Positions 1-64,000 of a stretch of 64,000 bases of DNA are shown here, in pieces. The DNA is from Vreelandella massiliensis (GTDB lineage: Bacteria > Pseudomonadota > Gammaproteobacteria > Pseudomonadales > Halomonadaceae): contig NZ_LT699745.1 of the NCBI RefSeq assembly GCF_900155385.1, positions 1,457,561-1,521,560 of the forward strand, in the 5' to 3' direction. Made by a program: the position numbers and the translations under genes. How positions within the stretch are numbered: position 1 is the stretch's first letter; each line of letters starts with the position of its first letter. A model generated the notes under the pieces. That model made no database searches and was not told the origin of the DNA. It saw nothing but the letters and a program-made list of their open reading frames with translations.

Positions 1-2
1 AC

Positions 3-1043
3 CGCAGTGAACTGGGCAGCGCCTATCGCCGCCGCATGGGACACGCTTATGGCAAGCAGCAAAATGGCGAGCCCTCCCATGCCGCCTTCGATGCCAGTCT
101 GGCGCGGGTCGAGCGTACTTATCTGGGCCGGGCCAGCCACCTCTATGGCCTGCTGGATAACGACGACGGCTTCGACTTCCAGGGTGGACTTTCAACGGCG
201 GTGGAGCAGGTGCGCGGCGACGCGCCCGATAACCGCGTCCTCCAGCATGCCGACCCTAAAAACCCCAGGGTGGAAAGCCTAGAACGAGCCCTGCTGAGCG
301 AGCTGCGCGGGCGCAACCTTAATCCGCAATGGATCAAGCCGCTGATGGATCACGGCTATGCCGGGGCGCGTACCCTGGGCAGCGATTTTCTGGATAACCT
401 CTGGGGCTGGCAGGTGACAAGCCCCGAGGTGGTACGTTCCTGGGTGTGGGACGAGGTCGATGCGGTTTATTTTCAGGATAGCCATGGGTTGGGGCTGGAT
501 GAGTTCCTGAGTGAGGAGCACAACGTTCACGTCAAAACGCACATGCAATCCATTGCGCTGCTGGCGGCAAAGCGTGACTTCTGGGAAGCCAGCCAGGAAA
601 CCCTCGATCGTTTGACGCGTGAATTCGCCGAAGCGGTCAGCGAACACGGCCTGCCCGGTAGTGGCCATACGCACCCTGACCATCCGCTGCTGCCCTGGGT
701 TGCCGAGCGGCTGGACACTGATCTGCGCGAGACTTTCGAGGCGGTGATCGAGTCAGCGCGAATAGAACGTCCCGAACCCCAGCCGACACCGGCAAGTATT
801 CGGGAAATTCAGCCGCACCAAGCCGCGCCCGAAGCCGATGCCGCTGAGACGGATGGCGCCGAAACGGAGGCCACTGAGACGGATAGCGCCGAAGCTGATA
901 CCGAAAACGCGCAAATGTCAGCCGAAGGTGGGGATTCGATACTGCCTTGGTTACTAGGCGCAGTGGCGTTGCTGTTGCTGCTCGGCGGCATTGTTGCCGG
1001 ACGACGCACGCACCATTCAGCAATAGGAGGGAAGCAGTCATGA
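3..1043 (+). CDS. cobN: Cobaltochelatase subunit CobN, C-terminal part (5' end outside window)
   Basis: The reading frame is open from base 3, so the ATG at 36 is internal and the gene begins before the window. CobN is the large subunit of the ATP-dependent chelatase that inserts cobalt into hydrogenobyrinic acid a,c-diamide in aerobic cobalamin synthesis. The visible part shows typical CobN C-terminal stretches: LLDNDDGFDFQGGL, then NPQWIKPLMDHGYAGA, then the conserved helical end. After the chelatase domain there is an acidic Ala/Glu/Thr/Asp linker and a hydrophobic segment near the end (LLGAVALLLLLGGIVAG) followed by basic residues. That is a C-terminal membrane anchor, which the soluble CobN of model species lacks as far as I know. 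The stop overlaps the next start by 4 nt (ATGA). The family call is firm; the role of the anchor is inferred. Confidence 0.93.
   Translation, partial: RSELGSAYRRRMGHAYGKQQNGEPSHAAFDASLARVERTYLGRASHLYGLLDNDDGFDFQGGLSTAVEQVRGDAPDNRVLQHADPKNPRVESLERALLSELRGRNLNPQWIKPLMDHGYAGARTLGSDFLDNLWGWQVTSPEVVRSWVWDEVDAVYFQDSHGLGLDEFLSEEHNVHVKTHMQSIALLAAKRDFWEASQETLDRLTREFAEAVSEHGLPGSGHTHPDHPLLPWVAERLDTDLRETFEAVIESARIERPEPQPTPASIREIQPHQAAPEADAAETDGAETEATETDSAEADTENAQMSAEGGDSILPWLLGAVALLLLLGGIVAGRRTHHSAIGGKQS
840..899 (+). repeat. 30-bp tandem repeat (2 copies) in the cobN linker
   Basis: Two adjacent 30-bp units (840-869 and 870-899) differ at a few positions. They encode a repeated acidic decapeptide-like unit (roughly A-E-T-D-G/S-A-E-T/A-E/D) in the linker between the CobN body and its C-terminal membrane segment. 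In-frame tandem duplication is a usual way for low-complexity linkers to change length. Confidence 0.75.
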
Positions 1044-1501
1044 TGCCGACCCAGACGGGATTGACCACGGCAACGCTTGAGATCATGGGCATGCTGGTCG
1101 ACTGGCTGCTGACCCCGGTCATGCTGGTATTGCTGGCCCTGGTGGCGCTGTCGATCTGGGAGCTGGGCTTGACTATCGGTGAGCGCAGTGGCGGGATTCG
1201 GCGTCTGGTCGAGGCTCGCCAGAGTGAGTTGCTGGCGCGGCGTGCGCGTCGCGCCATCGACCGCGCCGATGTCTTGTCGCGTATCGGCCCCATGCTCGGC
1301 CTGATGGGTACCCTGATTCCGCTGGGGCCGGGCTTGGCCGCCCTGGGAAAGGGCCAGCTCGATGTACTGGCGCAGGCGGTGACGGTGGCTTTCAATACCA
1401 CCGTAATGGGTCTATTGGTGGGCATTCTCGGTTTTCTGTTGGGCCGGCTTCGTCGGCGCTGGTACGACGCCGCCATGTCGCAGCTGGAGGAGAGTCCATG
1501 A
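1040..1501 (+). CDS. MotA/TolQ/ExbB-like proton channel family protein
   Basis: A 153-aa inner-membrane protein. Start chosen at the ATG at 1040, which overlaps the cobN stop and has AGGAGGG at 1025-1031; the frame stays open upstream but without such a site. One membrane segment lies at about residues 14-38. A central cytoplasmic part follows, then IGPMLGLMGTLIPLG and NTTVMGLLVGILGFLLG, which match the signature of the MotA/TolQ/ExbB family (Gly-rich P-x-x-G-L-x-G-T, then a second helix with Thr). It is shorter than ExbB (about 240 aa) and lacks its long cytoplasmic loop. It lies between cobN and a DUF2149 gene. Inference: with the DUF2149 partner it forms a small proton-conducting complex, serving either the membrane-anchored CobN or outer-membrane corrinoid uptake. 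Confidence 0.8.
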   Translation: MMPTQTGLTTATLEIMGMLVDWLLTPVMLVLLALVALSIWELGLTIGERSGGIRRLVEARQSELLARRARRAIDRADVLSRIGPMLGLMGTLIPLGPGLAALGKGQLDVLAQAVTVAFNTTVMGLLVGILGFLLGRLRRRWYDAAMSQLEESP

Positions 1502-1794
1502 GCGTTCCCGATTACCGCCGCAGCCGCTTCGATACGATCGATGAAGAACCCATGGGTCCTCTGGCCAACCTGGCCGATATCATGCTGGTATTCGCCGTGG
1601 GCCTAATGGTGGCCTTGGCGGCCTCCCAAGGCGCCAAGCCGACAGGCGGTATGGACGTCAACGCCGGGCGTGAGTTGCCCGAAATGCCCGCAGGTGTCGG
1701 AGAAACAGGTAGCGGCTACGAGAGCGTGGGCCGGGTTTATCGCGACTCGCAAAGCGGGCGCTTGATCCTGATCGACGATGGGGCGAAACCATGA
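1498..1794 (+). CDS. DUF2149 domain protein, ExbD/MotB-like partner
   Basis: A 98-aa protein with a short cytoplasmic N-terminus, one membrane helix at about 22-43 and an exported tail. The helix starts with LADIMLVFAVGLMVAL, which closely resembles the ExbD helix around its proton-carrying aspartate (D-V-M-L-V); the equivalent here is Asp27. The C-terminus (GRVYRDSQSGRLILIDDG) fits the DUF2149 family, whose function is not established. It overlaps the upstream ExbB-like gene and the downstream substrate-binding protein by 4 nt each, so the three are probably translationally coupled. The ExbB/ExbD-like pairing rests on topology, the Asp motif and adjacency. Confidence 0.72.
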   Translation: MSVPDYRRSRFDTIDEEPMGPLANLADIMLVFAVGLMVALAASQGAKPTGGMDVNAGRELPEMPAGVGETGSGYESVGRVYRDSQSGRLILIDDGAKP

Positions 1795-2714
1795 CCAGAA
1801 TCGGAATACCCCCTGCAAAGACTTTCAATGTACGCTGTTGGATGATGTCGGCGCTGCTGGGTTTATGTGCCTTGCCGGCCTGGGCTAGTGATGGCGAGAT
1901 ATGTGCCGTCGATGACCGCGACCGAGAAGTGTGCCTGGCGGCCCCCGCCAAGCGGATTGCCGCGCTTTCGCCCGGGGCGACGGAGCTTGTCTACGCTGCG
2001 GGCGCCGGAGAGCAGGTGGTGGCGGTGGTCTCCTACAGCGATTTCCCCCCGGAAGCGAAAGAGGTACCGTCGGTAGGCAGTCATACGCGCCTGGACCTGG
2101 AAGCGCTGGCCACATTGCGCCCGGATCTGGTGATCGGCTGGACTACAGGCAACCCCGCCGAGCAGATGGAAACCATCGAAGCGCTGGGGGTGCCGGTGTT
2201 CTATATCGAGCCGCGCGATTTCGAAGGCGTGGCCAGCGCCATCGAACGACTAGCGCAGTTGGCGGATACCCAGCAGGAAGGCATCCGGGCTGCGGAGGAT
2301 TTTCGTCAGGGAATTGCCGAGCTGGCCGCAACGTTCAAGGACGCCGAGCCGGTGGAAGTGTTCTATCAAGTCTGGGATGAACCCTTGATGACCATCAACG
2401 ATGAGCACTTTATCGGCAAGGTGCTAACGCTGTGCGGCGGGGGCAATGTGTTCGGCGACCTTTCGCGCTTGGTGCCCCGCATCGACGACGAGGCGGTATT
2501 GGCCGCCAACCCCGAGGCGATTCTGGCGGGTGGCATGGGCGAGGAAAACCGCGATTGGCTGACCCATTGGGAGCAGTACTCCAACCTTCAGGCGGTACAG
2601 AACGACAATCTCTTTTTCGTGCCGCCTTCGCTGATTCAGCGCCCCACGCCACGTCTGCTCGAAGGCAGCCGGCTGTTCTGCGAAAAACTCGAGGTGGCGC
2701 GTGAACGGCGCTGA
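1791..2714 (+). CDS. btuF: Corrinoid/iron-chelate ABC transporter, periplasmic binding protein (BtuF-like)
   Basis: A 307-aa exported binding protein. The signal peptide is about residues 1-32, with a hydrophobic core and A-W-A-S at the likely cleavage site. Then comes the cluster-A-3 substrate-binding fold: RIAALSPGATELVYAAG, a DLVIGWTTGNP motif, and the C-terminal NLQAVQNDNLFFVPPSLIQR stretch typical of BtuF/FhuD proteins. It should bind cobalamin or a precursor and deliver it to the permease encoded next, whose GTG start lies inside this gene (14-nt overlap). Substrate is assigned from location among cobalamin genes; siderophore binding is the main alternative. Confidence 0.85.
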   Translation: MTRIGIPPAKTFNVRCWMMSALLGLCALPAWASDGEICAVDDRDREVCLAAPAKRIAALSPGATELVYAAGAGEQVVAVVSYSDFPPEAKEVPSVGSHTRLDLEALATLRPDLVIGWTTGNPAEQMETIEALGVPVFYIEPRDFEGVASAIERLAQLADTQQEGIRAAEDFRQGIAELAATFKDAEPVEVFYQVWDEPLMTINDEHFIGKVLTLCGGGNVFGDLSRLVPRIDDEAVLAANPEAILAGGMGEENRDWLTHWEQYSNLQAVQNDNLFFVPPSLIQRPTPRLLEGSRLFCEKLEVARERR

Positions 2715-3714
2715 TCTGGCTTATTCCGCTGCCTCTCGGCGCTGGTGGCGTTCGCTAGGATTGCCGCTGGGTATTCTGGCGCTGTTCGCCCTGCTGGCGA
2801 TGCTGCTTTCGCTTAGTGTGGGCAGTGCTTCGCTTTCGCTCATGGATGTATGGGCGGTGCTGCGCGGCGGCGGTAACGCCCTGGCGCAAACCCTGGTGCT
2901 TGAACTGCGGGTGCCGCGTACCTTGGCCGCCTTCACCACCGGGGGGTTGCTGGCGGTGGCGGGGGCATTGATGCAGGTGCTGTTGCGCAATCCCCTGGCC
3001 GACCCCTACGTGCTGGGACTTTCCGGCGGCGCTTCGGTAGGGGCCCTGGTCGCCATGCTGGCGGGAATGGGCGGCATGGTCATCTCCGGTTCGGCATTCG
3101 CCGGGGCACTCGCCTCGACGCTATTGGTGTTCGGGCTGGCCCATGGCACGGGGAGCTGGACGCCGTCACGCCTGCTGCTCACCGGGGTGGTGGTAGCCGC
3201 TGGCTGGGGCGCGGTGATCACCTTGATGCTGGCGATCAGCCCCGCCGAGCGCCTGCCCGGCATGCTCTACTGGTTGATGGGTGACCTTTCCTATGTGCGG
3301 TCGCCCTGGCCGCCCATGGTCCTGCTGGCGATCGTCTGCGTACTGGTCATGCCGCTTGGGCGTAGCCTAAACGTGCTGGCCCGCGGCCCCCAGCAGGCAG
3401 CCGCCTTGGGAGTCGATGTGCGCCCCTTGGAGTGGGGCATTTACGTGGTGGCAAGCGTATTGACCGCCGCCGCCGTGACCACCGCTGGTAGCATCGGGTT
3501 CGTTGGCCTAGTGATACCTCACATGCTGCGTTTGCTGCTGGGCAACGACCAGCGGCTGATCCTGCCCGCCTGCGCCCTGGCGGGGGGTACGCTGCTGGTG
3601 CTGGCCGATACGCTGGCGCGCACCATCATTGCCCCCGAACAACTGCCGGTCGGGGTGATTACCGCGCTGCTCGGCGTGCCCACCTTCCTGTTTCTGCTCT
3701 ACCGGAGCCGCTGA
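2701..3714 (+). CDS. btuC: FecCD/BtuC-type ABC transporter permease
   Basis: A 337-aa polytopic permease starting with GTG at 2701, with about ten membrane segments as in BtuC. Family motifs include RVPRTLAAFTTGGLLAVAGA, NPLADPYVLGLSGGASVGA, and the ATPase-coupling stretch AGSIGFVGLVIPHMLRLLLG near residue 265. It works with the upstream binding protein and the downstream ATPase to import corrinoids. It overlaps the ATPase gene by one base. The family call is strong; the vitamin B12 substrate is inferred from the operon. Confidence 0.88.
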   Translation: MNGADLAYSAASRRWWRSLGLPLGILALFALLAMLLSLSVGSASLSLMDVWAVLRGGGNALAQTLVLELRVPRTLAAFTTGGLLAVAGALMQVLLRNPLADPYVLGLSGGASVGALVAMLAGMGGMVISGSAFAGALASTLLVFGLAHGTGSWTPSRLLLTGVVVAAGWGAVITLMLAISPAERLPGMLYWLMGDLSYVRSPWPPMVLLAIVCVLVMPLGRSLNVLARGPQQAAALGVDVRPLEWGIYVVASVLTAAAVTTAGSIGFVGLVIPHMLRLLLGNDQRLILPACALAGGTLLVLADTLARTIIAPEQLPVGVITALLGVPTFLFLLYRSR

Positions 3715-4484
3715 TGAGCTCTCTGGCGACGCAAGACCTCATCATCGACGTACCCGGTCGCCCGGGCGGCACAGCGCTTAATCTCACCGTTGAGCCGGGT
3801 CAGAGCTGGGGTGTATTAGGCCCCAACGGCGCCGGCAAGACCACGCTCTTGCACACCCTGGCCGGGCTCAAACCGCCCCGTTCGGGGCATGTAAAGCTCG
3901 CCGACAAGCCGCTAGCGTTGCTACGTAGACGACAAGTCGCCCGCGAGTTGGGCTTGGTGTTTCAGGACCGCCAGGACGGTTTTCCCGCCACGGTACTGGA
4001 AACCACTTTAATAGGGCGTCATCCGTATCTTTCGCCCTGGCAAATGGAGGGTGCCGACGATTACGCCCGCGCTGAATGGGCCCTGGAGCGGCTAGACGTG
4101 GCGCATCTGCGCGATCGCCTGGTGAATACGCTCTCCGGTGGCGAGCGACAGCGGGTGGCGATTGCCACGGTGCTGACCCAGTCACCCAGCATCTGGTTGG
4201 CCGACGAGCCGACCAATCATCTCGATCTGCATCATCAAAGCGCCGTCATGGCGCTGATGGCCGAGCAGGCGAGAGAAGGGCAGGCAGTGATGATGTGTTT
4301 GCACGACCTCAATCTGGCGGCGCGTTGGTGCGATCATATTCTGCTGCTCTATCCCGATGGCAACGCCTGCTGGGGGCCGAAGGATCGCATGCTGGTACCC
4401 AGCGCGCTGGAACGTCTCTATCGCCAGCGCCTGGCCGTTGTTGAGGTCGACGGCGCGCCGGTATTTGTGCCCCTACAATCGTAA
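3714..4484 (+). CDS. btuD: ABC transporter ATP-binding protein (BtuD-like)
   Basis: A 256-aa ATPase of the iron-chelate/B12 importer class. Visible motifs are Walker A GPNGAGKTT (about residue 37), the Q-loop in VFQDRQDGF, the signature LSGGERQR, Walker B IWLADEP with the D-loop NHLDLHHQ, and the switch His in CLHDLNLAARWCD. It powers the BtuC-like permease it overlaps. The spacing to the following cobB is only 15 nt, so uptake and biosynthesis genes are likely on one transcript. Confidence 0.88.
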   Translation: MSSLATQDLIIDVPGRPGGTALNLTVEPGQSWGVLGPNGAGKTTLLHTLAGLKPPRSGHVKLADKPLALLRRRQVARELGLVFQDRQDGFPATVLETTLIGRHPYLSPWQMEGADDYARAEWALERLDVAHLRDRLVNTLSGGERQRVAIATVLTQSPSIWLADEPTNHLDLHHQSAVMALMAEQAREGQAVMMCLHDLNLAARWCDHILLLYPDGNACWGPKDRMLVPSALERLYRQRLAVVEVDGAPVFVPLQS

Positions 4485-4499
4485 AGCGAGGTAATCTGC

Positions 4500-5807
4500 A
4501 TGTTCCAGGGTAACGCCCATGCCGCCTTAATCAGTGCGCCCGGCTCTGGCCAAGGCAAGTCCATGATCACAGCGGCGTTGGCGCGGCTGCACCGTAATGC
4601 CGGTCGCACCGTGCGCATCTTCAAGCACGGTCCGGACTACCTCGACCCCATGGTGCAGGAGATCGCCTCGGGTCAGCCGGTGTATCAGCTGCACCCTTGG
4701 ATGACGGGCGAAGACGAGTGCCGCTGGCGCTTGGCCAAAGCCGCTCAGGAGGCCGACGTCATTCTGGTCGAGGGCTCGATGGGGCTGTTTGACGGCTCAC
4801 CGTCCAGCGCCGACCTGGCCATCCTCGCGGATCTCCCCGCCCTACCGGTAATCGACGCCTGGGGCATGGCGCAAACCTTTGGTGCGGTAGCGCAGGGCCT
4901 TGCTCAGTATCACCCAGAGCTTGCCATTCATGACGTCATCGCTAATCGCGTGGGCAGCCCGGGCCATGGCAAGCTGCTCGCCGATAGCATGCCCGAAGGC
5001 ATTAACCTGCTGGGTGCCGTCCCCCGCCATGAAGCAATGAAGATCCCCGACCGCCATCTGGGGCTGGTGCAGGCCAGCGAGCTAAGCGGCCTGGATACCC
5101 AGCTGGATGCTGCCGCCGAGGTATTGAAAGAAGCAGGCCTGGATCGCCTGCCCAAGCGCGTTTCGCTTGAGGCGAAGGCGCCAGACCCCGTGCCACAATA
5201 TCTCGACGGCGTACGGATTGGCATTGCCCGTGACGACGCCTTTGCGTTCATCTACCGCGCCAATCTGGACGTACTGGAAGCAATGGGGGCTGAGCTTCAG
5301 TTTTTCTCGCCGCTCAACGATACCGCGCTGCCACATTGCGATGCGCTATGGCTGCCCGGCGGCTACCCTGAGCTGCACGCTGCGCGCTTTAGAGCCAACC
5401 AAACGATGCGTGATGCCCTGGCGGCTCATCATCATGCCGGTAAGCCGATTCTGGCCGAGTGCGGTGGGCTGATGAGCTGCGTGGAGCAGCTGGTGGACGG
5501 CGAGGGTGTTTCCCACGTCATGACGGGGCTGCTGCCCGGTACCGCCAAGATGGCGGGCAAGTTGACCGCCCTTGGCTTGCAGAGCCTGATGACAAAAAGT
5601 GGCGAGCTGCGCGGTCACACCTATCATCACTCGCTCTTAGAAACCTCCATGACGCCGCTGGCCCGTACCCGCAAACTGGCCGGCAGCGAGGCTGAGCCGA
5701 TCTACCGCGAGGGCGCGCTGGTAGCGAGCTACTTCCACGGCTACTTCCCCTCAGCGCCCAAGCTGGTGGCGGAACTCTTTACCGGCCAGCCGATACAGGT
5801 GATGTAA
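4500..5807 (+). CDS. cobB: Cobyrinate/hydrogenobyrinate a,c-diamide synthase
   Basis: A 435-aa glutamine-dependent amidotransferase that amidates the a and c side chains of (hydrogeno)byrinic acid using ATP and glutamine. The N-terminal dethiobiotin-synthetase-like domain has the P-loop SAPGSGQGKS at about residue 14 and KHGPDYLDP. The C-terminal class I glutaminase domain has the nucleophile in LAECGGLMSC and a His in YFHGYFPS near the end. With cobN in the same operon the substrate is probably hydrogenobyrinate (aerobic route). Length is normal for the family (about 430-460 aa). Confidence 0.92.
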   Translation: MFQGNAHAALISAPGSGQGKSMITAALARLHRNAGRTVRIFKHGPDYLDPMVQEIASGQPVYQLHPWMTGEDECRWRLAKAAQEADVILVEGSMGLFDGSPSSADLAILADLPALPVIDAWGMAQTFGAVAQGLAQYHPELAIHDVIANRVGSPGHGKLLADSMPEGINLLGAVPRHEAMKIPDRHLGLVQASELSGLDTQLDAAAEVLKEAGLDRLPKRVSLEAKAPDPVPQYLDGVRIGIARDDAFAFIYRANLDVLEAMGAELQFFSPLNDTALPHCDALWLPGGYPELHAARFRANQTMRDALAAHHHAGKPILAECGGLMSCVEQLVDGEGVSHVMTGLLPGTAKMAGKLTALGLQSLMTKSGELRGHTYHHSLLETSMTPLARTRKLAGSEAEPIYREGALVASYFHGYFPSAPKLVAELFTGQPIQVM

Positions 5808-5900
5808 CAGCGCGGTAATTTTTTTGGAATCTTTTTCCATAAAGTCTTTGTGAGCTATGATGGGAGCTTCAAATCCCCCTTTCGTTTATCAGGAGCCCTT

Positions 5901-6341
5901 ATGAGCTTTTACGTTTACCTTTCCGGCGAGATTCATACTGACTGGCGCGAAGAAATTCAGCGCGGCGCGGAAGAGGCCGGGCTGGATGTCGTGTTTACCG
6001 CGCCGGTGACCGACCATGATGCCTCTGATGCCGCCGGTGACCATCTAGGTAAGCCCGAAGAGGGCTTCTGGCGTGACCACCAGTCATCCAAGGTCAACGC
6101 CATTCGTACTCGCACGCTGATTGAGCAGGCGGATTTAGTAGTGGTGCGCTTTGGCGATAAGTACAAGCAGTGGAACGCCGCTTTTGATGCGGGCTACTGC
6201 GCGGCACTGACTAAGCCCTACATCACGCTACACAGCGAAGATATCGTTCATCCGTTGAAAGAAGTCGATGCTGGCGCGAACGCTTGGTGCACCACGACCG
6301 ATCAAGTGGTTGAAACACTGCGTTACGTGCTGAAAGCGTAA
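5901..6341 (+). CDS. ytoQ: YtoQ family protein
   Basis: A 146-aa soluble protein. Start chosen at the ATG at 5901 because AGGAG sits at 5891-5895 and the family begins with M-x-x-Y-V-Y-L-S-G-E-I-H; the frame is open 51 nt further upstream. Conserved stretches are VYLSGEIHTDWREE, TAPVTDHDASD, FWRDHQSSKVNAIRTR and RFGDKYKQWNAAFDAGY. The fold resembles nucleoside 2-deoxyribosyltransferases, but the function is not known to me. Its presence between cobB and cobO is unusual and may hint at a nucleotide-related job near cobalamin metabolism, or chance insertion. The recognition is firm; function is open. Confidence 0.8.
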   Translation: MSFYVYLSGEIHTDWREEIQRGAEEAGLDVVFTAPVTDHDASDAAGDHLGKPEEGFWRDHQSSKVNAIRTRTLIEQADLVVVRFGDKYKQWNAAFDAGYCAALTKPYITLHSEDIVHPLKEVDAGANAWCTTTDQVVETLRYVLKA

Positions 6342-6364
6342 GCGCTAACCCTCTAGGAGAACCC

Positions 6365-6976
6365 ATGCGCGAGAATGCCAAGACCCCTGAACGCCATGCC
6401 CAGCGCATGGCGGCCAAGCAGAAAGTCATGAACGAGCGCATTGCACGCGCCGATAAAGAGCAGGGCGTGTTGCTGGTGCTCACTGGCCCCGGCAAGGGTA
6501 AAAGCAGCTCCGGGTTTGGCATGCTCGCGCGTGCCTTGGGGCACGGCATGAAAGTCGGTGTCGTACAGTTTATCAAGGGCGCGTTCAGCACCGGTGAAGA
6601 CGCCTTCTTCCGTAACCTGCCCAACGTGGACTACCACGTGATGGGTGAGGGCTACACCTGGGACACCCAGGACCGCGAACGCGACGTCGCCGCTGCTAAC
6701 GCCGCCTGGGCAGAAGCCAAGCGCATGCTGCAAGACGAAAGCTATCACTTGGTCTTGCTTGATGAACTCAACATCGCCCTGCGCTACGAGTACCTCGACC
6801 TTGATCAAGTTCTCGACGACCTGCAAGCCCGCCCCGCCATGCAGCACGCCGTCGTCACCGGCCGCTACGCCCCTGAGCAACTCATCGACCTCGCCGACAC
6901 CGTTACCGAAATGAAAGTGGTCAAGCACGCCTTTAAAGACCAGGGCATTAAAGCCCAGAAGGGCATAGAGCTATGA
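6365..6976 (+). CDS. cobO: Cob(I)yrinic acid a,c-diamide adenosyltransferase (CobO/BtuR type)
   Basis: A 203-aa cytoplasmic enzyme that transfers the 5'-deoxyadenosyl group from ATP to cob(I)alamin or corrinoid precursors. The P-loop is LVLTGPGKGKSSSGFG at about residues 38-53. GVVQFIKGAFSTGE, the G-E-G-Y-T-W motif and LVLLDELNIALRYEYL follow. The N-terminal helix (residues 1-30) is basic, as in CobO. RBS AGGAG lies just before the ATG. It overlaps the next gene by 4 nt (ATGA). Confidence 0.93.
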   Translation: MRENAKTPERHAQRMAAKQKVMNERIARADKEQGVLLVLTGPGKGKSSSGFGMLARALGHGMKVGVVQFIKGAFSTGEDAFFRNLPNVDYHVMGEGYTWDTQDRERDVAAANAAWAEAKRMLQDESYHLVLLDELNIALRYEYLDLDQVLDDLQARPAMQHAVVTGRYAPEQLIDLADTVTEMKVVKHAFKDQGIKAQKGIEL

Positions 6977-7413
6977 TCAATACCAAGATATACAAGGCGG
7001 TTTACGAACTCGCCGAAAAGCTGATGAAGGCCGCCGCTAAAGACGATCGCGCCGCCTTTGAAACGCTCTACGCCGAGCTGCGAGCAATTTGCACCGAACA
7101 CGAAGGCACTGCGAAAGACCACCCTGAGCAGTGGGAAACCCTGGCGGATTTTACCGAAGAGCTGGAGGAGGCGCTGCCGATTTACCAAAAGGCGCTCGAT
7201 AAGGCTATCGCTAAGCAGGCGAAAGACCATATCGCCTCCATTGGCTTTTCTATGGCGACGCTGCAGGTAGAACTCGGCCAAACCGATGACGCGATCAATG
7301 GCCTTCAGCATGCCCGGGCCAGCACCGAGCACATCGACGATAATGATCTGAAGGCAGAAATCGATGAACTGCTTGAAAAACTCACCCGCCAGGAATCCCA
7401 TTTTGACCAATAA
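6973..7413 (+). CDS. Hypothetical helical protein in the cobalamin operon
   Basis: A 146-aa protein rich in Ala, Glu, Lys and Asp, predicted all-helical, without signal peptide or membrane segment. The second half (ALPIYQKALDKAIAKQ and then SIGFSMATLQVELGQTDDA) looks like degenerate TPR-type helix pairs. I do not recognise a family. It overlaps cobO by 4 nt, and its 3' end overlaps a truncated DUF1456 remnant. The coding call rests on the overlap with cobO, good codon use and a continuous frame. Confidence 0.62.
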   Translation: MINTKIYKAVYELAEKLMKAAAKDDRAAFETLYAELRAICTEHEGTAKDHPEQWETLADFTEELEEALPIYQKALDKAIAKQAKDHIASIGFSMATLQVELGQTDDAINGLQHARASTEHIDDNDLKAEIDELLEKLTRQESHFDQ

Positions 7414-7495
7414 CGATATTTTTCGCCGCCTCCATTACACCTTCGATTTAAAAGACAACACCATCGTGGATATCTTCGCCTTGGCTGAGATTTGA
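7403..7495 (+). pseudogene. Truncated N-terminal remnant of a DUF1456 (YehS-like) gene
   Basis: From a TTG at 7403, overlapping the end of the previous gene, a frame of 30 codons reads M-T-N-N-D-I-F-R-R-L-H-Y-T-F-D-L-K-D and then IVDIFALAEI before TGA at 7493. This closely resembles the start of DUF1456 proteins (N-N-D-x-L-R-x-x-R-Y, then I-F-x-L-A), which are about 150-160 aa long. Nothing of the rest of that family is visible before cobQ at 7549. It is best read as the scar of a deletion that removed about four fifths of the gene; a surviving microprotein is possible but unlikely. Confidence 0.6.
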
Positions 7496-7548
7496 ACTTC
7501 AATGCCTTCCGCTGAAGTCACGCTTATGTTCACCCGGGTGAGATACGT

Positions 7549-9009
7549 ATGGCCACATTGATGATCCAGGGCACCACCTCGGATGCAGGGAAAAGCACTG
7601 TGGTGGCGGCTTTGTGCCGTGCGCTTGCAAGGCGTGGCATATCGGTGGCGCCGTTCAAACCGCAAAACATGGCACTCAACAGCGCGGTGACCGTGGATGG
7701 CGGCGAGATTGGTCGCTCCACAGCGCTTCAAGCGCTGGCGTGTGGGCTTGATCCTCACAGCGATATGAACCCAGTGCTGCTCAAGCCCGAAAGCGACCAA
7801 GGTGCACAGGTAATTCTGCGGGGAAAAGTGCACGGCCACATGAAAGCCATGGATTACCACGCCTACAAGATCGAGGCCAGGCGCTCTGTCATGGCCGGCT
7901 GGGAAGCGCTTTCAAAGCGTTTCGATGTGATCATTGCCGAGGGCGCGGGTAGTCCCGCCGAGATCAACCTGCGCCAAAACGATATCGCCAACATGGGCTT
8001 TGCCGAGAGGGTGGACTGCCCGGTGCTGCTAGTGGGCGATATTGACCGTGGTGGGGTGTTTGCTCAGTTGGTGGGTACCCTTGAACTGCTCTCGGAGTCC
8101 GAGCAGGCGCGTACCCAGGGCTTTATTATCAACCGCTTTCGGGGTGATATCGGCCTGCTGGAACCGGGTCTCGACTGGCTCACCCAGCGTACCGGTAAGC
8201 CAGTGTTAGGCACCTTGCCTTATCTGCAAGGCCTGCTGCTGGATGCCGAGGACAGTGTGGGGCTCAGTGGCTGCCTAAGTGGAATGCCTAAGCTCAGGGT
8301 GGTGATTCCGGCGCTACCGCGTATCAGTAACCACAACGATTTCGATCCGTTGCGCCTGCATCCTGCCGTGGCGCTTACCTTCGTCGGGCCGGACCAATCC
8401 ATTCCCCCCGCGGATTTAATTATCCTACCGGGCAGCAAAAGTACCCGAGCCGATCTTGAGTGGCTACGCACTCATGGCTGGGAGGCGGTGATTCAACGCC
8501 ACCTTCGCTACGGCGGGCAGGTGCTGGGTATTTGCGGCGGCTTTCAGATGCTGGGGCGCGCCATCCACGATCCGGACGGGCTAGAGGGAGCTATCGGTTC
8601 TACACCCGGTTTGGGGCTGCTGGATTTTGAAACTCGCATGGTGACTGGCAAGCAGCTGCGAAACGTTCAGGGACTTCTACTGCCGGAGGGCGTGCCGGTT
8701 AGTGGCTATGAAATTCATAACGGCGTCAGCTCCGGGCCAGCGCTAACGCGGCCTCTGGTCGCTTTTGATAACCGTGAAGACGGCGCGGTCAGCGCCGATG
8801 GTCAGATCATTGGCACCTATCTGCACGGCCTGTTTGACCAGGTGGAGGCCTGCGAGGCATTGCTGTATCGCTGCGGACTGGAAGACAGAGGGGGCGCAGT
8901 AGATTACGCCGCCCACCGCTTGGCAGAACTGGATCGTTTGGCGGATACGCTAGAGACCCATCTCGACATGGCGTTTATCGAACGCCTGCTGGAATTGAAA
9001 GCGTCTTAA
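7549..9009 (+). CDS. cobQ: Cobyric acid synthase
   Basis: A 486-aa glutamine amidotransferase that adds four amide groups (b, d, e and g) to adenosylcobyrinic acid a,c-diamide. The N-terminal ATP domain starts with [20 protein letters not shown] and has [11 protein letters not shown]. The middle has [12 protein letters not shown] and [10 protein letters not shown]. The glutaminase domain has [12 protein letters not shown], the nucleophile in [11 protein letters not shown], and GYEIHNG. Length matches the family. The ATG at 7549 has only weak ribosome-site sequence (GAGAT), and the 53-nt gap before it holds the end of the remnant locus. Last gene of the cobalamin run; the next gene is convergent. 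Confidence 0.95.
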
Positions 9010-9031
9010 AAAGGTGTTTCATCCGCCAAGA

Positions 9032-9313
9032 TTAAAGCCTTTCCCGGGTTACATCGAGGATTCGTCCCTCAACCGTGCGCTGGATTTTGTCCTCAATCTC
9101 GCTGCAAAGGGATTCCACCTTTTGTGGCGAGATAGCCATCACCACAAACGTCCATTCGCTGGCGTCGAGTTTGTCATGGTCGGCGCTTTCGCAAACGGCA
9201 ATAGCGGGGTTGCGCCCAAAACGTTCGTGCAGACCGCCGACCCGCTGGCGTTTCTCCTTAAGTGAACCGCATCCCGGCAGCGACATTTTTAGGGTGAGTA
9301 CGCTAATGTGCAT
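9032..9313 (-). CDS. DUF503 domain protein (YlxP-like)
   Basis: A 93-aa protein. Start chosen at the ATG at 9311-9313, preceded by AAAGGAG on the - strand; the longer frame upstream does not match the family. The sequence MHISVLTLKMSLPGCGSLKE then KRQRVGGLHERFGRNPAIAV is the typical start of DUF503 (L-x-x-P-x-x-x-S-L-K-x-K-R). The central VCESADHDK and the C-terminal IEDKIQRTVEG also fit. Family function is unclear; in Firmicutes a member sits near ribosome-maturation genes. It is convergent with cobQ and divergent from the 188-aa gene at 9435. Confidence 0.82.
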   Translation of the reverse strand: MHISVLTLKMSLPGCGSLKEKRQRVGGLHERFGRNPAIAVCESADHDKLDASEWTFVVMAISPQKVESLCSEIEDKIQRTVEGRILDVTRERL

Positions 9314-9434
9314 CGTGTCTCCTTTGGCGAATAAGGGAGGGCGCGATAACCCGTCGCGGCTGGGCCGGAACCCGCTCGACGGGTATGCTAAGCGGCCACC
9401 CGTATGGTTGAGTTGGTTATTTAAGGATAGTGAA

Positions 9435-10001
9435 ATGAAAGTGGTGCATGTCAAAGACATTGAACAGCGCGAGGCTTGTTTGGCCCGTTTGTGTGCCGAG
9501 GTCTATGGTCAGCAAGCGGGGTTAACGCCATTGGTTCTTTTTGCCGGTACCCGCCGCGTTCTGTTCCCTCAAGAAGCCGCTCGCTTGCTGGCACTGGTAA
9601 ATAACCAGGGTGCTCCCCAAGCATTGGCGCTTTTGGTGCTGGATGAAGTGGGGGAGGGCATGACCGTGCGCCTCTCCTGCACGTTGAGCGGTGATATTGA
9701 GGCGCGAAAGCGCCTGATCAAGGAGCTCTCGCTTAAAGCGCCGTTGAGGGTTGAGGTGGATGCCCCAGATGAAGAGGCGCTTTATCACGCCAGTGGCGTT
9801 ACGCGCTGGTTTGATGGCGCGGATAATCGGCGCATCGGCCTTAGTGCGCGTCACCCTGCGCGCGATGCCGCTGAATTGACCGACACCTTGAGTTTCGATG
9901 AGCAGGCCATTTTGCGCCGCTTTAAGCACGACCCCAAAAGCTTTGAGGAAGACAAAAAGCGCTTTGTCGAGGGCTTGGCAGGGTTCCCCGAAACGCTCTA
10001 G
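9435..10001 (+). CDS. Hypothetical protein, 188 aa
   Basis: Start chosen at the ATG at 9435, following AAGGATAGTGAA; the frame is open further upstream but runs antisense through the DUF503 gene, so the long version is unlikely. The protein is soluble and acidic. Its first part (VLFAGTRRVLFPQEAARLL) is followed by a beta-rich part with MTVRLSCTLSGD, and the last 40 residues are charged (FKHDPKSFEEDKKRFVEG). I do not recognise the family. It is divergently arranged with DUF503 and stands alone. Confidence 0.65.
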   Translation: MKVVHVKDIEQREACLARLCAEVYGQQAGLTPLVLFAGTRRVLFPQEAARLLALVNNQGAPQALALLVLDEVGEGMTVRLSCTLSGDIEARKRLIKELSLKAPLRVEVDAPDEEALYHASGVTRWFDGADNRRIGLSARHPARDAAELTDTLSFDEQAILRRFKHDPKSFEEDKKRFVEGLAGFPETL

Positions 10002-10313
10002 TCACCCTTATCGGGGCTTCTGCGACCAAAGGATGACGTTTACGTAAAGTGATTTTTGTGCCGCGCATTGTCGACACGTAAGCGTCTTTTCACCACCGGT
10101 TACCCCCATTTTCCCCGCTTTTTTGCCCGATTTCTGCGATTGTCCGTTTTTACCTCAACTTTTATGTCGACAATGTCGGGTTGGCAGGGCTGGGTTATGC
10201 ACGAAAGGTCGAATGTTATCTCGGTAAAGAGCCACGTAAAACAGCAGCCACTTAACAATAACAATATAGATGAGGATGCGATGATAAATAACCAGACACC
10301 GTGAGGAAACGAC
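10002..10313. other. 312-nt intergenic region before the SLC23-like transporter
   Basis: I see no credible gene here; an 82-codon frame at 10056-10304 has poor composition and no family features. The stretch holds a perfect 10-bp palindrome (TTTACGTAAA, 10039-10048), two copies of a TGTCGACA-containing element and an AT-rich segment (10240-10285). It most likely carries the promoter and operators of the downstream transporter. Confidence 0.6.
10068..10173. promoter_or_regulatory. Candidate paired operators upstream of the transporter
   Basis: TTGTCGACA at 10068-10076 and its inverted counterpart TGTCGACAA at 10165-10173 share the palindromic core TGTCGACA and are 97 bp apart, close to nine helical turns. 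The TTGT-N-N-ACAA shape resembles sites bound by GntR-family repressors. No regulator gene is adjacent, so this is a sequence-based suggestion only. Confidence 0.35.
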
Positions 10314-11717
10314 GTGCTGCTCAAACGTGAATACGGGGAAGAACACCCCTATTGGCCGGTTGGCCCCTTCAAAGTTCGCCTGCCTTTTATCCATTTCCGC
10401 TGGGAAGTGCCAGAAACCATCCAAGCTCTGGTGATGTTTGTCATCGGCTTGGGCATGATTCCGCTGCTTGAGCAGTACCTAGGTCTTCCGTACGACGTCG
10501 CGCTGGCGTATGTCGTGGTGTGTGGCATCGGTTTTATGCTGCCGCCGCTTTTGGGGGTGCCCTTTGTCGCCGGGTGGATTACACCGGCGATTCCCGTCGT
10601 GCTGCTGTTTATCGGTCAGTTTGAACCCGGTCCCGAGGCAATCAAGGCGATGGTCGCGCTGCAGCTGATGGTGACGGCGATTTTCTTGTTCATGGCGGTG
10701 ACGCGGTTAGGCTCTCGGCTTGTGAACAGCGTGCCTGACTCCATCAAAGCCGGCATTTTATTAGGGGCCGGCATCGCGGCCATCAGCGGGGAAATCAGCG
10801 AGGGTGGGCGTCTGTACGCAACACCGATTTCCTTGGGTATCGGTGGATTGATCACGCTGTATGTGCTCTTTTCGCTCTCGTTTCGTGATTTGACCGAGAA
10901 GTACCGCTGGGCGCGCAATATTGCCGCTTACGGGATGGTGCCCGGCATGCTGATCACCATGGCGATTGGCTGGGGCGTGGCGGAGTACCCCATGCCCACG
11001 GTGGAGTGGGGCGTAGAGCTACCGGACTTCGCGGGTATTTGGGCCTATTTGCCGTTTAGCATTGGCGCGCCGGGAATCGACCTTCTCGTGGCGGCGATCC
11101 CCACGGCGGTCATCGCCTACATCATTGCCTTTGGCGATATTATCGTCGGCCAAACGCTGATCAAGCGCGTTGACCATTTGCGCCCGGATGAAAAAATTGA
11201 AGTCAACGTGGACCGTGTGCATCTGATCACCGGTTTGCGCAACCTCATGCATTCGCTTTTTGCCCCCTACCCAGGGCTTGCCGGGCCGCTTTTTACCGGG
11301 GCAATGGCAACCATTGCCGAGCGCTACCGCTATGGGCGCAAGGCGATGGATACCATCTACTCGGGTGCTTCTGTTTTCTGGATCGTGGGCTTTCTGGCGC
11401 TGTTCATTCTGCCGCTGGTCACCCTGTTCCGCCCGGTGCTACCTATCGCGCTGTCGATTACGCTGCTGATCACGGGCTATCTCTGTATTGCCGTCGCGGT
11501 TGAGCAGATCAAGAATGCCACCGCCATGGGCGTTGCCGGCATCATGGGCGTAGTGCTCGCCACACACGGCGCCGCTTGGGGCTTGGGGATCGGCGTGATT
11601 CTCTACTTTTTGATTGAGCATCGCGCGCGCAGCGCGGCGGAAAAAGAGGCCGAGGAGCCGATCCACGTCGAAGAGGATATGCCGGTTGAGGGGGTAGAGG
11701 AAAAGCCGGCGGGGTAG
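10314..11717 (+). CDS. SLC23/NCS2-like membrane transporter (xanthine/uracil permease superfamily)
   Basis: A 467-aa polytopic membrane protein starting with GTG at 10314 after GAGGAAAC. It has about 12 to 14 hydrophobic segments. The N-terminus (residues 1-40) is cytoplasmic, and the C-terminus ends in an acidic tail (EEPIHVEEDMPVEGVEEKPA). Features such as NSVPDSIKAGILLGAGIAA and IAFGDIIVGQTLIKRVD resemble the solute carrier 23 / SulP superfamily, where the P-D-x-I-x-x-G motif precedes the core domain. Substrate unknown. It is followed by a strong bidirectional terminator. The transporter call is firm; the superfamily is likely. Confidence 0.72.
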   Translation: MLLKREYGEEHPYWPVGPFKVRLPFIHFRWEVPETIQALVMFVIGLGMIPLLEQYLGLPYDVALAYVVVCGIGFMLPPLLGVPFVAGWITPAIPVVLLFIGQFEPGPEAIKAMVALQLMVTAIFLFMAVTRLGSRLVNSVPDSIKAGILLGAGIAAISGEISEGGRLYATPISLGIGGLITLYVLFSLSFRDLTEKYRWARNIAAYGMVPGMLITMAIGWGVAEYPMPTVEWGVELPDFAGIWAYLPFSIGAPGIDLLVAAIPTAVIAYIIAFGDIIVGQTLIKRVDHLRPDEKIEVNVDRVHLITGLRNLMHSLFAPYPGLAGPLFTGAMATIAERYRYGRKAMDTIYSGASVFWIVGFLALFILPLVTLFRPVLPIALSITLLITGYLCIAVAVEQIKNATAMGVAGIMGVVLATHGAAWGLGIGVILYFLIEHRARSAAEKEAEEPIHVEEDMPVEGVEEKPAG

Positions 11718-11735
11718 AGTCGCTAAAGAGAAGGT

Positions 11736-11772
11736 AAAAAGCCCGGCAGCGTCATGACACTGCCGGGCTTTC
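11736..11772. terminator. Bidirectional rho-independent terminator
   Basis: A perfect 11-bp stem (AAGCCCGGCAG at 11739-11749 with CTGCCGGGCTT at 11760-11770) has a 10-nt loop and A/T tracts on both sides. It sits between the convergent transporter and VWA genes and can end both transcripts. Confidence 0.85.
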
Positions 11773-11806
11773 ACGTTCTGCTTGCTGTCGCTATTTGTTG
11801 TTGTCG

Positions 11807-12985
11807 CTATTTGGCCAGTTCGCGCATCGCGGTTTCCAGGCCTTCCAAGGTCATGGGGTACATGCGGTCATCGATCAGCTCGCGGATGAGCTGCGTCGAG
11901 TAGGTGTACTCCCAGGCCCGAGGCGGCATGGGGTTAAGCCATGCCAAGCGCGGGAACTTGGCTACCAACCGCTTGAGCCATATCCCGCCCGGTTCTTCGT
12001 TAAAGTGTTCGACGCTGCCGCCGGGGTGGGTGATTTCATACGGCGACATCGCGGCGTCGCCGACGATCACCACTTGGTAGTCTTCGCCGTAGGTGTGCAG
12101 CACGTCCAGGGTCGGAACGCGCTCGTCAAAGCGACGTGCGTTCTGCCGCCATAGCCCTTCGTACAGGCAGTTGTGAAAATAGTAGGCTTCTAGGTGCTTG
12201 AACTCGGAGCGCGCCGCCGAGAAGAGCTCTTCGCAGGTTCGAATGTGGTCGTCCATGGAGCCGCCAACATCGAGCAGTAAAAGCACTTTCACCGCGTTAT
12301 GCCGCTCCGGGCGCATCTGTACGTTGAGCAGGCCGCCATCACGCGCCGTTTCACGGATGGTGCTGTCGATATCGAACTCATCCAGCGCCCCTTGACGGGC
12401 AAACTTGCGCAGGCGCCGCAGCGCCATCTTGATGTTGCGGGTGCCAAGTTCCAGCGAGTCGTCGTAATCGCGAAAGCGGCGCTCATCCCATACCTTAATC
12501 GCGCGGCGATGTCGCGAACCGTCTTGGCCGATGCGGATGCCTTCGGGGTTGTAGCCGTAGGCGCCAAAGGGGCTGGTGCCGCCGGTGCCGATCCATTTAT
12601 TGCCGCCGGCATGACGCTCTTTTTGCTCTTCCAGGCGTTTCTTGAACGTCTCGATGAGCGCCTCCAGCCCACCCAGGGACTCGATCTGCGCTTTCTCTTC
12701 GTCGCTGAGCTGTTTTTCAAATTCGCGCCGCAGCCACTCATCGGGGATAAGCGCCTCGATGGCGGCGTCCCTATCCTCCAGCCCTTTAAACCAGGCGGCG
12801 AAGGCGCGATCGAAGCGGTCAAAATAGCGCTCGTCCTTGACCATCACCGTGCGCGCCACCTGATAGAACGCCTCCATGTCGGCGAACACCACGCCGTGCT
12901 CGACGACGGCGTGAAGGTCTAACAGTTCACGCAGCGAAACGGGTACGCCGGAGCGCTTGAGTGCATCAAACAGGCCAATAAACAT
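11807..12985 (-). CDS. VWA domain-containing CoxE-like protein
   Basis: A 392-aa cytoplasmic protein. The N-terminal half is helical and charged (LIPDEWLRREFEKQLSDEE). The C-terminal half carries a von Willebrand A domain starting at about residue 232 with VLLLLDVGGSMDDHI. The metal-site motif is D-x-G-G-S rather than the classical D-x-S-x-S, a variant I know from this CoxE-like family. It lies directly downstream of a MoxR ATPase, 3 nt apart; such AAA/VWA pairs act together as chaperones for cofactor insertion or complex activation. The target here is unknown. Confidence 0.85.
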   Translation of the reverse strand: MFIGLFDALKRSGVPVSLRELLDLHAVVEHGVVFADMEAFYQVARTVMVKDERYFDRFDRAFAAWFKGLEDRDAAIEALIPDEWLRREFEKQLSDEEKAQIESLGGLEALIETFKKRLEEQKERHAGGNKWIGTGGTSPFGAYGYNPEGIRIGQDGSRHRRAIKVWDERRFRDYDDSLELGTRNIKMALRRLRKFARQGALDEFDIDSTIRETARDGGLLNVQMRPERHNAVKVLLLLDVGGSMDDHIRTCEELFSAARSEFKHLEAYYFHNCLYEGLWRQNARRFDERVPTLDVLHTYGEDYQVVIVGDAAMSPYEITHPGGSVEHFNEEPGGIWLKRLVAKFPRLAWLNPMPPRAWEYTYSTQLIRELIDDRMYPMTLEGLETAMRELAK

Positions 12986-12988
12986 GGC

Positions 12989-13834
12989 TTAACGGCCTTT
13001 GCGGCGCAGCATAAACGCCAAGCGCTCAAGCAGTTGGGTGTCTTGTTCGTTTTTGACCAAGGCGCCTGCCATCGGCGGCAGTGCCTTGGCGGGGTCGCGG
13101 TTGTAGAGCGCCTCTTGGGCGAGTTCATCGGCCATGAGGAGCTTTAGCCAGTCGACCAGTTCAGACGTGGAGGGTTTTTTCTTCAGCCCCGGTGCGTCGC
13201 GCAGATCGAAAAAGACTTCCAGTGCTTGGCTGACCAGTCGCGGAGCGATATCCGGAAAGTGCACGTCGACAATCGCCTGCATGGTCTCGCGGTCGGGAAA
13301 TTCGATGTAGTGGAAAAAGCAGCGGCGCAAAAAGGCGTCCGGCAGCTCTTTTTCGTTGTTCGAGGTGATCACGATAATTGGGCGCTGCTCGGCGCGGATG
13401 GTTTCACCGGTTTCATAGACGTGAAACTCCATGCGGTCGAGTTCTTGCAGCAGGTCATTGGGAAACTCGATATCGGCTTTATCGATCTCGTCAATCAGCA
13501 GCACCACGCGCTCGCCGGCGCTAAAGGCCTCCCACAGTTTGCCGGGTTTAATGTAATTGGCGACGTTTTCGACCCCTTCAACGCCGAGCTGAGAGTCGCG
13601 CAGGCGGCTCACCGCATCGTACTCATAAAGCCCTTGCGCCGCCTTGGTGCTGGATTTGATGTGCCAGGTGATTAGCCGGGTGCCAAGCGATGCGGCCATC
13701 TCTTCGGCGAGAAGGGTTTTACCCGTGCCGGGCTCGCCCTTGATCAGTAGGGGGCGCTCAAGCGTGACCGCGGCGTTGACCGCCTGCTTGAGCGCATCGG
13801 TTGCGATATAGGATGAAGTGGAATCAAACGCCAT
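12989..13834 (-). CDS. MoxR-type AAA+ ATPase
   Basis: A 281-aa AAA+ ATPase. Start chosen at the ATG at 13832-13834 (M-A-F-D-S-T-S-S-Y); the 15 extra upstream codons are not family-like. Walker A is KGEPGTGKTLLAEEMA at about residue 32, Walker B VVLLIDEIDKAD, sensor 1 IVITSNNEKELPDAF, and an arginine finger region LRRCFFHYIEFP follows. It is transcribed with the VWA gene 3 nt downstream and probably forms a MoxR-VWA chaperone pair. The gene before it on this strand (prolidase) is 100 nt away, so it may have its own promoter. Confidence 0.9.
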   Translation of the reverse strand: MAFDSTSSYIATDALKQAVNAAVTLERPLLIKGEPGTGKTLLAEEMAASLGTRLITWHIKSSTKAAQGLYEYDAVSRLRDSQLGVEGVENVANYIKPGKLWEAFSAGERVVLLIDEIDKADIEFPNDLLQELDRMEFHVYETGETIRAEQRPIIVITSNNEKELPDAFLRRCFFHYIEFPDRETMQAIVDVHFPDIAPRLVSQALEVFFDLRDAPGLKKKPSTSELVDWLKLLMADELAQEALYNRDPAKALPPMAGALVKNEQDTQLLERLAFMLRRKGR

Positions 13835-13934
13835 GGGGTGCCTCGGCTTAGCTAAACGCGTGGAAAAGAATTCAAACAAGTGTACGTGAGGGGCGTGGGT
13901 CTGGCCAAGTCCGCGTTTGCCCCCGCGTAAAGCC

Positions 13935-15233
13935 TCAGGGCGTTAGGTTGTCGAAACCGTCCGGGGTGATGACGACATTGTCTTCGATGCGGATACCGCC
14001 GCAGGGGGCGAGCTGATCGACCCGCGTCCAGTTGATCGGTAGCGAGGTGTTGCGCAGCGGCATCAAAAGCATGGGAATAAAGTAGAGCCCCGGCTCAATG
14101 GTGACCACCATGCCCGGCATCAAGGTGCGGGTTAGGCGTAGGGCCGGGTGTGCCTCCGGCGCTGGAGAGGGTTCGCCGCTGGCGGTGCGAAGCCCCGCCA
14201 CGTCGTGGACGTGAATTCCCAGCGAATGACCAAGACCGTGGGGGCAGAACGCGCGGGTCACGCCCTCGGCGATTGCTTGCTCCCGCGAGCCGCTAAAGAG
14301 GTCATGGTCGATGAGCACTTCGGCGAGTTCGTGGTGCATCTGCTCGTGCAGGGTAACGAAATCCACCCCGGGCGCCAGGCGCGCGATGAGGCGGTCTTTA
14401 ACCCCGTGCAGGGCGCCAATCAGTGTCTCGAACAGGGCGGGGGCGTCCGGCCCGACGTGGGTGCGGGTGATATCGGCGCTATAGCCGCGAAAGCGCCGCC
14501 CGGCATCTACCAGCAGGCTGAAGCGCTGTCTAGGCGCTCTCACGTCGTAGTGCTGATAGTGCAGCACGCCCGCGTGTTGGTTCATGCCGATGATATTGGC
14601 ATAGGGGACATGCGATTCGCGCTGGCGGCTGGCGGCGAGATAGGCAAGCTGGATATCCAGCTCGCAGGAGGCGCCGGCAAACGCCGCGTGTGCCGCCTCG
14701 TGTCCCGCCATGGCGAGCCGATTGGCTTCGCGCAGGCAAGTAATTTCGTAGTCGCTTTTGATCATGCGCAGCTCATCTAAGGCATGAACAAGCGTTTCCG
14801 GGTTGGGCTGGCCTTGGGGAAGCGCCGCCCCGCTTTCGCGGAGGGCGTTGATGTCGCCGACAATGGCACTGCGCTCGCCAAGCGCTGGCATGGTCACGTC
14901 GGTGCAGAGCTTGACCTCGAATTCGCCCACCCAAGGCTCTTGGGGCAAGGCGGTGGGCAGGTGCCAAAAATCGGTGGGCGCGTAGAGGTAGAGCGTGGGG
15001 CGCTGGTCGGGATGGATCACCAGCCAACTATGCTCGGCTTGCCACAGCGGTACCCAATGCACGAAGTGGCCGAATGCCTGAAAAGTGGGCATCTGGTCGT
15101 CGCCGTAGTGGGGCGTGGCGTGGCCGCTGTAGAGGGCGATGGCGTCATAGTCGTACTGCGCCATGAGCGAACGATAGGCGCTTAGCAGGGTGTCGAGATG
15201 GGCTTTTTGCTGACGGAAAAGCGTTTCAGACAT
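13935..15233 (-). CDS. pepQ: M24 family Xaa-Pro dipeptidase (prolidase)
   Basis: A 432-aa metallopeptidase that splits Xaa-Pro dipeptides. Start chosen at the ATG at 15231-15233 because MSETLFRQQKAHLDTLLSAY matches the family start; the longer frame runs into the lysR gene. The two-metal site is visible as DAGRRFRGYSADITRTH (two Asp), GLGHSLGIHVHD (His), VTIEPGLYFIP (Glu) and IRIEDNVVIT (Glu). It follows a peptide ABC importer and a LysR gene on the same strand, with a 34-nt gap to lysR, so imported proline peptides are a likely substrate. Confidence 0.88.
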   Translation of the reverse strand: MSETLFRQQKAHLDTLLSAYRSLMAQYDYDAIALYSGHATPHYGDDQMPTFQAFGHFVHWVPLWQAEHSWLVIHPDQRPTLYLYAPTDFWHLPTALPQEPWVGEFEVKLCTDVTMPALGERSAIVGDINALRESGAALPQGQPNPETLVHALDELRMIKSDYEITCLREANRLAMAGHEAAHAAFAGASCELDIQLAYLAASRQRESHVPYANIIGMNQHAGVLHYQHYDVRAPRQRFSLLVDAGRRFRGYSADITRTHVGPDAPALFETLIGALHGVKDRLIARLAPGVDFVTLHEQMHHELAEVLIDHDLFSGSREQAIAEGVTRAFCPHGLGHSLGIHVHDVAGLRTASGEPSPAPEAHPALRLTRTLMPGMVVTIEPGLYFIPMLLMPLRNTSLPINWTRVDQLAPCGGIRIEDNVVITPDGFDNLTP

Positions 15234-15267
15234 AATCAACCTTGAAAATGAGTCACGAAAAGCGAAG

Positions 15268-16179
15268 TTAGCTGCGCGATGACGGTAGCTCACTCCAGAA
15301 AGTGTCAAGACCGGCGTGGTGCTGGCTCGGATGGCGGTAAAGACGCAGCTCGAGCGGAACATCCCAGCGGCCATCACCCGCACGCACCAGCGTGCCGTCG
15401 GCTAACGCCGCCTGCACCGTGCGCTCGGGCAGCCAGGCCATGCCATAGCCCAATGCTAAAAGCTCTTTGATACTCACCGCGTAGGAGATCTCACTCTGCA
15501 CGTTGAGAAAGGCGCTGTGTGGCAGACGGGCAAGGTGATTTTTTAATACCGTCCCTAACAGACTGCGCTTGGGGTAGGCCAGCCACGGCAGTGGCGCCTG
15601 GCGTGAACCGGGCAGGGTAGCGCACGGCTCGCCATTGGCGGTAAAGGCAGTGACGGGGATGAGACGCTCGTGGCCTACCACGCGGTAGAAGCTATTGCCG
15701 GTGTCGATATCCAGCTCGCAGCGCTCGGTGGGCCAGTAACACAGCGCCAGGTCGCACTCCGCCCGCGCCAGCGCCTGAAAGTAGTCGTTTGCTACCCAGC
15801 CGGTGGCGCGCAGGTAGGGCTGCACGCGCGTCTGCCAGCCGCTTGCCACCAACCACTCGGGCACGAAGTGCGCCAGTAGGCTTTGTGGAGCGGCCAGCAT
15901 GATGCGGCGCTGCTGCCCGGCATTGATCTCGCGCACGCGGTCGCGCGTTAAGCGCACCCGCTCGGTCACCTGTTCGCAAAGGGTGAGAAACTCCTCCCCG
16001 GCGGGAGTGAGCGAGAGTGGCAGCGTTTGACGGTTGATCAGCGTGACCCCCATCTCTTCTTCAAGCAGCTTAATACGCCGCGAGAAAGTGGGCTGGGTAA
16101 CGTGCTGTTCATCCGCGGCGCGGGAGAAATGTCGGGTTCTGGCCAGGGCGATAAAATCTTCTAGCCAGCGAATTTCCAT
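15268..16179 (-). CDS. LysR family transcriptional regulator (HypT/YjiE-like)
   Basis: A 303-aa regulator with an N-terminal winged helix (WLEDFIALARTRHFSRAADE, then QPTFSRRIKLLEEEMGVTLI) and a C-terminal effector domain. The architecture and the phrases 'WLEDF-AL-x-R-x-F-S-x-A-A' and 'LALGYGMAWLPE' resemble E. coli YjiE/HypT, but I cannot test this. It lies 50 nt downstream of dppF and 34 nt upstream of pepQ on the same strand, an unusual internal position for a LysR gene, which is normally divergent from its target. The regulon is probably the peptide importer and prolidase, by location only. Confidence 0.85.
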   Translation of the reverse strand: MEIRWLEDFIALARTRHFSRAADEQHVTQPTFSRRIKLLEEEMGVTLINRQTLPLSLTPAGEEFLTLCEQVTERVRLTRDRVREINAGQQRRIMLAAPQSLLAHFVPEWLVASGWQTRVQPYLRATGWVANDYFQALARAECDLALCYWPTERCELDIDTGNSFYRVVGHERLIPVTAFTANGEPCATLPGSRQAPLPWLAYPKRSLLGTVLKNHLARLPHSAFLNVQSEISYAVSIKELLALGYGMAWLPERTVQAALADGTLVRAGDGRWDVPLELRLYRHPSQHHAGLDTFWSELPSSRS

Positions 16180-16229
16180 GATCTTTTCCCTGTTTTAGCG
16201 TCCCTCGTGACTGTCTTGCCGACTATACG

Positions 16230-17297
16230 TTACAGGCGGCCTTCCTCAACAGCGTGACATGCCACGCGGGTGCCGTCATCCTGGGTTTGCAGCACCGGGA
16301 TCTCCTGCCGGCAGCGCGCATTGGCGTAGGGGCAGCGACCATGGAACACGCAGCCACTGGGCAAGTTCACCGGCGTCGGGACTTCGCCTTCCAAGCGCAC
16401 GTGTTGCGGGCGGTCATCCTCCAGGCGCGGAATCGCCGAGAGCAGCGCCTGGGTATAGGGGTGGCGCGGCTTGGCGAACAGCGTCGCGGTGGTGGCGATT
16501 TCGCACACCGTGCCGAGGTACATCACCGCGACGCGCGTGCCGAAGTGCTCGACCACGGCAAGGTCGTGGGTGATGAAGAGGTAGGTCAGATTGTGATCGC
16601 GCTGGGCGTCCATCAGCAGGTTCAAGACCTGAGCCTGAATGGAGACATCCAAGGCTGAAATGGGCTCGTCGGCGACGATGAATTCAGGGTCGACCGCCAA
16701 CGCCCGGGCGATGGCGATGCGCTGGCGCTGGCCACCGGAGAATTCGTGGCCGAAACGCTTACCCCAGTCCGGGTCGATCCCCACCGAGTGCATCACCTCT
16801 TCGACCTTGGCGACGATCTGCTGGCGGTTCCAGTCAGGGTGGTGCAGGCGTAGCGGCTCTTCGAGCGTTTGCTGAATCGTCATACGCGGGTTCAGCGACG
16901 CATACGGATTCTGAAAAATCATCTGCATGCGTTTGCGGTAGGGCAAAAGCGCCCGCGAACTCAAGTTGTCGATGCGTTCGCCAGCGTAGCGGATCTCGCC
17001 GGCACTCGGCGTGATAAGCCCCATGACCGTACGCGCGACGGTGGACTTACCGCAGCCCGATTCGCCTACCACACAGAGCGCTTCGCCACGCTGGATATCC
17101 AGGTTCACCCCGTTGATGGCGTGTACGAACTCCTGATGGCGCACCAGCTTCCCGCCTTTAAAGCGCAGCTGGTCGAGAAAATCCCCTGACAGCGAAAAGC
17201 GCTTCTTTAAGCCGCGAATCTGTAGCAGCGACTCCGTGCTTTCTGCGTTTTGCGTGGGAATGCGGTTATCCGTCATGACCTCTGCCTGCGCGTTCAT
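16230..17297 (-). CDS. dppF: Oligo/dipeptide ABC transporter ATP-binding protein (DppF-like)
   Basis: A 355-aa ATPase. Start chosen at the ATG at 17295-17297, which overlaps the dppD stop by 4 nt and follows AAGGAG on the - strand. Motifs are Walker A GESGCGKST (about residue 81), FQNPYASLNPRMTI at the Q-loop, the signature FSGGQRQRIAIARAL, Walker B FIVADEPISALD and switch His in FITHDLAVVEHFG. The C-terminus carries the oligopeptide-transporter extension with GCVFHGRCPYANARC, whose cysteines may bind an iron-sulfur cluster. It pairs with DppD. Confidence 0.93.
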   Translation of the reverse strand: MNAQAEVMTDNRIPTQNAESTESLLQIRGLKKRFSLSGDFLDQLRFKGGKLVRHQEFVHAINGVNLDIQRGEALCVVGESGCGKSTVARTVMGLITPSAGEIRYAGERIDNLSSRALLPYRKRMQMIFQNPYASLNPRMTIQQTLEEPLRLHHPDWNRQQIVAKVEEVMHSVGIDPDWGKRFGHEFSGGQRQRIAIARALAVDPEFIVADEPISALDVSIQAQVLNLLMDAQRDHNLTYLFITHDLAVVEHFGTRVAVMYLGTVCEIATTATLFAKPRHPYTQALLSAIPRLEDDRPQHVRLEGEVPTPVNLPSGCVFHGRCPYANARCRQEIPVLQTQDDGTRVACHAVEEGRL

Positions 17298-18340
17298 GGG
17301 TTGGTCTCCTTCAAGCGGTTGGCATCCCCGGCCTCTTGTTCTTCGCGTTCTTTTTCGAGTAACTCTGCCACCATGTGGCAGGCCACCTGGCAATTACCCG
17401 AGGTGACAAATTCTGGCACCTGCTGGGTGCAGGCCGGGCGCGGCGTGCCGTCGGCGCGGTTAATGAAATCGCAGCGCGGATGAAAGGCGCAGCCGCTAGG
17501 CAGGTTGGAGAGCGACGGCATGCTGCCGCGAATCTGGTTGAGCCTTTCCCCCGGGGTCGCCATTTGCGGCAGCGCATTGATCAACCCTTGGGTATAAGGG
17601 TGTTGCGGGTCGTTGATGATTTCGCGAGTCGGCCCTTGCTCGATCACGCGACCGGCGTACATGACCAGCATACGCTGGGTGACCTGGCTGACCACGCCCA
17701 AATCGTGGGTAATCAGAATCAGCCCGACGTTGTGCTTTTCACACAGCTCCAGCAGCAGCGCCATGATCTCAGCCTGGATGGTGACATCCAGCGCCGTGGT
17801 GGGCTCGTCGGCGATGATAATATCCGGGTCAAGCAGCAGCGCGATGGCGATAATAATGCGCTGGCGCATACCGCCGGAGAGTTCGTGCGGGTATTGATCC
17901 AAGCGCGCTTCCGGCGAGGGGATCTGCACCTGACGCAGCTTGTCCAGCGCGATGGCGCGGGCCGCTTTGGTCGAGATGCGCCGGTGGGCTTTCAGGCACT
18001 CGACCATCTGCTCGCCGATAGAGAGCACCGGGTTGAGCGTCATCATCGGGTCTTGGAAGATCATCGAAATGCGGTTGCCGCGCACCTTGCGCAAGGCCCG
18101 TTCGGACAGGCTGTTAAGTGGCTTGCCGTCAAAGATAATCTCACCGCCGGCAATGTAGCCCGGTTTGGCGATTAGGTTTAAAAGGGTGAACGCCGCCACG
18201 GACTTACCCGCGCCAGACTCGCCGACAATGCCTAAGCGCTCGCCGCGCTCCAGGGTGAAATTGACATCGCGCAGGGCGCGGACATCGCCCTGGCGCAGGG
18301 CAAAACGCACATCGAGGTGGTTGACTTCTAGCAGTGCCAT
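17294..18340 (-). CDS. dppD: Dipeptide ABC transporter ATP-binding protein (DppD-like)
   Basis: A 348-aa ATPase with Walker [10 protein letters not shown] (about residue 39), [14 protein letters not shown], signature [15 protein letters not shown], Walker [17 protein letters not shown] and [13 protein letters not shown]. The C-terminal extension has the Cys-rich stretch [17 protein letters not shown] then [10 protein letters not shown]. It is the second ATPase of the importer; 7 nt separate it from dppC, so translation is tightly coupled through the operon. Confidence 0.93.
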
Positions 18341-18347
18341 GGGAGTG

Positions 18348-19289
18348 TCAGCCTTTGTAGAGTCTTGGATTCATGACATCGCGCAGCCAGTCGCCGAGTA
18401 GGTTGATCGACAGCACCAGCACGACCAGTACCGCACCCGGGATCAGGGTGATCCACCAGGAGCCGGACTGGATGTAGTCAAAGCCCGCTTTGATCAGCGA
18501 ACCAAGCGACGGGTGGGTTTCCGGCATCCCGAGGCCGAGAAACGAGAGCGCCGCCTCGGAGATAATCGCGTTGGCAATCTGCACGGTGGAGATAACGAAA
18601 ATTGGCGACAGGGTGTTGGGCAGCACGTGACGGAACATGATCCGCTTGCTGCGCAGGCCCATCACACGGGCGGCGTCCACGTACTCCTTGTTCTTTTCGG
18701 CGAGTACCGAGGCGCGCACGGTACGGGCATACTGAGGCCACTCGGCAAGCCCGATAATCAGCACCAAAAGCGGCACGGCGTAAGTGCTGAAGGTTGCCCC
18801 GCCGAAAATGGCCTTGACCAACGCCCCGACGATAATGGCCACCATCAGGGTGGAAAACGACAGCTGGATATCGGCAAGGCGCATCAAAAACGCATCAATG
18901 CGCCCGCCCAAATAGCCGGCTAGCAGACCGAAGCAGACGCCCAACATCGCCTGCAGTGCCACGGCGCCAAAGCCGATAATTAGCGATACTCGCGCCCCGT
19001 AGAGGATGGTCGAGAGCATGTCGCGCCCTTGGGCGTCGGTGCCGAGCAGGTACTGCGGGTCGCTGCCCTCCACCCAGAAGGGTGGGAGCTCCGAGGCCAG
19101 AATATCGATCTGCGCCAGGTCATAGGGGTTCATGGGCGAAAGCCAGGGCGCCAGCACGGCGATGGCCACCAGGGCGATAAACACCGCCAGGCTGAGCTGA
19201 GCGACGATATCGCGCTTGAAGCTGTAAAACAGATACGAGTCGCAAAAGCGTTCCCAGCGGCTGGGAAGCGCGGCAGAGGATGAGTTCAT
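18348..19289 (-). CDS. dppC: Dipeptide ABC transporter permease (DppC-like)
   Basis: A 313-aa inner-membrane permease with six membrane segments, the first at about residues 30-52. A periplasmic loop typical of DppC/OppC follows (WVEGSDPQYLLGTDAQGRDM). The EAA motif contacting the ATPases is in KEYVDAARVMGLRSKRIMFR. The start overlaps the dppB stop by 4 nt. Forms a heterodimer with DppB. Confidence 0.93.
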   Translation of the reverse strand: MNSSSAALPSRWERFCDSYLFYSFKRDIVAQLSLAVFIALVAIAVLAPWLSPMNPYDLAQIDILASELPPFWVEGSDPQYLLGTDAQGRDMLSTILYGARVSLIIGFGAVALQAMLGVCFGLLAGYLGGRIDAFLMRLADIQLSFSTLMVAIIVGALVKAIFGGATFSTYAVPLLVLIIGLAEWPQYARTVRASVLAEKNKEYVDAARVMGLRSKRIMFRHVLPNTLSPIFVISTVQIANAIISEAALSFLGLGMPETHPSLGSLIKAGFDYIQSGSWWITLIPGAVLVVLVLSINLLGDWLRDVMNPRLYKG

Positions 19290-20332
19290 GCGGACTGTCC
19301 GGTCAGTTTGACGGTGGGGTTAACCAAGCCGTAGATCAGGTCGACAATCGTGTTGGTGATCACAAAGATCAGGCCCACGATCATGAGGTACGTCACGATG
19401 AGCGGGATGTCGGAGCGCTCGATGGCGTCCAGAAACATCAAGCCCATGCCCGGCCACTGGAAAACGGTTTCGGTCAGAATGGTGTAAGCCACCAGGGTGC
19501 CGATCTGCACCCCGCCCACCGTGATGACCGGCAACATGGTATTTTTCAGCGCATGCAGAAAGTAAATGCGGCGTAGTGAGATGCCTTTTGCGCGGGCAAA
19601 CTTGACGTAGTCTGACTGCAACACTTCCAGCATTTCGGCGCGGATTAAGCGGATAAACAGCGGTAGCATGATCGATGCCAGCGAGATGGCGGGCAGCACC
19701 AGGTAAGTTAGCCCCTTCAAGCTGGCGAAATTGGTCTCCCACGGGCCAAAAACATGCACCGGATCGCCGCGCCCGTAGGCGGGCATGCCGCCCTCGGTGG
19801 AGATAACGTCGTTGAGCCAGCTGCCCCAGGCGGTATCGGCGGGGAAAGGCGTCCAGGTGACGCCGATGGCAAACAGTTGAATCAACGTGATGGCGGTAAG
19901 AAACACGGGGATCGAGATACCCACAATCGACACGCTCATAAAAAAGCGGGATAGCCAGGCGCGCGGCTTGATCGCGCTGTAAACCCCGATTGGGATCGAG
20001 AAGACAATGATTAAAAAGGTCGCTGCGGCCACAAGCTCAAGGGTGGCGGGCAAATGGCGAGCGATAACCTCGGTGGTCGGCTGGTTAAATACATACGAGT
20101 AGCCGAAATCGAACTGCGCGGCGTTAACGGCGAAGCGGAAGTACTGCACCAAAAAAGGGTCGTTGAGCCCAAGCTCTTCACGCAGTTCGGCGCGTTCGCT
20201 CTCCGGCACTGATTGGCCGACCATCTGCTGAATCGGGTCGCCCAGGTTGTCTTGTATAGCAAAGGCGATAATGCTGATGACGAACATCACCAGCAGCGCA
20301 TGAAAAAGGCGCTTAACCATAAAGGCGATCAT
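19286..20332 (-). CDS. dppB: Dipeptide ABC transporter permease (DppB-like)
   Basis: A 348-aa permease with six membrane segments. The N-terminus (MVKRLFHALLVMFVISIIAF) is the classical DppB/OppB first helix. The EAA-type loop is in LQSDYVKFARAKGISLRRIY. It lies 104 nt downstream of dppA, a gap that holds a stable hairpin, which may lower expression of the permease and ATPase genes relative to the binding protein. Confidence 0.93.
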   Translation of the reverse strand: MIAFMVKRLFHALLVMFVISIIAFAIQDNLGDPIQQMVGQSVPESERAELREELGLNDPFLVQYFRFAVNAAQFDFGYSYVFNQPTTEVIARHLPATLELVAAATFLIIVFSIPIGVYSAIKPRAWLSRFFMSVSIVGISIPVFLTAITLIQLFAIGVTWTPFPADTAWGSWLNDVISTEGGMPAYGRGDPVHVFGPWETNFASLKGLTYLVLPAISLASIMLPLFIRLIRAEMLEVLQSDYVKFARAKGISLRRIYFLHALKNTMLPVITVGGVQIGTLVAYTILTETVFQWPGMGLMFLDAIERSDIPLIVTYLMIVGLIFVITNTIVDLIYGLVNPTVKLTGQSA

Positions 20333-20363
20333 GGGGCGTATCCTGTAGGAAAAAACAGGGAGC

Positions 20364-20398
20364 GGCTCGCTCCCGCCGGATCAGGGCAGGAGCGAGCC
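20364..20398 (-). promoter_or_regulatory. Intercistronic hairpin between dppA and dppB
   Basis: A perfect 10-bp inverted repeat (GGCTCGCTCC at 20364-20373, GGAGCGAGCC at 20389-20398) with a 15-nt loop lies between the two genes. No long U-run follows on the - strand, so full termination is unlikely. It probably protects the upstream dppA message or partly stops transcription, as often seen behind binding-protein genes. Confidence 0.65.
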
Positions 20399-20436
20399 TT
20401 TAGCGTATACCTTGGGGGAAAACAGGTGGGCGAGGG

Positions 20437-22038
20437 TTATTCGCTTTCCATCACTAGGTCACCCAGGTATGGGAAGTTCATCACGTTAAGCACCGGCTCG
20501 ATGTTGACATGATTGGCGGAGGCCCAGGCAAGATCCTGCCAGTGCAGCGGGAGGATGGCCGCTTCGTCATAAAGCGTCTGCTCCACTTCCTGCAGCATCG
20601 CCGCGCGCTTTTCCAGGTCCACTTCTACGTTGGCTTCCGCTACCAGGGCATCAAGCTCCGGGTTGCAGTAGTTACCGGCGTTGTACTGGCCGGCACCGGT
20701 GTCCGCATCCTGGCAGGCGGTCAGGTACTCGTGGAAGTTGGCGCTATCCTCGGTGTCGGCGTGCCAGCCAATCAGCATCATGTCGGCGGCGCGGTCGTCG
20801 TACTCGCCCCAGTACTGCGCTTTGGGCAGCGTCTTGAGGTCCACGTTGACGTTGATACGCGCCAGCATCGCTGCTACCGCCTGGGCAATTTGGGCGTCAT
20901 TCACGTAGCGGTTGTTGGGCGCCATCATGGAAATGTCAAAGCCGTCGGCGTAGCCTGCCTCTGCCATGAGGGTTTGCGCACGCTGTAAATCGTAGCGCGG
21001 CTTAAGGCTTTCCACATGCCCGGCGTAGCCTTCGGGGGAGAACTGTGCTGCCGGTGTGGCGAAGCCTTTCATGAGGCGGTCGGCAATGCCTTCTTGGTTC
21101 ACGGCATAGGCGAAGGCTTCACGCACGCGCGGATCTTGAAACGCTTCGACACGCTCTTGGTTCATGTGGAAGAAAATGATCCGGGTACCCGACATGGTCA
21201 CCAGTTTCGCATTGTCGCTTTGGCGTACGCGCTCAAGGTCATTGGGCGGTACTGGCGCGATAAAGTCGACATCGCCGGAGAGCAGTGCCGCCACGCGGGT
21301 AGCATTCTCGCTGATCGGCGTGAGAATGATGGTGTCGACGTTACCCGGTGAGTCGGTGTCCCAGTAGTTGGGGTTGCGCTCAAACTCGGTGCGCACGCCC
21401 TGTTGGCGTTCGGTGACGGTGTAAGGACCGGTACCCGAGACGTTACGCGACGCGTAAGAGTTGCCGTTTTTGACGATTTCGTCTTTCGGGTCGCCGTCTT
21501 CGTCTTCACCTGAGTAGTACGCGCTATCCATAGGGAAGACGTAGGTCGCCAAGTTCAACAGCAAGGGGTAGGGCTTTTTGGTGACGATCTCCACGGTGTA
21601 ATCGTCGACGGCGGTGACGCTTTCAATGGGATCGAAAATGGCTTTGAAATCGGGGCTGCGCTTTAAACGCTCAATGGTCCAGACGACATCGTCGGCGGTG
21701 AAGGCATTACCACTGTGAAACTCAACGCCTTCGCGCAGTGACATCCGCATGGTGGTGTCGTCAACCTGCTCCCAGCCGGTGGCCAGGCGCGGCTCAAACT
21801 CAAGCGCGTCGTTCCAGCGGACCAGCGGGTCGTGGGTCATGTGCGAAAGCTGCAGGATGCCGCCGGAGAGCTGTTCGTGGATATCCAGGGATACCGGGTC
21901 GGCGTCATAGGCCATGCGCAGCGTATTGTCGGCATGAGCGGCGGAGGATACAAGGGCGGAGCCAACAAGCGTTGCCGCTACCGCAGAAGCGAGAAGCGTC
22001 TTTTTAAGCGTTGAGGCTTGAAAGGTTTGCTGAGCCAT
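20437..22038 (-). CDS. dppA: ABC transporter periplasmic peptide-binding protein (DppA/OppA family)
   Basis: A 533-aa exported protein of the SBP_bac_5 family. The signal peptide spans about residues 1-36 (basic start, hydrophobic core, cleavage near A-H-A-D). The mature start NTLRMAYDADPVSLDIHEQL is typical. The family pattern G-x-E-F-H-S-G-N-A-F-T-A-D-D-V follows at about residue 110. Length matches DppA (about 535 aa). It should deliver di- or oligopeptides to the DppBCDF complex encoded downstream; nickel or haem transport are other roles in the family. Confidence 0.92.
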   Translation of the reverse strand: MAQQTFQASTLKKTLLASAVAATLVGSALVSSAAHADNTLRMAYDADPVSLDIHEQLSGGILQLSHMTHDPLVRWNDALEFEPRLATGWEQVDDTTMRMSLREGVEFHSGNAFTADDVVWTIERLKRSPDFKAIFDPIESVTAVDDYTVEIVTKKPYPLLLNLATYVFPMDSAYYSGEDEDGDPKDEIVKNGNSYASRNVSGTGPYTVTERQQGVRTEFERNPNYWDTDSPGNVDTIILTPISENATRVAALLSGDVDFIAPVPPNDLERVRQSDNAKLVTMSGTRIIFFHMNQERVEAFQDPRVREAFAYAVNQEGIADRLMKGFATPAAQFSPEGYAGHVESLKPRYDLQRAQTLMAEAGYADGFDISMMAPNNRYVNDAQIAQAVAAMLARINVNVDLKTLPKAQYWGEYDDRAADMMLIGWHADTEDSANFHEYLTACQDADTGAGQYNAGNYCNPELDALVAEANVEVDLEKRAAMLQEVEQTLYDEAAILPLHWQDLAWASANHVNIEPVLNVMNFPYLGDLVMESE

Positions 22039-22265
22039 TATCTTTCCTATTGTGGTTTTGATACAGCGTCACGTTCGGTCTTTAGTAGCGTACGTCACAG
22101 ATAACCGTCTGAGATAACATAGAGATCAGCGCTTAAAGGCCACAATCGAAATAATGAGAGGCTCTATTCATCTCCTGAATGACCCGCAGCAACGGGGGCT
22201 TTGCGTCGTTGCGGGTTAGACCAAAGGCTAAAAGATGAAGTAAACGAATGTTTTAGCGCAGCGCG

Positions 22266-22658
22266 TTATCCTTGACCGAAACGCTGGTGCAGGTAGGCGA
22301 TAATATCGTCGGACTCATACATCCACTCTTCATGCCCGTCGTCATGGGTAATTTTCAGACACGGCACCTTGACGCGGCCACCGCCTTCTTGCAGCGCCTT
22401 CTTATGCGCCGGGTCGAGTTGGGCATCGCGTAGCTCGATATTGAGCCCTAACCGCGCCATCTCTTTGCGCACCTTGATGCAAAATGGGCAGGTACGGAAT
22501 TGATAAAGGGCGAGTTTTTCACAGGCGTTATCCACTTCCGCCTGCTCCTCGGGTGTGCGCTCAACGGATTGGGGGGTGGAGAGCTTTTCGCTGATCAGCA
22601 TCACCGGCGCGAGCACGAGACGAACCCCGCGAAAAAAGTAGCGAATCAAGGTGCGCAT
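22266..22658 (-). CDS. Glutaredoxin-like protein with N-terminal hydrophobic segment
   Basis: A 130-aa protein. After an N-terminal hydrophobic, basic helix (residues 4-22, possible membrane anchor) and a charged linker, a thioredoxin fold starts at about residue 48 with LALYQFRTCPFCIKVRKEMA. The C-P-F-C pair is the glutaredoxin redox centre. VPCLKI supplies the cis-proline, and ESDDIIAYLHQRFG ends the domain. Likely a glutathione-dependent dithiol reductase at the membrane. It is divergent from mpl. A bulged hairpin (22182-22216) lies downstream, before dppA. Confidence 0.82.
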   Translation of the reverse strand: MRTLIRYFFRGVRLVLAPVMLISEKLSTPQSVERTPEEQAEVDNACEKLALYQFRTCPFCIKVRKEMARLGLNIELRDAQLDPAHKKALQEGGGRVKVPCLKITHDDGHEEWMYESDDIIAYLHQRFGQG

Positions 22659-22874
22659 AAGGAACTCCTATCGGGAAAGCGTGAAGTTATGGAGAAAAAG
22701 GTTTCGAGAGTGCACGGTGCGGGCATCCTGCATCAACTCATGGGTTTTGTCACATGGGCATAGGGGCCGGATGAGTTGCGCCGGCTGTCGTGCTAGGCTT
22801 TAGCGCTGTTTGACTACACCAGCACGAAAACGTTTTATCCTGTGCAATGAGACACTTAAAGAGGCGTTGCGGCC

Positions 22875-24266
22875 ATGCATCTGCATATTATCGGGATTTG
22901 CGGCACTTTTATGGGCAGTCTTGCGCTTCTCGCCCGTGAGCTGGGCCACCAGGTCAGCGGCTCCGACGCGAACGTGTATCCGCCGATGAGCACGCAGCTA
23001 CAAGAGGCCGGTATTACCCTGCAAGAGGGGTATCGGGCCGAGAACCTAACGCCCGCGCCGGATGCGGTCGTGGTGGGTAATGCTCTGTCGCGCGGCAACG
23101 TGGAGGTCGAAGCGCTACTCAATAGCGGTTTGCCTTACACTTCCGGTGCGCAGTGGCTGGCCGAGCATGTGCTGCCGGGGCGCAAGGTGATCGCGGTGGC
23201 GGGCACCCACGGTAAAACCACCACCGCCAGCCTCTTGGCGTGGCTTTTAGAAAGCGCGGGGCTCAAACCGGGCTTTTTGATCGGCGGCGTGCCGCGCAAT
23301 TTCGGCGTGTCGGCCCGGCTTGGCGATAGTCGTGCGCCTTTTGTGGTGGAGGCCGACGAGTACGACACCGCCTTTTTCGATAAACGCTCGAAGTTTGTGC
23401 ATTATCGCCCCCAGATCGCGGTTCTGAATAACTTGGAGTTTGACCACGCCGATATCTTTCCCGATTTGGCAGCGATAGAGCGCCAGTTTCATCATCTCGT
23501 GCGCACGGTGCCAAGCCAGGGGCAACTTCTGGTGGCTGACGATCAGCCGGCGCTTGATCGCGTGCTGGCGCAAGGCGTATGGACGCCGGTGGCGTACTTT
23601 GGCGCGGCCTCGAAAAGCGCGTGGCGGCTGGTGTTAGAGCGCGAGGATGCGAGCCGCTTTCGGGTCATCCGGCGCACCCCCAGCGGCGAAGAGGATGCCG
23701 TGGTGGATTGGCCGCTCACCGGCGAGTATAACGCCCGCAATGCCCTTGGGGCGCTCGCCGCCGCTTCAGCCTGCGGCGCGGATCTGGCGCGTAGCTGTGC
23801 GGCCCTGGCACGCTTTGAAAACCCCAAGCGGCGCCAGGAAGTGCGCGGGGAGGTCAACGGCATTCAGGTGATCGATGATTTTGCCCACCACCCCACGGCG
23901 ATTGCCGCGACCCTTAAAGGCCTGCGCGCCGCCACGCCTAAAGGCCGCCTCTTGGCGGTGATCGAGCCGCGCTCCAACACCATGCGCCTAGGGGCGCTGA
24001 AAGCGCAGCTCAATGACAGTGTCGCCGCGGCGGATCACGCGTTTTGGTATCAGCCCGCAGCGCTTGACTGGTCGCTAAAAGCGTTGATCGCCCCTCAAGG
24101 CGAGCGCGCCAGCGGCTTTGATGATCTCGATGCGTTAGTTCAGGCGGTGGTCGCCCAGGCGTCACCCTTGGACCGTATTGTGGTGATGTCCAACGGCGGT
24201 TTTGGCGGCGTACATGAGCGCTTATTGGCAGCGCTTGAAACACGCGCCCAACAGGGAGAGGCGTAA
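22875..24266 (+). CDS. mpl: UDP-MurNAc:L-Ala-gamma-D-Glu-meso-DAP ligase
   Basis: A 463-aa Mur ligase that recycles the cell-wall tripeptide by joining it to UDP-N-acetylmuramate with ATP. The N-terminus MHLHIIGICGTFMGSLALLA is the Rossmann-like UDP-binding start. VAGTHGKTTTASLLAWLLE is the ATP site, VEADEYDTAFFDKRSKFVHY is Mpl-specific, and DDFAHHPTAI is in the last domain. The length (463) matches Mpl rather than MurC. It is followed 3 nt later by ubiX. Confidence 0.95.
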   Translation: MHLHIIGICGTFMGSLALLARELGHQVSGSDANVYPPMSTQLQEAGITLQEGYRAENLTPAPDAVVVGNALSRGNVEVEALLNSGLPYTSGAQWLAEHVLPGRKVIAVAGTHGKTTTASLLAWLLESAGLKPGFLIGGVPRNFGVSARLGDSRAPFVVEADEYDTAFFDKRSKFVHYRPQIAVLNNLEFDHADIFPDLAAIERQFHHLVRTVPSQGQLLVADDQPALDRVLAQGVWTPVAYFGAASKSAWRLVLEREDASRFRVIRRTPSGEEDAVVDWPLTGEYNARNALGALAAASACGADLARSCAALARFENPKRRQEVRGEVNGIQVIDDFAHHPTAIAATLKGLRAATPKGRLLAVIEPRSNTMRLGALKAQLNDSVAAADHAFWYQPAALDWSLKALIAPQGERASGFDDLDALVQAVVAQASPLDRIVVMSNGGFGGVHERLLAALETRAQQGEA

Positions 24267-24269
24267 GCA

Positions 24270-24905
24270 ATGGCAGCTTTCAAACCGCCAGTGACCGTGG
24301 CGCTAACCGGCGCATCGGGCGCACAGTATGGGTTACGCCTGATCGATGTGCTGGTGGCGGCCGAGCATGAAGTGTGGGTGATGATCTCCAAGGCAGCGCA
24401 CATGGTGATCGCCACCGAAACCGAGTTCTCGCTACCCGCTCAGCCGCAGCGCCTGGCCGAGTCATTGACGGCGCGCAGCGGCGCCGCCGAGGGGCAAATC
24501 CGCTGTTTTAGCCGCGAAGACTGGATGGCGCCGGTCGCCTCTGGTTCAGGGGCGCCGTCGTCGATGGTGATTTGCCCGTGCTCCACGGGCACGCTCTCCG
24601 CAGTGGCGACAGGGGCCAGCAATAATCTGATCGAGCGCGCAGCGGATGTCGCCATCAAAGAGCGCCGTCGGCTTGTCATGGTGCCACGGGAAGCGCCCTT
24701 GTCCCCCATCCATTTGGAGCACATGCTGACCTTAAGCCGCCTGGGCGTGGTGATCCTGCCCGCAGCACCGGGGTTTTATCATCAACCTCACAGCATCGAT
24801 GATCTGATCGATTTTATCGTCGCCCGGATTCTCAATCAGCTGGGGATTGAGCATGCGTTGGTGCCGCGCTGGGGCGAGCAAGCCACCACGACAAAGGGAG
24901 TTTGA
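24270..24905 (+). CDS. ubiX: Flavin prenyltransferase UbiX
   Basis: A 211-aa enzyme that prenylates FMN to make the cofactor used by the UbiD decarboxylase in ubiquinone synthesis. The N-terminus VALTGASGAQYGLRLIDVL binds flavin phosphate. PCSTGTLSAVATGASNNLIE holds the conserved Ser/Cys region, and RRLVMVPREAPLSPIHLEHM the substrate site. Normal length. Translation is probably coupled to mpl and to the LysE-family gene downstream. Confidence 0.95.
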   Translation: MAAFKPPVTVALTGASGAQYGLRLIDVLVAAEHEVWVMISKAAHMVIATETEFSLPAQPQRLAESLTARSGAAEGQIRCFSREDWMAPVASGSGAPSSMVICPCSTGTLSAVATGASNNLIERAADVAIKERRRLVMVPREAPLSPIHLEHMLTLSRLGVVILPAAPGFYHQPHSIDDLIDFIVARILNQLGIEHALVPRWGEQATTTKGV

Positions 24906-24907
24906 CC

Positions 24908-25531
24908 GTGCTCTCATGGGCGATGTTATCGGTCTTTGTGCCGACATTTTTGCTGGTGTCGTTAACGCCAGGGATGTGCATGACGCTAGCAATGGTGCTG
25001 GGGATGACTCAAGGCGTTAAGCGTACCCTTTGGATGATGGCCGGCGAGCTTGTTGGCGTTGGGTTGGTGGCCGCCGCCGCCGGCGTGGGGGTGGCGGCAC
25101 TTATGCTCAAACACCCGGAAATTTTTGCCCTGTTTAAATGGGTAGGGGGGGCGTACCTGGCCTATTTGGGCGTGATGATGTGGCGCTCGCGTGGGCGCAT
25201 GGCGATCCCCTCCGAACTGGAGACCGGGCCGCCGGCCGGGCGGTTGCAGCTGGCGATGCAAGGCTTTATCACCGCGGTGGCCAACCCCAAAGGCTGGGCG
25301 TTTTTTATGGTGCTGCTACCGCCGTTTCTGGATGATAGCAAACCACTGTTTTTACAGCTTGGGATGCTGATCGCGGTGATCTTGACCATTGAACTGGCCA
25401 GCATGCTCACTTATGCCACGGGGGGTAAAACCCTACGACGCCTACTGGGTAAAAGTGGCAACGTCAGGCTGTTGAATCGCCTATCGGGCACGCTCATGAT
25501 CGGCGTGGGGCTATGGCTCGCCTTGGGCTAA
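24908..25531 (+). CDS. LysE family exporter
   Basis: A 207-aa inner-membrane protein with six hydrophobic segments of the LysE/RhtB type. GTG at 24908 is the likely start because AAGGGAG (24894-24900) is 7 nt upstream; a TTG at 24902 is too close to it. The family pattern is present: P-G-x-x-x near the first helix (TPGMCMTLAMVLGMTQG), then WVGGAYLAYLGVMMWRS, then GFITAVANPKGWAFFMVLLP. It should export amino acids or related metabolites; substrate unknown. The stop is 4 nt from the end of the convergent gene. Confidence 0.85.
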   Translation: MLSWAMLSVFVPTFLLVSLTPGMCMTLAMVLGMTQGVKRTLWMMAGELVGVGLVAAAAGVGVAALMLKHPEIFALFKWVGGAYLAYLGVMMWRSRGRMAIPSELETGPPAGRLQLAMQGFITAVANPKGWAFFMVLLPPFLDDSKPLFLQLGMLIAVILTIELASMLTYATGGKTLRRLLGKSGNVRLLNRLSGTLMIGVGLWLALG

Positions 25532-25535
25532 GCCA

Positions 25536-26465
25536 CTAGACAGCAGATGCCAGGGCTTGCGCGCGTGCCTCCAAGCGCTGGATGAAGAGAGGGAACTCTT
25601 CGCGAGCCCGGGGCAAGCAGGAGGCAATCCGCACTTCAAGCTGGCCCGTTTCCACCAGGACACAGCCTGAAATCGCGCGCTGCAGGCGCTCTCGCACCAA
25701 AAGAGCACCACTTTCGCTGGTGTCCGGCAGTACCAACCAAAAAGAGGCGCTTTCGGCTCGCCCCAAAATATCGTGGTCACGGCAACGGATGTTGATCTCG
25801 TGGCATAGCGCTTCCAGTAGCGCCTGTTGGGCGCGATGCCCGAACTGCTCACCGGCCATGTCATATTGCGGTAAATGAATGACCAGCACGGCTAAGCCGC
25901 GGTTGAGCACCCGTGCCCGTTGATGCTCGCTATGTAGACGTTCGTGCAGGGTGTCTTTGTGAAACGCATCGCAATCGTCGTCGTTGGGGTCGGTGGCGCG
26001 AAGAAGTGCCTGGCGCCGGCCATGCTCCCAGCGCGGGAGAGCAAGCAACAACGTCACCACGCAAAATCCTACCAACCAGTTGGGTGATGCGTGATGTAAA
26101 GCAGGCAGCCACCAAACAAGAGGAATCATCGCGGCAATGAGTCCCAGAGCCACCCAAAGGGGCAGAAGAATGAAACCCGCGGTCAGCGGTAGCCCCAGCC
26201 ATAATAAGGAGACGTTTACCTGTTGCGACAGGGCCGCGACCACCACGATATACGTACTCGCCAGCAAAACCAGGCGTGGCACATAGGGCGGAAAGCCTTT
26301 GCCAATATGCATCAAAAGCGCGCTCGAGAGCAGCACCACCATAAACCCGGGGATAAGAAGTTCGCTATAGGCGCCTAAGGCGTAAAGCCAAAAGGTGTAA
26401 CTTGTCATCAAGACTAAGCTTGCGCTGTAGGCGAGCATCATTAGGCGCTGCGGTATATGCTGCAT
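25536..26465 (-). CDS. Membrane protein with degenerate GGDEF-like C-terminal domain
   Basis: A 309-aa protein with about five membrane segments in residues 1-150, followed by a soluble domain. The latter has LAVLVIHLPQYD, then EINIRCRDHDILGRAESASFWLVLPDT. This aligns by eye with the GGDEF active-site hairpin of diguanylate cyclases (R-x-G-G-D-E-F-x-x-L-L-P), but the G-G-D-E-F residues are replaced by E-S-A-S-F, so cyclase activity is not expected. It overlaps its paralogue-like upstream neighbour by one base. Possible role: membrane sensor or nucleotide-independent interaction partner. Domain assignment is by pattern only. Confidence 0.6.
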   Translation of the reverse strand: MQHIPQRLMMLAYSASLVLMTSYTFWLYALGAYSELLIPGFMVVLLSSALLMHIGKGFPPYVPRLVLLASTYIVVVAALSQQVNVSLLWLGLPLTAGFILLPLWVALGLIAAMIPLVWWLPALHHASPNWLVGFCVVTLLLALPRWEHGRRQALLRATDPNDDDCDAFHKDTLHERLHSEHQRARVLNRGLAVLVIHLPQYDMAGEQFGHRAQQALLEALCHEINIRCRDHDILGRAESASFWLVLPDTSESGALLVRERLQRAISGCVLVETGQLEVRIASCLPRAREEFPLFIQRLEARAQALASAV

Positions 26466-27322
26466 TATGGCGCCTCCAAAGCGTTGTCAGCGGCCTTGAA
26501 GTGAGTAAGGGAGTGGAGGTTGAGCGGATTGGTTTCGATCACAATGAGCTCAAACGAGCGGGTTTCCAATACGTCGGGAAGCTCTCTTAGCAAGTGTTCG
26601 CGGCGCTCTTTGGCCTCTTTGGGGGTGCGGGAGAGCAGCAGCGTCGCAAGCGTGGTGCTGTTGAGGCGGTATACGTTCTCAAAGTAGTAGGTTCGCTCGC
26701 AGAGGGTGCGCGCGACCTGCCAGAGTTTTTGCCGCTTTACCCGTAGGATGATCAGTTCGCCGTGGATACCTTCGCGCTCGCAGCGGGTCTGCTCTTTAGG
26801 TAAGTCGCGCAATAGCTGTTCGCGAGCCCAGAGATTAAAGCCGGGGATGAGGCGCAAGCGCTGGCGAATGGTGCCATGCATATCGGTCAGTTGGCGCGCC
26901 CGGGAAAGGGCTAAAAGGCATACTACGCCCAGTGACAGGGCTAATAACGCCACGCTGGGCAGCGATAGCTGAGGCGCTATCATCGCGAGGCTCACGGCCA
27001 TGCCACTAAGGTTAAAGGCCGCCACCCAGTGCATTTGTGGCAGCATAAAAAGCGCGGCCCATGCCCAAATCAGCAGGTTATGGCGCTCTGGAGCAGCAGC
27101 GATAAGCCCGATTAAAAGCGCCCCAGGGAGAAGTTGCCATGGCACCCCGCGGGAACGGCGGTGGCTAAACTCTAATAGCATGGCGGTCATCAGCAGCCAG
27201 CCAACGGAAAGCCATAGTACCAGTGCGGCCTTAGGCGGTGCCGCGGGAGTCCATAGGGCTAAGACCAGCGCCGCGGCGAGTAAATTGCCGCGTAGCGGCT
27301 GTATTTTGTATTTACTTTGCAT
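26465..27322 (-). CDS. Membrane protein, sister of the downstream degenerate GGDEF-like protein
   Basis: A 285-aa protein with the same layout as its neighbour: about five membrane segments in residues 10-140, a linker (RQRLRLIPGFNLWAREQLLR) and a soluble C-terminal domain with GELIILRVKRQKLWQVA and YFENVYRLNSTTLATLLLSR. The position expected for G-G-D-E-F reads L-N-S-T-T-L, so catalytic residues are absent. The linker-plus-beta-strand pattern suggests a decayed GGDEF fold. The two genes form an operon (TAATG overlap) and probably act as a pair. I do not recognise a named family. Confidence 0.55.
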   Translation of the reverse strand: MQSKYKIQPLRGNLLAAALVLALWTPAAPPKAALVLWLSVGWLLMTAMLLEFSHRRSRGVPWQLLPGALLIGLIAAAPERHNLLIWAWAALFMLPQMHWVAAFNLSGMAVSLAMIAPQLSLPSVALLALSLGVVCLLALSRARQLTDMHGTIRQRLRLIPGFNLWAREQLLRDLPKEQTRCEREGIHGELIILRVKRQKLWQVARTLCERTYYFENVYRLNSTTLATLLLSRTPKEAKERREHLLRELPDVLETRSFELIVIETNPLNLHSLTHFKAADNALEAP

Positions 27323-27472
27323 GGTGCCTTATGATTAGTCCTCGCGTTTTAGAGAAGGCGCGCTTAAGCGCAGCCGCGACGCCGTATTTTGAGGTTACCC
27401 CGCATCATACTGACTTCACTACGTGTTGCCTAAACTCACTATAGTTGTTCCATCATAACGCACGGAGAGGGC

Positions 27473-28774
27473 ATGAGCGTTTCTACCCCGTTATCTAATT
27501 CCGCCGTTGAGTTAACTGCTGATATTCCAGCGTATATGCGCGCCGTCGGGGGCGCTGCCCGGGATGCCGCGCGCGAGTTGCGCCGTGCTGATACCGGCCG
27601 CAAAAACCGCGCTTTAACGGCGATGGCCGAGCGCTTAAATGCTGCTCGCGAAGACGTCCTGGCGGCCAACGCGCTGGACATGCAGCGCGGCCGCGAGAGC
27701 GGTCTAGACGCGGCCCTGCTCGACCGCCTCGCCCTTAACGATGCCCGTCTTGATGCCATGGTCGAAGGGCTTAAACAGGTCGCCGCGCTGCCCGACCCAG
27801 TGGGGGAGATCGACGGCCTGCGTGCTCGGCCCAGCGGTATCCAGGTGGGGAAGATGCGCGTGCCGCTGGGGGTGATCGGGATCATTTATGAATCACGCCC
27901 TAACGTCACGATGGAGGCGGCGAGTCTGTGCCTAAAATCAGGCAACGCCTGTATTTTGCGCGGTGGCTCGGAGGCGGCCTCATCGAACGCCGCGCTGAGC
28001 GCGTGTATTCAAGCCGGCCTTGCCGATGCGGGCCTGCCGGCTGGCAGCGTCCAGGTCGTCGCCACGACCGACCGTGCGGCGGTGGGGGAGCTGATCAGCA
28101 TGCCGGAGTTTGTCGACGTCATCATTCCCCGCGGTGGCAAGTCACTGATCGAGCGTATCTCCCGCGAGGCGCGAGTGCCGGTGATTAAGCACCTCGACGG
28201 TGTTTGCCACGTCTACGTGGATGCCTCGGCAGACTTGGACAAGGCCCGCGCGATTGCCGTTAACGCCAAAACCCACCGCTACGGCACCTGCAATACCATG
28301 GAAACACTGCTGGTGGATGCCAAGGTGGCGGATACCTTGCTGCCCGAGCTCGCGAAGGCCTATGCCGAGCACAGCGTCGAGCTGCGCGGCTGTGAGCGCA
28401 CGTGCGCGCTTTTGCCCGATGCCGTGCCCGCAAGCGAAACGGATTGGGCGGAAGAGTATTTGGCCCCGGTGCTGGCGATTAAAATCGTCGACGGCATTGA
28501 CGAGGCCATCGCGCATATCGAGCGCTACGGCTCGCACCACACCGATGCCATCGTCACCGAAAACTATTCGCTGGCGCGCCAGTTCATGGCCGAGGTCGAC
28601 TCAAGCTCCGTGGTGGTGAATGCCTCCACCCGCTTCGCCGACGGCTTCGAGTACGGGTTGGGCGCCGAGATCGGTATCTCCACCGATAAGCTCCACGCCC
28701 GGGGCCCGGTTGGGTTAGAGGGGCTGACAACGCAGAAGTACGTGGTGCTGGGTGATGGCCAGGTGCGTCAATGA
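27473..28774 (+). CDS. proA: Gamma-glutamyl phosphate reductase
   Basis: A 433-aa NADPH-dependent enzyme, second step of proline synthesis from glutamate. Family features include [36 protein letters not shown], the catalytic Cys273 in [13 protein letters not shown], and the C-terminal [20 protein letters not shown]. Length matches ProA (about 417-430 aa). It overlaps nadD by 4 nt, the first pair of a long conserved block. Confidence 0.96.
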
Positions 28775-29451
28775 CAGTATCTGATCGCCCAGCGCGTATC
28801 GGGATGTTTGGTGGCACCTTTGACCCTGTGCATCTGGGGCACCTGCGCAGCGGCGTTGAGCTTTGCGAGGCGCTGTCGCTGGATCGGTTGCACATGATAC
28901 CCGCGCCGCAACCGCCGCTTCGCGATCGTCCCAACGTCTCGGCGGAGCAGCGGCTGGCACTGCTTGAGGCGGGCATTGGCGATACCCCCGGCTTAGTCGC
29001 GGACGGGCGTGAGCTGCGCCGGGATGGCCCGTCCTACAGCTTGCTAACCCTGGAGGAGTTGCGGGATGACTATGGCGGTGATGCGCGGCTGATCATGGCG
29101 CTTGGCCAGGATGCTTTTTTAAAGCTGGCCGACTGGCATCAGCCGGCGCGGTTGTTTGAACTCGCGCACATTGTGGTGATGGCTCGCCCCGGCTACGCCC
29201 CAGAGCGCTCGGAGGCACTGGCGGAACTGCTCGGCGGGCGTGAGGTCAACAGCGTGGCCGAGTTGATGACCACACCGCAAGGGCGCGTATTGGCGGTGAC
29301 ACTGCCGTCTCCTATGCGAATTTCTGCCACCGGTATTCGCCAGCGTTTGGTCAAAGGCGAGAGCGTGCGCTATCTGCTCCCTGAGGCGGTAGAGCGTGAC
29401 ATCGCCGCTCAACGCCTTTACGCGCTGCCAGATAGCGGCGATACGGCGTAG
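28771..29451 (+). CDS. nadD: Nicotinate-nucleotide adenylyltransferase
   Basis: A 226-aa enzyme that joins nicotinate mononucleotide with ATP to make deamido-NAD. The nucleotidyltransferase signature is [18 protein letters not shown] (residues 11-28). A second motif [14 protein letters not shown] and [10 protein letters not shown] are at the C-terminus. Normal length. Translationally coupled to proA by ATGA overlap; 92 nt separate it from rsfS. Confidence 0.96.
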
Positions 29452-29543
29452 TAAATGCCCTTGAATAAGCGCTGGCAGTCACAAAATAAGTGGTTACAAT
29501 GGCCAGCTTTATCCCCTACCCATGAGGTTGGCACTTAGGAGTC

Positions 29544-29933
29544 ATGCACATCGATACACTGAAAAAGCTAGCGATTGACGCGCTAGAAGAACTCAAAGCC
29601 CGCGATATTACCCAGCTTGACGTGGCAAAGCTCACCGACGTCACCGATCTGATGATCATTGCCAGTGGCACCTCAACGCGTCACGTCTCGGCGTTGGCAC
29701 AAAACTTGGTCGAAAAGGCCAAAGCCGAAGGGATGCAGCCCCGCGGAGTGGAAGGCGGCAGTAACGCGGACTGGGTGCTGGTCGATCTCGGCGATATCAT
29801 CGTCCACATCATGCTTCCCGAAGCACGCGCCCTTTACGATCTTGAGCGCTTATGGGCGGATTTGCCCGCCGATAGCGCCACCGCGCACGAGCTTGTGCGC
29901 GAACGGATGGAAGACCAGGTCTCTGGTTCATGA
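29544..29933 (+). CDS. rsfS: Ribosomal silencing factor RsfS
   Basis: A 129-aa protein that binds ribosomal protein uL14 and blocks subunit joining when nutrients are scarce. The pattern [20 protein letters not shown], then [20 protein letters not shown] and [20 protein letters not shown], is diagnostic. A C-terminal extension (about 20 residues) exceeds the E. coli protein. It overlaps rlmH by 4 nt. Confidence 0.96.
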
Positions 29934-30397
29934 AAATCCGTCTACTCGCGGTGGGTACCAAAATGCCCGCTTGGGTAGAAGAGGGCGTGGAGACATATCG
30001 TAAGCGTCTGCCGCGCGATTTTAGCCTTGAGATAGAAGAGATTGCCTTGGGGCAGCGCGGTAAGAATGCGGATGTTGCCAAGGCACGCGCGCAGGAGGCC
30101 GAGCGTATTCGTCATAAGCTGAAAGGCGATGAGCACATTGTGGCCTTGGAAGTGAAAGGCAAGCCATGGTCCACAGAGGCGCTGGCTCAAGAGGCCGATC
30201 AATGGCGGATGTTGGGAAAAGACATTGTGCTCTTGGTGGGGGGACCCGATGGGCTAGATCCTTCGCTTACGGCACAGGCAGATAACGCTTGGTCATTATC
30301 GCCGCTAACGCTTCCTCATCCCCTGGTCCGCATTATGCTGGCCGAGCAACTCTACCGGGCTTGGACCTTGCTCGTCGGCCACCCTTATCACCGCTAA
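29930..30397 (+). CDS. rlmH: 23S rRNA pseudouridine(1915) N3-methyltransferase RlmH
   Basis: A 155-aa SPOUT methyltransferase acting on helix 69 of 23S rRNA in the 70S ribosome. The N-terminus [20 protein letters not shown], the SAM-binding knot [10 protein letters not shown] and the C-terminus [19 protein letters not shown] are family hallmarks. Exact normal length. A terminator follows, so it ends the proA-nadD-rsfS-rlmH stretch. Confidence 0.97.
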
Positions 30398-30404
30398 CGC
30401 CTTG

Positions 30405-30431
30405 AAAAGCGCCCCGTCGGCGGGCGTTTTT
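30405..30431 (+). terminator. Rho-independent terminator after rlmH
   Basis: A-run plus GCGCCC (30409-30414) pairs with GGGCGT (30422-30427) through a 7-nt loop, followed by five T. It separates rlmH from mrdA, only 27 nt before the mrdA start. Confidence 0.7.
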
Positions 30432-30457
30432 AGACAGTTTTGAGACCTGGCCGCACT

Positions 30458-32365
30458 ATGCCTCAGCGCTTTGATAGATTAAAAAACAGTGAGTTTGAGC
30501 TGCGCATCTTTCGGGTGCGCGCGTTGCTTGCTTTACTGGTCGTGACGGCGCTGTTGGCACTCCTAATGGGGCGGCTGGTCTATCTTCAAGTCGTGCAACA
30601 CGACCTTTACAGCACGCGTTCGGAAAATAACCGCGTGCGGGTTGAGCCGCTGCCGCCCACGCGGGGTCTTATTTACGACCGTAACGGCGTGCTGCTGGCG
30701 GAAAACCGCCCCACCTACAATTTGACCATTGTGCGTGAACGGGTAGACAACTTGGATAAAACCCTTGCGCTGTTGATCGAACTGCTGAATTTACCCGAAG
30801 AGGAGGTGGAAGCGTTTCATCTGCGCTCCCGCCAGCGTCAGCGCCCCTTCCAGCCCGCGCTTTTGATTAGCGATTTAAGTGAGGCGCAAATCGCCCGCTT
30901 GGCGGTTAACCGCCACCGTCTACCAGGAGTTGAAGTGGAGGCGCAGCTTTTGCGCTACTACCCCGACGCTGAGGTGATGGCACATGCACTGGGCTATGTC
31001 GGCCGCATCAACGCCGAAGAGCTCAAAACGCTGGATTCAGGTAGCTACGCGGGAACGCACTTTATCGGCAAAACCGGCGTTGAGCTTTTCTATGAAGAGG
31101 AGCTGCATGGCGAAGCCGGGCTGCGCAAAGTGGAAACCAACGCCCGGGGGCGTGTATTGAGCGAGCTGGGCCGAACCGACCCGACGCCGGGTAAAAACCT
31201 CACCCTAACGCTGGATAAAGAGCTGCAGTTGCTGGCATACGATCTGCTCGATGGCCGGCGCGGCTCGATCGTGGCCATTGAGCCGCAAAGTGGCGATATT
31301 CTCGCCATGGTGTCGGCGCCGGGGTTTGATAGCAATCAGTTTGTCACCGGTATCGATGTGGCTTCGTACCGGGGGCTTCAACAGGATCTTGACTTGCCGT
31401 TGTTCAATCGTGCGATTCGGGGGCACTACCCGCCGGGCTCCACGATTAAGCCATTTTTGGCGCTGGCAGGCTTGCGTGAAGGCGCCATCACCCCGGAGTC
31501 GACCATTAACGACCCCGGCTATTTTCAGTTACCCAATGACTCGCGCCGCTACCGCAACTGGTTGCGCTGGGGGCATGGCCGCGTGGACCTTGAGCGCTCG
31601 ATCGCCGTTTCCAATAATACGTTCTACTATTCGCTAGCCCATGACTTGGGTATCGATAAGCTGCACGAGCAGATGACGGCGTTCGGCTTTGGTCAACGCG
31701 TGGCGCACGACGTCCAGGGCGAAAGTGATGGCTTGATGCCTTCACGGGAGTGGAAGCGCGAGCGCTATAACCAGCCCTGGTATCCGGGGGAGACGCTGTC
31801 AGTCGGCATCGGCCAAGGCTATTGGCAGGTCACCCCGCTGCAGTTAGCAGCCGCCACGGCAACGCTGGCCAATCGCGGAGAGTGGGTGAAACCGCGGTTG
31901 GCGAGTCAACTGGGTGAGGCGCCTCTCCCCCGCGAATTGCCCGATACCCCCGACGATATCGACCTCAGCCAAGAGAGCTGGTGGGATAGCGTGTTCAGCG
32001 GCATGGAGAAAGTATTGAGCGGGCATGAGGGTACCGCACGGCGTACCGGCGTCGACCTAGCGTATCGCATGGGCGGCAAGTCGGGCACCGCGCAGGTTTT
32101 TTCGCTGGGTCAGGATCAGCGCTACGATGCGGATGAACTGGAGGAGCGGCTGCGTGATCACGCCCTGTTTATGGCCTTTGCACCACTAGAGGACCCACAG
32201 ATAGCCGTCTCCGTGATTGTCGAAAACGCCGGCGGGGGAAGCACCCACGCCGCCCACTTAGCGCGCGCGATGACGGATGCCTGGCTTCTGGAAGATGACG
32301 CGCCCGATGTTGATGAAGTCCGCGATACGCTGGAAAACAGCGACGACAATATAGAGGGTCTTTAA
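30458..32365 (+). CDS. mrdA: Penicillin-binding protein 2 (elongasome transpeptidase)
   Basis: A 635-aa membrane-anchored D,D-transpeptidase for lateral wall growth. ATG at 30458 is preferred over a TTG six codons upstream. One membrane helix lies at about residues 24-46. The pedestal domain follows with PTRGLIYDRNGVLLAENRPT, then the transpeptidase domain with Ser328 in PPGSTIKPFLAL, the S-N-N motif (AVSNNTFYYSLAHD) and KSGTAQVF as the K-S/T-G box. Length is close to E. coli PBP2 (633). It is adjacent to rodA, its partner glycosyltransferase. Confidence 0.96.
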   Translation: MPQRFDRLKNSEFELRIFRVRALLALLVVTALLALLMGRLVYLQVVQHDLYSTRSENNRVRVEPLPPTRGLIYDRNGVLLAENRPTYNLTIVRERVDNLDKTLALLIELLNLPEEEVEAFHLRSRQRQRPFQPALLISDLSEAQIARLAVNRHRLPGVEVEAQLLRYYPDAEVMAHALGYVGRINAEELKTLDSGSYAGTHFIGKTGVELFYEEELHGEAGLRKVETNARGRVLSELGRTDPTPGKNLTLTLDKELQLLAYDLLDGRRGSIVAIEPQSGDILAMVSAPGFDSNQFVTGIDVASYRGLQQDLDLPLFNRAIRGHYPPGSTIKPFLALAGLREGAITPESTINDPGYFQLPNDSRRYRNWLRWGHGRVDLERSIAVSNNTFYYSLAHDLGIDKLHEQMTAFGFGQRVAHDVQGESDGLMPSREWKRERYNQPWYPGETLSVGIGQGYWQVTPLQLAAATATLANRGEWVKPRLASQLGEAPLPRELPDTPDDIDLSQESWWDSVFSGMEKVLSGHEGTARRTGVDLAYRMGGKSGTAQVFSLGQDQRYDADELEERLRDHALFMAFAPLEDPQIAVSVIVENAGGGSTHAAHLARAMTDAWLLEDDAPDVDEVRDTLENSDDNIEGL

Positions 32366-32368
32366 CGA

Positions 32369-33529
32369 ATGTCGTGGTTGACGCTGACACGCGGCTTGCG
32401 CCGTTACCCCGTTCGCCCGCCTGACAGCGGTATGGCCAGACGCAAAAGCCTTTGGGAGCGAATCCATCTCGACCCTTGGCTGGTCGGCCTTTTGCTGCTG
32501 CTGATGGCGTCGGGACTGGCTGTTTTATACAGCGCTTCGGGCCAACGCATCGAAGCCGTCTACGCGCAAAGCCTTCGCTTTGGTGTGGGCTTGGTGGGCA
32601 TGGTGATCATCGCGCAGTTTTCCCCCCGGACCTTTTTGCGCTGGGCGCCCGTGGCCTACGGCGCGGGCTTGTTGATGCTTTTGGCGGTTGAGTTTTTTGG
32701 CGATATGGGCATGGGCGCTAAGCGTTGGCTGGTCATCCCGGGCGTGGTGCGTTTTCAGCCGTCGGAGATGATGAAACTGGCGGTGCCGTTGATGGTCGCC
32801 GCTTACTTAAACCGCTGCGAGTTACCGCCTAAGCTGCGCGATATTCTGGTCTGCGCCGTGCTGATCGGGCTGCCGGTGTCTCTCATTGCCTCTCAGCCGG
32901 ATTTAGGCACGTCGTTATTGGTCGCCAGTGCCGCCGTTATTGTGGTGCTTTTGGCCGGCCTATCCTGGCGTTTGATCGGCTTGGCTGCGGTACTGGCCGC
33001 CTCGGCTTTGCCGCTTCTATGGATGAACCTGCATAACTATCAGCGCCAACGCGTGCTCACCTTTTTGAGCCCCGATAGCGACCCCTTAGGCTCTGGCTGG
33101 AACATTATTCAGTCCACCACCGCTATTGGCAGCGGTGGCCTTTGGGGTAAGGGGTGGCTTGAGGGCACGCAGTCACAGCTTGAGTTTCTGCCTGAGCGCC
33201 ACACCGATTTTATCTCTGCCGTGCTGGGTGAGGAGTTCGGCTTAATGGGCATGCTGACGGTGCTTCTGCTCTATTTTATGATCGTATGCCGAGGACTGTG
33301 GCTCGCTAGCGCCTCGCAGGATGCCTTTGGACGTTTGGTGGCGGGCAGCATTATTCTCACCTTTTTTATCTATGTCTTTGTTAATGTCGGCATGGTCAGC
33401 GGTATTTTACCCGTGGTAGGCGTGCCATTACCTCTGATTAGCTTCGGCGGCACCTCCAGTGTGACGCTATTAGCAGGGTTTGGCATTTTAATGTCGATAC
33501 ATGCGCATCGCCGGCTTCTGTCGCGCTGA
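32369..33529 (+). CDS. rodA: Rod-shape glycosyltransferase RodA
   Basis: A 386-aa SEDS-family peptidoglycan polymerase with about ten membrane segments, working with PBP2. Conserved SEDS stretches are WLVIPGVVRFQPSEMMKLAV, SQPDLGTSLLV, FLPERHTDFISAVLGEEFG and PVVGVPLPLISFGGTS. The N-terminal cytoplasmic tail (about 30 residues) is somewhat longer than in E. coli. Only 3 nt separate it from mrdA. Confidence 0.96.
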   Translation: MSWLTLTRGLRRYPVRPPDSGMARRKSLWERIHLDPWLVGLLLLLMASGLAVLYSASGQRIEAVYAQSLRFGVGLVGMVIIAQFSPRTFLRWAPVAYGAGLLMLLAVEFFGDMGMGAKRWLVIPGVVRFQPSEMMKLAVPLMVAAYLNRCELPPKLRDILVCAVLIGLPVSLIASQPDLGTSLLVASAAVIVVLLAGLSWRLIGLAAVLAASALPLLWMNLHNYQRQRVLTFLSPDSDPLGSGWNIIQSTTAIGSGGLWGKGWLEGTQSQLEFLPERHTDFISAVLGEEFGLMGMLTVLLLYFMIVCRGLWLASASQDAFGRLVAGSIILTFFIYVFVNVGMVSGILPVVGVPLPLISFGGTSSVTLLAGFGILMSIHAHRRLLSR

Positions 33530-33556
33530 GCGCCCGGGGCGAGGGGAGAGTCAACA

Positions 33557-34630
33557 ATGAAAATAGCCAGTAAGCAGCGAGTTCGGCGGTTTGCGCTCAG
33601 TGCGGCAATAGCGGGGTGGATGGGGCTTGGTGCAGCGAATAGCTTGGCAGAGACACCGAGTTTTCATCCGCGCGAGCATGCAGATACCGCCGCACTGGTC
33701 GAGGAGCTAGTCGAACAAGGTTTACCCGAGGCGTGGCTGACCGAAACGCTAGGACGCGCCACGTTTCGCCAAGAAGTGCTTGACGCCATGGCGGGCGCGG
33801 TCGAGCGGCGGCTGGAGTGGCACGAGTATCGCGATATTTTTCTCACCGAGCAGCGTATTGAAGAGGGCGCTGCGTTTATGCGCCAGCATCAACAAACACT
33901 GGCACGCGCGACCGCCGAGCACGGTGTGCCGGCAGAAATCATCACGGCGATCATCGGCGTGGAAACCTTTTACGGACGCTATAAAGGGCGCCACCGGGTG
34001 CTCGATTCGCTCTCGACGCTGGCATTTCATCACCCGGAGCGCGGGCGTTTTTTTCGCGGTGAACTCGCGGCCTTTCTGCGCATTGCGCATGAGCAAGGCG
34101 TTGACCCCGCGACGTTAAAAGGCTCTTACGCGGGGGCGATGGGCTTCCCGCAGTTTATTCCCACCAGTTACCAAGCGTACGCCGTGGATTTTGACGGCGA
34201 TGATCAGCGTGACTTATGGCATAACCCGGTGGATGCCATCGGTAGTGTGGCTAACTATTTTGCCGAGCATGGTTGGCGGGAGGGGGAGCCGATTTATCAG
34301 CGTGCCGAGCGCGCGCCGACAGCGGAAGAGAACCAAGCGGCTATAACGTTTAATCAAACGTCAAAGCCCACTTATACGTTAGAGCAGGCCCAGCGCGCTG
34401 GCATTAAGCCAGTGGGAGAGGCGGCGGAGGCCTTCTTAGCGCGGCAGGATAAGCGCGTGGTACCGCTGCGTTTAACCCTGGAGGATGGGCGTCAGGCGTA
34501 CTATCTCGGGGGCTTTAACTTCTACGTGATAACGCGCTATAACCATAGCCATCTCTACGCGATGGCGGTGACCACCTTGGCCGAGGCCATTGCGCAAGCG
34601 CATCAGACCCAGCATGAGGGCGAAGGATGA
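33557..34630 (+). CDS. mltB: Lytic murein transglycosylase B
   Basis: A 357-aa periplasmic enzyme that cleaves MurNAc-GlcNAc bonds to form anhydro-muropeptides. The signal peptide is at residues 1-32 (hydrophobic core, cleavage near S-L-A-E); there is no lipobox Cys, so this is the soluble form. The catalytic Glu136 lies in IIGVETFYGRYKG, with the family phrases SYAGAMGFPQFIPTSYQAYA and GSVANYFAEHGW. It overlaps rlpA by 4 nt, suggesting coordinated wall cleavage. Confidence 0.94.
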   Translation: MKIASKQRVRRFALSAAIAGWMGLGAANSLAETPSFHPREHADTAALVEELVEQGLPEAWLTETLGRATFRQEVLDAMAGAVERRLEWHEYRDIFLTEQRIEEGAAFMRQHQQTLARATAEHGVPAEIITAIIGVETFYGRYKGRHRVLDSLSTLAFHHPERGRFFRGELAAFLRIAHEQGVDPATLKGSYAGAMGFPQFIPTSYQAYAVDFDGDDQRDLWHNPVDAIGSVANYFAEHGWREGEPIYQRAERAPTAEENQAAITFNQTSKPTYTLEQAQRAGIKPVGEAAEAFLARQDKRVVPLRLTLEDGRQAYYLGGFNFYVITRYNHSHLYAMAVTTLAEAIAQAHQTQHEGEG

Positions 34631-35523
34631 ACATCAAGCAGACAACGCTTGCGGCGCTAGTGTCGGGGGTAATCTTAAGCGGGTGTGCAAGCCGGGATAT
34701 GCAGCAACCCGCTGAAGATGACACCTTGCGACAAACCCAGCAGCCCGCATCAGCCACCAGCGGTGGACGTTACGCCATGAGCGGGGATGCCTACCCCCTT
34801 GACCCGCCTGATGTATCCCAAGTGCCCGACGCCGAGCCTAGAGAAGAGCCGCTCTCCCGGGCAGGCAATCGCGCAAGCTATGAGGTGTGGGGTAAAACAT
34901 ACCGTGTTCTGCCGGACTCGACGGGGTATGCGAAAGAGGGAACGGCGTCTTGGTACGGTGAAAAATTTCACGGCTACGCCACGTCAAACGGTGAAATTTA
35001 CGATATGTACAAAATGACGGCAGCGCACCGCTCCTTACCGTTGCCCACCTACGCTCGGGTAACCAGCCAAGAGAACGGTAACTCGGTGATCGTGCGTATC
35101 AATGATCGCGGCCCGTTTCACAGCGAGCGGGAGATCGACCTCTCCTATGCCGCTGCCTCGCGGCTCGGGTTTACCGAGGCGGGCACAGGGCGGGTCAAGG
35201 TCGAGGCGATTGATCCAAAGCGCTGGCGAGGGGAGGGTGTCAGTGATGCGCCAACGCCAGCAGCCACGGCAGAGATAGCTGAACCTGAATCCGCCAGTGA
35301 TGACGGCCCTTTTTATTTGCAGATTGCTGCCCTGGGCAGCGCCGAAAGCGCCGATCGGCTTAAAGAGCAGTTACAGCGTGAGTTACGCCACGGCGTGCGC
35401 GTCACCCACGAGGCCGATGTGTACCGCGTACAGGTTGGGCCGGTTGCGCGTCAGCAGCAGGAGCGGCCATTACGTGAATCCCTTCGCCAGGCAGGCTTTC
35501 CCCAAGCCTTTATCGTGAGATAA
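34627..35523 (+). CDS. rlpA: Septal ring lipoprotein RlpA with SPOR domain
   Basis: A 298-aa outer-membrane lipoprotein. The lipobox is L-S-G-C (Cys at residue 20). The central double-psi beta-barrel domain has GTASWYGEKFHGYATSNGE and then VRINDRGPFHSEREIDLSYA, which include residues of the lytic transglycosylase site known from Pseudomonas RlpA. The C-terminal SPOR domain (about residues 222-298) has FYLQIAALGSAESADRLKEQ and should bind denuded septal glycan. Confidence 0.94.
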   Translation: MNIKQTTLAALVSGVILSGCASRDMQQPAEDDTLRQTQQPASATSGGRYAMSGDAYPLDPPDVSQVPDAEPREEPLSRAGNRASYEVWGKTYRVLPDSTGYAKEGTASWYGEKFHGYATSNGEIYDMYKMTAAHRSLPLPTYARVTSQENGNSVIVRINDRGPFHSEREIDLSYAAASRLGFTEAGTGRVKVEAIDPKRWRGEGVSDAPTPAATAEIAEPESASDDGPFYLQIAALGSAESADRLKEQLQRELRHGVRVTHEADVYRVQVGPVARQQQERPLRESLRQAGFPQAFIVR

Positions 35524-35568
35524 TGCCTTTTTACCTATTGAGCTTACCTAAGTGAGAAAATATCCGTG

Positions 35569-36783
35569 ATGACCGTGTTTATGTTGCGTCGTTTCTGTTG
35601 TCGTTATGGTCTGCTGGCGCTTTTGATGGCTGCCGTGACTATGACCGCTGGTTTACCCGTTTCCGCGCAAGTGATTCCTCAGCCGCAAACGATTATTCCC
35701 TCTCCGCCTCAGCTAGCGGCCAAGTCATGGATATTGATGGATGCCAATAGTGGGCATGTGCTCGCCGAGCACGACGCCGATAAGCGTTTGCCGCCGGCGA
35801 GTTTGACCAAACTGATGACGGCGTTTTTGGTCGAGCGAGAGCTTGATCGTGGCACCATCGATTTTGATGACAAGGTCAGCATTAGTGAGAAAGCGTGGCG
35901 TACCGGCGGCTCTAAGATGTTCGTTGAGGTGGGCAACCAAGTCTCCGTCCGGGACTTATTGCACGGCATCGTGATTGTGTCGGGTAACGATGCCAGTGTG
36001 GCAATGGCAGAGCATTTGGCGGGGGGCGAAGGGCCTTTCGCCGACTTAATGAATCAGCACGCCGCGCGCATTGGCATGAGCAATACCCACTTTGAAAATG
36101 CCACCGGCCTGCCGGGCGAAAATCACTACTCAAGCGCCCGGGACATGGCGCTACTCGCTCAGCATATTATCAATGACTATCCCGAGCACTATGCAATTTA
36201 CTCCGAGCGGACGTTTTCCTACGGCGGGATCGATCAGCCTAACCGCAACCGCCTCTTATGGCGCGACCCCAGTGTGGATGGATTGAAAACCGGCTGGACT
36301 TCTGAAGCGGGTTACGGGCTTGTGGCCTCGGCCGAGCGTGACGGCATGCGTCTTATTTCGGTGGTGATGGGGACCAGTTCAGAAGAAGCGCGGGCGCAGG
36401 AAACCCAGAAGCTTCTAAGCTACGGGTTTCGCTTTTTCGAAACCATGAACCTCTACGACCGTGGTGCGGTATTAGCCACGCCGCGCATTTGGGGCGGAGA
36501 GAGAAACGAGGTGCGTATTGGCGTCGATGAAGAGGTCTATATGACGCTGCCGCGCAATCGTAACGAGGAGCTGCGTGCCCGGTTGAATATCAGTGACGAC
36601 CTCAATGCGCCCATGTCAATGGGTGAGGAAGTCGGTACGCTGGAAGTCGTGCTGGGCGAAGATGTGGTCGGCGAGCGGCGCCTCGTGGCACTAGAAGACG
36701 TCGAGGAAGGGGGGCTTTTCAAGCGCCTGCTTGACCAAGTGCGCCGCTTTTTTAGCGGTCTTTTGAGCAACTTTCTTGATTAA
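35569..36783 (+). CDS. dacA: D-alanyl-D-alanine carboxypeptidase (PBP5/6 family)
   Basis: A 404-aa low-molecular-mass PBP that trims pentapeptides. A GTG directly before the chosen ATG could also start it. The signal peptide is about residues 1-34. Catalytic motifs are PASLTKLMTAF (S-x-x-K), VSGNDASVAMAEHLAG (S-G-N) and GLKTGWTSEAGYGLVASA (K-T-G). A C-terminal beta domain and a final helix (LFKRLLDQVRRFFSGLLSNF) that is amphipathic, basic and hydrophobic should anchor it to the inner membrane. Confidence 0.95.
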   Translation: MTVFMLRRFCCRYGLLALLMAAVTMTAGLPVSAQVIPQPQTIIPSPPQLAAKSWILMDANSGHVLAEHDADKRLPPASLTKLMTAFLVERELDRGTIDFDDKVSISEKAWRTGGSKMFVEVGNQVSVRDLLHGIVIVSGNDASVAMAEHLAGGEGPFADLMNQHAARIGMSNTHFENATGLPGENHYSSARDMALLAQHIINDYPEHYAIYSERTFSYGGIDQPNRNRLLWRDPSVDGLKTGWTSEAGYGLVASAERDGMRLISVVMGTSSEEARAQETQKLLSYGFRFFETMNLYDRGAVLATPRIWGGERNEVRIGVDEEVYMTLPRNRNEELRARLNISDDLNAPMSMGEEVGTLEVVLGEDVVGERRLVALEDVEEGGLFKRLLDQVRRFFSGLLSNFLD

Positions 36784-36821
36784 ATAAGACCTTGATTAAA
36801 TACGGCCTGGATCAAACGTGA
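36775..36821 (+). repeat. 16-bp tandem repeats across the dacA stop codon
   Basis: CTTGATTAAATAAGAC (36775-36790) is followed directly by CTTGATTAAATACGGC (36791-36806) and a weaker third copy (36807-36821). The first copy contains the dacA stop codon and each intact copy holds T-G-A-T-T-A-A. Probably a replication-slippage duplication in the dacA-ybeD gap. Confidence 0.7.
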
Positions 36822-36879
36822 TTTTGTTGAAATGACTTGAATCGCGGTTAGACCGATCAACCGATGCGTAGGTGAATAA

Positions 36880-37197
36880 ATGGCTTCGAATGGCAAACAA
36901 GGGTTTCGCGATATGCGCCCTTCGGCGATGACGCAAAAAAAGTCGGCGAAAATCACCTTTCCGTGCGATTACCCGATCAAAGTGGTGGGCGATGCGGCGG
37001 AGGATTTTCCTGCCACCGTATGCCAAGTGTTGGTACGCCACGCGCCCGATTTTGACGAAGCCTCGATGCAGGTCGTGGATAGCCGTAACGGTCGCTTTCA
37101 GTCGGTGCGGGTGACCATTCGCGCGACCGGAGAGAGTCAGCTTAATCAGCTGTTTCACGACTTAAAAGCGACCGGCCGTGTACACATGGTGGTGTAA
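36880..37197 (+). CDS. ybeD: DUF493 family protein (YbeD)
   Basis: A 105-aa protein with an ACT-like ferredoxin fold. The core KITFPCDYPIKVVGDAAEDF, VCQVLVRHAPDF and GRFQSVRVTIRATGESQLNQ matches YbeD/DUF493. The first 20 residues are extra compared with E. coli YbeD (87 aa). It lies between dacA and lipB as in E. coli and Pseudomonas. Role not established; a regulatory function in lipoate or cell-wall metabolism has been suggested from gene order only. Confidence 0.92.
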   Translation: MASNGKQGFRDMRPSAMTQKKSAKITFPCDYPIKVVGDAAEDFPATVCQVLVRHAPDFDEASMQVVDSRNGRFQSVRVTIRATGESQLNQLFHDLKATGRVHMVV

Positions 37198-37213
37198 GAG
37201 TGAGTGGTGAGAA

Positions 37214-37867
37214 ATGAGCGCTGATTTGCCGCCAATTGAGCTGCACCGCCTGGGACGACGCTCCTACCAGCCCGTATGGGAAGCGATGCGCGACCTAACC
37301 GATACCCGTGATGCCAACACACCGGATCAATTCTGGTTAGTGGAGCACGAGCCGGTGTTTACCCAAGGGCAGGCTGGAAAACCGGAACATCTTTTGATGC
37401 CGGGTGATATTCCCGTGGTGCAGACCGACCGTGGCGGCCAAGTGACCTACCACGGCCCCGGCCAGGTGGTGCTCTACCCCTTGCTGGATGTCAGGCGCGC
37501 CAATATAGGCGTGCGCGAACTGGTCACGGCACTTGAAAACGCGGTGATCGATGTGCTGGCAAGCTACAGTGTCGTGGCGCGAGCGCGCCCGGATGCGCCG
37601 GGGGTGTATGTAGAGGTAGCGGGAGGAGAGGCAAAAGTGGCCTCTTTGGGGCTGCGCATACGCCGAGGGGGCAGTTTCCACGGTGTGGCACTCAACGTCG
37701 ATGGCGATTTGTCGCCCTTTGCGCGTATCAACCCTTGCGGTTACGCCGGTATGGCCATGACGCGGCTGGCGGATTTAACCGATCAACCGGTGAGCGGGCC
37801 AGCCGTTGGAGAAGAGCTTGCGCAAGCACTCGCGACGCGTATTCAGCGCCGCTTGAGTGCTGGCTAA
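37214..37867 (+). CDS. lipB: Octanoyl-[ACP]:protein N-octanoyltransferase
   Basis: A 217-aa cytoplasmic enzyme that moves octanoate from acyl carrier protein to lipoyl domains, first step of lipoate synthesis. Conserved: [59 protein letters not shown], and the catalytic Cys in [12 protein letters not shown]. Normal length. Its partner lipA is on the other strand, ending 9 nt away. Confidence 0.96.
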
Positions 37868-37876
37868 ATCAACCTG

Positions 37877-38932
37877 TTAGCCCACGTGCTGCACGGGGAT
37901 AAGGCTCGCGTCTTTGCTTTGCTGGCCGGGTACCGCCGCCGGCGAGGCGAGCCCAAGGTTGTTTTTTTCGAAAACCCGATCCGCTCGGTAGCTGGAGCGC
38001 ACCAGTGGCCCTGAGGCGACTTCCATAAAGCCTTTTTCTAGCCCTAGCACGCGAAAACGCTCAAACTCTTCGGGCGTCACGTAGCGCTCGACGGGCAAAT
38101 GGTTTTTGGTGGGGCGTAAATATTGTCCCAGGGTGACGATATCCACCCCGATCGCGCGTAAATCGTCGAAGGTTTGTAGGATTTCGTCTTCGGTCTCACC
38201 CAGCCCCAGCATCAGGCTCGTTTTGGTCAGCACCTTCGGGCGGTGCTTTTTAGCGTGCGCAAGTACGTCCAGGGTTTTACGGTAGCCGGCCCGAGGGTCG
38301 CGCACGCGCTTGGTGAGCCGCTCGACGGTTTCGACATTTTGCGCAAACACTTCCAAGCCCGAATCCACTACACGCTCAATCGCGGTGGGTTCTGCGTCGA
38401 AATCAGGGGTTAGCGCTTCCACCACGACGTCGGGCGTGCGTGTTTTAATCGCCCGAATACAGTCGGCGTAATGGCTGGCGCCGCCGTCGTCGAGGTCGTC
38501 GCGGTCCACCGACGTCAGCACGATGTAACGCAGCCCCATGAGTTCAACCGATTTGGCGGTGTTCTCCGGTTCTTCGCGGTCGAGCCAGCCTTTGGGGTTA
38601 CCGGTGTCGACAGCGCAGAAACGGCACGCGCGGGTACACACCGAGCCCATCAGCATGATCGTGGCAGTGCCGTTGCTCCAGCATTCGCCCATGTTAGGGC
38701 AGTGCGATTCGGCGCAGACGGTGCTTAAGCGGTGGGTAGCGACATTTTTCTTTACCGCTTCAAAACGCTCGCCACCCGGGATTTGGGCTCGCAGCCATTT
38801 GGGTTTGCGTTCCAGTGACGGGGCATCGTCTTGGGTTTTGCCCTGCTTGATGCCGTCCTTAATCACTGCCATGCCGTGTTCATTGCGGAATTTTGTGCCG
38901 CTAGACACGCGCTGCGAGGTGTTGTCGCTCAT
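37877..38932 (-). CDS. lipA: Lipoyl synthase
   Basis: A 351-aa radical-SAM enzyme that inserts two sulfurs into protein-bound octanoate. The auxiliary [4Fe-4S] cluster motif is in [20 protein letters not shown] (C-x4-C-x5-C). The radical SAM motif is C-x3-C-x2-C in [16 protein letters not shown]. The C-terminal Ser ligand is probably in VRSSYRAD. The N-terminal 40 residues are longer than in E. coli. It is convergent with lipB here, not co-directional. Confidence 0.96.
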
Positions 38933-39039
38933 AAATGAGAGCCTCTACTGTGGATACGGGTCGGTTACGACAGAAGTCTATTCGACTGAGCCCTACAACC
39001 CGCAATGTAACATATTTGGCCAAAAACAGGACACCGCGC

Positions 39040-40026
39040 TTAGGAAAGTGTGAGTGGCAAACAGGCGACATTGTGGCTGGGCAATGGGCTGGTTGGCGCC
39101 TGAAAGTGGTCGCGATACTCGGGCAAGTGCTCACGCAGAAAGCGCATGAACAGTTCCGCCACGGGGGTGGGAAAACGCTCGGCGTGGTAAACCACCGACC
39201 AAGAGCGGCGAATGGGGAAGTCCGGCAGGACGAGTTCGGTGAGTAAGCCGTGCTCAAGCTCCAACTGTACCGCCATGCGCGGCAGGACAGCCACGCCAAG
39301 ATGCGCCATGACGCCCTGTTTAACCGCTTCGTTAGTACCGAGTTCAATACGGTGTGGCATGCTGACATGCTGTAGTGCTGCGACTTGCTCAAACGCGGTG
39401 CGTACCCCGGAGCCCGGTTCTCGCATCAGCACGTAGTGGCGGGCAAAATCAGTAAGCGTTGGCTCGGTCATACTCAGCAGCGGATGCTCTGGCCATACCA
39501 CCGCAATCAGTTCATTATCCAGAATCGGCGTCACCACAAAGCGGTCGTCGTCGGGTACCATAGCCATGATCACCAGATCGTCGCGCTGGCTAGCAAGCCG
39601 CTCTAGCGCTTGGCTGCGGTTACACACACCGAGACGTACGCGTACATCGGGGTAGCGGGCACGAAAACGGGCGAGTAAGTAGGGCACGATGTACTGTGCC
39701 GAGGAGACCGCCGCGATGTTGAGTTCCCCGCTGATCTTGCCGTTAAGGTCGGAAAGGTGCATCTGCAAACGCGAGAGCTGACCGAAAATTTCGCGGGTAG
39801 AATCGGCCAGTGTATCGGCGGCGGGCAGGACATGCAGGGTTTTGCCTGCGTATTTAAAAAGCGCTTGGCCTAGCGCTTGTTCGAGCTGGCGAATTTGGGC
39901 GCTCACCGCAGGTTGAGTCAAGCCGAGTTGCTCCGCCGCGCGGGAATAAGAGCGCTTGCGATGAACGGCCTGAAACACTTGCAGCTGACGAAACGTCAGG
40001 CGGTTGAGTAGCGCGGGTGACGACAT
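39040..40026 (-). CDS. LysR family transcriptional regulator
   Basis: A 328-aa regulator. Start chosen at the ATG at 40024-40026, following GAGG on the - strand; 12 more codons upstream are open but not family-like. Winged helix: LTFRQLQVFQAVHRKRSYSR, then AAEQLGLTQPAVSAQIRQLE. The effector domain has GELNIAAVSSAQYIVPYLLA and YVLMREPGSGVRTAFEQV, which resemble CbbR/CysB-like regulators. Divergent from the DUF3141 gene, with a palindrome in the 232-nt gap, so it probably controls that gene and itself. Confidence 0.87.
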   Translation of the reverse strand: MSSPALLNRLTFRQLQVFQAVHRKRSYSRAAEQLGLTQPAVSAQIRQLEQALGQALFKYAGKTLHVLPAADTLADSTREIFGQLSRLQMHLSDLNGKISGELNIAAVSSAQYIVPYLLARFRARYPDVRVRLGVCNRSQALERLASQRDDLVIMAMVPDDDRFVVTPILDNELIAVVWPEHPLLSMTEPTLTDFARHYVLMREPGSGVRTAFEQVAALQHVSMPHRIELGTNEAVKQGVMAHLGVAVLPRMAVQLELEHGLLTELVLPDFPIRRSWSVVYHAERFPTPVAELFMRFLREHLPEYRDHFQAPTSPLPSHNVACLPLTLS

Positions 40027-40132
40027 TTCTACCTCGACGGTGTCAAATCCAGCGGTTACCACCTAGAAGCCCGCGAAACGCTCTGTAAAGCGCTAATTAA
40101 AACGTAACTGTATTAAAACAAGGTATGCGAGA

Positions 40133-40163
40133 AATTGCGATTTTTGCCGCAAAAATTGCGATT
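40133..40163. promoter_or_regulatory. Candidate LysR operator between lysR and the DUF3141 gene
   Basis: ATTTTTGC-C-GCAAAAAT (40140-40156) is a perfect 8+8 palindrome with a single central base. It is framed by two direct copies of AATTGCGATT (40133-40142 and 40154-40163) spaced 21 bp, two helical turns. It fits the T-N11-A dyad bound by LysR regulators and lies in the divergent promoter region, about 96 nt before the DUF3141 start. Confidence 0.6.
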
Positions 40164-40258
40164 CTTCATCGACGCTGGGTGTTACGTGTCTTACACTATA
40201 TTGCACTGCAGCATAATAGCTATCGGGTCCATTGTTTCCATGACCCAAGGGAGAATCT

Positions 40259-42790
40259 ATGAACTTTCTCGCCAATCCTACTGAATTCGCCGAGAGTTAT
40301 CCCGGTGCGTCTCTGCTTTCTACCGTATTTGATCCCTTCGGTTTCGGCCGCGCGGCGGTAGATTACTGGCGCGATGGCTTTGAGCGCAGCGTACTCTATT
40401 GGGATGTCATGCGTCAGCGTGGCAATCAGTACCTTGAACACATGCAACAGACCAAGCCCAATGTGCTGGGGTTTGAAACGGAAGTACTGATGGATGGTCG
40501 GCAACTGCCGCGCCCCACCAATTATGAACTGCTGCGCGTACTCCCCCCAGAGGGGGTGGAGATTGACGCGGAAAAACGTCCCTTCGTGGTGGTTGACCCC
40601 CGCGCAGGCCATGGCCCCGGCATTGGGGGGTTTAAGCCCGACAGCGAAATCGGTGTGGCGCTGCGCGCTGGGCACCCTTGCTATTTTCTCGGCTTTTTAC
40701 CGTTCCCCGAACCAGGGCAGACGGTAGAAGACGTCGTTGAGTCGGAAATTGCCTTTTTGCGCTATGTGCGCGAACTGCACGCCGACACCACGGAAAAACC
40801 GATGGTCGTAGGTAACTGCCAAGCGGGCTGGCAGATCATGATGGCCGCCGCGCTAGAGCCGGATCTGTTCGGCCCCATTTTGATTGCCGGCGCGCCGCTC
40901 TCTTACTGGGCGGGCGAGCGTGGCAAAGCCCCCATGCGCTACACCGGCGGCATGACAGGCGGCAGCTGGATCACGGCCTTCACTAGCGATCTAGGTCACG
41001 GCCTTTTCGACGGCGCGTGGCTGGTGCAGAACTTTGAGCGTTTAAATCCCGCCAACACCTACTGGAAGAAGCAGTACAACCTGTTTGCCAACATCGATAA
41101 CGAAGCGCACCGCTACCTGGAATTCGAGCGCTGGTGGGGCGGCCATGTCATGCTGGGCGGCGAAGAGATCCAGTACATCGTGGACAATCTTTTCGTGGGT
41201 AATCGCCTCTCCACCGCGCAGCTTGTGACGCGCGATGGGCGGCGCATTGACCTGCGCAACGTGCGCTCGCCGGTGGTGGTGTTCTGCTCGCGTGGCGATG
41301 ATATTACACCGCCGCCGCAAGCCTTGGGTTGGATTCGCGACCTGTACGAAGGCGAAGAGGATATCATCGCCAACGAACAAACCATCGTCTACTGCCTGCA
41401 CGACACCACGGGCCACCTGGGTATCTTCGTGTCGGGTAATGTGTCGCGTAAAGAGCACTCGGAATTTACGGCGAACATGGATTATATCGATGTCATGCCG
41501 CCGGGACTTTATGAAGCCACGGCCTCGCCTGCGAGTGAACGTTCGGATGCGGAGCTTATTGAGCGCGACTACTTGCTGGAATTTGAGACGCGCGACTTCG
41601 ACGAGCTGGACCAAGAGGTCAAACACAGCCCGGAAGATGATCGCCGTTTTGCTACCGTGGCGCGGCTGTCCGAGATTAACTTAGGCTTCTATCGCCTGGC
41701 GGTTCAGCCGCTGTTGCAGTCGGTCACGACGCCGGAAACCTCGCGCTGGGTACGGCGCATGCATCCCATCCGGTTAGGCTATCGCATGATGTCGGACCGC
41801 AACCCCTTGACCGTGCCGCTGCCGGTGATGGCAGAAATGGTGAGCGAAAATCGCCATCCGGTAGCGAAAGATAATCTCTTTAAAACGCTTGAGGGCATTG
41901 TCTCTGACCAGATCGTCGCGAACTTGAATGCCGTTCGCGATTGGCGTGACAGCACCATTGAGCGTCTGTTCTTGGATATTTATGGGCAGCCGTTACTTCA
42001 AGCTGCGGTGGGTCTGTTCGGTGACGCTCATGTGCACCGCCGTCGTCCCGGCGCCGAGCCAGAGCATCGTCGCTTTATCGAGCAGCGTCAGAAAGAGATT
42101 CGCGAGGGTATTGCCCATGGCGGAGCGCACGAAGCGGTCATGCGTGCCGTGATCTATGTGCTAGGTGGGGCCCCGGCGACCGATGAGCGTAACTTCAAGC
42201 GCTTGCGTGCGTCACGCGCGGAGCTAGAGCCGGGCAGAACACTGTGCGACTTTAAAAAGCTGGTGCGCGATCAGTTCTTTATTCTAAAACTTGACCGTGA
42301 AAGAGCGCTTTCCACCTTGCCGCAGCTACTTAAAGGAGAGACCAACGCGCAAATCGATGGCCACATCGACCACTTGGAGCATGTCTTTGCGGCAAGCGGG
42401 GAGTTATCCGAGCACGCGTCGGCCCGCTTTGAGCAAGTAAAAGCGCTGTTCGATCAGGCCCGTCCAGAAAAGCCAGTGGAAAAAGCGCCAACGTCCTCCC
42501 AGCAGGAAGCGCCTAAGCCTGACGTGCCTGCTCCGGCTGCTAAAGCGTCGACCTCTCAAGTGGAAGCCACGCCATCTAGTGCGCCTAACGCCGAACCGGC
42601 CGCCAAAGCGCCCACCTCTCAGGTGGAAGCAACGCCGTCTAGTGCATCGGCCGCCGAACCGGCCGATCAAGCTCAAGCGCCCAAAACGCCGGCTTCATCG
42701 AGTGACGCATCATCGGCACAGGCGGCACCGGCTCAGAAGAAACCCGCTGGCAATGCCTCGTCACGGAAGCGGACAACCCGTAAGCGTTAA
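40259..42790 (+). CDS. DUF3141 protein, PHA-synthase-like alpha/beta hydrolase with repetitive tail
   Basis: An 843-aa protein with GGGAG before the ATG. Residues 1-65 resemble the N-terminus of polyhydroxyalkanoate synthases (YWRDGFERSVLYWDVMRQRG). An alpha/beta-hydrolase fold follows. The nucleophile elbow reads VVGNCQAGW with Cys187, Asp347 or Asp348 lies in SRGDDITPPPQALGW, and His386 in DTTGHLGIFV, together a Cys-Asp-His triad as in PhaC. The second half (about 400-720) is a charged helical region found in DUF3141 proteins. The last 110 residues are Ala/Pro/Ser-rich with a 21-aa duplication and a basic end (SSRKRTTRKR), reminiscent of PHA-granule or DNA-binding tails. The enzymatic activity is unproven. 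Confidence 0.82.
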   Translation: MNFLANPTEFAESYPGASLLSTVFDPFGFGRAAVDYWRDGFERSVLYWDVMRQRGNQYLEHMQQTKPNVLGFETEVLMDGRQLPRPTNYELLRVLPPEGVEIDAEKRPFVVVDPRAGHGPGIGGFKPDSEIGVALRAGHPCYFLGFLPFPEPGQTVEDVVESEIAFLRYVRELHADTTEKPMVVGNCQAGWQIMMAAALEPDLFGPILIAGAPLSYWAGERGKAPMRYTGGMTGGSWITAFTSDLGHGLFDGAWLVQNFERLNPANTYWKKQYNLFANIDNEAHRYLEFERWWGGHVMLGGEEIQYIVDNLFVGNRLSTAQLVTRDGRRIDLRNVRSPVVVFCSRGDDITPPPQALGWIRDLYEGEEDIIANEQTIVYCLHDTTGHLGIFVSGNVSRKEHSEFTANMDYIDVMPPGLYEATASPASERSDAELIERDYLLEFETRDFDELDQEVKHSPEDDRRFATVARLSEINLGFYRLAVQPLLQSVTTPETSRWVRRMHPIRLGYRMMSDRNPLTVPLPVMAEMVSENRHPVAKDNLFKTLEGIVSDQIVANLNAVRDWRDSTIERLFLDIYGQPLLQAAVGLFGDAHVHRRRPGAEPEHRRFIEQRQKEIREGIAHGGAHEAVMRAVIYVLGGAPATDERNFKRLRASRAELEPGRTLCDFKKLVRDQFFILKLDRERALSTLPQLLKGETNAQIDGHIDHLEHVFAASGELSEHASARFEQVKALFDQARPEKPVEKAPTSSQQEAPKPDVPAPAAKASTSQVEATPSSAPNAEPAAKAPTSQVEATPSSASAAEPADQAQAPKTPASSSDASSAQAAPAQKKPAGNASSRKRTTRKR
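42536..42661 (+). repeat. 63-bp tandem duplication in the DUF3141 gene tail
   Basis: Two adjacent 63-bp units (42536-42598, 42599-42661) encode 21-residue repeats of the form A-A-K-A-x-T-S-Q-V-E-A-T-P-S-S-A-x-x-A-E-P (residues 760-801). The unit copies differ mainly at third codon positions, so the duplication is not very recent. Confidence 0.8.
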
Positions 42791-42813
42791 GTCATTAACG
42801 CGGATGTCTTATA

Positions 42814-42842
42814 GCGCCCTGGCTTAATCGCCGGGGCGTTTT
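42814..42842 (+). terminator. Rho-independent terminator after the DUF3141 gene
   Basis: GCGCCCTGGC (42814-42823) pairs with GCCGGGGCGT (42830-42839), with two G-U pairs and a 6-nt loop, followed by TTTT. Ends the DUF3141 transcript; the remaining 234 nt up to topA show no gene. Confidence 0.75.
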
Positions 42843-43076
42843 GCATAGGAGGCAGGTTGCCGTTTGGCGTTGGGCAGTCTAGTGTCTAGCTTGGATTTGG
42901 CGTGCAACGGTTTAGTGGCGACCCATCGCTAGGGCTGGCGCTTCGTCAAGGCGTGGGGTAGGGTAGGCGCATTTTTCACGCACCTATCATCTGGCTTTGC
43001 GTGCTGTTTATATTGCCAATATTTTATTCAAAACGCCGCCTGCGGGTTAGCCGGCATATCATTTAAGTGGAGTACT

Positions 43077-45704
43077 ATGGGCAAGTCACTGGTCATCGTC
43101 GAGTCGCCCGCCAAAGCGAAGACGATCAATAAGTATCTCGGCAACGATTTCATCGTGAAGTCGAGCGTAGGTCACATCCGTGATCTACCGACCAGCGGCT
43201 CGGGTAAGGCAGCCTCCGATCCTAAAGAGCGCGCTCGTCAAGCCGCGGTTACACGCAAAATGTCAGCGGACGAGAAAGCCGTCTATAAAAAGCGCAAGGC
43301 GCACGATCAGCTGATTCGGCGCATGGGCATCGACCCCGACAATGGCTGGGAAGCGCACTACGAGATTTTGCCCGGTAAGGAGAAGGTCGTCGCGGAGCTG
43401 AAAAAGCTGGCGGAAAAGGCCGATGCCGTTTATCTCGCCACCGACTTAGATCGGGAAGGGGAGGCCATTGCCTGGCATCTGCGCGAAACCATCGGTGGCG
43501 ATAACGATCGCTACAAGCGCGTGGTATTTAACGAGATCACACAAAATGCCATTCAAGACGCGTTCAAGGCACCGGGTGGGCTCAATATCCCCCGTGTAGA
43601 AGCGCAGCAGGCAAGGCGTTTTCTCGATCGCGTGGTGGGGTTTATGCTGTCGCCTCTGCTATGGGCGAAAATTGCCCGCGGGCTCTCCGCGGGGCGCGTG
43701 CAGTCGGTAGCGGTTCGCTTGATCGTCGAGCGCGAGCGGGAAATTCGCGCCTTCATTCCTGAAGAGTTTTGGGATGTTCACGCCGATTTGGTGACCTCTG
43801 AGGGTGAGGTTGTGCGCTTTGTATTGGCGCGCCAAGACGGCAAAGCGTTTCGCCCTACCTCGGAAAAAGAGACCCTGGAGCGTATCGCCGCACTAAGAAA
43901 AGCCAATTTGGCAATCACCTCACGAGAGGATAAGCCGACCCGTTCCAAGCCCAACGCGCCTTTTATCACCTCTACGCTACAGCAAGCCGCGAGCAGTCGC
44001 CTGGGGTTTTCGGTTAAGAAAACCATGACCATGGCACAGCGTTTGTACGAAGCGGGCTACATCACCTATATGCGTACTGATTCGACCAACCTCTCACAGG
44101 AGGCGGTGGAAAGTGCACGGGCGTTTATCGGTGAAACGTATGGGGATCGCTATCTGCCAGAGGCCCCCAACCGTTACAGCAGTAAGGAGAGTGCCCAAGA
44201 GGCGCACGAAGCGATTCGCCCCTCCAGCGTGGAGCGCAAAACCTCTGAACTGGTGAGCATGGAGCGCGACGCCGAGCGTCTTTACGAGTTGATCTGGCGT
44301 CAGTTTGTCGCCTGTCAAATGACGCCGGCTGAGTACCTCTCCACCACCTTAAGTGTGGAAGTCGATGGCTATGAGTTACGTGCCAAGGGGCGCGTGCTCA
44401 AGTTTGATGGCTTCACTCGGGTAATGAAGCCGGCGGGGAAAAACGAAGATCAGAGTTTGCCCGACCTGCCGGAAGGCACTCCGATGACGCTTGAAACGCT
44501 CGATCCGCAACAGCATTTTACCAAGCCGCCCGCGCGCTACTCTGAGGCGGCGCTGGTCAAGGAATTGGAGAAGCAGGGCATTGGCCGCCCCTCGACCTAT
44601 GCCTCCATCATTTCCACGATTCAGGATCGCGGCTATGTGAAGCTAGAAAGTCGCCGTTTTTATGCTGAAAAACTGGGCGATATCGTTACCGAGCGTTTGA
44701 AAGAGTCCTTTCCTGACTTGATGGACTACTCATTTACGGCGCGCATGGAGGACAGCCTGGATGAGGTCGCTGAGGGCGAGCGAAACTGGCGAGCGCTACT
44801 GGATGCGTTCTACCAAGAGTTTCGCGAGGAGCTTGCTGAGGCGGAAAGCGAAGACGGGATGCGCCCCAATCAGCCTGTTCCGACCGATATCGCGTGCCCA
44901 AGCTGTGGCCGTGATATGCAGATTCGTACCGCGTCTACGGGGGTCTTTTTAGGTTGCAGCGGCTATAACCTGCCGCCGAAGGAGCGTTGTAAAACCACGA
45001 TCGATTTGATCCCCGGTGAAGAAGCCGTTGCCGCTGACGCGGGGGAAGAGGCCGAAGTTGAAGCGCTGCGTGCCAAGCGGCGCTGCCCCAAGTGTGGCAC
45101 GGCGATGGATAATTACCTGATCGATGAAACGCGTAAGCTGCACATCTGTGGTAACAGCCCGGATTGCGAAGGCTACGAAGTGGAAGAGGGTAAGTTTAAA
45201 ATCAAAGGGTACGATGGTCCGGTTATCGAGTGCGATAAATGCGGCAGTGAAATGCAGCTTAAATCGGGCCGCTTCGGTAAGTATTTCGGTTGCACCAACA
45301 GCGAGTGCAAGAATACCCGCAAATTGCTAAAAAGTGGTGAAGTGGCGCCACCCAAGATGGACCCCATTCCCATGCCCGAGCTCAAATGCCAGAAGGTCGA
45401 TGACCATTACGTGCTACGCGATGGTGCCAGTGGCCTGTTTCTTGCTGCGAGTAAATTCCCCAAAAATCGCGAAACGCGCCCGCCGCTGGTCAAAGAGCTC
45501 AAAGCCCACGCCGATGAGCTGCCGGAGAAGTATCACTTTATTCTTGATGCCCCCAGCGAAGACCCGGATGGCCGCCCTGCGCAAATTCGTTTTTCGCGCA
45601 AAAATAAAGCGCAGTACGTCATGACCGACGAAGAGGGCAAGGCGACTGGTTGGAAAGCGACGTTCGAAAACGGTAAGTGGCATGTGGAGGATAAGCGAAA
45701 GTGA
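43077..45704 (+). CDS. topA: DNA topoisomerase I
   Basis: An 875-aa type IA topoisomerase that relaxes negative supercoils. The TOPRIM domain starts with [18 protein letters not shown] and has [18 protein letters not shown]. The catalytic Tyr331 lies in [13 protein letters not shown]. Three Cys4 zinc-ribbon modules follow in the C-terminal third ([12 protein letters not shown]..., [12 protein letters not shown]..., [12 protein letters not shown]...), then a C-terminal domain without cysteines. Length is close to E. coli TopA (865). It overlaps the following small gene by 4 nt. Confidence 0.97.
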
Positions 45705-46162
45705 CACCGCGAGCCCGGACCAATCAGCTTTTTTATCACGCTGAGCTGCTTATCATGACACCCGTCACGGACGACGAGCACGCGATTCCTCGCAGGATGG
45801 CCCTTGAAGAGAGCGCCCTTGCCCTATTGGAGCTGGCGATCGAGTCGCTGCTCAAAGAAGTGACTGAGCACGCTCGGCTTGAGGAGCATCGCTGGCCACT
45901 TTTATTGGCCGCCGATGGGCCAAGCGTTGCGGAGCTTCAGCGGCTGCGAGATCTCGCCGCCGACGCAGACTCGTGGCTAGGTTGGCTGATTTTTCAGTTG
46001 CAGCGGCTTCATAGTAGCGAAGGCGCCGCGAAACGGCCAACGCATAACCCCACGATGATTGCCTTGGGAAGTCAGGCGCTATTCGCCGATGAGCTGCTCG
46101 CGTGCATCAATAGCGCTAAACAGGAAATGGCGGCGCTGCGTGAAACCAGCGCAGAGTGGTAA
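45701..46162 (+). CDS. Small helical protein downstream of topA (DUF6586-like)
   Basis: A 153-aa protein. The GTG at 45701 overlaps the topA stop (GTGA) and has GGAGG ten bases upstream. The N-terminal [12 protein letters not shown] looks like the start of small proteins encoded after topA in pseudomonads, which supports this start over the ATG at 45755. Helical, acidic, no membrane segment; the middle has two conserved-looking helices ([33 protein letters not shown]). Function unknown; coupling with topA is the main clue. Confidence 0.65.
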
Positions 46163-46356
46163 AAAGCGAAGAGTGCTAGAATTAGCGTTAAAAGCGCTAG
46201 AATCTGAGTGGCCGACCCTACACCGAATGGGTAGATAGCCAGCCGGTCCGTTTTCCTCTACGCTTTAAGGCCAAAAATTTCACCTCGTTTTTAAACGTTT
46301 TTGTAAAGCGAATCCTTTTAAAAAACGAGACACTATAGATAACCAAGGAGAAACGC

Positions 46357-46821
46357 ATGCGCTACAACCAGGTAAAAGATCTGGTCGTTTGGGCCGCTGA
46401 TTTCCATGCTCGTATGGCTCAGCAGTTTAGCGACGCGGCCAAAGAAGCCGATTCTGAGCGGTTGAGTATGGCACTGAACTACCTTGCTAGCCGTGAATTG
46501 CGTATGAAAACGGGTCTAGAGGCGATTTTCTCCGATGGCTCCGACCATCGTGAAGTGCTGAATACCTGGTTTGATGATCCGACGGATTTCCCCCAACCGC
46601 CAAAGCTTGAGCAGTTGGCTGAAGGCGCGGATTACAATAGCGTCGATGTGGCGATGCAAACAGCTACCGAGGCCCACAAAACACTTCAGGGACTCTATGA
46701 ATACCGCGCTAAGAAGGCAGTGATTGAGCCTGAAAATGAATTTTTCACTGCGCTGGCGGAAGGACACGAAGCAGAAGTTAGACGTATCGTGACCAGCCTT
46801 GAAGAGTTTACCGACGTTTAG
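46357..46821 (+). CDS. Hypothetical protein, possible ferritin-like four-helix bundle
   Basis: A 154-aa protein with a strong AAGGAG site. The first half (VVWAADFHARMAQQFSDAAK, then RLSMALNYLASRELRMKTGL) has the spacing of a rubrerythrin/ferritin-like helix pair with E and H candidates for metal ligands. The second half (ATEAHKTLQGLYEYRAKKAV, then NEFFTALAEGHEAEVRRIVT) could be the matching pair. I do not recognise a characterised family. It is preceded by a 194-nt gap containing short inverted repeats (46173-46204, 46286-46297) and is followed after 24 nt by an L,D-transpeptidase gene. Confidence 0.55.
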   Translation: MRYNQVKDLVVWAADFHARMAQQFSDAAKEADSERLSMALNYLASRELRMKTGLEAIFSDGSDHREVLNTWFDDPTDFPQPPKLEQLAEGADYNSVDVAMQTATEAHKTLQGLYEYRAKKAVIEPENEFFTALAEGHEAEVRRIVTSLEEFTDV

Positions 46822-46845
46822 TGCTGACGCCTTGAGAGTGACAAC

Positions 46846-47478
46846 ATGGCCGTGAATCGACGCCAATTTCTCGCCTATGCACTAGGGTTTCCCGTGTCGG
46901 TGTATATGTCGGGCGCTAATGCAAATGTACCCGACCCCGTTGAACCCGATTTGATAGAAACGATGGTTTCGCGGGCGCATGTACCTCGTCACAGTAATGA
47001 GGTATGGGTCCTGGTCGATGACAAAGAGGCTTCCCTTAGCATTTATCGGGGGAATGTTCGTCTTGAGCGTTTCGCGCCTATATCGTTGGGCCGCTCTGGA
47101 GCGAAATCCCAGCGCTTACGCGGAAGTAATGTCACGCCACTGGGTGAGTTTCGTATCAATCGGTTTAATTATGAAAGCCAGTGGCACATTTTTGCCGGAG
47201 TGGATTATCCCACTCCAGCGCATGCGCGCATGGCACTAAAAAATGGCGTCTATTCGCAGCAGGATTACGACGATTATTTTGCCTATTACCGCCGTTACGG
47301 CACGCCGCCACAGGATACGGTATTGGGTGGCGCCATTGGTTTACATGGATTGGGCAAAGCGGATCCTGACGTTCACGCGAAGTTTCACTGGACGCAAGGG
47401 TGCGTGGCGTTAACAAATGAACAGATCGAACGCATGGTGAAGTTAGTCGACGTTGGCACACGCGTTGTGATCCGCTAA
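46846..47478 (+). CDS. L,D-transpeptidase (YkuD family)
   Basis: A 210-aa exported protein. The N-terminus NRRQFLAYALGFPVSVYMSG resembles a twin-arginine or atypical signal. The YkuD domain starts at about residue 50 (VWVLVDDKEASLSIYRGNV) and has the catalytic motif H-G-L-G ... W-T-Q-G-C-V-A-L, with the usual S/T-x-G-C nucleophile. It should form 3-3 cross-links or attach lipoprotein to meso-DAP in the periplasm. It sits directly upstream of the Lpp-like gene, a probable substrate. Confidence 0.88.
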   Translation: MAVNRRQFLAYALGFPVSVYMSGANANVPDPVEPDLIETMVSRAHVPRHSNEVWVLVDDKEASLSIYRGNVRLERFAPISLGRSGAKSQRLRGSNVTPLGEFRINRFNYESQWHIFAGVDYPTPAHARMALKNGVYSQQDYDDYFAYYRRYGTPPQDTVLGGAIGLHGLGKADPDVHAKFHWTQGCVALTNEQIERMVKLVDVGTRVVIR

Positions 47479-47594
47479 GCTGATGTTGTCGAAGGAAGTT
47501 GTGGCTGTTGAACAAGCCGCTATAGACAAATATCGTGGTCTACTATAAAACAGCGTTTGACGCTTGTGCCTTTTAGCACACGGCGCTGCAACGA

Positions 47595-47646
47595 ACCTGC
47601 ACCGCAGGTAGACAAGGTTAACGTTTCTTACTAGCTTAACGTTGTC
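47595..47646 (+). promoter_or_regulatory. Two inverted repeats in the lpp leader
   Basis: ACCTGC-acc-GCAGGT (47595-47609) is a perfect 6-bp hairpin. GACAAGGTTAA (47611-47621) and TTAACGTTGTC (47636-47646) form an 11-bp inverted repeat with one mismatch. Both lie in the 209-nt gap upstream of lpp, probably in the mRNA leader or as an operator. A TATAAA box at 47544-47549 may be part of the promoter, but its -35 is unclear. Confidence 0.45.
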
Positions 47647-47687
47647 AGGCCTTTAACGTAGCACCAAGGAAACTCAAGGAGAACATT

Positions 47688-47951
47688 ATGACTCTGAAGA
47701 CGACTCTGAAAATGTCTGCCGCTGCTGCTTCTCTGGCAATCCTGGCAGGTTGTGCTTCTACCAGCGCGCTGGAAGAAGTTCGCATGACCGCTGAATCTGC
47801 TCAGGCAGATGCGGCTGAAGCACGTAGCATGGCTTCTCAAGCAATGAACACTGCAAACCAGGCGCAGCGCGACGCGCGTGCTGCTATGCAGATGTCTGAG
47901 CAGAACCGCGAAGAAATGAACCGCATGTTCGAGCGTTCCATGCAGAAGTAA
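47688..47951 (+). CDS. lpp: Murein lipoprotein, Lpp/OprI family
   Basis: An 87-aa precursor with lipobox L-A-G-C (Cys22), giving a 66-residue mature lipoprotein. The mature part is an Ala-rich coiled coil of heptads (EEVRMTAESAQADAAEARSM, then AMNTANQAQRDARAAMQMSE) and ends in Q-K. The terminal Lys is the residue that L,D-transpeptidases attach to peptidoglycan. Codon use looks highly biased, with a strong AAGGAG site (47677-47681 region), as expected for a very abundant protein. Followed by a strong terminator. Confidence 0.9.
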   Translation: MTLKTTLKMSAAAASLAILAGCASTSALEEVRMTAESAQADAAEARSMASQAMNTANQAQRDARAAMQMSEQNREEMNRMFERSMQK

Positions 47952-47970
47952 TTCTGTCGGATAACGCTTT

Positions 47971-48020
47971 AAGGCTTTAGCCTTTTGCGGAGTCGTCTCG
48001 CTTTTAAAGCGATAAACGAC
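47971..48020 (+). other. Hairpins in the lpp 3' region
   Basis: AAGGCT-tt-AGCCTT (47971-47984) and a longer interrupted stem (GTCGT 47992-47996 with ACGAC 48016-48020; CGCTTT 47999-48004 with AAAGCG 48006-48011) lie between the lpp stop and its terminator. Together with the terminator they give a structured 100-nt tail that could stabilise the message or be released as a small RNA. This is inference from base pairing only. Confidence 0.45.
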
Positions 48021-48022
48021 GC

Positions 48023-48050
48023 AAAAAACCCTGCCGAGGCAGGGTTTTTT
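48023..48050. terminator. Strong bidirectional terminator after lpp
   Basis: AAAAAACCCTGC and GCAGGGTTTTTT form an exact stem with a 4-nt loop (CGAG). A and T runs on both sides allow termination from both strands, between convergent lpp and the second L,D-transpeptidase. Confidence 0.9.
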
Positions 48051-48086
48051 GTTGTACCTATTTTTTGCCGGTTATTAATTAAGAAA

Positions 48087-49199
48087 TTACCCCTCGAGCT
48101 TTAAGGCATCAAACAGATCGCCGTCCCATTCAACCCGGACCGGTTCCTTCTTCGGAGCCTGTGGGCCGTAAAGCGCGATCATATCTCCATCGGGGTCCTC
48201 GATAGCGCGTTTAATCTGGGCATAGTCCACGTTAATGTCGGCCTCCTCGGTTTTTGCCGATACTTGCTTGAAGGCGTTGAGTAACGGCTCGAAGCTATCC
48301 ATGTTTTCCTCAAGCTGGGGAAATGACTGCACAAAGAGCGTGCCGTCCTTCGCCCAACCCGCTTTGAAGGGGGCATCGATCAAATTAACTTTCGTACCGC
48401 TGGGGAGTCGCTCATAAAGCGATTCAATATCTTCGGGATACATGCGGATGCAGCCACGGCTGACTCGCATCCCTACGCCGTCAGGGCGGTTAGTGCCATG
48501 GATTAAGTAGCTCGGCATGTCCAGCAAAATAGCGTGCTCTCCCAGGGGGTTATCCGGCCCTGGCGGTACAATTTCGGGAGGCGGGTCGCCTCTTTCCGCC
48601 GCTTCACGACGCATTGAGGCGGGCGGGGACCAGGCGGGATCCTTAACCTTGATGGTGGTGCGTGTCACACCCACTGGGGTGGCAAACTCTTCGCGCCCAA
48701 CGCTTACCGGATAGGTTTCGACAATGCCGGGTTTGTCAGCGGGGTAGTAGTAAAGACGAAGCTCCGAAAGGTTGATGACCACGCCTTCACGTGGTGCCGG
48801 CGGTAAGATATAGCGACTAGGAATCACCACTTCTGTCCCTTTGCCCGGTACCCAAAGGCTCACATCGGGGTTGGCCATGCGAATCTCTTCAAAGCCAATG
48901 TTGTGGCGCCGGGCGATATCGATGAGCGTCTCTTCGTGGTCTTTAACCGTGATGGTATAACGCTCGCCAATAATATCTGCTGTTTCCGGGAGGTGAAATT
49001 GCCCTCGGGGAAGTCCATTGGGGCGCTCTGGCGTTGTTTCCTCGGCGGCGATCTTAGCACTTTCAATGGCGGTGTCGGACAGCGTCGGGTTTTCGTTTTC
49101 GCCGGTGGAGTCGGCAAGCAGAGGTGGCGCTAATGAGGCCGCCAGCATAGCGCCGATAGCTAGGGGTAGCCGGCGGAGGAAGGGGGCGCTTTTTATCAT
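48087..49199 (-). CDS. L,D-transpeptidase with LysM domain (ErfK/YbiS type)
   Basis: A 370-aa periplasmic protein. The signal peptide is residues 1-30 (MIKSAPFLRRLPLAIGAMLA...). A LysM-like glycan-binding domain follows at about 80-125 (YTITVKDHEETLIDIARRHN), then the YkuD domain with YLIHGTNRPDGVGMRVSRGC and the nucleophile Cys in S-R-G-C-I-R-M. The C-terminal 100 residues are a family-typical extension. This matches E. coli LdtA/B/C, which link Lpp to peptidoglycan. It overlaps the mfd stop by 4 nt, so it is transcribed with mfd, and converges on lpp. Confidence 0.93.
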   Translation of the reverse strand: MIKSAPFLRRLPLAIGAMLAASLAPPLLADSTGENENPTLSDTAIESAKIAAEETTPERPNGLPRGQFHLPETADIIGERYTITVKDHEETLIDIARRHNIGFEEIRMANPDVSLWVPGKGTEVVIPSRYILPPAPREGVVINLSELRLYYYPADKPGIVETYPVSVGREEFATPVGVTRTTIKVKDPAWSPPASMRREAAERGDPPPEIVPPGPDNPLGEHAILLDMPSYLIHGTNRPDGVGMRVSRGCIRMYPEDIESLYERLPSGTKVNLIDAPFKAGWAKDGTLFVQSFPQLEENMDSFEPLLNAFKQVSAKTEEADINVDYAQIKRAIEDPDGDMIALYGPQAPKKEPVRVEWDGDLFDALKLEG

Positions 49200-52100
49200 G
49201 CGACTTGTTCCTTTTGATTAAGTTGGCCAAGGAGCGTTTCGAGCTGATGAAAGCGCTCCTCGACGCTAGCCATGGGGAGTTCGAAGCGTAAGGTATCGGC
49301 ACCCTCTAGGCGATAGTGCTGCGGTGATTTTTGAATCAGCGATACCAGGGTCATCGGGTCTACCTGTGTTTGAGTGCTAAATAAGATTTTTCCCCGCGTT
49401 TCACCGGCTTCTAGGCGGCTTATGCCTAATGGCTCCGCGCGTTGGCGCAGTTGCGTTTGGCGAATCAAATTTTTCACCGGCGCCGGGAGTAGGCCAAAGC
49501 GGTCGATTAACTCTACTTGCAGCTCTTTCAACTCGGCGTTGCTTTGTGTATTGGCGATGCGTTTGTACATCACTAGGCGCTGCTGAACGTCGTGAATATA
49601 GTCGTCGGGAATCAGGGCAGGTAGGTTCAGGCTAATCTCGACACCGGTATTAAACGGCGCGTCAATATTGGGTGTCTTGCCCGCGCGAATCGCCTTAACA
49701 GCGCGGTCCAGCATCTCCATGTAAAGCGTATAGCCAATGGTCTCCATTTGCCCGCTTTGTTCATCGCCTAATAGCTCGCCCGCCCCGCGGATCTCCATAT
49801 CATGGCTTGCCAGGGTGAAGCCGGCGCCTAAGTCGTCGGAGGCGCTGATGGCTTCTAGGCGCTTCATCGCATCGCGTGTCATTGCCTTGGGCGGCGGGGT
49901 GAGTAGATAAGCATAGGCTTGGTGGTGGCTGCGGCCGACGCGGCCACGTAGCTGATGCAGCTGTGCCAAGCCGAATTTGTCGGCCCGCTCAATAATGATG
50001 GTGTTGGCGCTGGGCACATCGATGCCGGTCTCGATAATGGTGGAGCATACCAGCACATTGAAGCGCCGATGGTAAAAGTCTGACATCACGCGCTCTAGAC
50101 TGCGTTCGGGCAGTTGGCCGTGGGCCACGGCTACGCGTGCTTCGGGTACCAGTTCGCGGACTTTCTCCGCTGCGTTTTCGATGGTCTTTACTTCGTTATG
50201 CAGGAAGTAGACTTGACCGCCACGCAGAATTTCTCGTAGCAGCGCCTCTTTGATCACGCCATCGGCGTGCTGCTGGACGAACGTCTTAACCGATAGTCGC
50301 CGCGCAGGAGGGGTGGCGATGATGGAGAGATCACGGATGCCGCTCATTGCCATGTTAAGGGTACGGGGAATCGGCGTGGCGGTCAGGGTGAGAATGTCCA
50401 CTTCGGCGCGCAAGGTTTTGAGTTTCTCTTTTTGTGCCACGCCGAAACGGTGCTCCTCGTCGATAATCAGTAGCCCCATCTTGGGCAAATCGACGCTTTT
50501 GGACAGCAGCTTGTGAGTGCCAATGACAATATCCGTCTGTCCACTTTTGATGTGTTCCAGCGTTTCGGCCATGGCTTTGCCCTGCGTGAAACGGGAGACG
50601 AAGCTAATATTGACAGCGGTATCGGCGAATCGGTCGCGAAAGTTCTCAAAGTGTTGGCGTGCCAGCAGGGTAGTGGGAACGAGTACCACGACCTGGCGAC
50701 CCGACTGTACGGCTAAAAAAGCCGCGCGCATCGCGACTTCGGTTTTGCCAAAGCCCACATCGCCGCACACGACGCGATCCATTGGTTGTGGCGAGGTCAT
50801 GTCGTTAATCACCGCGTTAATGGCGGCTTCTTGGTCCGGGGTTTCCTCAAACGGGAAGCTCGCCGCGAATCGTTGGTACTCCTCATCGGGTGAGGCGTAG
50901 ACCACGCCCTCTTGGGCTTCGCGACGGGCGTAGATATCGAGTAACTCGGCGGCGGTGTCGCGAATTTTTTCCGCGGCTTTTTTGCGTGCCTTCTCCCACT
51001 GGTCAGAGCCCAGCTTATGTAGCGGCGCGAGTTCATCGTCGGCCCCGCTGTAGCGGGAAATAAGATGCAAGCTATCAACGGGAACATAGAGCCTGGCGCC
51101 GCCAGCGTATTCCAGTGCCAGAAACTCGTTGGCCATACCGCCGGCTTCGAGTGTTTCGAGCCCTAAGTAGCGACCCACACCGTGAGCCTGATGCACTACG
51201 GGCGCGCCTTTTTTCAGCTCCGATAAATGGCGAACAGCGAATTCGTTGTCGTCGGTGGCCTTTTCGCGCCGGCGGCTTTGGCGCACGACATCGCCAAAAA
51301 GCTCGGTTTCGGTAATGACCGCAAGATCGGGTGATGCCAGCCACAAGCCTTCATCGACCTGGCCTTCGGCGATGGCATACGGCATCTCGCCTTGCGCGAA
51401 CGCGGAGAAGTCTTCCACGTGGGGCAGTGAGAGAGAAAGCGGCGCAAGGATTTCCTCAAGTGCTTCACTGCGACCGCGCGATTCGGCGATAAAAAGGACG
51501 CGGGTGGCGGGGTTGTCGTGTAAAAACGTCTTTAGTGCAGAGAGCGGGGTTTTGCTACGGGCATTGATGGTGATATCGGGGAGCACTTTGGCGGCGAAGT
51601 GGTGTGCGTGGCGCTGTTCGGCGTCGTTGGTCAGCTCAAGGCGCGGGCGCTGCTTGATTGCGCCAAAGATCTCATTGATGGGATAAAAAGCCCGATGGGG
51701 CGGCAGCAAAGGGCGCGTGGGGTCAACGCCGAGATTCGCGTAGCGCGCCTCGATGGCTTCCCAGTGGTGCTCGCCCGCCTCAAACACCCCGGGTAGCAGC
51801 GCGACTTGTGTCGCGTCGGTAAGGTGCTCAAACAGAGAGGCGGTTTGCTCAAAGAACAGGGGTAAATACTGCTCCAAGCCTGGCGAGGGAATGCCCTTTA
51901 ACGCGTCGTTGTAGAGTGGGCACTGGCGCGGATCAACGTCGAAAAGGGTCTCGAACTGTTCACGGAAACAGGCAATAGCGCCACGGCTGAGCGAATATTC
52001 GTGGGCGGGCAGCAGCTCAATGGCATCGATTTTATCGGTTGAGCGCTGTGAGCCGGGATCAAAGTAGCGCAGGGTATCAATTTCATCATCAAAAAGATCG

Positions 52101-52645
52101 ATGCGAATGGGGGCGTCCATCCCCATGGCGTAGAGGTCGATTATCGCCCCACGCATGGCGTACTCGCCTGGCTCGTAAACCGTTTCCACCGCGCGATACC
52201 CGGCGCGGGAAAGCGATTCGCGCAACGCTTCGCGATCGAGGGTGTCGCCGGTCTTGAGCGACATCACGCGTCCGGCAATGTAGTCAACCGGTGGCAGGCG
52301 TTGCATGAGCGTATTGATGGGTACCAAGACAATGCCGTGCACGCCCTCCTGTAGCTCACGCAGGGTCCGTAGTCTGGCTGAGACGATATCCTGGTGCGGT
52401 GAAAAGCTATCGTAGGGCAGGGTCTCCCAATCAGGGAAGGGGAGCACCGGGATATCGCTATAAAATGCCAATGCCTGTTCAAGCGCTTGGGCGCTCGCCG
52501 TGCTTGGCGTAATCACGAGTAACGGTGTACTGGTCGCCACTTGGGATAATGCCAGGGCATCGGCACTGCCCGGCGGCGAAACCCAGTAGAGGGTGTCGCG
52601 AGTCCCTTGGGGGGCGGGCGGTTCTAGCAGTGAAAAAGTCGGCAT
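49196..52645 (-). CDS. mfd: Transcription-repair coupling factor
   Basis: A 1149-aa ATP-dependent translocase that removes stalled RNA polymerase and recruits UvrA. Start chosen at the ATG at 52643-52645, ten codons inside the longest frame; length then equals E. coli Mfd (1148). Visible parts are the UvrB-like N-terminal region (PVLPFPDWETLPYDSFSPHQ), the polymerase-interacting domain (VVHQAHGVGRYLGLETLEAG), RecG-like helicase motifs DRVVCGDVGFGKTEVAMRAA and LLIIDEEHRFGV, and the C-terminal TRCF domain. Overlaps a downstream L,D-transpeptidase gene. Confidence 0.97.
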   Translation of the reverse strand: MPTFSLLEPPAPQGTRDTLYWVSPPGSADALALSQVATSTPLLVITPSTASAQALEQALAFYSDIPVLPFPDWETLPYDSFSPHQDIVSARLRTLRELQEGVHGIVLVPINTLMQRLPPVDYIAGRVMSLKTGDTLDREALRESLSRAGYRAVETVYEPGEYAMRGAIIDLYAMGMDAPIRIDLFDDEIDTLRYFDPGSQRSTDKIDAIELLPAHEYSLSRGAIACFREQFETLFDVDPRQCPLYNDALKGIPSPGLEQYLPLFFEQTASLFEHLTDATQVALLPGVFEAGEHHWEAIEARYANLGVDPTRPLLPPHRAFYPINEIFGAIKQRPRLELTNDAEQRHAHHFAAKVLPDITINARSKTPLSALKTFLHDNPATRVLFIAESRGRSEALEEILAPLSLSLPHVEDFSAFAQGEMPYAIAEGQVDEGLWLASPDLAVITETELFGDVVRQSRRREKATDDNEFAVRHLSELKKGAPVVHQAHGVGRYLGLETLEAGGMANEFLALEYAGGARLYVPVDSLHLISRYSGADDELAPLHKLGSDQWEKARKKAAEKIRDTAAELLDIYARREAQEGVVYASPDEEYQRFAASFPFEETPDQEAAINAVINDMTSPQPMDRVVCGDVGFGKTEVAMRAAFLAVQSGRQVVVLVPTTLLARQHFENFRDRFADTAVNISFVSRFTQGKAMAETLEHIKSGQTDIVIGTHKLLSKSVDLPKMGLLIIDEEHRFGVAQKEKLKTLRAEVDILTLTATPIPRTLNMAMSGIRDLSIIATPPARRLSVKTFVQQHADGVIKEALLREILRGGQVYFLHNEVKTIENAAEKVRELVPEARVAVAHGQLPERSLERVMSDFYHRRFNVLVCSTIIETGIDVPSANTIIIERADKFGLAQLHQLRGRVGRSHHQAYAYLLTPPPKAMTRDAMKRLEAISASDDLGAGFTLASHDMEIRGAGELLGDEQSGQMETIGYTLYMEMLDRAVKAIRAGKTPNIDAPFNTGVEISLNLPALIPDDYIHDVQQRLVMYKRIANTQSNAELKELQVELIDRFGLLPAPVKNLIRQTQLRQRAEPLGISRLEAGETRGKILFSTQTQVDPMTLVSLIQKSPQHYRLEGADTLRFELPMASVEERFHQLETLLGQLNQKEQVA

Positions 52646-52905
52646 AATGTCAACATCGTCTAAGCATCGGGGCAAAGCGTTGATGATACACGATCAACCC
52701 GTCAGGCGATGTAGCGTTAATGACCGCTCATACGCACGAAACAAGCCGCTTCCATCGAACAGCGCCATCATGTAGTCAGAAGCCCCTTTGTGTAATCTGC
52801 TTACAGCAGCTGCGACTATCCAGTGATTGCAGGGAATGATGGCGACCGGGATAATAGCACTTTACTAATTCCCTCCTTTTTCTTCATTACCTAAAGAGGT
52901 CGCTC

Positions 52906-54369
52906 GTGAGTCAGCAAACGCTCGATAACGTTTTTCAGGAATGGCAAAGCAATGAAGCGCTGGCGGAGCAGATGATCCCGTTGGTAGGGCGTCTTTATCG
53001 TCAGAATAACGTCGTTGCGACCATGTTCGGGCGTTCGTTGATCCGCCGTTCAGTCATTCGGATCCTCAAGGATCACCGCTTTGTGCGCAAAATTGAGGGC
53101 ACCGAGCTCTCCGTGCAAGATACATTCTCTATTGTTAAGGCCCTGTGCGAGCTCAATCTTGGCCCAGCGCACGTCGATGTGGGTAAACTAGCGGTCATGC
53201 TAAAAAAGCAGGGCGGCGGCGACGTGGAAGCCTTCCTGCGCAAGGAACTGCATGAGATTGTCGACGGCTATCAGCCCGGTGCCAGCACCGGTGAGCCCAA
53301 AGACGTCGTGCTTTATGGCTTTGGCCGTATTGGTCGTTTGTTGGCCCGTATTCTCGTCGAGAAAGCCGGTGGCGGTAATCTTTTACGCCTGCGTGCCATC
53401 GTTGTGCGTGGCCGCGGTGATGTGGCGAAAGATTTGGAAAAGCGGGCAAGCCTTCTGCGTCGTGACTCCGTGCATGGGCCATTTAAAGGCACAATTAGCG
53501 TGGATGCCGATGCGCGCACACTGACCGTTAACGGCAACGTGGTCCAGGTGATTTACGCTGACTCGCCCGCCGATGTGGATTACACCCAGTACGGGATCGA
53601 TAATGCCGTGGTGGTGGATAATACCGGCATCTGGCGTGACGAAGCGGGCTTGGGCCAGCATTTGGAGTGCAAAGGAGCCTCCAAGGCGCTCTTAACCGCG
53701 CCGGGTAAAGGCAACATCAAAAACATCGTTTATGGCATCAACCACGGCGATGTGACTGAAAACGACACCATTCTTTCCGCGGCTTCTTGCACCACCAATG
53801 CCATTGTGCCGGTTCTCAAGGTGCTTAACGACGAGTATGGCGTTGTAACGGGCCATGTCGAAACTGTCCACGCTTATACAAACGATCAAAACTTGATCGA
53901 TAATTACCATAAAGGCGATCGTCGCGGCCGCAGCGCGGCGCTGAATATGGTACTGACCGAAACCGGTGCGGCAAAAGCCGTGGCAAAAGCGCTGCCGGAG
54001 CTAGAGGGAAAGCTGACCGGTAACGCTATTCGCGTGCCGACACCGAATGTGTCCATGGCGATCCTTAATCTGACCCTGGATAAAGGCACCGATGCCGATA
54101 CGCTGAACGATTACTTACGCCGTATGTCGATCAATTCGGCCTATCAAAAGCAGATTGATTTTGTCGATTCGCCCGAAGTGGTGTCATCTGACTTCGTGGG
54201 TAACCGCCATGCCGGCATCGTCGATGCAAAAGCGACCATCGCTAATGGCAATCATGCCGTGGTTTATGTGTGGTACGACAACGAGTTCGGTTATAGCTGC
54301 CAGGTCGTGCGGATTCTGCAGCAGATGTCCAACGTGAGCTTTTTGAAGCTGCCACGTACCGAGGCATAA
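52906..54369 (+). CDS. gap: Glyceraldehyde-3-phosphate dehydrogenase, long form
   Basis: A 487-aa enzyme starting with GTG after AAAGAGG. The first 125 residues are an extension (LVGRLYRQNNVVATMFGRSL, then FVRKIEGTELSVQDTFSIVK) absent from the common 330-aa enzyme. The NAD-binding Rossmann start is VVLYGFGRIGRLLARILVEK, the catalytic Cys295 lies in SAASCTTNAIVPVL, and WYDNEFGYSCQVVRI is near the end. Long GAPDHs of this kind lie next to mfd and nqr in pseudomonads. The direction in vivo (glycolytic or gluconeogenic) cannot be told from sequence. Confidence 0.93.
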   Translation: MSQQTLDNVFQEWQSNEALAEQMIPLVGRLYRQNNVVATMFGRSLIRRSVIRILKDHRFVRKIEGTELSVQDTFSIVKALCELNLGPAHVDVGKLAVMLKKQGGGDVEAFLRKELHEIVDGYQPGASTGEPKDVVLYGFGRIGRLLARILVEKAGGGNLLRLRAIVVRGRGDVAKDLEKRASLLRRDSVHGPFKGTISVDADARTLTVNGNVVQVIYADSPADVDYTQYGIDNAVVVDNTGIWRDEAGLGQHLECKGASKALLTAPGKGNIKNIVYGINHGDVTENDTILSAASCTTNAIVPVLKVLNDEYGVVTGHVETVHAYTNDQNLIDNYHKGDRRGRSAALNMVLTETGAAKAVAKALPELEGKLTGNAIRVPTPNVSMAILNLTLDKGTDADTLNDYLRRMSINSAYQKQIDFVDSPEVVSSDFVGNRHAGIVDAKATIANGNHAVVYVWYDNEFGYSCQVVRILQQMSNVSFLKLPRTEA

Positions 54370-54390
54370 CCCGCGAATTCTAGGTTAGAT

Positions 54391-54412
54391 AACGCCACCC
54401 TCGGGTGGCGTT
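54391..54412 (+). terminator. Rho-independent terminator after gap
   Basis: AACGCCACCC pairs perfectly with GGGTGGCGTT (54391-54400 and 54403-54412; the tight 2-nt loop probably opens by a pair). The T-run is short (TTTGT). It separates gap from the nqr operon. Confidence 0.7.
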
Positions 54413-54472
54413 TGTCGTTGTGATGCTGCGATTTGGCTGGGTCTATAGCACTTTTGGCGAGGGCTTGGGATG

Positions 54473-54501
54473 TGGTCATTGGCCGCGCTTATCTTTATAA
54501 T
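54473..54501 (+). promoter_or_regulatory. Candidate sigma-70 promoter of the nqr operon
   Basis: A perfect TATAAT (54496-54501) has TGGTCA (54473-54478, 4 of 6 consensus bases) 17 nt upstream. It lies about 130 nt before nqrA, downstream of the gap terminator, where the operon promoter is expected. Confidence 0.5.
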
Positions 54502-54631
54502 GCGGTAGATTTTTGGGGTGGTTCAAGCGTGGGCTTGAGCCGGACTGGTAATCATCTGAGCGAAAAACAAGAATTCGAATCCATTCGAACCCCTTATCTT
54601 CGTATATCCGATCCATCAACTGGGCGAGACT

Positions 54632-55981
54632 ATGATCGAAGTCAAAAAAGGCCTGGATCTCCCCATCACGGGAGCGCCCGAGCAGCGTATCGAAAATGCG
54701 CAGCCTGTGCGTCACGTGGCGATCCTGGGTACTGACTACGTTGGCATGAAGCCAACTATGGAAGTACAGGAAGGGGATAAGGTCAAACTAGGCCAACTGC
54801 TCTTCACCGATAAGAAAATCGACGGCGTGCGCTTTACCGCGCCCGCTGCTGGTGAAGTAGTCGCTATTAACCGTGGCGAAAAGCGTCGTCTGCTATCTGT
54901 TGTGATTAAAGTGGATGAGAGCGAAGAAGCCATTTCTTTCACCACGCATGATCGCTCCTCACTGGAGCGTTTAGAGCGCCAAACGGTGGTTGATCAGCTG
55001 GTCGAATCCGGTCTTTGGACGGCGCTGCGTACACGACCGTTTTCACGCACGCCTGCTATCGACAGCACGCCAGCCGATATCTTCGTCACCGCTGTGGATA
55101 CGCATCCGTTGAGTCCTGATCCTGCCTTGATCATTAATGAGAATGCTCAAGCGTTTGAAGACGGCTTAAAGGTGCTCGCGCGTTTGACCGAGGGCAAGGT
55201 GTATCTGTGTACCGGTTCGGATAGCACTATCCCTGGTGGTGATGTCGACGGTGTTCAAACGGAGACTTTCTCCGGCCCGCATCCCGCTGGCCTGGTAGGC
55301 ACGCACATCCACTACCTCTCGCCTGTCGCGCTGCACAAAAAAGTGTGGCACATCGGCTATCAGGATGTGATCACGTTCGGCAAGCTCTTCACCGAAGGCA
55401 AGTTGGATGTGAACCGTATCGTGGCCGTAGGCGGTCCTCGCGCTGAGAACCCGCGTCTGCTGCGCACGCGTATCGGTGCGAGTACGGATGAACTTCTCAA
55501 CGGTGAAATTATCGAACCGGATGACACGCGGGTTATTTCTGGGTCGGTATTTTCCGGGTCGACGGCAGAAGGTAATCTGACCTATTTAGGACGTTTTCAC
55601 AACCAGGTCAGCCTGATTGAAGAGGGTAACAAGCGCTCCTTTATGGGATGGCTCTCTCCGGGGGCTAATCGCCACTCGGTCATGGGCATCTACCTATCGA
55701 AAATCACAGGGCTGAGCAATTACGCGCCGACAACATCGACGAACGGTTCAGAGCGTGCCATGGTGCCGATGGCTAACTATGAACGTGTAATGCCTCTGGA
55801 TGTGATGCCAACGCAGCTATTACGCTCGCTCATTGTAGGGGATATAGAAGTTGCCATGCAGCTTGGGTGTTTGGAACTGGACGAGGAGGACCTGGCTCTT
55901 TGTACCTACGTTTGCCCCGGCAAGTATGAGTACGGCCCCATCCTGCGTGACAATCTCACCCTGATCGAGAAAGAGGCCTGA
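54632..55981 (+). CDS. nqrA: Na+-translocating NADH:quinone reductase subunit A
   Basis: A 449-aa peripheral cytoplasmic subunit. The N-terminus [20 protein letters not shown] and the biotinyl-like part [20 protein letters not shown] are characteristic. [20 protein letters not shown] and the C-terminal [20 protein letters not shown] follow. It interacts with NqrB at the quinone site. Its stop overlaps nqrB by one base. First gene of nqrABCDEF. Confidence 0.97.
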
Positions 55982-57207
55982 TGATGGGTATTCGACAAAC
56001 ACTCGATAATCTCGAGCCGCACTTCCATAAAGGTGGTAAGTACGAACAGTTCTATCCGCTGTATGAAGCGGTAGACACGATTTTTTACTCGCCGCCTTCT
56101 GTCGCTAAAACCACCGCCCACGTGCGTGACGGTGTTGACCTCAAGCGCATCATGATCACCGTCTGGATGTGTACCTTCCCGGCGATGTTTTTCGGTATGT
56201 GGAATGCTGGTTGGCAAGCCAACACCGCCATAGACGCGGGATATGCCTCCATGGGGGGATGGCGCGAAGCGATTATGATGACATTGGCTTCTGGCCATGA
56301 CCCCAGCAGTTTGTGGGCGAACTTTGTCCTCGGCGCCACCTACTTCCTACCAATCTATCTTGTCACTTTTGTGATTGGCGGTTTCTGGGAAGTCCTGTTT
56401 GCCATCAAGCGCGGTCACGAAGTCAACGAAGGTTTCTTCGTCACGTCTGTACTGTATGCGCTGATTTTGCCGGCGACCATTCCCTTGTGGCAGGTAGCAT
56501 TGGGTATCACCTTCGGTATCGTGATCGGCAAAGAGATTTTTGGCGGCACGGGGAAAAACTTCCTCAATCCGGCATTAACCGGCCGCGCGTTTTTGTACTT
56601 CGCGTATCCAGCGCAAATCTCGGGTGATGCTGTATGGGTGGCGGCAGACGGTTACACCGGTGCGACCGCTCTATCCATGGCGTTCCAAGGTGGCATGAGC
56701 GCTGTAACCGAGTTGTACAGCTGGTGGGATGCTTTCCTCGGCTTTATTCCGGGGTCTGTGGGCGAAACATCGACACTCGCCATTTTGCTCGGTGCCGTCG
56801 TGCTGATGTGGACCAAAATCGCCAACTGGCGCATCGTACTGGGGGTTTTCCTGGGTATGGTGGTGACCAGCACACTGTTTAACCTTATCGGTTCCGACTC
56901 CAACCCGATGTTTGCCATGCCGTGGTACTGGCACTTGGTCGTCGGCGGTTTCGCGTTTGGTATGGTGTTTATGGCGACCGATCCGGTTTCCGCTTCGATG
57001 ACCAACCAAGGGCGGCTGATCTTTGGCGCGCTCATTGGGGCTATGACCGTCTTGATCCGTGTGGTAAACCCGGCCTTCCCGGAAGGCATTATGCTGGCGA
57101 TTCTGTTTGCCAACCTGTTTGCACCGCTGATCGACCATTTCTTTGTCCAGGCCAATATTAAACGTCGCGAAAAACGCGTTGGCGTGCCGGCCGAGGAGAC
57201 TGCCTAA
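55981..57207 (+). CDS. nqrB: Na+-translocating NADH:quinone reductase subunit B
   Basis: A 408-aa integral membrane subunit with about ten helices, carrying the covalently bound FMN and noncovalent riboflavin and part of the sodium path. The FMN attachment motif reads [10 protein letters not shown] with Thr229 as acceptor. Other family marks are [20 protein letters not shown] and [20 protein letters not shown]. Flavinylation needs an ApbE flavin transferase, not encoded nearby. Confidence 0.97.
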
Positions 57208-58025
57208 TGGCTCAAGGTAATAACTCGATCAAAAAGATCCTGACCGTTGCATTCGCACTCTGCATTGTGTGCTCTGTCATCGTGTCAACTGCAGCAGTGG
57301 CATTACGCCCTATGCAGCAGTTCAATCAGGAGCTAGATCGCAAAACCAACATTCTCAATGTTGCTCAGCTTTATGAGCCGGGCACCGACGTTGAAGAGAC
57401 GTTCCGCGAAGAAATTACCGCGCGCGTGGTTGACATGCGCACCGGTGAATACACTGAAGAATTTGATCCCGAGACGTTCAATCACTTTGAAGCGGCGCGT
57501 GATCCGGCGACCGGCCGCACGCTGTCGGGTGATCGTGATATCGCAGGCCTTTCTCGGGTAGAAAATTACGCGACCGTGTATCTCGTGGGCGACCCCGATA
57601 ATCCCAATCAGATCGTTTTGCCGATTCGTGGCCAGGGCCTTTGGGGCTTGATGCGTGGCTTTTTGTCCGTTGAAGGTGATGGTAATACCCTCATCAGTAT
57701 CACCTACTACGAACACAGCGAAACGCCGGGTTTGGGCGCTGAGGTTAATAATCCGCGCTGGCAAGCTCAGTGGGAAGGCAAAAAGATCTACGACGAAGAA
57801 GGTGATTTGACACCGGAGATTCATTTGGCCAAGGGTGGTGCTTCTGGTGAGCACGAAGTAGATGCCCTTTCCGGTGCTACCTTGACCAGTAACGGGGTGA
57901 CCAACATGGTCCAGTTCTGGTTGAGCCCGGAAGGTTTCGGAGAGTACTTGGCGAAATTCCGTAGTGGGATTAGCCAAGAAGAAGCTCAAGAAGCCGACGT
58001 CGAAATCGAATCCGAAGGAGCCTAA
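57207..58025 (+). CDS. nqrC: Na+-translocating NADH:quinone reductase subunit C
   Basis: A 272-aa subunit with one N-terminal membrane helix (about 12-32) and a periplasmic FMN domain. The flavinylation motif is [12 protein letters not shown], with Thr225 as covalent FMN site (the same number as in Vibrio). It starts one base inside the nqrB stop. Length slightly exceeds the Vibrio protein (about 257). Confidence 0.97.
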
Positions 58026-58027
58026 CC

Positions 58028-58696
58028 ATGGCAGACGTCACTCCTAAAAGTGTCCTAACGGCACCGATATTTCAAAACAACCCCATTGCATTACAAATTT
58101 TGGGGATCTGTTCCGCACTCGCGGTAACGACAAGCTTGAGCGTGTCGACGGTAATGGCCCTGGCCGTTATCTTCGTCACCGCCTTTTCTAACTTGTTCGT
58201 TTCCTTGATTCGGAACCACATTCCATCGTCGATTCGCATCATTGTGCAAATGACGATTATCGCCTCACTGGTCATCGTGGTTGACCAGATTCTGAAAGCA
58301 TTCGCTTATGAAATGTCGAAACAGCTTTCCGTCTTCGTTGGCCTCATTATTACCAACTGTATCGTGATGGGGCGCGCGGAAGGTTTCGCGATGTCGAACA
58401 GCCCGGGGCTTTCATTCCTCGACGGTATCGGTAACGGCTTGGGGTATGGCTTTGTACTGATGGTGGTCGGTTTTGTTCGCGAGCTCTTTGGCTCGGGCAG
58501 TATCTTCGGCTTTACGGTATTGGCCCCTGTCCAAGACGGCGGCTGGTACGTGCCCAATGGTCTGCTGCTGCTACCGCCCTCCGCGTTCTTTATTATCGGC
58601 CTAATGATTTGGGTAATGCGTGCCTTGGACCCGGGTCAGGTCGAAGAGAATGAGTTCAAGATGAAGGAAAATACCAAGCCGAAGGAGGCCGTGTAA
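58028..58696 (+). CDS. nqrD: Na+-translocating NADH:quinone reductase subunit D
   Basis: A 222-aa membrane subunit with six helices, related to NqrE and RnfE. Typical parts: [38 protein letters not shown] and [20 protein letters not shown]. Its cysteine in TNC is a ligand of the intramembrane iron centre shared with NqrE. Two nt from nqrC. Confidence 0.97.
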
Positions 58697-58697
58697 C

Positions 58698-59315
58698 ATG
58701 GAACACTATATAAGCCTTTTTGTTGCTTCGGTTTTCGTCGAGAACCTAGCCCTTGCCTTCTTCCTCGGCATGTGTACTTTCTTGGCGGTATCTAAGAAAG
58801 TCTCTTCCGCTTTTGGTTTGGGCATTGCGGTTATCGTCGTCTTAACCATTTCCGTGCCGGTGAATAACCTGGTTTATGGCTTGCTGTTGGCAGAAGGGGC
58901 GCTCTCTTGGACCGGCATTAGCGGTGCCGAGAATATCGACCTCTCTTTCCTGGGCCTGCTCAGCTATATCGGTGTTATTGCGGCGTTGGTACAAATCCTG
59001 GAGATGTTCCTGGATAAATATGTGCCCGCGCTTTATAACGCCTTGGGCGTATTCCTACCGCTGATCACCGTCAACTGTGCCATCTTGGGTGGCGTACTCT
59101 TCATGGTGGAGCGTAGCTATAACTTTGGTGAGTCCGTTGTTTATGGCTTCGGCTCAGGCGTTGGCTGGGCGCTGGCTATCACCGCGCTTGCCGGTATCCG
59201 TGAAAAGCTGAAGTACAGCGATGTACCCGCAGGCTTGCAGGGGCTAGGCATCACCTTCATCACTGTGGGCTTGATGTCTCTGGGCTTCATGTCTTTCTCA
59301 GGCATTCAGCTTTAA
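58698..59315 (+). CDS. nqrE: Na+-translocating NADH:quinone reductase subunit E
   Basis: A 205-aa membrane subunit with six helices in inverted topology to NqrD. Typical: [20 protein letters not shown] and [20 protein letters not shown]; the cysteines in these segments complete the iron site with NqrD. Followed by an intra-operon hairpin and then nqrF. Confidence 0.97.
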
Positions 59316-59321
59316 CGGAAT

Positions 59322-59362
59322 GGTTTTCCCGGCGACGTTGCGTCGCCGGGATGAAGAAAACC
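59322..59362 (+). promoter_or_regulatory. Stable hairpin between nqrE and nqrF
   Basis: CCCGGCGACG (59328-59337) pairs perfectly with CGTCGCCGGG (59341-59350) around a 3-nt loop, and GGTTTT (59322-59327) can extend the stem with AAAACC (59357-59362) past a 6-nt bulge. No U-run follows, so this is probably an mRNA processing or stability element, not a terminator. Confidence 0.65.
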
Positions 59363-59382
59363 TTCAGCAATAGGAAACCGAC

Positions 59383-60615
59383 ATGGTTGATACATCTATC
59401 ATCTTGCTCGGTGTTGTCATGTTCACGATCATCGTTATTAGCTTAACGGCGATTATTCTGGCAGCGCGCAGCAAGTTAGTGAGTAGCGGGGACGTCACCA
59501 TTGAGGTCAATGGTGACCCAGAACACACCTTGAGCACTCAAGCCGGTGGCAAGCTGCTAAATACATTGGCGGCAAACGGCATTTTCCTCTCTTCTGCCTG
59601 TGGCGGCGGCGGTTCCTGTGCGCAGTGCAAGTGCCGTGTAGAAGAGGGCGGTGGTTCTATTCTGCCCACTGAAGAGTCGCACTTCACCATGCGCGAGAAA
59701 AAGGAAGGCTGGCGCCTTTCCTGCCAGGTGCCGGTGAAGCAGGATATGAAAATTGAAGTTCCGGAAGAGGTCTTCGGGGTTAAGAAGTGGGAGTGTGAGG
59801 TTCTCGATAACCCCAACGTGGCCACTTTCATCAAAGAGTTGAACTTGAAGCTACCTGAAGGCGAGGAAGTTGACTTCCGTGCCGGTGGCTATGTTCAGCT
59901 TGTCGCGCCGCCTTACGACATCAAGTTCTCTGACTTTGATATCGAAGAGGAGTACCGGGGCGACTGGGAGAAATTCAACCTCTTTGATATCTCGCATAAG
60001 AACGACGAGGAAGTGATTCGCGCCTACTCGATGGCGAACTACCCGGAAGAGAAGGGTATCCTCAAGTTCAATATTCGTATCGCGACACCGCCTCCCGGTA
60101 CCAATCATCCGCCCGGCCTGATGTCGACGTATGTCTTCAACTTAAAGCCCGGCGATAAGGTGACGGTAATGGGGCCATTTGGCGAGTTCTTCGCCAAGGA
60201 TACCGATGCGGAAATGGTCTTTATTGGCGGTGGTGCCGGTATGGCACCGATGCGTAGCCATATTTTTGATCAGCTCAAACGTCTGGAAACGAACCGCAAA
60301 ATTTCGTTCTGGTACGGTGCGCGCTCCTGGCGTGAGACCTTCTATAACGAAGAGTACGACAAGCTGGCCGAAGAGTATCCCAACTTCGAATGGCATTTAG
60401 CACTCTCTGACCCGCTACCCGAGGATAACTGGGAAGGGCCGACGGGCTTCATTCATAACGTGCTGTACGAAAACTACCTGAAGGACCATCCGGCTCCTGA
60501 AGATTGTGAGTACTACATGTGTGGGCCGCCCATGATGAATGCCTCGGTGATTAAGCTACTGCTTGATCTTGGGGTTGAGCCGGAAAATATCCTCCTGGAT
60601 GACTTCGGCGGATAA
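59383..60615 (+). CDS. nqrF: Na+-translocating NADH:quinone reductase subunit F
   Basis: A 410-aa subunit that takes electrons from NADH. One N-terminal membrane helix (about 6-27). The [2Fe-2S] ferredoxin domain has Cys73, Cys79, Cys82 and Cys114 ([20 protein letters not shown]). The FAD domain has the R-A-Y-S-M-A-N-Y motif, and the NADH domain has [19 protein letters not shown] and [19 protein letters not shown] terminator follows. Confidence 0.97.
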
Positions 60616-60633
60616 GCTGACCCAGCAAGAGAT

Positions 60634-60666
60634 AACGGGGCTAGCCACTGTGCTAGCCCCGTTTGT
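60634..60666 (+). terminator. Rho-independent terminator after nqrF
   Basis: AACGGGGCTAGC (60634-60645) and GCTAGCCCCGTT (60652-60663) form a perfect 12-bp stem with a 6-nt loop, followed by TTTG. Ends the nqrABCDEF transcript before nqrM. Confidence 0.9.
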
Positions 60667-60782
60667 TATTTACCCGCCGCTTAACGATAATGGCACTAAA
60701 TACCGCTTTAACTGTCATGAGTTGAGGTGGCTAATGCGTTGTATTCAGAGCGTAACACAGTGATTTGAGTGAGGTGTTTATC

Positions 60783-61043
60783 ATGACCATTTGGCTATTG
60801 GCGTTCGGATTTATGCTCTTGGTGATGGCGGCCATGGCGGTGGGTGTCATCATGGGCCGCAAGCCTATCGCGGGTTCGTGCGGTGGTTTGAATCAAATTG
60901 GCATGAAGGATGGATGCGATATTTGCGGTGGTAAGGATGAAGTGTGCGAAGAAGAGAATCGCAAGCGGCGTGGCGTTAGCTCGCGGCGGCGCAGCGATGA
61001 GAGCCGCGGCGCTGATTTAGGTTACGATGCGACACGTCGCTGA
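60783..61043 (+). CDS. nqrM: Na+-NQR maturation protein NqrM
   Basis: An 86-aa membrane protein required for assembling the iron centre of NqrD/NqrE. ATG at 60783 follows GAGG; an upstream TTG is not needed. One membrane helix (residues 3-25) is followed by four conserved cysteines, Cys33, Cys45, Cys48 and Cys55 (GSCGGLNQIGMKDGCDICGG). The C-terminal 30 residues are basic and Ser/Arg-rich. It is separated from nqrF by a terminator, and the apbE gene that often lies between them is missing. Confidence 0.93.
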   Translation: MTIWLLAFGFMLLVMAAMAVGVIMGRKPIAGSCGGLNQIGMKDGCDICGGKDEVCEEENRKRRGVSSRRRSDESRGADLGYDATRR

Positions 61044-61089
61044 CTCCGTGTACAGTACTTAATACAACCAATAAGGGACGCAAAAACGT

Positions 61090-62481
61090 ATGGCGGTTCA
61101 CAACTATGATGTCGTGGTGATTGGCACAGGGCCTGCGGGGGAGAGTGCCGCGATTAACGCAGCAAAACACGGTATGCGTGTCGCTGTTATCGAGCGGCAG
61201 ACCCAAGTGGGTGGTAACTGCACTCACTGGGGTACCATTCCTTCAAAAGCGCTGCGCCATCAGGTCAAGCAGATCATGGCATTCAATACGAACCGTATGT
61301 TCCGTGATATTGGCGAACCGCGCTGGTTCTCGTTCCCCAAAGTGATGGAGCGCTCTCGCGGCACCATCGATCAGCAAGTGGAAATGCGCACGACGTTCTA
61401 TGCGCGGAATCGCATCGACCTCTTCCATGGCTTGGCGCGGTTCAAGGATGAACACACCGTTGTCGTACGTGACCGTCAAGAGGGTGTTGAAGAGTTGGTG
61501 GCGAAAAAGATCGTGATCGCGACAGGATCGCGCCCTTATCGTCCGGCTGATATCAATTTCCGCCATCCGCGTATCTACTGCTCCGATACGATTTTGAGCC
61601 TTTCGCATACGCCGCGCACGTTGATCATCTTTGGTGCGGGGGTTATCGGCTGCGAATACGCCTCGATTTTTTCGGGATTGGGCGTCAAGGTCGACTTGAT
61701 TAACAATCGCGATAGCCTGCTGTCATTTTTGGACGATGAAATCAGCGATGCGCTTTCGTACCACTTGCGCAAGCACGGCGTGCTCATCCGCCAGAACGAA
61801 GATTACGCCAGTGTTGAAGGCGATGAATCTGGCGTGGTGGTCCATCTGAAATCTGGCAAGAAAATGCGCGCCGATGCCTTCTTGTGGGCCAACGGGCGTA
61901 CCGGCAATACCGATAGCTTGGGTTTAGAAAATATCGGCCTGGAAGCCAACGGGCGTGGCCAGCTTAGCGTGGATGAGCATTACCGCACGGCTATTCCGCA
62001 TATCTATGCCGCGGGCGATGTCATCGGTTGGCCAAGCCTTGCCAGTGCGGCCTATGACCAGGGGCTTAACTCCTGTAACGAGCTTTTGGATAAGGAGTAT
62101 CGCTTTGTCTCGGAAGTGCCAACGGGTATCTACACCATTCCCGAAATCAGCTCATTTGGCCCCAATGAGCGTGAATTAACCGACGCGAAAGTGCCCTATG
62201 AAGTGGCACAAGCGTTTTTCAAAGACACGGCCAGAGCGCAAATAACGGGCGACACGGTGGGGATGCTGAAGATTCTCTTCCATCAAGACACGCTGGAGAT
62301 ATTGGGTATTCACTGTTTCGGCGACCAGGCGTCTGAAATTGTGCATATCGGCCAAGCCATCATGCAACAATCAGGCAGTGCCAATACGCTTGAGTATTTC
62401 GTTAATACCACGTTTAACTACCCCACCATGGCAGAAGCGTACCGCGTCGCCGCGCAGAACGGTCTTAACCGCGTGTTTTAG
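61090..62481 (+). CDS. sthA: Soluble pyridine nucleotide transhydrogenase
   Basis: A 463-aa FAD enzyme that converts NADPH and NAD+ into NADP+ and NADH. FAD-binding start [20 protein letters not shown]. In SthA the disulfide of related flavoenzymes is replaced; here the region reads [20 protein letters not shown], with only the first Cys kept, as expected. The NAD domain has [20 protein letters not shown]. The C-terminal dimer domain has [13 protein letters not shown] and [20 protein letters not shown]. It ends 3 nt from the convergent cyclase gene. Confidence 0.96.
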
Positions 62482-62484
62482 TGC

Positions 62485-63675
62485 TTAGATCATCACTTGA
62501 CTGTTGGCGAGTATTTTTTGATGTCCTGGGGAGGAGGTGGGAGGAAGTACACACTCAACCCTATTTCTTCCTAAAGCTTTGGCTTGGTATAGCGCTTGAT
62601 CCGCCAACGAGTAGAGCTTTTCAAAACTATGCTTGCCATCAAAGGTGGTAGTAACGCCAATGCTAACGTTCTGCCGTAAATCTTTGTCTATGTGGGAAAG
62701 CGGTTGCTTCGCAATAGTTTGACGAATACGCTCGGCCACGCTTTCGGCATCCTCTGTGTTGGTGTTCGGCATCAACAGGCAAAATTCCTCCCCGCCAATG
62801 CGTGCAGCCACATCAGTGCCCCGGCTAATATCACGCAGCTTCTGGCCTACCATGCGCAGTACATCATCACCGGCTGGATGGCCATAAGTATCATTGATGT
62901 GCTTGAAGTAATCCAAATCTATCAGCAAAAGGCTCAGGGGTTGGTCGTGACGCTGGGCGTCGTTCAAAGCGGCTAAGGCAGACGCGACAAGGTGGCGTCG
63001 GTTATAAAGTTTTGTAAGCTCATCGGTTAGCATCAGCGTTTTTAACGCGTTGCGCTGACGTTGCAAGCGTAATACGGCAGCGAGTAGCGCTAAAGCGATC
63101 AGCATTACCGCCACAACCAACCCTGCTACAGCCCATGACAGACGCTCCATGATTAAACGTTGCCGGCCAGCAGCGCTATGCACGGCATCGTTAAGCTCGC
63201 TATACGTCCACGCCATGGTGGCTTCAATGTCACTGGACAGCCGCTTTAATTCGGATAGGAGTGAGCGGTCGACAAGCGCTGCCTCTGACCGCCTTTCCAG
63301 TTTGTTAAGCTGCTCAGCAAGGCGCTCAAAATCGACCTCAAGGTAGGCGGTCTCTTGATGCAATTGCGGATGCCCATTTAAACCCTGACGGACGTGGTCT
63401 AAATACTTTTTGGAAAGCCACAAGGCGTGATTAATCTGGCGCAAATGCAGACCTATAGGCTCGTCAATAAAGCTTTCTAAGGCATTATCTAATTGCGGGG
63501 TGGTTTGTTGCGCTCGGACAATATCACCAACAAGCGCTGTGTAATCGGCGCCCAATTGTTGGCGCGCGCTGTGGACATAAAACCCCACCAGAAGCGCCGT
63601 TGAAGTGGCTACAATGGCAATAAGCGCAGCAATCCCCCACATTTTAGGGGTAAAGGTTATAGGTAGTGGGTTCAT
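62485..63675 (-). CDS. Membrane diguanylate cyclase (GGDEF domain)
   Basis: A 396-aa inner-membrane protein that makes cyclic di-GMP. Start chosen at the ATG at 63673-63675, overlapping the upstream stop (ATGA); GGGAG is about 10 nt before it. Membrane helices at about 11-35 and 178-202 enclose a periplasmic helical sensor of about 140 residues without a recognisable domain. The GGDEF domain starts at LTDELTKLYNRRHLV and contains the intact active site AARIGGEEFCLLMPN. An R-x-x-D inhibitory site is visible at RGTD, five residues before the GGEEF loop. It is expected to be active and to respond to a periplasmic signal. Confidence 0.92.
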   Translation of the reverse strand: MNPLPITFTPKMWGIAALIAIVATSTALLVGFYVHSARQQLGADYTALVGDIVRAQQTTPQLDNALESFIDEPIGLHLRQINHALWLSKKYLDHVRQGLNGHPQLHQETAYLEVDFERLAEQLNKLERRSEAALVDRSLLSELKRLSSDIEATMAWTYSELNDAVHSAAGRQRLIMERLSWAVAGLVVAVMLIALALLAAVLRLQRQRNALKTLMLTDELTKLYNRRHLVASALAALNDAQRHDQPLSLLLIDLDYFKHINDTYGHPAGDDVLRMVGQKLRDISRGTDVAARIGGEEFCLLMPNTNTEDAESVAERIRQTIAKQPLSHIDKDLRQNVSIGVTTTFDGKHSFEKLYSLADQALYQAKALGRNRVECVLPPTSSPGHQKILANSQVMI

Positions 63676-63998
63676 GAGTAACGAAGCTCCCGGATTGACC
63701 AAATCCAGCGAGTGTGGGGTGACGTACCCTTTATTACGCTTTCGGCATCAGCGGGAACAACGAGTAGCAGTGGGCCAAGTTGCTGTTTGTTAAGAGGCTG
63801 ACCATTCAGGCGTGTCACAAGTAAATAACGTTTTTGGTCGCGCTCGCTGGGGCTCAGAAATATGGTGTAGTCATCGTGGGCAATGAGGCGGATACGCTTG
63901 TCTTGGGGAATGCCTTGGTGCTCAAGAAATGCATTTAACCATACGCCGGTAAATCTGCCTTCAAGGCCTTCCGGGTGTTCTAGTTCGACATCGTAAAG
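63672..63998 (-). CDS. C-terminal part of an oxidoreductase-like protein (start outside window)
   Basis: On the - strand a frame runs from the window edge to TGA at 63672-63674, giving at least 108 residues with no start codon inside the window. It begins LYDVELEHPEGLEGRFTGVW and ends WIWSIRELRYS. Phrases such as HDDYTIFLSPSERD, YLLVTRLNGQPL and LGPLLLVVPAD resemble the end of periplasmic molybdopterin-binding oxidoreductase-fold proteins found next to GGDEF genes. The stop overlaps the cyclase start by 4 nt, so the two are co-translated and this may be its periplasmic partner. Confidence 0.65.
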   Translation of the reverse strand, partial: LYDVELEHPEGLEGRFTGVWLNAFLEHQGIPQDKRIRLIAHDDYTIFLSPSERDQKRYLLVTRLNGQPLNKQQLGPLLLVVPADAESVIKGTSPHTRWIWSIRELRYS

Positions 63999-64000
63999 CG

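Follow-up and report, generated by a model that had tools for sequence, protein, structure and literature searches.

The three genes at the start of the analysed stretch of DNA from Vreelandella massiliensis (64,000 nucleotides, hereafter the window), which encode a CobN-like, an ExbB-like and a DUF2149 protein, would, on an estimate slightly better than even, specify an extracytoplasmic class I chelatase-type enzyme with a proton motor of its own that acts through a C-terminal membrane tail. They represent the B12-operon form of a module already known. A motor working on the chelatase is favoured because copies of the genes occur in archaea that have no TonB, because tail and motor co-occur, and because a receptor-bearing clade has neither tail nor motor. 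The export signals, domains, gene linkage, conservation of a membrane Asp, riboswitch, and absence of TonB and receptor from archaeal carriers are computed observations.

Gene cluster and the CobN-like protein

The window opens inside cobN, the start of which lies upstream at G000:C2:1454146 (L002:8147); the full CobN-like protein has 1485 residues. The features of the cluster are as follows.

1-1043, + strand: 3′ part of a CobN-family (BtuS/HmuS-clade) gene (PF02514, signal peptide, C-terminal helix)
828-935, + strand: acidic linker of the CobN-like protein (D/E-rich sequence)
939-995, + strand: C-terminal membrane helix of the CobN-like protein, residues 1452-1470 (hydrophobicity)
996-1040, + strand: short tip after the helix (basic residues outnumber acidic)
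1040-1501, + strand: ExbB/MotA-like protein, 153 residues (HmuU-like), predicted proton channel (PF01618, 9e-11)
1498-1794, + strand: DUF2149 protein, 98 residues (HmuV-like), one membrane helix and a short second part (PF09919, 4.1e-8)
1576-1578, + strand: codon of Asp27, candidate proton carrier (D in 89/90)
1791-2714, + strand: btuF-like periplasmic binding protein (best NCBIfam model BtuF, below cut-off)
2701-3714, + strand: btuC-like permease (best NCBIfam model BtuC, below cut-off)
3714-4484, + strand: ABC ATPase in the btuD position
4500-5807, + strand: cobB/cbiA, cobyrinic acid a,c-diamide synthase (411.9 bits, cut-off 254)
6365-6976, + strand: cobO/btuR corrinoid adenosyltransferase
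7549-9009, + strand: cobQ, cobyric acid synthase (653.2 bits, cut-off 273)

An earlier note on this DNA had described cobN, the exbB-like gene and the DUF2149 gene in this order with 4-nt overlaps, and the ORF positions and a scan for ATGA agree with it: 4-nt overlaps join the cobN stop TGA (1041-1043) to the ATG at 1040, the exbB-like stop to the DUF2149 ATG at 1498, and the stop of DUF2149 to the btuF start codon at 1791. Its acidic linker and membrane helix at the CobN C terminus are likewise present, as a D/E-rich stretch and a segment of hydrophobicity 2.51 at residues -33 to -15, as is the MotA/TolQ/ExbB signature of the 153-residue protein. The same note's statement that no TonB gene is present holds within the cluster and fails genome-wide: outside the cluster, the V. 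massiliensis genome has TonB_C and ExbD matches, beside an ExbB-like ORF recognised by eye, and also a TolR with TolA (ORFs judged by eye).

Directly upstream of cobN is a B12-type receptor gene (TIGR01779, 1.4e-145, below the cut-off of that model), a cobalamin riboswitch precedes this btuB (L002 5947-6169), and other upstream genes match the DBI_PRT, CobD/CbiB, CobU and CobS families. The V. massiliensis genome gave no match to CbiC/CobH, which marks corrin-ring synthesis (0/1). Because of this result and the surrounding btu and cob genes, the locus looks like one for corrinoid salvage.

The N terminus of the CobN-like protein, MRCLLFGLVLWLSLLPVLASA, reads as a signal peptide. Since it is combined with a C-terminal membrane helix, the body of the protein most likely lies outside the cytoplasm, facing the periplasm, rather than being that of a cytosolic CobN. 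The in-window part matches PF02514 (3.1e-51). The protein falls far below the cut-offs of all CobN and BchH equivalog models, scoring at best 572 bits against CobN cut-offs of 822 and more, and its best relatives of solved structure include ChlH, CobN and HmuS (9d26, 7.3e-97). The PF02514 domain, signal peptide, helix and tree placement assign it to a clade of exported class I chelatases (BtuS/HmuS in the wide sense). A search of the V. massiliensis genome found no second CobN-family gene, and a search of viral contigs with the CobN tail found no relative.

The tail has recurrent features. The 60 residues that precede the helix are acidic (mean net acidity 5.4, above zero in 65 of 77 tailed CobN proteins), and the charge after the helix is net positive in 74 of the 77. 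Outside the window's subfamily, a motif [VIY]xGxx[ML], picked post hoc from the tails, stands before the helix in 32 of 39 tailed proteins, many of which are relatives (shuffled controls: mean 1.1, maximum 4); within the window's own subfamily it occurs in 0 of 38 tails. The DUF2149 proteins of this subfamily also differ in their C-terminal motif, and the two motifs may, to judge from the sequences, form a docking pair. The window protein has His at a second position of the active site; of the 74 rows with both helices scored, 19 share this His and 29 have Glu.

The ExbB-like and DUF2149 proteins

Both small proteins score above the cut-offs of their families, the ExbB-like protein with 42.1 bits against 22.9 for PF01618 (MotA/TolQ/ExbB) and the 98-residue protein with 33.9 bits against 27.1 for PF09919 (DUF2149, HmuV). 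Single-sequence models, both of low confidence, give the DUF2149 protein a helix at residues 22-42 and strands at 79-82 and 89-92, and render the ExbB-like protein as helical. In searches of the PDB, the DUF2149 profile obtained weak matches only (E 0.16 and 1.1) and the ExbB-like protein reached E 0.39 at best.

Conservation of Asp27, for which the earlier note had called as a check on its candidate proton carrier, is borne out: the residue is Asp in 89 of 90 distinct DUF2149 domain sequences, with Glu in Runella as the exception. Asn24 (90/90) and Pro18 (88/88) are also conserved in this set. The motif that the note saw as common to DUF2149 and ExbD fares less evenly. The likeness is visible by eye (NLADIMLV and PFIDVMLV), and the register of a profile comparison with three ExbD/TolR sequences pairs the Asp residues; however, the probability in that comparison is 3-7%, and Pfam ExbD (PF02472) is not among the matches at E<=1 for the 98-residue protein. 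The comparison is too weak for DUF2149 to count as a proven ExbD homologue.

The two genes travel together: in 88 of 90 distinct cases, the DUF2149 stop lies less than 1.2 kb beyond the end of an ExbB-like ORF on the same strand. The misses are L140, where the contig starts, and L271. A search of plasmids with the window's DUF2149 protein gave no match. Of 11 plasmid records found, 10 were examined (all but H3), and a CobN-like gene lies beside the pair in nine. The Runella plasmid copy sits among hydrogenase nickel genes; in Azospirillum, a B12 riboswitch follows the pair, with nikR beyond it, which leaves the metal of this copy ambiguous; and Trichlorobacter pGLOV01 carries the pair side by side with a separate exbB-exbD-tonB set, together with corrinoid genes and two B12 riboswitch matches.

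Distribution of tail and putative motor

With the Pfam model, DUF2149 was detected in at least 11 of 299 Pseudomonadota genomes, a lower bound because that model misses window-type copies; genome G086, for example, has no match and yet a clear gene in L243. Both an ExbB-like and a CobN-like gene lie near DUF2149 in 10 of 10 loci outside the window's genome. Close CobN relatives (E<=1e-200) occur in 39 of the 390 genomes of the window's order, its own genome included, and ExbB-like and DUF2149 genes adjoin them in 35 of the 39 loci. At a 36th locus (G583), they are 3.3 kb away on the opposite strand. The other three loci (L244, L372 and L373), all of one genus code, g8, have no motor genes, with DUF2149 scored by a custom model within stretches of 15-18 kb. 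Their CobN proteins have the N-terminal segment and lack the tail helix, and btuB- and btuF-like genes are present. A B12 riboswitch was detected in L244 and L372 and not in L373, where the stretch starts 145 bases before the btuB-like ORF and a riboswitch could be cut off. The L372 protein is nested among tailed CobN proteins in the tree.

Among bacterial motor stretches of at least 13.5 kb (L271 left out), a CobN-like gene is present in 24 of 24 and a receptor-like ORF in 19; the custom receptor model found no match in the remaining five (L024, L270 and L374-L376). Two stretches depart from the pattern: L271 has DUF2149 with neither a CobN nor an ExbB-like gene, and L273 has a tailed CobN with no motor in its 16.8 kb.

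In archaea, DUF2149 was found in 30 of 50 mcrA-bearing genomes, mostly of methanogens; the 50, which include one ANME-1 and one ANME-3, were hand-chosen from 80 listed of 105 marker-gene-pattern stretches. All 20 archaeal stretches have an ExbB-like gene before DUF2149, and 15 of them contain a CobN-like gene. The contigs of L166 and L167 break off within a gene that, judged by eye, begins like a CobN-like leader. The motors of L163, L165 and L180 have no CobN in the stretch and lie instead beside another exported protein with a C-terminal helix, of S-layer type in L163 and L165 and of beta-helix type in L180. Every archaeal CobN-like protein whose end is covered has the C-terminal helix, and all except that of L178 have the N-terminal segment. 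In L023, L024 and L025, too, no such segment was scored at that threshold. Tail-less archaeal CobN proteins are motor-less in their stretches as well (L317, L318, L320-L322, L324, L325 and L327-L332). These archaea are not known to have an outer membrane. TonB_C and the receptor Plug domain were each found in 0 of the 30 archaeal DUF2149 carriers, and a control genome, that of M. acetivorans, has DUF2149 and CobN matches with no TonB_C or ExbD match. Because the trio is present in archaea without the uptake machinery, the pair more likely powers the chelatase than outer-membrane uptake.

The earlier note had also named co-occurrence of tailed cobN with the two genes as a check, and the association is close: among 185 distinct CobN-family proteins, 73 have tail and motor, 108 have neither, four have the tail only and none has the motor only. 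In L379, a tail-only row, the contig starts inside the DUF2149 gene; two more, both in L383, belong to a tandem array in a genome whose motor is in L164; L273 is the sole unexplained row. The raw table (n=204) held 115 rows with neither, 69 with all three genes' features, 14 with the tail only, five with a motor and no scored tail, and one with a tail and DUF2149 alone. Rows left out of the 185 are L213-L242 (short flanks), a truncated ORF in L164, and L316 (split contig); L333, the window's own gene, was dropped and is counted once as win_CobN. The tails of L342, L344, L352, L269, L268 and L272 were accepted at a lower hydrophobicity threshold after reading, and about 30 of the cytosolic CobN rows have a flank of only 1.0-1.4 kb.

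In a tree of 100 proteins, all tailed CobN proteins, those of Bacteroidota (HmuS), archaea and the window, form one clade (SH-aLRT 100) of 44 rows: 39 with both features, four with the tail only and one with neither. The association of tail and motor therefore amounts to few independent events; two changes of the tail and six of the motor are inferred, with two independent pairs, which is not significant. The pattern is one deep association with few changes. Its strength is the linkage kept across bacteria and archaea despite changed gene order, since both CobN-ExbB-DUF2149 and ExbB-DUF2149-CobN are found, together with the clade that lacks both features.

Proposed mechanism, rival readings and known systems

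The earlier note knew of no described function for DUF2149, which the literature qualifies: DUF2149 is HmuV of the hmuYRSTUV operon (PMC10434189), and HmuU and HmuV have been assigned as ExbB/ExbD partners that energise the haem receptor HmuR (PMC10100974, PMC12583661), HmuV in an ExbD-like role (PMC10100974). HmuS is a demonstrated haem de-chelatase that requires NADH and not ATP; dialysed cell fractions of B. theta carry out dechelation when NADH is supplied and ATP is not (PMC12583661). Recombinant HmuS without membrane helices performs only 1-2 turnovers (PMC12583661), and an influence of HmuT, HmuU and HmuV on HmuS activity is left standing in PMC13227078. Among open-licence PMC papers, no proposal that the pair drives the chelatase was found.

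In the favoured mechanism, the CobN-like protein would be exported and held by its C-terminal helix, and its substrate in the periplasm would be a corrinoid, or a metal-tetrapyrrole akin to one, that BtuB imports. The cytosolic relatives ChlH and CobN use ATP-burning AAA+ partners, which would be unable to act in that compartment. With an ExbB-like ring and a DUF2149 core, proton flow past Asp27 would move the chelatase through its tail, and this movement would drive conformational cycling or product release. We infer the proton flow, the contact between tail and motor, and the substrate; the metal may be either removed or inserted. Against a motor stand the HmuS activity of dialysed fractions, the motor-less g8 chelatase, the weak similarity to ExbD, the small number of independent events behind the association, L271 and L273, the archaeal motors of L163, L165 and L180 with their non-CobN neighbours, the lack of the [VIY]xGxx[ML] motif in the window's subfamily, and the variable second active-site residue. 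Because dialysed fractions should hold no proton gradient, the motor is not needed for the first turnovers at least.

The same cell-fraction activity (PMC12583661) would suit a pair that performs no mechanical work and serves as a passive anchor or assembly platform, or as a small channel for released metal or protons, and such a role explains the linkage and the tail co-occurrence equally well. We nevertheless hold it to be unlikely: an Asp in the membrane helix conserved in 89 of 90 sequences and a partner of the MotA/ExbB family are what an ion-driven device would have, and for anchoring a single helix would presumably suffice. The published view of HmuU/HmuV (PMC10100974, PMC12583661) would make the pair an accessory ExbB/ExbD set for a TonB-dependent receptor, which is BtuB in this locus and HmuR in Bacteroidota, with TonB supplied from elsewhere or the CobN-like protein as its stand-in. 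The receptor-like ORF in 19 of 24 bacterial stretches and the btuB directly upstream of cobN fit this; however, the five stretches with no matched receptor do have a CobN-like gene, as do all 24, V. massiliensis has TonB and ExbD elsewhere, and one clade keeps btuB with neither tail nor motor. The result of 0/30 for both TonB_C and Plug in archaeal carriers eliminates receptor energising, and so the dedicated outer-membrane energiser suggested in the earlier note, as a general role; in this locus we regard such a role as rather improbable.

That note's other suggestion, a proton-driven module acting on a membrane-bound cobaltochelatase, is favoured as to the module by the co-occurrence, the TonB-less archaea and the receptor-bearing clade with neither tail nor motor; as to the enzyme it needs revision, since the protein most likely faces the periplasm and probably differs from the biosynthetic cobaltochelatase. 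The PF02514 domain and the nearby cob genes would agree with a biosynthetic CobN tethered to the membrane. This candidate was rejected on the signal peptide, the scores of at most 572 bits against cut-offs of 822 and more, the failure to find CbiC/CobH in the genome (0/1), and the placement in the tailed clade with HmuS (SH-aLRT 100), and we regard it as very improbable.

If the motor does act on the chelatase, an ExbB-type machine would power enzyme chemistry in both archaea and bacteria, and the published assignment of HmuU and HmuV would change. There would be a reason for the 1-2 turnovers of helix-less HmuS, and a clue to what the archaeal homologues of HmuS are used for, a point that an EMBO J 2025 paper calls unclear. 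A clade that naturally has neither tail nor motor opens the idea to a direct test. More tentatively, and with somewhat less than an even chance of being right, ExbB/DUF2149 motors could replace the AAA+ ATPase in a general class of extracytoplasmic metal chelatases of bacteria and archaea, coupled by a C-terminal tail and tuned to haem iron, zinc, nickel or corrinoids, with some archaeal copies driving other tail-anchored surface proteins.

The hmuSUV genes of Bacteroidota resemble those of the window in that a CobN-family protein with a C-terminal helix is encoded beside ExbB-like and DUF2149 genes, and HmuS and the window CobN share a tree clade. The equivalent of His-538 of HmuS is kept in the window protein (GRHST from residue 683). 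The operons differ in that the one studied here has no HmuT-like gene between cobN and exbB, no HmuY, a btuB-like gene upstream of cobN, and a B12 riboswitch, and in that its receptor and transporter genes are of B12 type where hmu operons have haem genes. Met-79 and His-254 of the HmuS haem site correspond to Leu and Asp in the window CobN (pairwise-derived alignment), the HmuS motif QS..W......H..E has no match, and the Met-rich insertion is absent (at most 5 Met in 120 residues), although among three Bacteroidota proteins this insertion occurs only in L263 and Met-79 is absent in L264. Because these haem-site residues are missing, the substrate of the window CobN is probably not haem.

The ExbB-ExbD-TonB system consists of a MotA/ExbB-family channel with a small one-helix protein that carries a membrane Asp. 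The window pair has a channel of this family and a one-helix protein with a membrane Asp too; the differences are that its DUF2149 protein is not detected as ExbD, that TonB is not adjacent, and that the client would be a chelatase.

BtuS, which PMC6460266 cites from Rodionov 2003 as the "third CobN type", and the B. fragilis proteins BtuS1 and BtuS2 of PMC6460266 are CobN-like, exported and membrane-anchored, as is predicted here, with a proposed role in metalloporphyrin salvage (PMC6460266); the words ExbB and MotA are absent from the main text of that paper. In P. aeruginosa PA1922-PA1925, receptor, CobN-like, ExbD-annotated and DUF2149 genes form one operon, which is Zur-regulated and belongs to zinc starvation, (PMC4542158, PMC9431628); the operon studied here has a B12 riboswitch instead. 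The large subunits of ChlH-ChlI-ChlD and CobN-CobS-CobT are of the same family as the window CobN. Unlike the window system, both complexes are ATP-driven with accessory proteins (PMC12583661) and cytosolic (PMC13227078).

Pairs with neighbours other than CobN

In two Methanolobus stretches (L-numbers denote DNA fetched around relatives in other genomes or plasmids, with coordinates within each stretch), an 873-aa S-layer-type protein with a signal peptide and a C-terminal helix adjoins the ExbB-like/DUF2149 pair (L163:8511-12301 and L165:4931-8721), and CobN is absent from both stretches. This protein is possibly a second kind of client for the motor. In Methanobrevibacter (L180:4905-8483), the pair is adjoined by a beta-helix protein with a C-terminal helix, and a membrane protein weakly resembling DUF2162 also lies beside it.

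Arrangements of CobN-like genes and the proposed motor

Methanolobus vulcani (L383:1-17000 and L164) encodes several exported CobN-like proteins in a tandem array, with one motor pair alongside. On a Runella plasmid, a hyp hydrogenase nickel cluster (L265:1602-15860), which includes a NicO/DsbD-like protein by sub-threshold Pfam matches, encloses receptor, ExbB-like, DUF2149, and CobN-like genes. At L273:4143-12211, a tailed exported cobN adjoins a cobN of the cytosolic type; no motor lies within the stretch, and a full set is present on another contig of the same genome. A Paracoccus plasmid locus (L271:3629-4735), comprising DUF2149 and a receptor fragment, is perhaps a remnant, as neither CobN nor an ExbB-like gene was found within the stretch.

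DUF2162 and the HmuT position

In archaea and Trichlorobacter, the gene for a DUF2162 membrane protein directly precedes the ExbB-like gene:

L166:8822-9511, DUF2162 membrane protein
L167:7265-7939, DUF2162 membrane protein
L266:7552-8253, DUF2162 membrane protein

None of three HmuT-position proteins tested matched DUF2162. The slot that DUF2162 occupies at these loci is, in the hmu genes for haem utilisation of Bacteroidota, that of HmuT.
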